Shown here piece after piece: positions 1 to 32,804 of a stretch of 32,804 nucleotides of DNA (the stretch's first letter is position 1; each line of letters starts with the position of its first letter). The translations under genes were made by a program, and so were the position numbers. Below the pieces are notes generated by a model. It was not told where the DNA came from and made no database searches. It was given only the letters and a program-made list of their open reading frames with translations. The stretch is from NCBI GenBank assembly GCA_002789635.1, contig PFTQ01000061.1, forward strand, positions 1 through 32,804, read 5' to 3'. This DNA is from Candidatus Aenigmarchaeota archaeon CG_4_9_14_3_um_filter_37_18 (GTDB lineage Archaea; Aenigmatarchaeota; Aenigmatarchaeia; CG10238-14).

Positions 1-803
1 CAAAAACATTTTTGGGAAACGACGATGGAGGAGTTTCATATTTTCGAGAATTGTTTCTTTGACTTGTTTTTCCATTGAATAGAAGACAAATTTTCCATTG
101 TCAGAATACGCACCACCGACGTTTATTGCTTTCTTTGAGCCATTTTTGTAGACGATAGGTGTTTCTCCAATGAATGACCAGCATCGTCGTGCATCCGCAT
201 CGATATTGAAATGAGCTTGGTCGTAGGTGACGGTGCTTATGTCAGAATCCAAAAGTGAACGTTTTTTTTAAACTCATTCTTGAATTCGTCAACGGCTGCT
301 TGGTTTCTACTCTTGTTGCGTGGACGAGGTACTTGCATAGAGCAGCCAATCTTTTTGAGCAATCCACGGCAATGTCGTGGGGTGTATTCTTGCTTGAATT
401 CTTGTTGAATGAATCCTCTGACATCTTTCGTGATGAATCCTCGACGATAACCATCATCGAGCAGTACGCCATCGTTGAGTGCTGATCCTAGCATGCTGAA
501 TTGTTCTTCTGTGAGTCCTGCCTTCCTTCCACGGCCTTCTTTATCTTGCAACCCAATAAATCCTTCTTGTTCAAAGCGTTTTTTCCAAAACGCTACAATG
601 CCGTTGCTGATGCTCAACATCTTAGCAACTTCTCGCTGCGTATATCTTTGGCGAAGATGCCAGAGAATCTGCAATCGCTCACGAACTTTCACATTCCTCT
701 CTGCTTTGAATTTCTTCTCAAAAACACTTGTCTTGACATCAAGAATCATTATTTGACACCTCACACACAGCAATAGAACTTCCACTATATAAACTTTGCT
801 CAA
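1..803 (-). mobile_element. IS630-type insertion sequence, truncated by the window start; two-frame transposase
   Basis: The 237..803 ORF has an HTH N-terminus (RQRYTQREVAKMLSISNGIVAFWKKRFEQEGFIGLQDKEGRGRK). The -1 frame continues with DDE-like sequence ...TVTYDQAHFNIDADARRCWSFIGETPIVYKNGSKKAINVGGAYSDNGKFVFYSMEKQVKETILENMKLLHRRFPKMF to base 1. Confidence 0.8.
237..803 (-). CDS. IS630-type transposase, frame-0 part (helix-turn-helix half)
   Basis: ORF track; HTH motifs. The likely start is the internal Met of MILDVKTSVFEKKF. The stop lies just after an A8 run. Confidence 0.75.
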   Translation of the reverse strand: MSKVYIVEVLLLCVRCQIMILDVKTSVFEKKFKAERNVKVRERLQILWHLRQRYTQREVAKMLSISNGIVAFWKKRFEQEGFIGLQDKEGRGRKAGLTEEQFSMLGSALNDGVLLDDGYRRGFITKDVRGFIQQEFKQEYTPRHCRGLLKKIGCSMQVPRPRNKSRNQAAVDEFKNEFKKNVHFWILT

Positions 804-842
804 TTATTTAATTCCTACACTATAAAAGCCGAAAAACTAGAA

Positions 843-2048
843 TTGAAGACCAGAAAAAAACCAAGCCCCCCCAACCTATTAGTCTATTGCCAATCCGCCG
901 GTAATTTTGTTAATTATAAAAGCCGCAAAACCAACTATAATTGTGAAAGAATTCAAAACCAAAAGCGGAGAAAAATGAAAACAGGCGAACAAATAAAAAA
1001 ACTGAAGCCAATGCCAGAATCAAAACCGTGCCCATGCTGCCAATCAGATTTGACAATAAAGCACGGAAAAAGAAAAATCAAGCGCACTATTGTGCAGGTA
1101 TACAAGTGCATGTCATGCGGCAAGTTCTTTTCTGACAGGAAACTGAAGCACAAAAGCTACGACGCAAAAACAATCCTTCGCGCTATCACCCAATACAATA
1201 AAGGGTTCACTCTTGAGCAGGCGTCAAAGGAAATGTCAAAGCGCTTCCATCAACAAATCCCATTGTCCACGCTCCGCTCCTGGATAAAAGAATATTCAAG
1301 CATATGCACCTTCAGAAAATTAAGGGATAAGGCAATCAAGCTCTATCCAGACAGGGATATGATATTCTCCCACAGCCTTCAGCACAATCAGGTATATGAA
1401 TTCCAGCTGCATAAAGCCAAGCTTGAGCTGCAGGCAAAAGAGCTGCCGGAGCAGAAGTTCTCTTTATTGAAAAAATATTTGGAAGAGGTCTCCACTCAGT
1501 CATTTCCCCATCATATATTCCAGCCCAAGCAGGATGCGGAAGAGCTGTCAAGATCATCGCAGATGAAATTTCATACGCTCGATTTTGTCAAGTCAGAAAA
1601 ACAGAGCCTAGCAAGTGAATTAGCATCTTTGGGGCTGCATCTGGCAGGGACAAACAAAGAAAGGCATGAAGCCGTCCAAAACTTTATGATAGCCAATGAC
1701 AGCGCGACAGTATCATGCGAAGTCCCTGTATACCTGACAAATGATGACATCAGTTATTTCAAAGGCAAAGGCTTTCTAGTCGATTTCGAAAACTGCAAAA
1801 CACCTATAACCGGGCATATAGATATACTTCAGATTCGCAATGGCTCTATTCATATCTTAGACTACAAGCCAGGCGCAAGAAAAGTGAATGCTGCAAGCCA
1901 GCTGACAATGTATGCCTTGGCTCTGGCAAGCAGAACAAAACTAGCAGTCAAGGACTTCAGGTGCGCATGGTTCGATGACAGGAATTACTACGAATTCTTT
2001 CCTTTGCATGCCGTCTACAAGCTGAGAAAAGCAGAAAAACTTCCGTAA
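843..2048 (+). CDS. Chimeric protein: transposase-like zinc ribbon/HTH fused to a Cas4/RecB-like PD-(D/E)XK nuclease domain
   Basis: N-terminal CPCC...YKCMSCGKFF zinc ribbon, then HTH-like region (QYNKGFTLEQASKEMS...LSTLRSWIKEY). C-terminal SCEVPVYL / GHIDILQIRNGSIHILDYKPGA / QLTMYALAL fits E, D, DxK and QxxxY nuclease motifs. The start may be the later MKTGEQ. Confidence 0.7.
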   Translation: MKTRKKPSPPNLLVYCQSAGNFVNYKSRKTNYNCERIQNQKRRKMKTGEQIKKLKPMPESKPCPCCQSDLTIKHGKRKIKRTIVQVYKCMSCGKFFSDRKLKHKSYDAKTILRAITQYNKGFTLEQASKEMSKRFHQQIPLSTLRSWIKEYSSICTFRKLRDKAIKLYPDRDMIFSHSLQHNQVYEFQLHKAKLELQAKELPEQKFSLLKKYLEEVSTQSFPHHIFQPKQDAEELSRSSQMKFHTLDFVKSEKQSLASELASLGLHLAGTNKERHEAVQNFMIANDSATVSCEVPVYLTNDDISYFKGKGFLVDFENCKTPITGHIDILQIRNGSIHILDYKPGARKVNAASQLTMYALALASRTKLAVKDFRCAWFDDRNYYEFFPLHAVYKLRKAEKLP

Positions 2049-2131
2049 CATATACGGCTCCCGAAATTTCAGAAGAGATTGATTTCGGGTTAAAATATAC
2101 CATGAAAAAAATACCGGCATTTATTTCCAAG

Positions 2132-2314
2132 TTATCCATAAACCTTAACAATCTTAGCCTTAACAATACTCATCCCACCGGTAGTCTCAGACAGAATATT
2201 GCCGCAAACTAAGCATGCTACAGGCCTTGACGCTTTGTTGAAGATGGTCTGCTCATTCTTGCACTTGGGGCAAACTACTTCCAAAAACTTGCTGGTCGGT
2301 TGTTTTGTTATCAT
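2132..2314 (-). CDS. rps27e: Ribosomal protein S27e
   Basis: FLEVVCPKCKNEQTIFNKASRPVACLVCGNILSETTGG is a typical S27e zinc ribbon. Confidence 0.93.
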   Translation of the reverse strand: MITKQPTSKFLEVVCPKCKNEQTIFNKASRPVACLVCGNILSETTGGMSIVKAKIVKVYG

Positions 2315-2322
2315 AAATACAC

Positions 2323-2604
2323 CTACTTTTTGACAAGCTTAAACTTCTTGTTTCTGAAGCCCTGACCCTTAGTATGCTTTTTACCGCATTCTGAGCATTT
2401 ATACCTCAAATCAGTCTTCTTCACGGTTTTTTCGTGGTCGGGCTTGGGTCTCGGGAAGCTTGTGTACCCCTTCAATTTCCTCAAGTATCTCCTCTGGCCC
2501 TGAGCCATTTTCCTTCTTTGCTTTTTCTTGGCTGCGTCTATAGTATGCTCAGTGTGCTTCCTGCAAATAGGGCAGAACCCTCTTTGATTTTTTGGAAAAT
2601 CCAT
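2323..2604 (-). CDS. rpl44e: Ribosomal protein L44e
   Basis: CPICRKHTEH...KKTDLRYKCSECGKKHTKGQGFRNKKFKLVKK; adjacent to S27e. Confidence 0.92.
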   Translation of the reverse strand: MDFPKNQRGFCPICRKHTEHTIDAAKKKQRRKMAQGQRRYLRKLKGYTSFPRPKPDHEKTVKKTDLRYKCSECGKKHTKGQGFRNKKFKLVKK

Positions 2605-2605
2605 T

Positions 2606-3148
2606 TTATTCCACCTTTTTTGCGTTCTCTGACTTGATCATTAATTCAGCATTCTCCACCGGGATTTCTCCCTCTCCCTCTGCTTTGAATGGGCCGTATT
2701 TTTTAAGGTCCGAGCCGATAAACTCAGGTATATCTTGTGTGAATTTAAGCTTTTCTAATTTTGCTTCTTCTTTAGTTTTTTTAGTAAATATATTTAAAGT
2801 CTTTTCCCTTTGGAACTTTAGCAGTTCCACAAGCTGCCTGAAGAACTTTTCCTCGACTTTTGTCAGGTTCTGGATAGGGATGCCTGTTCTAGAGGCGAAG
2901 ACGGCCTGCTGCAATATCTTGGTCTCCCTCCTGTTGTAAATGTCCTCGAGGAGCTTTTGCAAATTCTCTGCTTCTATTTCACTGGACCTGTCTTTCTTCT
3001 TCCCAAGCCTCATTTTTTGTTCCAGATACTTTTCGGCTTTGTCATAAAAATCATCTGTGATTTTTGTCAGCCTGACTTCAGCCAACTCTTCCCTTTGGAC
3101 TTTCCGGATGTACTCGTAGGTTATAGCTTCTTTCTGTTCTTCGGGCAT
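2606..3148 (-). CDS. Archaeal GINS complex subunit (Gins51/Gins15-like)
   Basis: N-terminal TYEYIRKVQREELAEVRLTKITDDFYDKAEKYL and C-terminal DIPEFIGSDLKKYGPFKAEGEGEIPVENAELMIK (GINS B-domain-like). Confidence 0.8.
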   Translation of the reverse strand: MPEEQKEAITYEYIRKVQREELAEVRLTKITDDFYDKAEKYLEQKMRLGKKKDRSSEIEAENLQKLLEDIYNRRETKILQQAVFASRTGIPIQNLTKVEEKFFRQLVELLKFQREKTLNIFTKKTKEEAKLEKLKFTQDIPEFIGSDLKKYGPFKAEGEGEIPVENAELMIKSENAKKVE

Positions 3149-3228
3149 ATATTAGAAATGGGAATGAAAGTTGAAATAAGTGATTAATTTTATTAGAAGG
3201 AATATTCAAATAATCTTCAGTGAAAAAA

Positions 3229-3300
3229 ATGGATATAGCTACCATTATTATAATTTTGGTCATAATCCTTCTGGCTTTGGTAATTGTTTCCAGCAAGTGA
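3229..3300 (+). CDS. 23-aa single-TM microprotein MDIATIIIILVIILLALVIVSSK (GTG at 3220 possible)
   Basis: Translated by hand; not in the ORF track because of length. One hydrophobic helix. Confidence 0.45.
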   Translation: MDIATIIIILVIILLALVIVSSK

Positions 3301-3305
3301 GATAA

Positions 3306-3533
3306 ATGAGAAATGGATTTTCAAGATTATTCGAATTTAAAATTCTACTGCTAATTCTGGATATAATAGGATCTGGTTTTCTATTTTTGACGATATTCCT
3401 TGGGTTTAGTATAGAAGATAATTTAACAGACTTTCAGAGGGGCTTAATTACAGGTGCAATCTCCCTCTATACATTTTTTGTAACTCTAAATTTGTTGAAT
3501 AAAAAAATGAATCGAAGAAGAGGTGAAATTTGA
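3306..3533 (+). CDS. Small two-TM membrane protein (75 aa)
   Basis: ORF track; two hydrophobic stretches. TGATG overlap with the next microprotein ORF. Confidence 0.5.
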   Translation: MRNGFSRLFEFKILLLILDIIGSGFLFLTIFLGFSIEDNLTDFQRGLITGAISLYTFFVTLNLLNKKMNRRRGEI

Positions 3534-3613
3534 TGAATCAAAGGGCAATATTAGAAATAATATCAGTAATAATTGGAATTCTTGTTATCCTGAAATTAAT
3601 AGGGGTTTTTTAG
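3533..3613 (+). CDS. 26-aa single-TM microprotein MNQRAILEIISVIIGILVILKLIGVF
   Basis: ATG overlaps the TGA of the preceding ORF (TGATG). Confidence 0.45.
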   Translation: MNQRAILEIISVIIGILVILKLIGVF

Positions 3614-3704
3614 TTGTTAATTTTTATGGAATTATGAATGGCTATCAATGTTTTTGGCCGTTTCGAACAGATAACAATATAAGAAATCTTAATAAAATCT
3701 ATTC

Positions 3705-3791
3705 ATGGAGCTGAATCTTTTAACTACAATAATAATAGCAGTTTTACTCATCATACTGATGGCAATTCTAATTATGCCAAAAAGACGATGA
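3705..3791 (+). CDS. 28-aa single-TM microprotein MELNLLTTIIIAVLLIILMAILIMPKRR
   Basis: Hydrophobic helix followed by a basic tail KRR. Confidence 0.45.
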   Translation: MELNLLTTIIIAVLLIILMAILIMPKRR

Positions 3792-3795
3792 TTTA

Positions 3796-4041
3796 ATGAA
3801 AAGAGATCCAATAATTTGGGTTACAAGTCTAATTCTTACTGCAATATTGGGTTGGATAATAAAATGGTTGTTGGATAGTTTGTTAAAGACATGCGAACCA
3901 AATATGGGATGCGCATATGGATCGGTCTTGCTTGGACTCGCTATAGGTGTGTGTATGACAATTATATTGATAAATCCTCTTGTCTATAATAGATATAAAA
4001 GGAGCCGTGAGGAAGTATGGCAGACCCAATTGTGGTTATAA
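3796..4041 (+). CDS. Small two-TM membrane protein (81 aa)
   Basis: ORF track; MKRDPIIWVTSLILTAILGWIIKWLL...GSVLLGLAIGVCMTIILINPLVYNRYKRSR. Confidence 0.5.
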   Translation: MKRDPIIWVTSLILTAILGWIIKWLLDSLLKTCEPNMGCAYGSVLLGLAIGVCMTIILINPLVYNRYKRSREEVWQTQLWL

Positions 4042-4094
4042 TCTTGCTGATAATAGCAATTATACTTGCACTTATTCTGAGGTCAAGAATTTAA
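4017..4094 (+). CDS. 25-aa single-TM microprotein MADPIVVIILLIIAIILALILRSRI
   Basis: Overlaps the 3' end of the 81-aa ORF; hydrophobic helix with basic C-terminus. Confidence 0.45.
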   Translation: MADPIVVIILLIIAIILALILRSRI

Positions 4095-4104
4095 AAGGAG
4101 TCGA

Positions 4105-5376
4105 TCATTTCTTCTTCATCTTTCTGAACACATAATTAACAGGGTTCTTTAAGCCTTCACACCGATCATCTTTAGTCTCGCCTAGTACGCTTTTGTAGTA
4201 ATTGTCATTGTCGCAGTTTGGCGGAAGCAGATTTCTAGGCTGCCTCTTATGCCATCTTAATTGAGTCGTGATATAGTTCTTTGGCAGAGGCCTGGGATTT
4301 CTCTGGTTCCATTCTTCCATTTCCTTTTCGATCTTTTCCCATGGCCACCCCATGTTTTGGAGGAATGTTGCCAGCACAAACACAGACCTTTTTCTTCCGT
4401 CTGGAATGCCTTGAAGGATTTTGAGAATGCACGGGGGGAAGTATTTTTCAGGCACTTCTTTCAGTTGCCTCCTCGGGCCTTTGTACTCTTCCTTTTCTTC
4501 TTGCCTGCCATACTTTTTACTCCAATCCAATGCCTCAACCAACAGCCCGCCAGCTTCTGCCAGCTTTATCTCACCTGATAGAAATTTTTTTTCTACTTTT
4601 ATTTTCCAAGAGCTTGCGTCTTCTTTCTGGAACTTATCTAACTGGGATAATAGAATAGGCAAACTGACAAGCAGGGATTTTTCATGCAGGCTATAAGGAA
4701 GGCGGAACATATGCCTAGAAGAGGCAACCATGCTGTCGATCTCAACCAACTTTAATGGGTTAATACCTTCCTCATCTATGCAATCATCTATATTCTTTCC
4801 AACCCTTTCTGCAAGCTTAAGCGGGTTATCCAATTCAAGAAATCTTTCTCTAAGCGTGTCTTTAACATAATCCTTCAGGTATTCAATCACAGCTTTTGGA
4901 GCTTCAGGGTACATCTTCTCTATTTTTTTATCGTCTATCCTCTTTGGGAAAAATTCGAATGGTATTCCTATGTGAAAGCCTTTGCCGCCAGTGCTTTTAA
5001 TAGAATAATTTTTTATTCCATGGTCTTCAAGAGCTTCGCAGAGTGTTTTAACAGTTATTTTTGAAAGCTGAAAATCCGGGCAGTCTGGATCTATTATTAG
5101 GTCCCAACCCACTCTTAGGCTGTCGAGCTGCTGAGGAGCCATCCCAGTTTCCAAAGACATAGGATTAGACCATCTCTCGACTGAGCCATGAAAACTGACC
5201 ACTCCTTTCTTGACCATCTCTACGATATCATCTGGGTAGGCAAGGATGTTAGGCCTTTTGTCAAAGCTGCCATTTTCGTAGACTCCTACTACTTCCCGTT
5301 TTTTTGATTCTTCTAGCAATGCATCCTGCACATCTTTTTTTGAGTAGTACCTCAACACTTTCGAGAAGTTGTTCAT
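4105..5376 (-). CDS. Archaeal DNA primase: PriS-like catalytic domain fused to a PriL-like C-terminal domain
   Basis: PriS-like NGSFDKRPNIL...LRVGWDLIIDPDCPDF...KSTGGKGFHIGIPFEFFPKR; C-terminal PPCILKILQGIPDGRKRSVFVLATFLQNMGW...LRWHKRQPRNLLPPNCDNDNYYKSVLG...DRCEGLKNPVNYVFRK resembles the PriL Fe-S domain. Confidence 0.8.
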   Translation of the reverse strand: MNNFSKVLRYYSKKDVQDALLEESKKREVVGVYENGSFDKRPNILAYPDDIVEMVKKGVVSFHGSVERWSNPMSLETGMAPQQLDSLRVGWDLIIDPDCPDFQLSKITVKTLCEALEDHGIKNYSIKSTGGKGFHIGIPFEFFPKRIDDKKIEKMYPEAPKAVIEYLKDYVKDTLRERFLELDNPLKLAERVGKNIDDCIDEEGINPLKLVEIDSMVASSRHMFRLPYSLHEKSLLVSLPILLSQLDKFQKEDASSWKIKVEKKFLSGEIKLAEAGGLLVEALDWSKKYGRQEEKEEYKGPRRQLKEVPEKYFPPCILKILQGIPDGRKRSVFVLATFLQNMGWPWEKIEKEMEEWNQRNPRPLPKNYITTQLRWHKRQPRNLLPPNCDNDNYYKSVLGETKDDRCEGLKNPVNYVFRKMKKK

Positions 5377-5464
5377 GAATTAATATTGGGAATGAAGGAA
5401 TAAATTGGTTAGATGCTCAAATAGAATCCTTTTATATATCATTACTAAATAGAATTATATCTAG

Positions 5465-5767
5465 GTGTTGAAGTTGACAAAAAAGGGCAATATTGATAGA
5501 TTGACAAAAAAAATAATTCCAATACTTAGGCAGCACGGTGTAGTCAAAGCTGGGGTTTTTGGCTCAATTGTCAGGGGCGAAGCTACAAAAAAAAGTGATA
5601 TAGACATTTTGATTCAATTTAAAGGAAGAAAGAGCCTATTGGACCTTATAGGCTTGGAATTAGAGCTAGAAAAATCATTAAGAAGGGACGTAGATCTTTT
5701 GACTTATAATTCTATTCATCCGTTATTGAGGGACAGGATCTTGAACGAAGAGGTAAGGATCATATGA
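5465..5767 (+). CDS. mntA: MNT-type minimal nucleotidyltransferase antitoxin (MntA-like)
   Basis: GSIVRGEATKKSDIDI matches GSx10DxD; overlaps the downstream HEPN gene; GTG start. Confidence 0.85.
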   Translation: MLKLTKKGNIDRLTKKIIPILRQHGVVKAGVFGSIVRGEATKKSDIDILIQFKGRKSLLDLIGLELELEKSLRRDVDLLTYNSIHPLLRDRILNEEVRII

Positions 5768-6120
5768 AGAAAGATTCTGAAATTTTTATTAGGCATATTC
5801 TTGAGAATATAGAGAAAATAGAAAAACATACAAAAGAAGTCGAGAAAAAGAAATTTTTCGAAAAAGAAGAAATTCAAGATCTGGTGATAAGAAAATTAGA
5901 GATTATTGGCGAGGCAAGCAAAAACCTGCCAAAAGAATTTAGAAATCACCACAAAGAAGTCGAATGGAATAAAATAGGGGGGTTAAGAGACAAATTAATT
6001 CATCACTATTTTGGCGTTGATCTGGATCTAATATTTGATATTGTGAAAAAAGATTTGCCAGAGCTTAAAAAGAAAGTTAAAGATATCTTAAAAGAAATAG
6101 AAGAGAGTAAAAAAACCTGA
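5764..6120 (+). CDS. hepT: HEPN (DUF86) toxin, HepT-like
   Basis: RDKLIHHYFGVDLDLIFDIV contains the Rx4HxY motif; paired with MntA-like gene. Confidence 0.85.
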   Translation: MKKDSEIFIRHILENIEKIEKHTKEVEKKKFFEKEEIQDLVIRKLEIIGEASKNLPKEFRNHHKEVEWNKIGGLRDKLIHHYFGVDLDLIFDIVKKDLPELKKKVKDILKEIEESKKT

Positions 6121-6279
6121 ATTTTTTCCCATGGGCTTGATTAGACATTTTCTTGCTTTAAAAAAAACTTTGGAATATTAAAGCCAAAAACTCTTGCCTA
6201 ATGGAGATCAAATCCGTAATTCAGGAAACCTTTAAATTCTTAAACTACAAACCCTAATAAATCATAATCAGGTGAATTA

Positions 6280-6537
6280 ATGGGAAATGTAAGGACAACT
6301 CATATCAAGCAGCTTTCAGAAAAGCTCATAGAAGCTTATCCTGATAAATTCTCAATTGAATTTGGCAAGAACAAACAATCGCTTGACGGATTAATGTGCT
6401 TTGACTCTAAGATAACGAGAAACAAGGTTGCTGGATACATTTCACATAATTTGGGAAAAATACAAAAATTAAAAACCTTAAAGATATCATACCAAAACCC
6501 TAATCTAGATAAAAGAAAAAAAAGAAGAAGGTATTAG
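6280..6537 (+). CDS. rps17e: Ribosomal protein S17e
   Basis: MGNVRTTHIKQLSEKLIEAYPDKFSIEFGKNKQSLDG...SKITRNKVAGYISH matches archaeal S17e. Confidence 0.85.
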   Translation: MGNVRTTHIKQLSEKLIEAYPDKFSIEFGKNKQSLDGLMCFDSKITRNKVAGYISHNLGKIQKLKTLKISYQNPNLDKRKKRRRY

Positions 6538-6661
6538 CCAAACTCATAAGTCACGCTTACTTGAATCATTCCTAGGCTGATTTCTGTTGTTGATTCAATT
6601 GATCCACCGGACGACATTAAGTCATAATTCCTGTAGACAGGCTGATAGTAGCGTTCTATTT

Positions 6662-6742
6662 CTAGTAATCGTCTCCTTCATTGTCCATATCTGGGTCTTC
6701 ATCGTTTGTTTCTTCTTCATCATCTTCCCAACTTTTTGGCAT
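6662..6742 (-). CDS. 26-aa highly acidic microprotein MPKSWEDDEEETNDEDPDMDNEGDDY
   Basis: Translated by hand; GGTG-like ribosome-binding site in ggtgttaaaaATG. Confidence 0.35.
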   Translation of the reverse strand: MPKSWEDDEEETNDEDPDMDNEGDDY

Positions 6743-6954
6743 TTTTAACACCCCCCAACTAAACTGATTGAAAGTTTCGCTGGGATATAAACTTGATTCA
6801 ATGAGAATATGATTTCGTTCTTCTTCCATATTGACCTTCTCAATTTCTGAATTTGAATGAATGAGTATTTATTCTTTCATGAGGCCTTGAATAAAGATTG
6901 TGAATTAAATCAATTTTCAAATCAACTTATAAACTTTCTTTTCCTAATAACTTT

Positions 6955-7024
6955 GGGCCACGATGAAGAGACCATCCCAGAATGACCGAAAGGTATGAAT
7001 GTCGAGGTAGCTCATGAGCGGCCC
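6955..7024 (+). ncRNA. Candidate structured small RNA with GGGCC...GGCCC terminal stem
   Basis: Non-coding gap; TATA-like cttataaact at 6926-6935, about 26 nt upstream; terminal GGGCCaC/GcGGCCC pairing; internal GAGACC/GGTagCTC and ACC-GAAA-GGT helices; kink-turn-like GATGA...ATGA. Confidence 0.4.
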
Positions 7025-7033
7025 GATTAATGA

Positions 7034-7528
7034 TTAAAAAAATTTCTTAGGAAACCACCTAGGAACACGTTTCATATATTCAATATAATCTTTTCCAAAT
7101 CTTCTCTTAAGTAAAGGCTCCTCTCGGCAAACAACATAAAAATGAATTAATGAAATAGATAATATAAAATATACAAGCAAAAGAAATTGGCCGAAAATAA
7201 AAAACTCCCCGAAGAAGATAGACATATAACCCAGATATATTGGATTTCTAGTAAATTTGTATAAGCCTTTGATAACTAATTTTTTAGGCGGCTCGATAGG
7301 AGCTGGCGTGCCTTTTCCGATCTTAATAAATAAACCGGAACAATAAAGGAAGACAGCTGTTCCAATAAAAATCAGAAACAAACCAACTATCGTAAAAAAC
7401 AAGTTGCTGAAAACTGGCAGATTTATCCTGGCATTAAGATAAATGAGTAAGAAAGGTATTATTAACATAAAAAAAGAGCCAACTAATATTGCAAGCAGAA
7501 TAGAATTAATTTTCATGTCAATCAACAA
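7034..7528 (-). CDS. Isoprenylcysteine carboxyl methyltransferase/PEMT-like membrane methyltransferase
   Basis: PPKKLVIKGLYKFTRNPIYLGYMSIFFGE...EEPLLKRRFGKDYIEYMKRVPRWFP. Confidence 0.8.
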   Translation of the reverse strand: MLIDMKINSILLAILVGSFFMLIIPFLLIYLNARINLPVFSNLFFTIVGLFLIFIGTAVFLYCSGLFIKIGKGTPAPIEPPKKLVIKGLYKFTRNPIYLGYMSIFFGEFFIFGQFLLLVYFILSISLIHFYVVCREEPLLKRRFGKDYIEYMKRVPRWFPKKFF

Positions 7529-7550
7529 TATACTTAACCTTCCCGCTTTC
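7520..7550. repeat. Direct repeat copy A: duplicated porA 3' end
   Basis: AATCAACAATATACTTAACCTTCCCGCTTTC; 30/31 identical to 8118..8148. Confidence 0.9.
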
Positions 7551-7562
7551 TCTGATGATCAT

Positions 7563-7748
7563 TTAAATCATGATAATATTTTTCATTTCTTTTTTTGGGA
7601 CAAGAAGTATTTTACCATCTTTTCTTTTAATTAATTCACTTTCTTTTGATAATCTATGTAATTTTCTAGGGTTTCTTTCTAACTCTAAAAGAACATATCT
7701 TATATCTTCTAAACCATCAATAACATCGCTTTTTTTTAAGGTTTCCAT
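7563..7748 (-). CDS. Small hypothetical protein, possibly wHTH-like (61 aa)
   Basis: ORF track; METLKKSDVIDGLEDIRYVLLELERNPRKLHRLSKESELIKRKDGKILLVPKK; start overlaps the upstream gene's end. Confidence 0.5.
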   Translation of the reverse strand: METLKKSDVIDGLEDIRYVLLELERNPRKLHRLSKESELIKRKDGKILLVPKKEMKNIIMI

Positions 7749-8116
7749 TTTTTATCACTTTTAAATTTCTCAATATATATTTCCCAGTTAGATTTTATAT
7801 CCTTAATGCCATAGTCAATAGCATGCTTCAAATCCTTAAAAAAACCCAAATTTTCTTTAATTTTATCCCCTTTTAAATTGTAAATATCCCTATGAGAGAT
7901 CTCGTGCGAGTAATTATAGCGGATAACTGGTTTCCATTCTTTTTTCAATAGTCTCTTTGTTTTAACTTCAAGTTGTATCACATAATTTATTGGCTGGCCT
8001 TTTTCAGTATAAATTTCTGTTCTGAATCTAGAAATAGGGTCTCCATTTTCATCTGTTTCCAGAACCCTAATAATCCTCTTTCCATGTTCACTTTTGGTTT
8101 TCATAATAAACCACAT
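7736..8116 (-). CDS. Conserved-looking hypothetical protein (126 aa; DUF7718-like from memory, unverified)
   Basis: MKTKSEHGKRIIRVLETDENGDPISRFRTEIYTEKGQPINYVIQLEVKTK...VIRYNYSHEISHRDIYN; overlaps the next gene. Confidence 0.5.
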   Translation of the reverse strand: MWFIMKTKSEHGKRIIRVLETDENGDPISRFRTEIYTEKGQPINYVIQLEVKTKRLLKKEWKPVIRYNYSHEISHRDIYNLKGDKIKENLGFFKDLKHAIDYGIKDIKSNWEIYIEKFKSDKKWKP

Positions 8117-9303
8117 TAATCAACAATATACTTAACCTTTCCGCTTTCACCTTTGCCAGTGCATTCAAGAAGATCCTCGATTATTTCAACATACTTTTCC
8201 TTCGGGGCTTGCTGCCCCCCGAGGCCAAGAATATAGTCGTTTATAACCCGCTTATAGCCGTACATCAGCGATCGAATATCATGATAAAGAATGCCGCCAT
8301 AACCCGGAGCAAGATTCTGGTCGCACACACCTATTCCCACAACATCATTCAACGCATCTTCCAGCTCCTTGAATGGAAATGGCCTATAGACAATTATCTT
8401 AACTAATCCAGCCTTTATCCCTTTCTTCCTCGCTTCAACTACAGCTGCTTTTGCAGTAGATGTCATCGCTCCAACCGAGACTAAGGCAATAACAGCGTCA
8501 TCCATCATAAACCTTTCAATAACATCATACTTCCTTCCGAATTTCTTTTCCCATTCTTTGAATGTTTTTTTGATGACTTCTCTTGCATTCTCCATTGCTG
8601 CCTGCTGCTGCAGGCGGAATTCCATATAGCCTTCCATCACTGGCACCCCCAGATTCATTGGCTTCTTTGGGTCGAGATATGTCAGCGGCTTATATTTTGG
8701 CAGAAATTTATCGACTTGTTTTTGATTAGGGGCTTCGACTGGCTCTTTTGTATAGCTTAGAATAAACCCATCCAGATTAACAATGCATGGAAGCAGTACC
8801 TTATGGTTCTCTGAAATCTTGAAAGCTTGCAGTGTTAAGTCAATAACTTCTTGATTGTTCTCTGTAAAGAATATCATCCATCCCGAATCCCGCTGATCTA
8901 AAATATCATTGTGGTCAGACCAGAGTGTGATTGGGGCAGACAATCCGCGGGAAACATTTATCATAACAACAGGCAGCCTCATTCCAGATGCTATATACAG
9001 GATTTCATGCATGAGCAACAATCCTTGAGATGATGTTGCGGTGAATGTTCTGACGCCAGTCGCCTCGGAAGCTACAGCAGCAGACATAACCGAGTGTTCA
9101 GACTCAACATCGAGAAAATCCCCTTTAAACAAGCCATCAGCTTTCCATTGGGCTAATGTTTCGATTAGTTCTGTCTGCGGGGTGACTGGGAAATTAGGAA
9201 AAACTTTCACATCTGCCAACCGAGCTGCCCATGCGCCTGCTTCATTCCCATCCATTAATTTTTTCATTTCTTCACCTTCTTGTAAACCCAAAATATTAAA
9301 CAT
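8116..9303 (-). CDS. porA: 2-oxoacid (pyruvate):ferredoxin oxidoreductase alpha subunit
   Basis: MDGNEAGAWAARLADVKVFPNFPVTPQTELIETLA...FLDVESEHSVMSAAVASEATGVRTFTATSSQGLLLMHE. Confidence 0.93.
   Translation of the reverse strand: MFNILGLQEGEEMKKLMDGNEAGAWAARLADVKVFPNFPVTPQTELIETLAQWKADGLFKGDFLDVESEHSVMSAAVASEATGVRTFTATSSQGLLLMHEILYIASGMRLPVVMINVSRGLSAPITLWSDHNDILDQRDSGWMIFFTENNQEVIDLTLQAFKISENHKVLLPCIVNLDGFILSYTKEPVEAPNQKQVDKFLPKYKPLTYLDPKKPMNLGVPVMEGYMEFRLQQQAAMENAREVIKKTFKEWEKKFGRKYDVIERFMMDDAVIALVSVGAMTSTAKAAVVEARKKGIKAGLVKIIVYRPFPFKELEDALNDVVGIGVCDQNLAPGYGGILYHDIRSLMYGYKRVINDYILGLGGQQAPKEKYVEIIEDLLECTGKGESGKVKYIVD
8118..8148. repeat. Direct repeat copy B: native 3' end of porA
   Basis: AATCAACAATATACTTAACCTTTCCGCTTTC. 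Confidence 0.9.
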
Positions 9304-9578
9304 GAAATTAAATACCAGAATAAGATGTCAATAATTAAAAATTCATATCTTAAATTAACAAATCCCCTACCAGAAAAACCCCCACTTCCCTCTGCATAAA
9401 ATCCCATTGGTAAACCTATTAAAATTTCCGTACAAAAAGCGTCTGGATACATTGGACACATATCTTTAGTAATTGGATGAAAGACTGGTAAAGAGCTCAT
9501 GATAGTAAATATTACAAGTAGTATTATTTTTCCTAAAGTCGGTTTTAAAAATTTCTTTAAATCAAATTTCTTCTTCAT
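9264..9578 (-). CDS. Hypothetical membrane protein (104 aa)
   Basis: Two hydrophobic segments; Cys/Met-rich extracytoplasmic loop. Confidence 0.5.
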   Translation of the reverse strand: MKKKFDLKKFLKPTLGKIILLVIFTIMSSLPVFHPITKDMCPMYPDAFCTEILIGLPMGFYAEGSGGFSGRGFVNLRYEFLIIDILFWYLISCLIFWVYKKVKK

Positions 9579-9579
9579 C

Positions 9580-10101
9580 CTATTCCAACCCCGCGCATTC
9601 TTCGCTCATATGCTCTTGCAATGAACACCAATCCCCAGAGCATTCCTGCACAACTTCATAATGCGTGCAGAATATCTTCCCTATGAATTCAAGAAATTTA
9701 GCTTTGATCTTAACGCCAATCAAGCTTTTCTTCGGTATATCCTTGATAATGACATTAGGCTGATACAAGCCGGCTATCGAATCCTTCTCCTCTTTTGAAA
9801 GGTCATAAGCCCCTTCCTTCTCCATATCATCCAACACTTTCCTGAATTCAGCCTTATCCAAACATTCAGTTCCAACCTGGTTGCAGGTTATGATTAACCC
9901 GTTTTCATTTATCCCGACAGTGTAATCGTCGTATTTCTTCTCCAGTTCTTTGCTGCTCAGTTTCACAAAATTCCCGCTGATCTTCAATGGATCCAAATCA
10001 ATCGGATAATGCAGCTGAACAGTATCTGGCAATACCCTCGCATCAGCAATGCCAAAAGACAGCAAAACCAATCCAATTATCATCCACTTAATCATGTACA
10101 T
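9580..10101 (-). CDS. Hypothetical secreted protein (173 aa)
   Basis: N-terminal signal-like MIKWMIIGLVLLSFGIADA; Cys-rich C-terminus. Confidence 0.55.
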   Translation of the reverse strand: MYMIKWMIIGLVLLSFGIADARVLPDTVQLHYPIDLDPLKISGNFVKLSSKELEKKYDDYTVGINENGLIITCNQVGTECLDKAEFRKVLDDMEKEGAYDLSKEEKDSIAGLYQPNVIIKDIPKKSLIGVKIKAKFLEFIGKIFCTHYEVVQECSGDWCSLQEHMSEECAGLE

Positions 10102-10396
10102 CCCTCACTTTTTTTATGCATTTGACCGGGCAAACATTTGCGCAGACCAAACAACCCTTGCATATAGTATAATCAACATGCGGATAATCATTCTTGTCAA
10201 GGTTTATTGCGGCTTCCGGGCATGATATCCAACATTGCCTGCATTTAATGCATTTGTTCCTGTTGATAATAGGCTTGAAGACTCTCCAGTTGCCTACATT
10301 CCTCTTTACACTATTGCCTTTTGCTTCTATGTACGGAATACCTTTCTTCCCTAGATATTCTATCTTCTCTATACCCACGGGTTTCTTCTTGATCAT
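10088..10396 (-). CDS. porD: 2-oxoacid:ferredoxin oxidoreductase delta subunit (2x[4Fe-4S] ferredoxin)
   Basis: CIKCRQCWISCP...CKGCLVCANVCPVKCI. Confidence 0.9.
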   Translation of the reverse strand: MIKKKPVGIEKIEYLGKKGIPYIEAKGNSVKRNVGNWRVFKPIINRNKCIKCRQCWISCPEAAINLDKNDYPHVDYTICKGCLVCANVCPVKCIKKVRDVHD

Positions 10397-10935
10397 ATGA
10401 ACCTACCATATCCTATTTTTGCGGCCTGTTTGTTTGCCTGTATGACTTTTTCAGGGTATTTTTCAAGCTTTTCTTCTATGGCTTTCTCGAGGTTCTCGAG
10501 TGTTATTTTGTCTTTCAGCCTCTTCACTAACAAGCCAAGCATGACTGTATTTGGAATCGGTTTTCCTATGGTTTCCAGGGCTATTGAGGTTGCGTCAACG
10601 CAGATGAAATTCTTACTGTTCTTTAGCTTTAATTTATCTCGACGAGACGTGTTAATCAATACTAGAGTATGTTCTGTCGAGCCATTGAGCATGTGCTTAA
10701 AGTCAAGCGAGTCATCCAATACTATAATAATGTCTGGCCTGGTTACATAGCCTCTTTCGAGAATGGGTTCCTTGTCTATCCTGACGAAACTGACTAATGG
10801 CGCCCCTCTTCTTTCAGCCCCATACAAGCTAAAGTCCTGAGTTTTAAATCCCGAGAGAAATGCTGCTTTTCCAAATATCTCCGCGCAAGATTTTACCCCT
10901 GCTCCACCCCTGCCATGCACCCTGATTTCAAGCAT
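10393..10935 (-). CDS. porG: 2-oxoacid:ferredoxin oxidoreductase gamma subunit
   Basis: MLEIRVHGRGGAGVKSCAEIFGKAAFLSGFKTQDFSLYGAERRGAPLVSFVRI. Confidence 0.93.
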   Translation of the reverse strand: MLEIRVHGRGGAGVKSCAEIFGKAAFLSGFKTQDFSLYGAERRGAPLVSFVRIDKEPILERGYVTRPDIIIVLDDSLDFKHMLNGSTEHTLVLINTSRRDKLKLKNSKNFICVDATSIALETIGKPIPNTVMLGLLVKRLKDKITLENLEKAIEEKLEKYPEKVIQANKQAAKIGYGRFI

Positions 10936-11118
10936 CTACTCACTGTTATTATTTGGATTGAATTAATATTAAGTTTATCCAAGGCACAACTCGGCATAAT
11001 TTCTATCAGCCCGAATTTATTTAACATAAATAAGATATTCCGATAATACATATATTATTCGATAGATAAAATTTTAAATATACTGTAACAATATATTAAC
11101 TATAAGTAACATTTTGTA

Positions 11119-11280
11119 ATGGGTGTAAAAATGGGTGTAGTAAGAATAGATGATAAATTAATAAAAGATGTCCAAGAATGGCTGAATGAGAATGGCAATA
11201 AATATAAGCACCCAACCCTCTCATCATTTGTTAATAATGCAGTTTATGAAAAATTAAAAGAGGCTAAATCAAAAAAATAG
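11119..11280 (+). CDS. Small RHH-like DNA-binding protein (53 aa)
   Basis: MGVKMGVVRIDDKLIKDVQEWLNENGNKYKHPTLSSFVNNAVYEKLKEAKSKK; strand + two helices with SFVNNAV; 8 bp upstream of the methyltransferase gene. Confidence 0.55.
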   Translation: MGVKMGVVRIDDKLIKDVQEWLNENGNKYKHPTLSSFVNNAVYEKLKEAKSKK

Positions 11281-11288
11281 GTGTTAAA

Positions 11289-12305
11289 ATGAAAAAGAAA
11301 TTTAAAATAATGTCTTTATTCGCAGGCTACGGGGGGATGGATTTAGGCTTTATTATGGCTGAACATCCGGAATCAGCATACGAGATAGTATGGGCTAATG
11401 ATTTTGATAAAACTGCCTGCGAAACGTATCGGAAAAATTTTAAGCATGATATAGTCTGCGGGGATATCTGGGATATTGATTTAGATAAAACCCCAAACTG
11501 CGATGTAATAGTCGGCGGTTTTCCATGCCAGGATTTCTCAATTTTAAGAGGCGACAATCGAGATGGTTTTAAGTCAAAAAGAGGGCTTTTATATACTCGA
11601 TTTGTTGAAGCAGTTTCAAAAAAATCGCCTTTATTTTTTGTGGCTGAAAATGTCAAGGGGCTTTTAACAACTCATAATGGCTGGGCGATAAAGAAAATAA
11701 AAGAAGATTTTGAGAAAGTTGATCATGCCAGCTATGATGTAAAATATAAATTAATTAACTTTGCCGACTATGGAGTTCCGCAGAATAGGGAAAGAGTTAT
11801 TATTGTTGGAGTGAGAAGAGACTTGAAATTAAACTTTGTATTTCCAGAACCGACTCACAAAAATAAGCCTGTTCCAGCAAAAGTTGCATTGGCAGGTGTT
11901 GAAAATGCAAAATTCAACAATGAAAAGATACATATTCAGCCGTCAACAAAGAAAAAACTTGAATTTATTCCTGCAGGCGGCAATTATAAAAATTTGCCTG
12001 GTTATGAAAATAAAAATTGGATGAGTTTAATTTACAAGAGGCTCCATCCAAACCTGCCTTCTCCAACTATTGTCGCCAATGGCGGCGGAGGAACATGGGG
12101 CTATCATTTTTCAGAACCAAGACCTTTAACCAATAGGGAAAGAGCAAGAATACAGACCTTTCCAGATAATTTTGAGTTTGTCGGCAATATCCCCGAAGTT
12201 AGAAAACAATTAGGCAATGCTGTTCCGCCTTTAGGTATAAAACCAATCGCAGAGCAAATTTTAAAGATGGCAAATAAAGAGATAGGGTTAAACAAGTTTT
12301 TTTAA
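11289..12305 (+). CDS. DNA (cytosine-5)-methyltransferase
   Basis: SLFAGYGGMDLGF, GGFPCQDFS, AENVKGLL, QNRERVIIVG, QLGNAVPP motifs. Confidence 0.95.
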   Translation: MKKKFKIMSLFAGYGGMDLGFIMAEHPESAYEIVWANDFDKTACETYRKNFKHDIVCGDIWDIDLDKTPNCDVIVGGFPCQDFSILRGDNRDGFKSKRGLLYTRFVEAVSKKSPLFFVAENVKGLLTTHNGWAIKKIKEDFEKVDHASYDVKYKLINFADYGVPQNRERVIIVGVRRDLKLNFVFPEPTHKNKPVPAKVALAGVENAKFNNEKIHIQPSTKKKLEFIPAGGNYKNLPGYENKNWMSLIYKRLHPNLPSPTIVANGGGGTWGYHFSEPRPLTNRERARIQTFPDNFEFVGNIPEVRKQLGNAVPPLGIKPIAEQILKMANKEIGLNKFF

Positions 12306-12563
12306 AAATTCTTTCCAAGTTTCATCTCTATTTGGAATACTTCTTAGTGGATAGCCTCTATTTGCTATTCTCAGCGGAGATAAATTTTTGTCAATAATCA
12401 AAAAGATTTTTCCTTTGTTCAGCTTATACTTTCCCAACATTTTATGAGAAATGGATAAATCTGATATTGCTTTGATATATTTTGTTTCCGTACCTCTTGA
12501 TGATGTCTTGATATAAAATTCATACTTCCCCATTATTTTGAATGGCTGCAGAACTTTTTTCAA
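12288..12563 (-). pseudogene. 3' portion of a decayed gene, probably a nuclease; reading frame open to about 12740
   Basis: The frame extends upstream as FTIDAEIKGIVWRDEFESNTVKFNAGDSIFETEIFEEKLRIIGNPEASQLKNNEFTLKKVLQPFK with no good start codon. Confidence 0.4.
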
Positions 12564-12721
12564 TGTAAATTCATTATTTTTTAGCTGTGAGGCTTCGGGA
12601 TTTCCTATTATTCTCAGTTTTTCCTCAAAGATTTCAGTCTCAAAAATGCTGTCTCCTGCATTGAATTTTACTGTATTGCTCTCGAATTCATCTCTCCAGA
12701 CTATGCCTTTTATTTCTGCGT

Positions 12722-12823
12722 CTATCGTAAATAATTATGAATATTCTTTTCTTGATTAGTCCATTTGCTTCTAATGCTGGACATTGTTTTGCTCCGCTGT
12801 TCTTTCGTTAAATTGTCAGCCAT
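12722..12823 (-). pseudogene. Vsr-type endonuclease N-terminal fragment
   Basis: MADNLTKEQRSKTMSSIRSKWTNQEKNIHNYLR* matches the start of Vsr proteins (LTxEQRSxxMSxIRSK), then a stop. Confidence 0.6.
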
Positions 12824-12988
12824 AATACAAAGATATTCACAGCAATATATTAATTTAATCTATCCCGCCTATAAAAGATGATTTTTGATTAGGCAGGCAT
12901 GATCTGGATCTTGATAGATTTAATGAAGACAGCCTGCTTATTGAAATGCTGGGTTGTGAATTTGAAGAAATTGATATGAAAGGCTAAT

Positions 12989-13459
12989 CTAAGTAATTTT
13001 ATCGAGTATTATATGGCTTAGATAACCCCATAGGATGATGAGGTAGTATAAGCAGAATTCAAATCCCGGAAATCTAAAAATCAGCCAAAAAACAAAAGTT
13101 AAGGCAAAAGAAAAAATAAAAGAAAACCAGAGTGTGTGCGTGGCTCCTCTATGCTCTGTCGGGAAGAATCTTATCGCCAAGTAGATTAGTGCGAAGCCAA
13201 TGACTCCAGAAATAACAGAATCAACTGAAAAATTAACAGCTAAAAAACCAGTTACGGCTGATGCTAGGATCAATGAAACATATGCACGTATCCTGCTCTT
13301 GGGTGTGTCAATGTCTGGGAAAAGGGCTGCTGTCAGGTTCAATAAAACTAGAAAAAATATTGTTATTAAATTATTGATTAAGCCCAAGCTAAAAATAAGG
13401 CCTAGAAAAACGGCCACGAAGATCAGGTCGAATATCAAATGAATTTTCCATGAAGGCAT
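12989..13459 (-). CDS. YdjM-like (DUF457) membrane-bound metal-dependent hydrolase
   Basis: MPSWKIHLIF...FPDIDTPKSRIR...EHRGATHTLWFS...LSHIILDKIT. Confidence 0.75.
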   Translation of the reverse strand: MPSWKIHLIFDLIFVAVFLGLIFSLGLINNLITIFFLVLLNLTAALFPDIDTPKSRIRAYVSLILASAVTGFLAVNFSVDSVISGVIGFALIYLAIRFFPTEHRGATHTLWFSFIFSFALTFVFWLIFRFPGFEFCLYYLIILWGYLSHIILDKIT

Positions 13460-13472
13460 CGCAAAAACCTTA

Positions 13473-13670
13473 CTATATCAATCCCCTTGCTCTCAGGTAT
13501 TTCCTGGCATCAGCCTTAAAATTTTTGCCAGAAAACATATTGGAGAACAGAGATGAACTCCCTTTCAGTTGGGATTCAATCAATTTTTTCTGCTGCTTAA
13601 ACAAACTGTTATCGCTCTTGAGCTTTTCAGCGTACAATTCGATGTAGTCCATATCTGTTTTTGGTTTCAT
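13473..13670 (-). CDS. Small hypothetical protein (65 aa), possible partner of the next gene
   Basis: ORF track; 1 bp from the nucleotidyltransferase-like gene, same strand. Confidence 0.45.
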   Translation of the reverse strand: MKPKTDMDYIELYAEKLKSDNSLFKQQKKLIESQLKGSSSLFSNMFSGKNFKADARKYLRARGLI

Positions 13671-13671
13671 T

Positions 13672-14280
13672 TCAGTTCCCCCGTATTATTTTTTCATACT
13701 TATCAAATTTATCCTTGCTCAAAATGTTAGAAAAGAATATCCTTAAGTGTTTGGCATCTTCTTTATCCTTTTTGCTGCCCAAGATTTTCTCCTTATATAG
13801 AATCTCAAATTCGAGAGGGGGGATTTTGAATTCAAAGTCTTTGACCCTTACTTTCTGAGGGTGAGTAAATTCAAAGAACTGGATTTTCTTTTTTTCATTT
13901 ATCGGCACGAATTCCACGTTCGGGAAAATCTCATTCTTTCTTGCGAATCTTATGTTTTGCATATCTTTGATATACTGATAAACTTCTCTTGGATCATCAC
14001 TCTGGTAACACCAAAAATTATTTTTCTGCAGATCATTAAACAGCTCTTCAAAATCATGCTCCTCCATTTTTGGAACAAGAATATCTACATCTTCTGTCCC
14101 CCTCGCCCTCCCGGTAGAAATGCTGACAAAACCGCTTACGATCAAATAATCCGAATATCTTTTAAGAATATTTAGGAAGTCCTTGACAAACAGGTCTAAT
14201 TCCGTCAAATCCCTATCTATCACTATAATATCTTCCTGTAAACAATAGCCTTTAGCCATATATCTGACCTTTTCAATCAA
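13672..14280 (-). CDS. Nucleotidyltransferase-fold protein
   Basis: YLIVSGFVSISTGRARGTEDVDILVPKM; LEFEILYKEKILGSKKDKEDAKHL. Confidence 0.65.
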   Translation of the reverse strand: MIEKVRYMAKGYCLQEDIIVIDRDLTELDLFVKDFLNILKRYSDYLIVSGFVSISTGRARGTEDVDILVPKMEEHDFEELFNDLQKNNFWCYQSDDPREVYQYIKDMQNIRFARKNEIFPNVEFVPINEKKKIQFFEFTHPQKVRVKDFEFKIPPLEFEILYKEKILGSKKDKEDAKHLRIFFSNILSKDKFDKYEKIIRGN

Positions 14281-14965
14281 TTATTATCCTTGCATCAACA
14301 GCAACTGCTCCTTCAGTCAAAGCAAACACAGGATTAATATCCAGCTCGACAATATCATCATTCTCCTCAAGCATGCGGGAAGTCCTAATAAGAATGTCCA
14401 CTAAAGCCTTAAAGTCAACTGGCTTTTGCCCCCTCGCTCCCCGAAGAACTTTCACTCCTTTAATCTCGCTGATCATATTCACAGCATCTTTCTCGTTAAT
14501 AGGAACCACACGAAAGCTGACATCATTAAACACCTCGACAAACACTCCGCCTAAACCGAACAGCAAAACCTGACCGAATGTTGGGTCTTTTTTCCCGCCG
14601 ACAATAACCTCAGCAGCTTTCGGCAGCATCTTTTGAACAAATATTCCGTCTATCCTAGCTTCAGGCTTATTCTTTTTAATATTTTTTATCAATTCTATCA
14701 ACCCATCCCTCAATTCCTTTTCATTCTTTACCCCGGTTATTACCCCGCCGGCATCTGTCTTGTGAATTATGTCTTTGCTGACTACTTTTAGAACAAGCGG
14801 ATATCCACGCTTGTCTGCGAAAGCTAAAGCGTCTTCTATTTGCTGGACAACTAAACCGTCAACAACAGGTATCCGATAATGCTTAAGGATTTCTCTGGAT
14901 TCCAATTCTGTCAGGTTTTTTCTGTTTTCTTTTCTGGCTTGGTCAAAGATAGGCTCGGGCTTCAT
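14273..14965 (-). CDS. acdB: Acetyl/acyl-CoA synthetase (ADP-forming) beta subunit
   Basis: ATP-grasp: SREILKHYRIPVVDG...GYPLVLKVVSKDIIHKTDAGGVITGV...FGLGGVFVEVFNDVSFRVVPI...ELDINPV. Confidence 0.88.
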   Translation of the reverse strand: MKPEPIFDQARKENRKNLTELESREILKHYRIPVVDGLVVQQIEDALAFADKRGYPLVLKVVSKDIIHKTDAGGVITGVKNEKELRDGLIELIKNIKKNKPEARIDGIFVQKMLPKAAEVIVGGKKDPTFGQVLLFGLGGVFVEVFNDVSFRVVPINEKDAVNMISEIKGVKVLRGARGQKPVDFKALVDILIRTSRMLEENDDIVELDINPVFALTEGAVAVDARIIID

Positions 14966-15271
14966 GATATATATTATGTTTTTGTTAATTAAAAATTAGG
15001 GGGTTTTTTCGCAACTGATTTTAAATGGAGGAACTAGGCAAGAAGCTTTAAAGAATATAATGGATGCCTACAAGGTTATCTGATCAGCCTTAGAAAACAC
15101 AATGAGCCTATTCCGCTTCCTATTCGCGGGTGAACACTCTGCCTTTCATTAATTAAACTAATCTATTTGATAAAATCTGTATTTTTTGGCAATAGATATA
15201 ATTTGATGGCAATTTTACTCGACAATCTTAAAGGTTTTTATTGATAAACACAGAAGATATTAAGGATTATA

Positions 15272-15904
15272 ATGAATCTAATTGAATTTTTTATCGGCTT
15301 TATTTTTCATCTGGATAAAAACCTCAGCCTGATTATTCAGGCATTCGGCCATTGGTCTTATCTTATCCTATTCCTCATCATATTCTGTGAGACAGGGCTA
15401 GTAATAACGCCTTTTCTCCCAGGGGATTCATTGATATTTCTCTGCGGGGCATTTGCCAGCAGTGGGGCATTCAGCCTCTGGATATTATTTTTTGTTCTTT
15501 CTTTGGCCACAATAATCGGGGACACCGTGAATTATTGGGCTGGGCATTTTTTTGGCCCTAGAATATTCCGCAAAGATACGCGCATCCTTAAGAAAGAATA
15601 CTTGGACGAAACATACAAATTCTATGAAAAACACGGGGGAAAAACAATAATATTGGCAAGGTTTATTCCGATTATCCGCACTTTCGCTCCATTTGTCGCT
15701 GGTATTGGGAAGATGTCTTACTCGAGATTTATCATTTATAATATAATAGGCGGAATTTCTTGGATATCGCTTTTTCTTTTTGGCGGGTATTATTTAGGCA
15801 ACATTCCTATAGTAAAAGAGAACTTATCTTTGGTTATTTTATTGATTATATTTGTTTCTTTGCTGCCGTCTGCAGTTAAATTCTTCTTCAGGAAAAAGAA
15901 GTAA
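15272..15904 (+). CDS. DedA family membrane protein
   Basis: ETGLVITPFLPGDSLIFLCGAFA...YEKHGGKTIILARFIPIIRTFAPFVAGIGKMSYSRF. Confidence 0.92.
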   Translation: MNLIEFFIGFIFHLDKNLSLIIQAFGHWSYLILFLIIFCETGLVITPFLPGDSLIFLCGAFASSGAFSLWILFFVLSLATIIGDTVNYWAGHFFGPRIFRKDTRILKKEYLDETYKFYEKHGGKTIILARFIPIIRTFAPFVAGIGKMSYSRFIIYNIIGGISWISLFLFGGYYLGNIPIVKENLSLVILLIIFVSLLPSAVKFFFRKKK

Positions 15905-16082
15905 GTTCTCCATGGAATATCGATTGCTTTGATTATATCTTTGCCCTTCCAGCCTTCAAGAAGTTTTACTCTAATAAAAACGATTTTGTTGCTCCTATCC
16001 ACCTTATCACCCTTTATTTATTGTGTGAGTGCAATTAATTGGGATAGTACATACTTTCTCATCAGCTTTCTAAAAACAAACT

Positions 16083-16340
16083 TTATTTTTTTCTAAGTTT
16101 TTTGTAAATCTTATCCCGATGGTTAAAATCTAAAAGATAAATTTTATTGTTTTTATAAGAATAGAGCAATCTAAAAGGTTTAATATATATTTTTCTCATT
16201 CCCTTTTCGTAACTAAGGAATTTGCCTCTTTCTGGATCTTTAATTATTTTCTTTATTTGTTTCAACATCTTTTCTTTAGTTTTTTTATCCTTGATTTTCT
16301 TTATTTGTTCAATAAATTCTTTCGATCGAATGATCTCCAT
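16083..16340 (-). CDS. RelE/ParE-like toxin
   Basis: KEFIEQIKKIKDKKTKEKMLKQIKKIIKDPERGK...FRLLYSYKNNKIYLLDFNHRDKIYKKL. Confidence 0.8.
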   Translation of the reverse strand: MEIIRSKEFIEQIKKIKDKKTKEKMLKQIKKIIKDPERGKFLSYEKGMRKIYIKPFRLLYSYKNNKIYLLDFNHRDKIYKKLRKK

Positions 16341-16352
16341 CAGAAAGCCCCT

Positions 16353-16655
16353 TTATTCTTTAACCCATTCTTCCATTTCTTTTAGAAATTCTTCTTTTGT
16401 TTGTATAACACATTTTCCCCTTTCAATTTCCTTTAGTCTGTCTTCAGCTATTTTTATATCTATTAAATCTTCTTTAAGTTGCTCTAAAGTCTCGGATTTC
16501 AGTTTTTTCATTTGTTGAAAAATAAGTTTATTATCAATTTTGACAACTAGAAATTTCTCTCCCTTCCTAATATTCATTTCTTCTCTGAACTCTTGTGGTA
16601 TTACGATTTGACCCCTTTCTCCAACTTTAGATATTTCTATATCCATTTTTAACAC
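16353..16655 (-). CDS. AbrB/MazE-type antitoxin
   Basis: ISKVGERGQIVIPQEFREEMNIRKGEKFLVVKIDNKLIF swapped-hairpin AbrB motif, directly upstream of the toxin. Confidence 0.85.
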   Translation of the reverse strand: MLKMDIEISKVGERGQIVIPQEFREEMNIRKGEKFLVVKIDNKLIFQQMKKLKSETLEQLKEDLIDIKIAEDRLKEIERGKCVIQTKEEFLKEMEEWVKE

Positions 16656-16852
16656 CAGTATGAATAATATGATTAATCATATTTAAATGTTTCATTTCTA
16701 TTAAAAAATGAGGATTTGCTCTAGCATTTAAAAAAATTTGCTTTTAAAGTTTAAAAAAGGCAATTTAACTTCAACAGAACGTTCAATATTCAATCATTAG
16801 AGAGGAAAAGATAGTTGACCATAACTTTGACTTATTACTGAAAGACGTGGAA

Positions 16853-17191
16853 TTACTGAAGGGGTATATCTCTTAAAGTATCTAAAGCTTCTGGAGTTAG
16901 TTCATTTCCTGAAAAGAGACAGCCATGGCAAAAACCATTTCTAGTTAAATATTCAGCAATTGTATTTTCGGTTCCATCAGGTCTGGCTTCAATGAATATC
17001 TCTAAAGCAGCTCCATGAATAAGACGACCAAAATATAAATTTTCCCTTAAATTTGAATATTGTGCTAAAGAACCTAAACCACATCTGACTCTATGCAAAT
17101 CATCATTAGCATCCCTGATGGTATCTTGTTGACCATATATATTTGAGTAGTCCCGGCAGGATTCGAACCTGCGTCTAGAGGTTACTCCCAA
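16853..17191 (-). CDS. Hypothetical ORF 3' of the tRNA; annotated start lies inside the tRNA and must be wrong if coding
   Basis: Open frame ...NLYFGRLIHGAALEIFIEARPDGTENTIAEYLTRNGFCHGCLFSGNELTPEALDTLRDIPLQ; no ATG between tRNA and body; TTG candidate near LHRVRCGL. Confidence 0.35.
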   Translation of the reverse strand: MGVTSRRRFESCRDYSNIYGQQDTIRDANDDLHRVRCGLGSLAQYSNLRENLYFGRLIHGAALEIFIEARPDGTENTIAEYLTRNGFCHGCLFSGNELTPEALDTLRDIPLQ

Positions 17192-17255
17192 TTCACGTCC
17201 AGAGCCTCGTATTCAAGGGTTTAAATACCTTGCTTGACCGCTACACCACGGGACT
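17149..17255 (-). tRNA. tRNA-Gln(CTG) with two putative introns (17212..17230 and 17183..17198)
   Basis: Acceptor AGTCCCG/CGGGACT, T arm GCAGG-TTCGAAT-CCTGC, anticodon loop CTCTGGA, 72-nt mature product after removing 19-nt and 16-nt insertions. Confidence 0.8.
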
Positions 17256-17310
17256 ATAAGAAATAATTGGAATATTAACATTAATTAACTTTTTTTCCTA
17301 TATCAATGAA

Positions 17311-18498
17311 ATGAATGGCATGGAATTTTTGCTCAATGAGGTTAAAAAGGAGAAAGAATTAGTCAAGGACAGCTTAATTATTTTTATAGCAAACGGGGGT
17401 CCGGCAATAATAAACTTTGCTGTCAACCTCATGCTGGCGAAAATATTTATTCCTGAATCTTTCGGGATTTTTAAAAATATAACATATCTGCTTACATTCT
17501 TTTCTTCCCTCATGGATTTTGGGTCCGGAGTCACACTGACAAAGTATATTGCCCAATTCAGGGTCAAAGGAAAAGAAAAAATAGGCTATATGAGCAGATG
17601 GTTTTTAAAATTAAGGCTTATTGTCTATTCTGTTTTGTTCATTGGCTTGTTCATTTTTATTAAGCCGATTGCTGTTTATTTCTTGCATGATGCGTCTCTA
17701 AGCTATCTGGTAATTTTTGGGCTTTCAATAGTTTTTGCAAATATCTTTTCAATTTTACCTTCAATGGTCATCGGCTATGAAAATTTCAAGCTCTTTTTGG
17801 TTTCAAGAATGACAGCAAGCTTTGGCTCCCTGATTTTTGGAGTGGGGCTAGGATACTTCTTTGGATTGCCTTATGCTATTATTGGTTTTGGCTTTTCTAA
17901 TCTTTTAGCCAACATAATCTGCCTCAAATTCCTGTCTGAGAAGAAAAGCTTCAGCAAAGATGGGGGGAGTTTCAACCTTAAGAAAATATTTTTAAAATTT
18001 TCCCTTCCTATGTATATTTTCAGCCTCCCGAGCTCTTTCGGAAGTGCGATTGTCCCGTTATTGAGCCTGTTCTTTTCAATGGACCTGATAGGACAATATT
18101 CATTCTCTTTCCTGTTTTATGCTGCGGGCTTAGTCATACCTGGAGCTTTAGCAACAATTCTGCTTCCGAAGTTTTCCAGGTTAAATGCCTTAAAAAATGA
18201 TAAAAAAATCAGGGGAATTTTAATGAAGGTTTTTTTTGTTTATACTGTTATTGTTATTGGAGGCATAGCCGGGACTTTATTGTTTGGCGAAGCTATTATA
18301 TCAATAATCGCCCCGCAATACTTGCCTGGAATTTTGTTTTTTAAAGCCTTAATTTCGCTTGGGTTGGTTTCAGGTTACCTTTCAATATTCGAGTCCTACC
18401 TGACATCAAAGGAAATGATAAAAGAAGTTGCATTGGTTGTGTTGGCCCAGAATATTTTGCTGTTTTTAGTAAGTTACATTCTATTGAAAAACTTTTAG
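17311..18498 (+). CDS. Polysaccharide flippase (Wzx/MATE-like)
   Basis: DSLIIFIANGGPAIINFAVNLMLAKIFIPESFGIFKNITYLLTF and many TM helices. Confidence 0.85.
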   Translation: MNGMEFLLNEVKKEKELVKDSLIIFIANGGPAIINFAVNLMLAKIFIPESFGIFKNITYLLTFFSSLMDFGSGVTLTKYIAQFRVKGKEKIGYMSRWFLKLRLIVYSVLFIGLFIFIKPIAVYFLHDASLSYLVIFGLSIVFANIFSILPSMVIGYENFKLFLVSRMTASFGSLIFGVGLGYFFGLPYAIIGFGFSNLLANIICLKFLSEKKSFSKDGGSFNLKKIFLKFSLPMYIFSLPSSFGSAIVPLLSLFFSMDLIGQYSFSFLFYAAGLVIPGALATILLPKFSRLNALKNDKKIRGILMKVFFVYTVIVIGGIAGTLLFGEAIISIIAPQYLPGILFFKALISLGLVSGYLSIFESYLTSKEMIKEVALVVLAQNILLFLVSYILLKNF

Positions 18499-19226
18499 GC
18501 TTTTGGCATATATCCCTGCTGCCTTTCATATCTAATGAGCTTCATTCTTTTTACCCATTCAAAATAGATATTTGCAGTTTCAAGGTCATCTGCCTCTTTC
18601 CAGGTCTGCATTATATGAACTATCGACTTCAGCAGAAAATCCTCTTTTTTATCATCCCAGAAGCCAATCATCTTCAGCCTTTTCAAATTATTTTCCAGTG
18701 AGAATAATTCCTTTATGATTTCTTTTTTGTCTGAGAGGATTGACAGCAGGCTTAGGCTCTGGTAGAACTTATCGTTGACTTGAACCATGACTGTTAATTG
18801 GGTGAATGAATTTTCAATTGATTTTTTAATATCTTCGATTCTTGCCTCAGCTTCAGAATTTTTGGAAGAATTATCTGGCTGAAAATCAATGTTTTTCTTA
18901 TTGTTCTCCAGAAGATTTTTAACTCCTTTTAACTCAAGGTTGAATTTGTCTAGTCTGCTTAGGATTTCTTCTTTGTTACCCGACTCTGCGAGATCAGGTT
19001 TTTGATTTATTTCAGCATGTGCATTAGCTGGAATAATATTTGGCGGTTTTTCTCTGTTCATGGATTGAATTTCATCATCGATATTTTCTATTCTTTTTCT
19101 GTTGCTTTTTATTATTTCTTCATACTCCTCTTTGCTGATGAACCCATTTTCATACCCTTTCTGTATCTGAGAGAGAGTATTCATAATATCTCTTTTCTTT
19201 TCTTCCATTTTTTTTATTTCATTCAT
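18495..19226 (-). CDS. Coiled-coil protein with N-terminal SHOCT-like helical hairpin
   Basis: LSQIQKGYENGFISKEEYEEIIKSNRKRIENIDDEI; otherwise helical. Confidence 0.6.
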   Translation of the reverse strand: MNEIKKMEEKKRDIMNTLSQIQKGYENGFISKEEYEEIIKSNRKRIENIDDEIQSMNREKPPNIIPANAHAEINQKPDLAESGNKEEILSRLDKFNLELKGVKNLLENNKKNIDFQPDNSSKNSEAEARIEDIKKSIENSFTQLTVMVQVNDKFYQSLSLLSILSDKKEIIKELFSLENNLKRLKMIGFWDDKKEDFLLKSIVHIMQTWKEADDLETANIYFEWVKRMKLIRYERQQGYMPKA

Positions 19227-19244
19227 GCAATCTACAAATATAAT

Positions 19245-22200
19245 TTATATTAACCTTTTAATTAACTTTTCCATTAATTCCTTGTTTATAAGCCCGTTTT
19301 CATATTGCTTGTTTATAGCTGACATAAGCTGGTTCTTTTCATTGCCTAGGCTTGGCTCTATTGCGGCTTTTCCAATGCTTAAGTCATTGATTTTTTCTTC
19401 TATAATCTTCAATAATCCTTGATTTTTTTCCTTCAATTCATCATAGGTTTTTTTAGTTATTATTTTTTCTTTGTGCTGCTCATCAAGGGCTCCAATTATA
19501 TCTTTTATGTTTGACCTTTCTTTTTCAAGCTGCTCCAACATCTCCTGTGTTTTTTCAGCTTCTGCTTCATCTTTTTTTGATTCTTCCTTTTCAATGGAGA
19601 TATTCCTTAATTCTTCAACTGAATTTCTAAGATCGTCAACCAAAAACTTTATAGAATCGATTTCAACTCCGGCTTGATTTTGTATGTACGGCTTTTGTTT
19701 TTGAATAGGCAATTTTTGCATTGCAGGATATATATTTTCTACTCTTTTTTTCTCTTCCTTTTGTTTAAACAAGAAGAAACCAACAATAAAAACAGACACT
19801 ATTAGTGTCATTCCAAAGAATGTTATCAGGATCTGTTTTGTGCTGAAGTCAAGGAAAACTCTTCCAGCTCTTGTCAGTATTGACAATTCATAAATTGCTT
19901 TATTTAATGTGTTCCTTCCGAGATTTATTTGCTCGCTTGATTTCATATAATCTTCAAGCGTGTAATAATTTTCTGCTTCTGTGATTTGTTTATTGACTTC
20001 CTCTAAAAGGCTGATTACGCTGTCTACATTCTGGCCTTTCAATTTCAGCTCCATTGTCTGCAGCTGCATTTTCAAAAGGTCGCTCTTAAGCTGTTCAATT
20101 TGCGGGAGTATAAGCTCTTTCTTTGATTGGTATACCCTTAGGGTTATTGGCTGGGAGTCAGTTGCTCCTTCTTTGGATGACATTTTTATGGAAAGCTGGT
20201 AATCTTTTGATTCTGATGATGGGGGAACTGTTATTTTTTTGATTATGCTTGAGCTTTCTCCTGGTTTAAGGGTAGGGATTTTTTGAATGGTTTGCACCCA
20301 AGTTGAATCTATTCCTTCTATAATCCCATCAATATCATTAAGGTCATTGCCTCCATCATTTTCCACAAATATTATAAGATATTCTGCTGCCCCCCTTTCC
20401 ATTTGGATTAATGAGGGGTATATTTTTGATATTTTCAAAGAGGTTTTGGCTGATGGCTTTATACCTACTCCTGATACTCCTCCAGATGGGGCCCCAGCTG
20501 CTGCTGGTCCAGTTGGTGCCGCAGGCGCTGAAACTTCTGCCAGGAAAGTGTCCTGCGAGAAAACATCTCCCATAGATCCATTTACAACATGCAGCTGACA
20601 ATAAAGACTGTAAGCGCCTTCAGACAGGCTGGACGGCAATAGGATGGTTTTCTGTTCATAGTACTCTTCACCGGAAGATATCAATTTGCTCCAGCTTATC
20701 TGTGAATGATTAGTTATCCCATCATCTATCCAGCAGGTGAATTGGGATTCTGCAGGCCCGTCTCCTTCGTTTGTTGCGTTGACTGTGAAAGCCATTGACT
20801 CTCCAATATATCCGGTAGTTGGTGCGTCTATCTCAAACCTGAAAGGGCCTCCCTGCAATATTCTGAAAGTAGTTATATCTTGTGCATAGCTTCCGTTGAC
20901 AGATGCATTCACCTTTATCATATACTGGCCGTTTATCGGGCTTGATGGGATTGTCCAGCTTGCATAATATATTCCAGTTGAGAATTGGTTGATTGTAAAA
21001 GTGACTGACAATGGGTTAAGGTCAGGGTCATATACGGTAAGATTGACTGATTCTGCATCGACTAGCTTGTTGTTATCATCATAAACTGTTACAAAGAATT
21101 TTGCTGCGTTTGTTGCATACCATAAAGGAACGGTATCAACTTCTACCCTGACTTTGCTTTTTGTGACTGAGAAGACCGATGTTGCAGTTGCAGATGATTG
21201 TGATTTTGTTGCATTTAGCACAACCAGATAGACCCCTTCCTGAGTGCTTGATGAAATATTATAAGAGTAGTAATATAAGCCAGTTGCGTTTGAAAGTTTT
21301 ATCATCTGTGATATGTTGGCAGAATGCTCAACTCCTTTGGATGGATTGTATATTGTCAGGTTCAATGAGTCAGGATCGAGCGGCTGTTTGTTGTTGTCAC
21401 GAATAGTTATCAGGAAATCTAATGTAGAGTTTGGATAAGCAGATGAATCAGAATAAATGGCTGCTTCTATTGGCGTGAGAACAGTGAAGTTGTAGATGTT
21501 TGTCCTGTTTAAGGTTATGTTTGTTGTGCTGTCAAAGTATGTTGAGTTGGAATACAGCTTATATGTCCCCTCAAGGTCGTCGCATGTTATTGTAAATGTT
21601 GGGAACGGCTCTATTGTCCCGTTCGAGTTTGTTGTTGATGTTTGGTTTTGGTTGTTCCATATTAATCTTTCACTCGGGTCTTTCAACTCGAAAGTCACAT
21701 TTGTGTTTTGCAGGGAAATATTTTCCAGGTCTTTGATGAAATAGTATATCCTCCCGCTTCCGCATTTATAATATTGTGTGGATAAAGCGGACATGTTGAT
21801 TACAAGGTTCTTGTATATTGTGAAGTTGCTTGTGTCTAGATTAGAAGCGCTCAGCACATCTATAGATTTTACTGTGAAATTATAAAAGCCTGTTTTTAAT
21901 GTAGATCCCCATGTTGACGGATAATAAGCAGAATAGTAGCTTGTCCAGCTGTCATTCCTTAGGAATTGCATTGATGTAGTATTTACATTCCCATCAGGGT
22001 CTGTCACATTTATTGTCACAGATGAAAGACCGGACTGCGTCCTATCTGTGATGGTTGCATTTATTAGGATGCTGCTGCCTTGCTCTGCTCTTTCTGGTGA
22101 GACTGAAGTTATTGCCACTAATGGACCATATGTCACTGTTATTGCCGTTCGAATAGTCTGAGTTCCGTTGTCTGATGATATCGTATAGTTCCTGTAGAAT

Positions 22201-24938
22201 ATTCCTTGGGTATCATTTGTCTCATAAAGAATAGAAAAGTTGTGCTGGGATGTCTTGCTGAGGGTAAAGTTCAGTTCATTCAAGCTTGTAAAATTTTCCC
22301 ATCCTGATGGAGTTAATGTAAAGTTGAGGATTTGGTTGCCTGTGTTTGCGACTAGTATATCGCACAGAGTGCCGGCTGCATTTTTCATAATCACTTCCTG
22401 GCATAAAGTCTGATTGGTTGACCATGTCTGAGCGACTGGCACTGTTATTGTTATGTTTATTGATGTGTTTTCCACGTTTGTATTGTTTACATTGAAGAAC
22501 CCTGTATAAGTCCCGTTAGTATAGCCCTCTGGAATTGAAAAATTAGCAGATATATTCTGCCATGATCCTGATGACAGGGATGTTATGTTTGATGGAAAGG
22601 CTACATTCCATTCGCTTGGAAACCCATAGGATGAGATGTTTAAATCGTGAATGATGTCGTTGCCTGTTGCGTTTATTAGAAAGTAAACTGACTTGTCAGT
22701 GCCTTCATTTATTGTATCAGTAATATTGCCGGGGGTTATTGCTAAAATAGGGTTGGAGCTTATATTCACATAGCTTGTGTTGGTGGAGTTTGAAGTGGAA
22801 TAGTCTAGGTTGTTCCAGTAAACTGTCGCGTTTATTGTATAGTTGGATGGGTTAGCGCCGGCTGATGTGTTTATTATCACATAGCTTATGAATTCAGCAT
22901 TCGGCAGCATGTCTTCGCATGAAATGGTTGTTGAGTTTGAAGTCCAGCTGCTTGGCTTGGAGATATTGATTTCCGCTGAATGCGCAACGCCCTCCCCTGG
23001 ATTTGTTACATTAACTTTGAATAGCAGCGATGGGTAATAATCTTGTGTTATATTGCTGAAGTCGAATGAGTATGGGGTGATGGTTATATTAAGGGAAGTC
23101 TTCGCAGACTCTGAATAAAAGTAATCATCCCCTGTTGCATTGTTGCCCGACTTTGTGGCGTTGCATTGCAGAATATATTTTCCTAGTTGAGTAGGGGCTG
23201 TGAAGTTTATATAGTATGTTCCGTTCCCGCTATCGGTTTTGTTTGTGACTAATGTCCCATTAAAGGAACAGTCTATTGCTGCGGATGATATATATGTATC
23301 ATTCCTGTAATTCCTGACGGTAACTTCAGCAAGCACTTGCCTGCTGGCATAGCCAAACCTGTTGGATATGGATGAGTTTACATTATAGGCATATGTGACA
23401 TTGAATGCTATTGTTGTCTGGTTGATTTCCTGGTTATATACATCATAAATCTTTGCTGTAAAGTTCCAACTGCCTGTGTTTGAGGAAGCAGGGAGCGTAT
23501 AATTGCCCCCAAAAATTTTATCCCCTGCCGAGGAATCATTGTGAAACCCGTCATCAAATAGTTGAATGGTCACATCATCTGAAGTTCCTGATGTTGCATT
23601 GTTTAATACAGCATAAACAGAGCTTGATGTGTTGAACGGATCTTGGGTTATATTAACTCTTAATACCATAGTCTCATTCCTGTTGTAGATTGCCTGGCCG
23701 GTTGTGATGTTTACTATCACATAATGGAATTCAGCAGATCCCAGATTTTTTTGGGCGGGTGAAACAGTCCTGTTTCTGAAATTTTCAAAACTAGTCAATG
23801 AATCGCTCTCGCTAAAAAATAATAAAGCAGCCTGCCTTATCCAGGATGATATAGTGGTTGATGCTGTCAGCTTGATATTCAAAGCGTCATTTATAATATC
23901 TATGCTTGACTTGAAATTGTCAGTGTTGTTCTCCATATAATTGATAATACCCAGCCCCCCATTCCCGCTCAAAGAATAAGCAAACGCTGATGAGAATGGG
24001 TCTATACTCCAAGAAGTTGGCTGGGTATATCCGGCACCACCTGATAATATTCTACCTGAATCTAAAGTCAACGGATAAGGATAATCAGAGCTCCTGCTGA
24101 TGCTTGAGCCGCTCGTGTTTGTCAGGTTTTGGTCTATCTTCACCCAGGAATTATTCTCATAAAAAACATAGTTTTTCCTGATCTGTGATTGGTATGTCTG
24201 CTCATTTGACCCGAAGACAGTTTCATTTCCAACCTGCTGAAAAGTAAGCCTGACAGGGCCCCTATAGACTAGAGTCATATTACCATATAAGTTAAAGCCA
24301 GTGTCTGTTCCATTATTGTAGCCTGAATACTCAGCTGTTTTAGCGCTTGACCCAGCGTTGAAAATAGTTATCCCGTTTTTGATTTTAGCATAATAAAAAC
24401 CAGAAGTCATTGAAGACCTGTTTGTGTCTATCTTCCATTCCATATTTGAGTTGTTGACTTCCAATTCCTCCTCATCCCATGAATAATTCAGGTCTGTCGG
24501 ATAGGTTGGCACTTCTTTTGTTCCATCTTCTTCCTTTGAAAAGTATATATAATAATATCTGGTTGTGCTTGCGTTGGTTGTTCCATTCATTATCCACACA
24601 ACTTCGCCTATTGCATTGTTTGATTTGTTGAAGGATGTGTACTGGTCGAATTGGCTCGGGGCTTCCCTTTTTATATAGCCTGAGGAATTATACTCAATAA
24701 CCCTGACAGAATTGTTGTCGAAATTGCCTCCATCTAAAAGCGAGGTGAAGTTTACTTCCATTTCTATTGGGAGGCTTGTTCTGTTGTAGCTTCCTGTGCT
24801 TATATTGGCAGATGCCCTATAGTTGTAGGTTGAATTCCACCATTGGAATGAACTGTCTTCCCCAAATGCAAGAACTTTAGGGCTAAATAATCCTAAAAAT
24901 AGCATTAGAGCTAAGCAAATTAACGCCCTTTTCTTCAT
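19245..24938 (-). CDS. Giant (1897 aa) surface protein: signal peptide, DUF2341-like N-terminus, beta-sandwich repeats, one TM, cytoplasmic coiled coil
   Basis: Signal peptide MKKRALICLALMLFLGLFSPKVLA; many N-x-S/T sequons; TM ILITFFGMTLIVSVFIVGFFLF; cytosolic coiled coil with EKIITKKTYDELKEK and YENGLINKELMEKL. Confidence 0.85.
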   Translation of the reverse strand: MKKRALICLALMLFLGLFSPKVLAFGEDSSFQWWNSTYNYRASANISTGSYNRTSLPIEMEVNFTSLLDGGNFDNNSVRVIEYNSSGYIKREAPSQFDQYTSFNKSNNAIGEVVWIMNGTTNASTTRYYYIYFSKEEDGTKEVPTYPTDLNYSWDEEELEVNNSNMEWKIDTNRSSMTSGFYYAKIKNGITIFNAGSSAKTAEYSGYNNGTDTGFNLYGNMTLVYRGPVRLTFQQVGNETVFGSNEQTYQSQIRKNYVFYENNSWVKIDQNLTNTSGSSISRSSDYPYPLTLDSGRILSGGAGYTQPTSWSIDPFSSAFAYSLSGNGGLGIINYMENNTDNFKSSIDIINDALNIKLTASTTISSWIRQAALLFFSESDSLTSFENFRNRTVSPAQKNLGSAEFHYVIVNITTGQAIYNRNETMVLRVNITQDPFNTSSSVYAVLNNATSGTSDDVTIQLFDDGFHNDSSAGDKIFGGNYTLPASSNTGSWNFTAKIYDVYNQEINQTTIAFNVTYAYNVNSSISNRFGYASRQVLAEVTVRNYRNDTYISSAAIDCSFNGTLVTNKTDSGNGTYYINFTAPTQLGKYILQCNATKSGNNATGDDYFYSESAKTSLNITITPYSFDFSNITQDYYPSLLFKVNVTNPGEGVAHSAEINISKPSSWTSNSTTISCEDMLPNAEFISYVIINTSAGANPSNYTINATVYWNNLDYSTSNSTNTSYVNISSNPILAITPGNITDTINEGTDKSVYFLINATGNDIIHDLNISSYGFPSEWNVAFPSNITSLSSGSWQNISANFSIPEGYTNGTYTGFFNVNNTNVENTSINITITVPVAQTWSTNQTLCQEVIMKNAAGTLCDILVANTGNQILNFTLTPSGWENFTSLNELNFTLSKTSQHNFSILYETNDTQGIFYRNYTISSDNGTQTIRTAITVTYGPLVAITSVSPERAEQGSSILINATITDRTQSGLSSVTINVTDPDGNVNTTSMQFLRNDSWTSYYSAYYPSTWGSTLKTGFYNFTVKSIDVLSASNLDTSNFTIYKNLVINMSALSTQYYKCGSGRIYYFIKDLENISLQNTNVTFELKDPSERLIWNNQNQTSTTNSNGTIEPFPTFTITCDDLEGTYKLYSNSTYFDSTTNITLNRTNIYNFTVLTPIEAAIYSDSSAYPNSTLDFLITIRDNNKQPLDPDSLNLTIYNPSKGVEHSANISQMIKLSNATGLYYYSYNISSSTQEGVYLVVLNATKSQSSATATSVFSVTKSKVRVEVDTVPLWYATNAAKFFVTVYDDNNKLVDAESVNLTVYDPDLNPLSVTFTINQFSTGIYYASWTIPSSPINGQYMIKVNASVNGSYAQDITTFRILQGGPFRFEIDAPTTGYIGESMAFTVNATNEGDGPAESQFTCWIDDGITNHSQISWSKLISSGEEYYEQKTILLPSSLSEGAYSLYCQLHVVNGSMGDVFSQDTFLAEVSAPAAPTGPAAAGAPSGGVSGVGIKPSAKTSLKISKIYPSLIQMERGAAEYLIIFVENDGGNDLNDIDGIIEGIDSTWVQTIQKIPTLKPGESSSIIKKITVPPSSESKDYQLSIKMSSKEGATDSQPITLRVYQSKKELILPQIEQLKSDLLKMQLQTMELKLKGQNVDSVISLLEEVNKQITEAENYYTLEDYMKSSEQINLGRNTLNKAIYELSILTRAGRVFLDFSTKQILITFFGMTLIVSVFIVGFFLFKQKEEKKRVENIYPAMQKLPIQKQKPYIQNQAGVEIDSIKFLVDDLRNSVEELRNISIEKEESKKDEAEAEKTQEMLEQLEKERSNIKDIIGALDEQHKEKIITKKTYDELKEKNQGLLKIIEEKINDLSIGKAAIEPSLGNEKNQLMSAINKQYENGLINKELMEKLIKRLI

Positions 24939-24949
24939 TCAATCATCTA

Positions 24950-26944
24950 TCAGGTTGGTACCGGTACTTTTTCCTTTGTAATTTCTTCATCCAGATTGTT
25001 TTCTTGAGGGTTTTTCTTTAATTCAGCCGGCTTTTCTGGTTCAGGCTCTTCCTTGGCTTCAGGCTTCTCTTCTTTTTGGGCTTCAGTTTTGGGAGTTTCT
25101 TGCCCTGTTAATTCTTTTGTTTCAGTTTGTTTTGGCTCTTCTTTTGGTTTAGAATTTTCTTCAGCCGATTTCTTCTGCTCTTCTCCGTTGATTTCTGTTT
25201 TTTCTTCAACTAGTTTTTCTAGCTCAGGCTTCTCTTCTTTTGTTTCATCTTGCGTTGGCTCTTCTTTTCCTTCTATTTTTGGCAGGTTCAGATGAATAAG
25301 GCTTTCTCTTCCTTTTGAAACCTTCACTACATAACCCTCTTTTTCAAGATTTCCAATTAATCTGGAAATATAACTCAATTTATCATGATCATAATTTTCC
25401 CTGTAGATAGTTTTGGCTAAATTTTTGATGGGAATGCTGTTCTTTTCCTCGGTAGCTTCAGAGCTGTAAAGCACTGACAGCAATTGCTTCTCTCTTTTTG
25501 ATAAGTTTTCGAATTTCTTATCCTCTGATAATTTCTCCCATATTTCGATGAACTTCGAGCCTTCATGTGATTTTTCTTCTTCCGGCTCTGGAGTTTCTTG
25601 CTCTTGGCCAGCCTTCTGGACTACCCCAGGATTTTCAGGCTCTTTAACTTTCTTCTGTTCGGTTATTTTTTTTGCTTGTTCGCCGATCAGCTTATTCTCT
25701 TCGTTTGTTTTATCTTTCTTTTCTTCTTTTACTTCAGGCGGCTTATTAAAGTCCTCGAATGGGATAATTATTTCCTCTGGATTAAGTAGTGAATCGATCC
25801 TTTCAATCTCGGCAAGATTCTTTTTCCTAACATCCTTGAAAGTTTTGTCGTTTATCAAATTGGATTTGTACTGCTTCTCAATCTCATCCAAAAACCACAT
25901 AATTTTTTCTTTTTTTGCCTCAAGATCTTTCTTCTCATCTTCTTTTGAAGCAAGCTTAGAAGATAGTTTTTGGAGCTGCTCATAAGACCATTCTTTCAAT
26001 AGTTCTGCATTGTCACTGACAGGCTTCAAGGATTCATTAATCTTTCTTTTCATATCTTCCTCAATATCAGATTTAAATTCAGTGAATTTCTTGTCGAACT
26101 CCCTTTGATCCACGAAAGACTCCATCTTTATCTTTAAGAGGTCTATTTCTTTTAGTGAATCTTTGCTCATGTCTTCCAGTTTTTCCAGGGTGTTTACGTA
26201 ATCTCTGATTTCATTTACCCTCTTTTCCATCTCAAAATAAGCATTTTCAGCCTTTGAGGAGAGCACCTCAACCTTCTTTTCTCTTTCATTCATGATTGAT
26301 AGCTTGTCGTTCATCAGGTTGTGAATTTTTATTATATTTTCAAAGTTCCCTATCTTGTCAAGGAGCCTCTGGACTTTCTCAGATTTTTCCCGTATGTCAT
26401 TGATATGGGCTTCATTTTTTTCAAGCCTCCCGTCTTTTTCTAGGGAGCCCTTCTCTATTTTCTGGAGTTTCAGCGTCATTTTTTCAGGCTCTAGAACCTC
26501 CATCACAGATTTAATTTTTTCATATTCAAGGATTACATCTTTTACTTCTTTTTCCCTCTGAAGGAACATAGCCCTCAGCTCCCCTAACTCACCAGACAAT
26601 TTATCTATTCTTTCATCGGTTTTCATTTTAAGGTCTTTTATAAAGTCTATCTGCTGGTTGAATTTCTCAAACATGAACATTATTTTTTCTTTGTCGACTT
26701 CGCCAACAGAAGAGCTTATCTGAGATGTGTCCATGCTTACTTCAGCCTTTGGGGGTTCGGGTTTTTTATTTTCTGGCTGTTCTTCTTCTAATATAAAGTC
26801 AGGAGCCACCCCAGCTGACTGTATCTGGTCCAAAGTTAGAACAGAGCGCTTCTCTAGAGGTGCGCCTACAATCTTTTTTATCTTATTCCCAAATTTTGAG
26901 AATAGTCCATTCCCCTTTCCAGGATTTTCGATATCATCAGGCAT
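24950..26944 (-). CDS. Long coiled-coil protein with winged-helix-like domain (664 aa)
   Basis: KTDERIDKLSGELGELRAMFLQREKEVKDVILEYEKI; YKSNLINDKTFKDVRKKNLAEIERIDSLL; LSKREKQLLSVLYSS...KLSYISRLIGNLEKEGYVVKVSKGRESLIHLNLP; acidic/Pro tail. Confidence 0.7.
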   Translation of the reverse strand: MPDDIENPGKGNGLFSKFGNKIKKIVGAPLEKRSVLTLDQIQSAGVAPDFILEEEQPENKKPEPPKAEVSMDTSQISSSVGEVDKEKIMFMFEKFNQQIDFIKDLKMKTDERIDKLSGELGELRAMFLQREKEVKDVILEYEKIKSVMEVLEPEKMTLKLQKIEKGSLEKDGRLEKNEAHINDIREKSEKVQRLLDKIGNFENIIKIHNLMNDKLSIMNEREKKVEVLSSKAENAYFEMEKRVNEIRDYVNTLEKLEDMSKDSLKEIDLLKIKMESFVDQREFDKKFTEFKSDIEEDMKRKINESLKPVSDNAELLKEWSYEQLQKLSSKLASKEDEKKDLEAKKEKIMWFLDEIEKQYKSNLINDKTFKDVRKKNLAEIERIDSLLNPEEIIIPFEDFNKPPEVKEEKKDKTNEENKLIGEQAKKITEQKKVKEPENPGVVQKAGQEQETPEPEEEKSHEGSKFIEIWEKLSEDKKFENLSKREKQLLSVLYSSEATEEKNSIPIKNLAKTIYRENYDHDKLSYISRLIGNLEKEGYVVKVSKGRESLIHLNLPKIEGKEEPTQDETKEEKPELEKLVEEKTEINGEEQKKSAEENSKPKEEPKQTETKELTGQETPKTEAQKEEKPEAKEEPEPEKPAELKKNPQENNLDEEITKEKVPVPT

Positions 26945-27120
26945 ATGTAATTAATTTATTTTTAGGCGATATAAAACTTTTTTGGCCTGTTTTAACCGAC
27001 AATTAATGGCTAAAAAAGCAAATATGATAGAATAAAAAGCTAATCAATGCTTATGCATAACTTTTTCTTTTCACCCAACAAATTATAATTCATTCATTTT
27101 TATTAAATAAAGGGGTAAAA

Positions 27121-27999
27121 ATGGGAATAATAATCCAAAAAATGATGGGATGGGTTTTTATAGTAGGTCTCCTAATCTTTTTTTCCGGCTTAAGTAGCTT
27201 AAATTTAGCTGAAAAATTACTTGCTTTTTTTGTGATAATTTCAATAGGCTTATTCGCTCTTCGATTAATCACAAAGGATCTCATACCAAGGGATAAGCTG
27301 GAAATGGAAATTAAGAAAGTTGACGAGCTTAAATCAGATGCTATAAGGGATGTCTCACATGAATTCAGAAACAATATCTCTTTCATTTTCAATGCTGTCG
27401 GCTTGCTAAAAGATGAAGTTGAAAAATCCAGTCCTGACAAAAGAAGAATAAGAGAACTCTTTAACACGATATCCATGTATTCCAGAAGGTTTGAAAGCCA
27501 AATATCCTCTATCCTGCAGTTCGGGATGCTTGAAAGAATGGAAGATACAGAAAAGGAGAAAGTGGATGTCCCAGCTATTATTAATAATGTTGTGAAGGAG
27601 CACGGGGAAGTTGCCAAAGAAAAAGGATTGAAGATAATAACTAAAATCGAAAAGGTTCCTTACATGCTTGGAAATTCTGAATTAATAAGGACACTAGTCA
27701 GGAACTTGGTGAGCAATGCAGTTAAATTCACTGATAAAGGCTGTGTCAGGATCGCCTGCAAAAAACAGGATAATGATATGATGATATTGGTTGAAGATAC
27801 TGGGGTGGGAATAAAGAAAGAGAATATTGAAAAATTATTCAGGCCATACTCAAAGCTTGACCCGCTCAAGGATGGGATTGGCGTCGGCTTGGTGATATGC
27901 AAAAAGATTGTTAACCTCCATAAAGGAACGATTAAGGTTGAATCAAAACTTGGAAAGGGGACTAAGTTTACCATTCTAATACCGATTAGGGCTTGCTGA
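27121..27999 (+). CDS. Membrane sensor histidine kinase
   Basis: Two N-terminal TM helices; DVSHEFRNNISF H-box; LVRNLVSNAVKFTDKG N-box; VEDTGVGIKKENIEKLF; GIGVGLVICKKIV. Confidence 0.93.
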   Translation: MGIIIQKMMGWVFIVGLLIFFSGLSSLNLAEKLLAFFVIISIGLFALRLITKDLIPRDKLEMEIKKVDELKSDAIRDVSHEFRNNISFIFNAVGLLKDEVEKSSPDKRRIRELFNTISMYSRRFESQISSILQFGMLERMEDTEKEKVDVPAIINNVVKEHGEVAKEKGLKIITKIEKVPYMLGNSELIRTLVRNLVSNAVKFTDKGCVRIACKKQDNDMMILVEDTGVGIKKENIEKLFRPYSKLDPLKDGIGVGLVICKKIVNLHKGTIKVESKLGKGTKFTILIPIRAC

Positions 28000-28044
28000 A
28001 TAGGATAATAGATATTTATTTTAAGAATCCCAATATTCTAAAAT

Positions 28045-28410
28045 ATGGTAAAAATACTGATGGTAGAGGACTCTGCTTTTGAGAGGGAGGGAATCAAAAA
28101 TTTCCTGAGGAAATATAATTATATAGACGTAATTGAAGCAGTTGACGGGTATGAAGGGGTCAAAAAATACAAGGAGCAAAAGCCTGATTTAGTTTTATTG
28201 GATTTGAAGCTTCCTGGAATGATGAATGGCTTTGATGTTTTCAGGGAGATCAGAAAAATAAACCCTTCTGCTAAATGCATAGTTGTGAGCATCAACAGGT
28301 CAGACGATATAATAAAGAAAGCCATGGAGATGGGGATAAATTATTACATTGACAAGCCAGTCACAGAATCGAAGCTTATACCTGTTATAAAAGAGGTGCT
28401 TGGGAAATGA
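28045..28410 (+). CDS. CheY-like response regulator
   Basis: KILMVEDS...DLVLLDLKLPG...VVSINRS...YIDKPV. Confidence 0.93.
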   Translation: MVKILMVEDSAFEREGIKNFLRKYNYIDVIEAVDGYEGVKKYKEQKPDLVLLDLKLPGMMNGFDVFREIRKINPSAKCIVVSINRSDDIIKKAMEMGINYYIDKPVTESKLIPVIKEVLGK

Positions 28411-28766
28411 AAAAAATACTGATTGCCGACGACTCCTTTTTTGTAAAGAAATCCTTGACAGATATTTTAAACCATGCCGGCTATAAAAATATAATCACGG
28501 CTTCTGACGGAGCTGAGGCGATTGAAAAATACATAAAAGAAAAGCCTGACCTTATTTTTTTGGATATTATAATGGATAAAAAAAATGGGATTGAAGTCCT
28601 TGAAGAAATCAGGGAAGAAGACACTGAAACCCGTGTGGTGATGCTGACAATAATTGGGCAGAGGGAAATTTTAAGCAGGGTCTTAGCTCTTGGAGTTTCA
28701 GAATATATTGTGAAGCCTTTCAACGAGGAGAGAATCCTGTCTGTCGTAAAAAAAATTCTTGAATAA
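28407..28766 (+). CDS. CheY-like response regulator
   Basis: KILIADDSFF...DLIFLDIIMDKKNG...VVMLTI...YIVKPF. Confidence 0.93.
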   Translation: MKKILIADDSFFVKKSLTDILNHAGYKNIITASDGAEAIEKYIKEKPDLIFLDIIMDKKNGIEVLEEIREEDTETRVVMLTIIGQREILSRVLALGVSEYIVKPFNEERILSVVKKILE

Positions 28767-29421
28767 AGTGGTATTTTTGGCTGAGATAAACAAGCAATTC
28801 CTTGAAGAAAGCAAAATGAAAGAAATCATCACCAAGAGCGCAGAAGATATGATAGAATCATTGTCAACAATCATGAACAAAAAACTGAATATAATTAGCG
28901 TGGATATTCTTGACTTGAGATTGGAAGATGTAATTCAAAAAATTGGAAAGCCTGATGATATGCATGGATGCATTCAGGTGGAAATCTTCGGAAAATCTGA
29001 GATAAAGAATTCAATGCTGGGTCATTTCCTGCTGCTTATGGATCATGAAAGCATGAAAAAATTCATATCTCTTGCCGGAAGAGAAGAATCTGATGGGTTT
29101 AAAAAACACCTAGACTTTTTCAGGGAGGTTGGGAATATAACCTCCGGATCTTTTTTGAGATTAATTTCTGAGTCGCTTAAATTCGAGTTCAGGGAGTCGC
29201 TGCCAGATTTTTGCTATGACATGCTTGGATCTTGCATGGACTCAGTCTTATGCTCGATTGCTGCTACATCAGAGAAAAGCCTGATTTTTAAAGCTGTTAT
29301 AGGAATGGATGGCTTGAAAATGAATGCAATGCTGCTGTTTTATCCGGATATTTATAATTTGATTGATTTAGTGAGGGAGTCAAGTAAACAACCCACGTTT
29401 AAAAACGGAGGCTTTCCATAG
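28759..29421 (+). CDS. CheC/CheX-like phosphatase
   Basis: DFFREVGNITSGSFLRLISESLKFEFRESLP exactly fits Dx3Ex2Nx22P; TTG start overlapping the CheY gene. Confidence 0.8.
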   Translation: MNKVVFLAEINKQFLEESKMKEIITKSAEDMIESLSTIMNKKLNIISVDILDLRLEDVIQKIGKPDDMHGCIQVEIFGKSEIKNSMLGHFLLLMDHESMKKFISLAGREESDGFKKHLDFFREVGNITSGSFLRLISESLKFEFRESLPDFCYDMLGSCMDSVLCSIAATSEKSLIFKAVIGMDGLKMNAMLLFYPDIYNLIDLVRESSKQPTFKNGGFP

Positions 29422-30735
29422 GTGATTCAAAATGTTGCACAGCAATTTTAAAACCAACCGCATCTGGACGGAAGAGCAAGTTTACTTTTGCTCCAGTCTT
29501 GGAACCCTGGATAGAACTCAAGTTAGTGAGACTGTGAGTAATGTTCCGCTCCAAGACAGATTTTATAGCAATAGCCAAAGAGGCTTTTCTGTCGCTATTC
29601 ACGACCTGACCACACTTCCTGCATTTATACAAAACATAATTCACCGAACTATGCCCATTATTGATTTCACCGCATTTGTAGCACCACTTGGAAGTGTGAT
29701 AAGGATCAACCTCGTGAACAGGAACTTGAAACATTTCAGAATTAGATTTAAGGAATTCTGTGAATTTACCATAAGGAATTATGTTGATTTTTTTGTTAGC
29801 TTTTTTGTTGAATTGGCCTCTTCTGCCTTTCAAATTCTTAAGCTTTTCAACAGAAATATAGGCGTTGTAAGATTTGGCAAGATTAATAATTTCTTTTGCA
29901 ATTTGACCGCTTCTTGTTTTAACAAAATTAAATTGTTTGTGTTTAAGCCTTCTCAAACTCTTTTTGGCTCTATCAGAACCCTTATCAGCAAGGCTTTTGA
30001 GATAATCTCTCCTTTTTGTATATTTTCTTTGCCTAAAAGCAACATCACGACCAAAATAGAGCTGTTTAACTACTTTGGAGTTTTCAATGTCAAAAACAGA
30101 AACAGCAGCAAGAGTAGAAGAGCCAATATCAACACCTACAACATATTTTTGGTCGATTGTTTTTTTAGCAAATTCTTTTTCGAGAACTACAGAAATTCTA
30201 CCATCCATCAAAAGAGAAATGTTGTCAAAACTCCAGCCATCTTTAAGAAACATTTGAAATCTTTGAAATTGCTTGTCAGTCTTGACAGGAAGAACAAAAG
30301 TCTTTTTAGGGGAATAAGTAACCTTAAAGCATGGATTTCCTCTTTCAGTCTCAATAAACTTAAACCATCTTTTGTTAAGCCTGATAGAGCATTTAGTGAA
30401 TTTACAACCTTTACTAAGAATATCTTTTCTGCTTTTCCAGATATCTTTTCTAGCTTCTTGAACAATATCGCTTGGAAGGAAGGAGGTTTGTCTTATGTTT
30501 GAATATGTCAGATGGTGTAGATGCGTAGCTGAAAGTGCTAAAGGCAAATCTAAACAGTGCTGGTCAAGAACTTTCAAATATTCGGAAAAGAAACTGTTAA
30601 ATATATTAGACTTATTTCTTGTTAATTCTAAATTATTTAAAACTATGCACTTTCTCACAATCTCACTACTATTGATTAGGAGCAGGCATTCTAATAGTTT
30701 GCCGCAATTCCTCCCATGCCTAAAGAACATGGGTT
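29388..30735 (-). mobile_element. Lone TnpB element inserted between the cheC-like and cheD-like genes
   Basis: End hairpins on the minus strand: CCTCCGTTTTTAAACGTGGG (3' side) and ACCCATGTTCTTTAGGCATGGGAGG (5' side). Confidence 0.65.
29399..30730 (-). CDS. tnpB: TnpB (IS200/IS605 OrfB, IS1341-type), no tnpA nearby; true start probably downstream of ORF start
   Basis: RuvC motifs GVDIGSSTLAAVSV, SVEKLKNLKG, NSDRKASLAIAI; zinc ribbon CYKCG...YKCRKCG. Confidence 0.93.
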   Translation of the reverse strand: MFFRHGRNCGKLLECLLLINSSEIVRKCIVLNNLELTRNKSNIFNSFFSEYLKVLDQHCLDLPLALSATHLHHLTYSNIRQTSFLPSDIVQEARKDIWKSRKDILSKGCKFTKCSIRLNKRWFKFIETERGNPCFKVTYSPKKTFVLPVKTDKQFQRFQMFLKDGWSFDNISLLMDGRISVVLEKEFAKKTIDQKYVVGVDIGSSTLAAVSVFDIENSKVVKQLYFGRDVAFRQRKYTKRRDYLKSLADKGSDRAKKSLRRLKHKQFNFVKTRSGQIAKEIINLAKSYNAYISVEKLKNLKGRRGQFNKKANKKINIIPYGKFTEFLKSNSEMFQVPVHEVDPYHTSKWCYKCGEINNGHSSVNYVLYKCRKCGQVVNSDRKASLAIAIKSVLERNITHSLTNLSSIQGSKTGAKVNLLFRPDAVGFKIAVQHFESPMESLRF

Positions 30736-30751
30736 TCCTTGAGGCGGTTCT

Positions 30752-31225
30752 ATGAATAAAATAGAGTTAAAGATGGGGGAATCAGTGGTTGTGAAGGAGC
30801 CCTCGGATATTGAGTTCAAGGGGTTGGGAAATTCCATAATTGTCTGCATGTTCGAGGATTACTCGAGAATAGGGGCTATGGGCCATATAATGATTCCCAC
30901 TCAGAGTTCTGCTTATAAGGAAGCCCCTTTCAGGCATGGCAGCAAGGCTATACAATATATGGTTGATAAAATAGAAAATTTAGGCGGGATCAGGCGGAGA
31001 ATTCAAGCCAAGATAATCGGGGGCGCTGTTTTATTCAAGAGATTCCCAGAAGCCGGCAGCAATGGAGAAAAAATAATTGCATTTGTTAAAAAAAGGCTGG
31101 CGGAGAAGAAGATATCTGTGGCTGCTGCGGATGTGGGCGGGGATTGCGGCAGGTCTGTGAAATTTGACAGCGAGACCGGCAAGGTTACTGTTAAAAAGAG
31201 CAATGGCGAGGTATTAGAGATTTAG
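30752..31225 (+). CDS. cheD: CheD-like protein, predicted to lack the catalytic Cys
   Basis: GLGNSIIVCMFEDYSRIGAMGHIMIP aligns without gaps to CheD GLGSCVGVVLYD...GLVHVMLP; C-terminal DVGGDCGRSVKFDSETGKVTVK. Confidence 0.85.
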   Translation: MNKIELKMGESVVVKEPSDIEFKGLGNSIIVCMFEDYSRIGAMGHIMIPTQSSAYKEAPFRHGSKAIQYMVDKIENLGGIRRRIQAKIIGGAVLFKRFPEAGSNGEKIIAFVKKRLAEKKISVAAADVGGDCGRSVKFDSETGKVTVKKSNGEVLEI

Positions 31226-31277
31226 CCTATTTTTCCTATAAGCAACTGGTATAAATCAAAAACATGGCTTGACAGCT

Positions 31278-31317
31278 TTGTAGAAAAAGTAGATTTTTAG
31301 GGTCATTTTTTCTACAA
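31278..31317. repeat. Inverted repeat, 11-bp perfect arms TTGTAGAAAAA/TTTTTCTACAA
   Basis: Arms 31278-31288 and 31307-31317. Confidence 0.75.
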
Positions 31318-31365
31318 CCGACAGACTTTTTCTGTCTTGGTTATATGGCTTGTCTTGGCAATTTC

Positions 31366-31503
31366 ATGGCTGAAATAATAATCAAGAAAAAAGGCTTCAA
31401 ATGCGAAAGATGCGGGCATGAGTGGCTTCCCAGAAACGATGAAAAGCCGACAGTATGCCCTAAATGCAAAAGCCCTTATTGGAATAAACCTAAAAGTAAA
31501 TAG
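31366..31503 (+). CDS. Zinc-ribbon microprotein (45 aa)
   Basis: MAEIIIKKKGFKCERCGHEWLPRNDEKPTVCPKCKSPYWNKPKSK; CxxC...CxxC. Confidence 0.75.
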   Translation: MAEIIIKKKGFKCERCGHEWLPRNDEKPTVCPKCKSPYWNKPKSK

Positions 31504-31537
31504 ATAAAAAACCAATTAAAATATAAGGGGATTTATC

Positions 31538-32398
31538 ATGGCTAAAAATATCTTAAGTCCAATTAATAATATTGTTTCATTTGGGTCTTTTGATCTAAAA
31601 AATTATGCATCAACATATCTAATACGAATAAATGCTGTTGGCGAGCAGCTAGAGTTTTTTGTGAAGGATGCTATTGCAGACTCGTTAAAACTACCCCAAG
31701 ATAAAAAAGAAGATGCTTATTCAAAGGCATTTTCTTATTTAGGAAATCAAAATAACCCGCCAGATATGATTATTAAAGGCAGCGATGCTTTTGAAATAAA
31801 GAAAATAGAAAATCAAAAATCTTCACTGGCATTAAATAGTTCCCCACCGAAAAATAAGCTTTTATTTAGCGATGCTAGGATAACAAATGCTTGCAGGGAT
31901 TGTGAGCCTGATAAATGGGAAGAGAAAGACTTATTTTATGTTATTGGTCATGTTGTAGGAGGGAAGATAAAACACTTGTTTTTCATGCAAGGGACATGTT
32001 ATGCAGCAGACCATAATATTTACGATAAAGTCCACAGCCCTATAAAGAAAAAAGTCGATTCCATTATAGGCTTTCTTGGCTTAGAAAAAGGAGAAACTGT
32101 TGAAATTGGAAAAGTCAAAAGAGTAGACCCTTTAGGAATTACAGAACTGAGGATAAGAGGCATGTGGCAAATACAAAACCCGCTAAAAGTATATGGAGAT
32201 CTCTGTAAGGTGGAAGATAATGATAAATTCCATTTGTTCGCATTGATGAGAAAAGAGAAATACGACTCATTTTCAAAAGAAGATAGCAACAAACTGGAAG
32301 CAAATAAAGACATCTCTATTAAAGACGTAAAAATAAAAGACCCAAACAATCCTTCAAAACTCGCCGAGGCAAAGCTAATATCATTTAAGGGGAGGTAA
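31538..32398 (+). CDS. NgoPII-like type II restriction endonuclease
   Basis: NPPDMIIKGSDAFEIKKIENQKSSLALNSSPPKNKLLFSDARITNACRDCE...WEEKDLFYVIGHV; paired with a C5 methyltransferase. Confidence 0.85.
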   Translation: MAKNILSPINNIVSFGSFDLKNYASTYLIRINAVGEQLEFFVKDAIADSLKLPQDKKEDAYSKAFSYLGNQNNPPDMIIKGSDAFEIKKIENQKSSLALNSSPPKNKLLFSDARITNACRDCEPDKWEEKDLFYVIGHVVGGKIKHLFFMQGTCYAADHNIYDKVHSPIKKKVDSIIGFLGLEKGETVEIGKVKRVDPLGITELRIRGMWQIQNPLKVYGDLCKVEDNDKFHLFALMRKEKYDSFSKEDSNKLEANKDISIKDVKIKDPNNPSKLAEAKLISFKGR

Positions 32399-32400
32399 AT

Positions 32401-32804
32401 ATGAAAATAGCGTCATTTTTTTCTGGGGCTGGTGGGCTAGACTTAGGGTTTACTAATGCTGGCTTTGAGATAGCATACGCTAATGATAATTGGGAAAGCT
32501 GTTGGGAGACATTTGAAAAAAACCATGGGATAAAAATAGACAAAAGGTCTATTGTAGATGTTAAACCAGAAGAAATTCCAGATGCTGTAGGATTCGTGGG
32601 AGGTCCGCCATGCCAAAGCTGGAGCTTAGCTGGAGCGATGAAAGGAATCAATGACCCAAGAGGGAAGCTTTTTTGGAATTATGTTGAAATGATAGAAAAA
32701 AAACAGCCATTGTTTTTTTTAGCTGAAAATGTGCCAGGCATACTTTCCCCAAAACATAAGCCAGAATTTATGAAATTGGTAAAAAAATTCTGGAATATTG
32801 GATA
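32401..32804 (+). CDS. DNA (cytosine-5)-methyltransferase, truncated by window end
   Basis: MKIASFFSGAGGLDLGFTNAGFEIAYANDNWE...GGPPCQSWSLAGAMKGINDPRGKLFWNYV...AENVPGIL. Confidence 0.93.
   Translation, partial: MKIASFFSGAGGLDLGFTNAGFEIAYANDNWESCWETFEKNHGIKIDKRSIVDVKPEEIPDAVGFVGGPPCQSWSLAGAMKGINDPRGKLFWNYVEMIEKKQPLFFLAENVPGILSPKHKPEFMKLVKKFWNIG

Follow-up and report, generated by a model that had tools for sequence, protein, structure and literature searches.

How a glutamine tRNA gene that is interrupted twice, once at the canonical position in the anticodon loop and once in the D-stem, can still yield a functional tRNA, and which enzyme would cut its precursor, are the questions raised by a 108-nt tRNA-Gln(CUG) locus on the minus strand (17255..17148) of the window, that is, of the whole 32,804-nt stretch of DNA analysed here. 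The host belongs to the Aenigmatarchaeota (DPANN) and not to the Thermoproteota. An Infernal-type check via Rfam, proposed by an earlier note on this DNA, placed a match to RF00005 at exactly the above coordinates and strand: a tRNA with two long insertions, scoring 36.6 bits (E 2.5e-4) and thus above the gathering score of 29. ARAGORN did not detect the gene. Its parts (Table 1) were delimited mainly by a custom parser, which cuts out up to two segments, scores the cloverleaf left behind as well as a bulge-helix-bulge (BHB) motif per junction and ranks all solutions; the two introns listed are its optimum among all one- and two-intron solutions, and the exons and introns, when rebuilt, give the genomic string. 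The mature product comprises 72 nt plus A73 with the anticodon CTG, a standard tRNA-Gln with intact acceptor, D and T stems and an intact anticodon loop. Its one mismatch, C27-U43, is the same that had been read from the sequence before, and coordinates, strand and both intron sequences likewise agree with the earlier note. Within its genome, it is the lowest-scoring tRNA above the threshold. Scans for sigma-70 promoters and terminators found nothing; such scans do not apply to archaea.

Table 1 Parts of the tRNA-Gln(CTG) locus and of its two BHB motifs, in window coordinates
Feature	Coordinates	Strand	Details and evidence
Exon 1, positions 1-24 (AGTCCCGTGGTGTAGCGGTCAAGCA)	17231..17255	-	parser and homologue alignment
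Intron 1, AGGTATTTAAACCCTTGAA, 19 nt	17212..17230	-	site 24/25 (D-stem 3' strand); eight homologues without the insertion; BHB
Exon 2, positions 25-37 (TACGAGGCTCTGG)	17199..17211	-	contains anticodon CTG; parser and homologue alignment
Intron 2, ACGTGAATTGGGAGTA, 16 nt	17183..17198	-	canonical 37/38; parser; 37/38 introns in Gln(CTG) of G011 and G020
Exon 3, positions 38-72 and discriminator A73 (ACCTCTAGACGCAGGTTCGAATCCTGCCGGGACTA)	17148..17182	-	Rfam alignment and parser
BHB 1 central helix, 5' strand CAAG	17233..17236	-	followed by 5' bulge CA|A, 17232..17230
BHB 1 central helix, 3' strand CTTG	17214..17217	-	followed by 3' bulge AA|T, 17213..17211
BHB 2 central helix, 5' strand CTCT	17201..17204	-	bulge GG|A, 17200..17198
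BHB 2 central helix, 3' strand GGAG, one G-U	17185..17188	-	bulge TA|A, 17184..17182

Elsewhere in the window, genes for a histidine kinase, response regulator(s), a weak CheX/CheC match and CheD stand in a row (27121-31225), which is interrupted on the opposite strand by a TnpB-like gene (IS605 OrfB/Cas12f1-like, 29399-30730). A nucleotidyltransferase gene (MNT-like) adjoins a HepT-like gene at 5465-6120, the typical arrangement of MNT-HEPN toxin-antitoxin systems, and a single protein encoded at 4105-5376 on the minus strand matches both the small and the large subunit of DNA primase, consistent with a DPANN fused primase.

At both introns, the junction lies in a 4-bp central helix between two 3-nt bulges; the outer helix of BHB 1 has 2 bp only. 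Shuffling intron 1 in place restored the central 4 bp together with the inner 3 bp in 0.02% of the trials, and for intron 2, a 4-bp and a 2-bp helix recurred in 1.1%. Judged from the product alone, the boundary of intron 1 is ambiguous by 1 nt, as C|AAGG..TTGA|A leaves an identical product; the BHB geometry settles it as CA|AGG..GAA|T. Free-energy folding of the precursor favours a competing 8-bp hairpin that extends across intron 1's 3' splice site; BHB 1 is absent from the minimum-energy fold, its pairing probability is about 0.06, and forcing it costs 1.2 kcal/mol (about 6 kcal/mol for both motifs).

Homologues without insertion 1 provide a stronger test than shuffling. A T-arm/acceptor pattern and BLAST served to retrieve tRNA-Gln(CTG) genes from relatives. 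When nine Gln(CTG) genes were aligned with MAFFT, the eight homologues showed a gap in place of insertion 1, and this gap coincides precisely with the 24/25 junction proposed. The congener G001 has GGTCAAGCATA where the gene studied has GGTCAAGCA^TA, so that the spliced product matches the intronless homologues. Two BHB introns, the first in the D-stem and the second at the canonical site, as proposed in the earlier note, are the best reading, both junctions being confirmed by relatives that lack the insertions. The gene is intronless in G001 as well as in G004, G006, G007 and G009, carries an intron at 53/54 in the congener G002, at 15/16 in G005, at 21/22 in G042 and at canonical 37/38 in G011 and G020, and intron 1 (24/25) was found in no other sampled species. 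Distributed over these five sites, or missing, Gln(CTG) introns turn over quickly, and intron 1 is therefore most simply explained as a recent gain. Older than these are the shared introns of two leucine tRNAs: those at 30/31 and 37/38 of Leu(TAA) are common to the own genome, G001, G002 and G005, and the 30/31 intron of Leu(CAA) to the own genome, G001, G006, G007 and G009.

Could the locus instead be a decaying gene copy, with intron 1 inserted at random and never spliced? The C27-U43 mismatch, the lowest tRNA score and the competing hairpin would all suit such decay. Nevertheless, stems and anticodon loop are intact after splicing, chance seldom produces BHB 1 in shuffled introns, and many other tRNAs of the genome contain like introns. 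Another intact tRNA-Gln(CTG) gene, named by the earlier note as the observation that would speak against its reading, is absent from the 891-kb assembly (85.6% complete), in which Gln(TTG) is the only further Gln gene detected. We consider decay to be improbable, and still more so an origin of the insertion as a relic of a mobile element integrating at tRNA genes, a route proposed for the tRNA-Thr intron of Caldiarchaeum (PMC3293823): the tRNA has a polysaccharide-exporter gene and an unassigned short ORF as its neighbours, with no integrase beside it, and intron 1 is both very short and BHB-shaped.

A functional gene with two BHB introns also is in keeping with the remaining tRNA set. Non-canonical introns are present in at least nine tRNA genes of the genome, and about seven genes have two introns. 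Apart from Gln(CTG) with its site 24/25, non-canonical introns are located at 29/30 in Gln(TTG) and Val(GAC), at 22/23 in Ala(GGC) and Ile(TAT), at 30/31 in Leu(TAA) and Leu(CAA) (the latter read by comparison with G001), in the D-loop of Glu(CTC) and near the anticodon-stem/variable-loop boundary of Glu(TTC); the parser rewards BHB pairing, so that in the longest genes (Leu-CAA, Ser-CGA, Met) it is uncertain where precisely the junctions lie. Both introns of Gln(TTG), at 29/30 and 37/38, are common to the own genome and G002, and between the two genomes the inner helix of the former changes from GGTT/AACC to GGG/CCC: the pairing is kept, the sequence is not. Non-canonical introns also occur in tRNAs of G001, G002, G005, G006, G007, G009 and G011. 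Among about 30 introns compared, the best non-orthologous pair is formed by intron 1 and the 29/30 intron of the own Gln(TTG) (AGGTATTTAAACCCTTGAA and AGGTTTTAACCCTATAA; shuffle p about 2e-4 for that pair); both are short hairpins partly dictated by pairing, and transposition is for this reason a lead only. Among the titles and abstracts of the open literature searched, none described tRNA introns for Aenigmatarchaeota.

Two further observations concern the tRNA genes of this assembly. The intron of Ser(CGA) (L029:1547-1601, minus strand) resembles archaeal box C/D sRNAs, with sR14 as the best match (27.4 bits, E 4e-4, below the gathering score), and the introns of Met(CAT), Trp(CCA) and Leu(CAA) (L011, L014, L038) contain CTGA/TGATGA-like boxes, which suggests that some introns may encode methylation guides. 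One tRNA gene (L024:797-914; G000:C50) has a duplicated T-arm, with a run of N between the two copies, and looks like a scaffolding artefact.

Regarding the splicing endonuclease, whose type the earlier note had advised to look up, the genome contains one PF01974 gene, which encodes an alpha-type protein of 180 aa with N- and C-domains (L031:1474-2016, minus strand; G000:C17) and is closest, among named relatives, to proteins of Candidatus Aenigmatarchaeota. Exactly one PF01974 gene is likewise found in each of five family members at 91-97% completeness, and family members with a single alpha gene bear non-canonical introns as well. A profile built from beta-like paralogues of other families of the phylum retrieved only the alpha gene in eight family genomes (incomplete assemblies), but picked up both paired genes in each of two controls. 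No three-unit endonuclease of the epsilon2 type (about 390 aa) was found in the genome or in the family members; epsilon-like enzymes are present in other families of Aenigmatarchaeota. The AlphaFold model (pLDDT 88, pTM 0.86) has the alpha4 EndA of M. jannaschii as its closest structure (TM 0.86/0.89) and, as no second subunit gene was found, the enzyme presumably is an alpha4-like homotetramer. RtcB, the archaeal exon ligase, is present in the genome.

Within the phylum, the architecture of the endonuclease varies (L158-L173): besides alpha-only genomes, there are tandems of alpha and beta-like genes, two-unit fusions of about 364 aa lacking the catalytic Lys, and epsilon-like enzymes of about 400 aa, which possess the full Tyr-His-Lys triad and sometimes occur alongside a Lys-less alpha protein.

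In an alignment with its counterparts from M. jannaschii, A. fulgidus, M. kandleri and N. equitans, the endonuclease retains both the catalytic Tyr (FRVY) and the catalytic His (EHTK) as well as the bulge-binding Arg, and has a Thr at the position of the catalytic Lys (A. fulgidus K287), so that the Tyr-His-Lys triad is incomplete. This is no peculiarity of one genome: Ala, Thr or Ser replaces the Lys in 85 of 85 Aenigmatarchaeota alpha sequences (homologues L044-L130; some species were fetched twice, and two sequences with Lys belong to other lineages), while Tyr and His are kept. Beta-like paralogues also lack the Lys; epsilon-like enzymes have it. In ARMAN-2, Ala at the catalytic Lys abolishes cleavage (PMC12397907), and the sole endonuclease found here, being without this residue, might consequently not be the active enzyme. 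Between Tyr and His, the proteins contain an extra basic loop, RGVxxKKGPK, in which K120 is invariant in a 37-sequence alignment, and K120 may stand in for the lost catalytic Lys. That Aenigmatarchaeota splice many tRNA sites with an alpha-only endonuclease, whose loop K120 has assumed the catalytic role, is to be taken as a tentative proposal, possible but short of likely. Equating the loop with the published Crenarchaea-specific loop was considered and dropped, as the alignment range of the A. pernix alpha subunit puts the Lys of that loop (K44) near residue 29.

The loss of the Lys can also be taken to mean that the introns are the same but are removed by another enzyme with ordinary catalysis, i.e. 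by an (alpha-beta)2 endonuclease with an undetected subunit or by an epsilon-type enzyme encoded in the missing 14% of the genome. Other Aenigmatarchaeota do have a tandem beta-like paralogue or an epsilon-like enzyme of about 400 aa with Tyr-His-Lys intact. Against this, the five more complete family members combine non-canonical introns with an alpha gene only; the beta-like profile gives no second gene in the eight family genomes, yet detects the pairs in the controls; and the beta-like paralogues are themselves without the Lys. On balance we regard such an enzyme as unlikely. As for the locus itself, we are confident that it represents the tRNA-Gln(CUG) gene of this genome with two protein-spliced BHB introns, presumably cut by the alpha-only, Lys-less endonuclease.

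In the mechanism proposed, the precursor would fold around each junction into the 4-bp helix with its 3-nt bulges, both bulges would be cut by the archaeal splicing endonuclease, and RtcB would join the exons to a standard, functional tRNA-Gln(CUG). The sequences themselves show the gene, its junctions and BHB pairing, the relatives devoid of introns, the single endonuclease gene and RtcB; it is inferred from them that both introns would be removed in vivo, and by the only endonuclease found, and splicing in this lineage probably proceeds with the alpha-only, Lys-less enzyme and RtcB. According to the published rule, alpha4 and alpha-prime-2 enzymes go together with a single BHB intron at 37/38, and (alpha-beta)2 and epsilon2 enzymes allow other intron sites (PMC4090602; PMC6379350); Korarchaeum has an alpha-prime-2 enzyme alongside non-canonical introns (PMC4033280). 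The family studied here departs from the rule by intron site, while most junctions still have the full 4-bp central helix, an observation to be treated with care since the parser favours such solutions.

On its own, the tRNA gene adds another example to a known class, and its context outweighs it: non-canonical introns coexist with one alpha gene devoid of a supposedly essential Lys. The lineage therefore offers a natural test case for the mechanism of archaeal tRNA splicing and for the spread of introns, the more so as the same isodecoder, with introns at five sites or none, has diversified closely enough in time to study tRNA intron gain. If the tentative proposal on K120 is true, the splicing endonucleases of archaea would comprise a fifth functional kind, and the spread of introns to non-canonical sites would need neither (alpha-beta)2 nor epsilon2 enzymes. 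Both questions, that of the enzyme and that of intron gain, are directly testable using a single purified protein and a handful of transcripts.

Compared to known systems, the locus is closest to the multiple-intron tRNA genes of Thermoproteales, other Crenarchaeota, Nanoarchaeota and Thaumarchaeota, which likewise have short introns with BHB junctions (PMC4090602, PMC4033280, PMC8450103). Genes of the Thermoproteales type share the combination of 37/38 with sites in the D-arm, anticodon stem, variable region and T-arm, up to two or three introns per gene, fast gain and loss, and similar introns in different tRNAs (PMC4090602, PMC4033280, PMC8450103); they differ in that the host here is an aenigmatarchaeon and the enzyme apparently is alpha-only instead of (alpha-beta)2. 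Site 24/25 is not included in the open-ended list of intron sites given by one review. The alpha4 EndA of M. jannaschii (PDB 1a79) shares the single gene of about 180 aa with both domains, the Tyr, the His and the bulge-binding Arg and is the best structural match, whereas the protein described here has Thr in place of Lys (Ala or Ser in relatives) and the extra basic loop RGVxxKKGPK. In alpha4 hosts, BHB introns have been described at 37/38 only (PMC4090602), in contrast to the family studied here with its non-canonical ones. The alpha subunit of the (alpha-beta)2 enzyme of N. equitans (PDB 3iey_A) possesses a comparable basic loop ahead of the catalytic His (GVIPKKGKRSEREH), and its host likewise has non-canonical introns; N. 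equitans, however, has kept the Lys and makes its beta subunit as a separate protein, whereas the endonuclease of this aenigmatarchaeon lacks the Lys and no beta subunit was found beside it.
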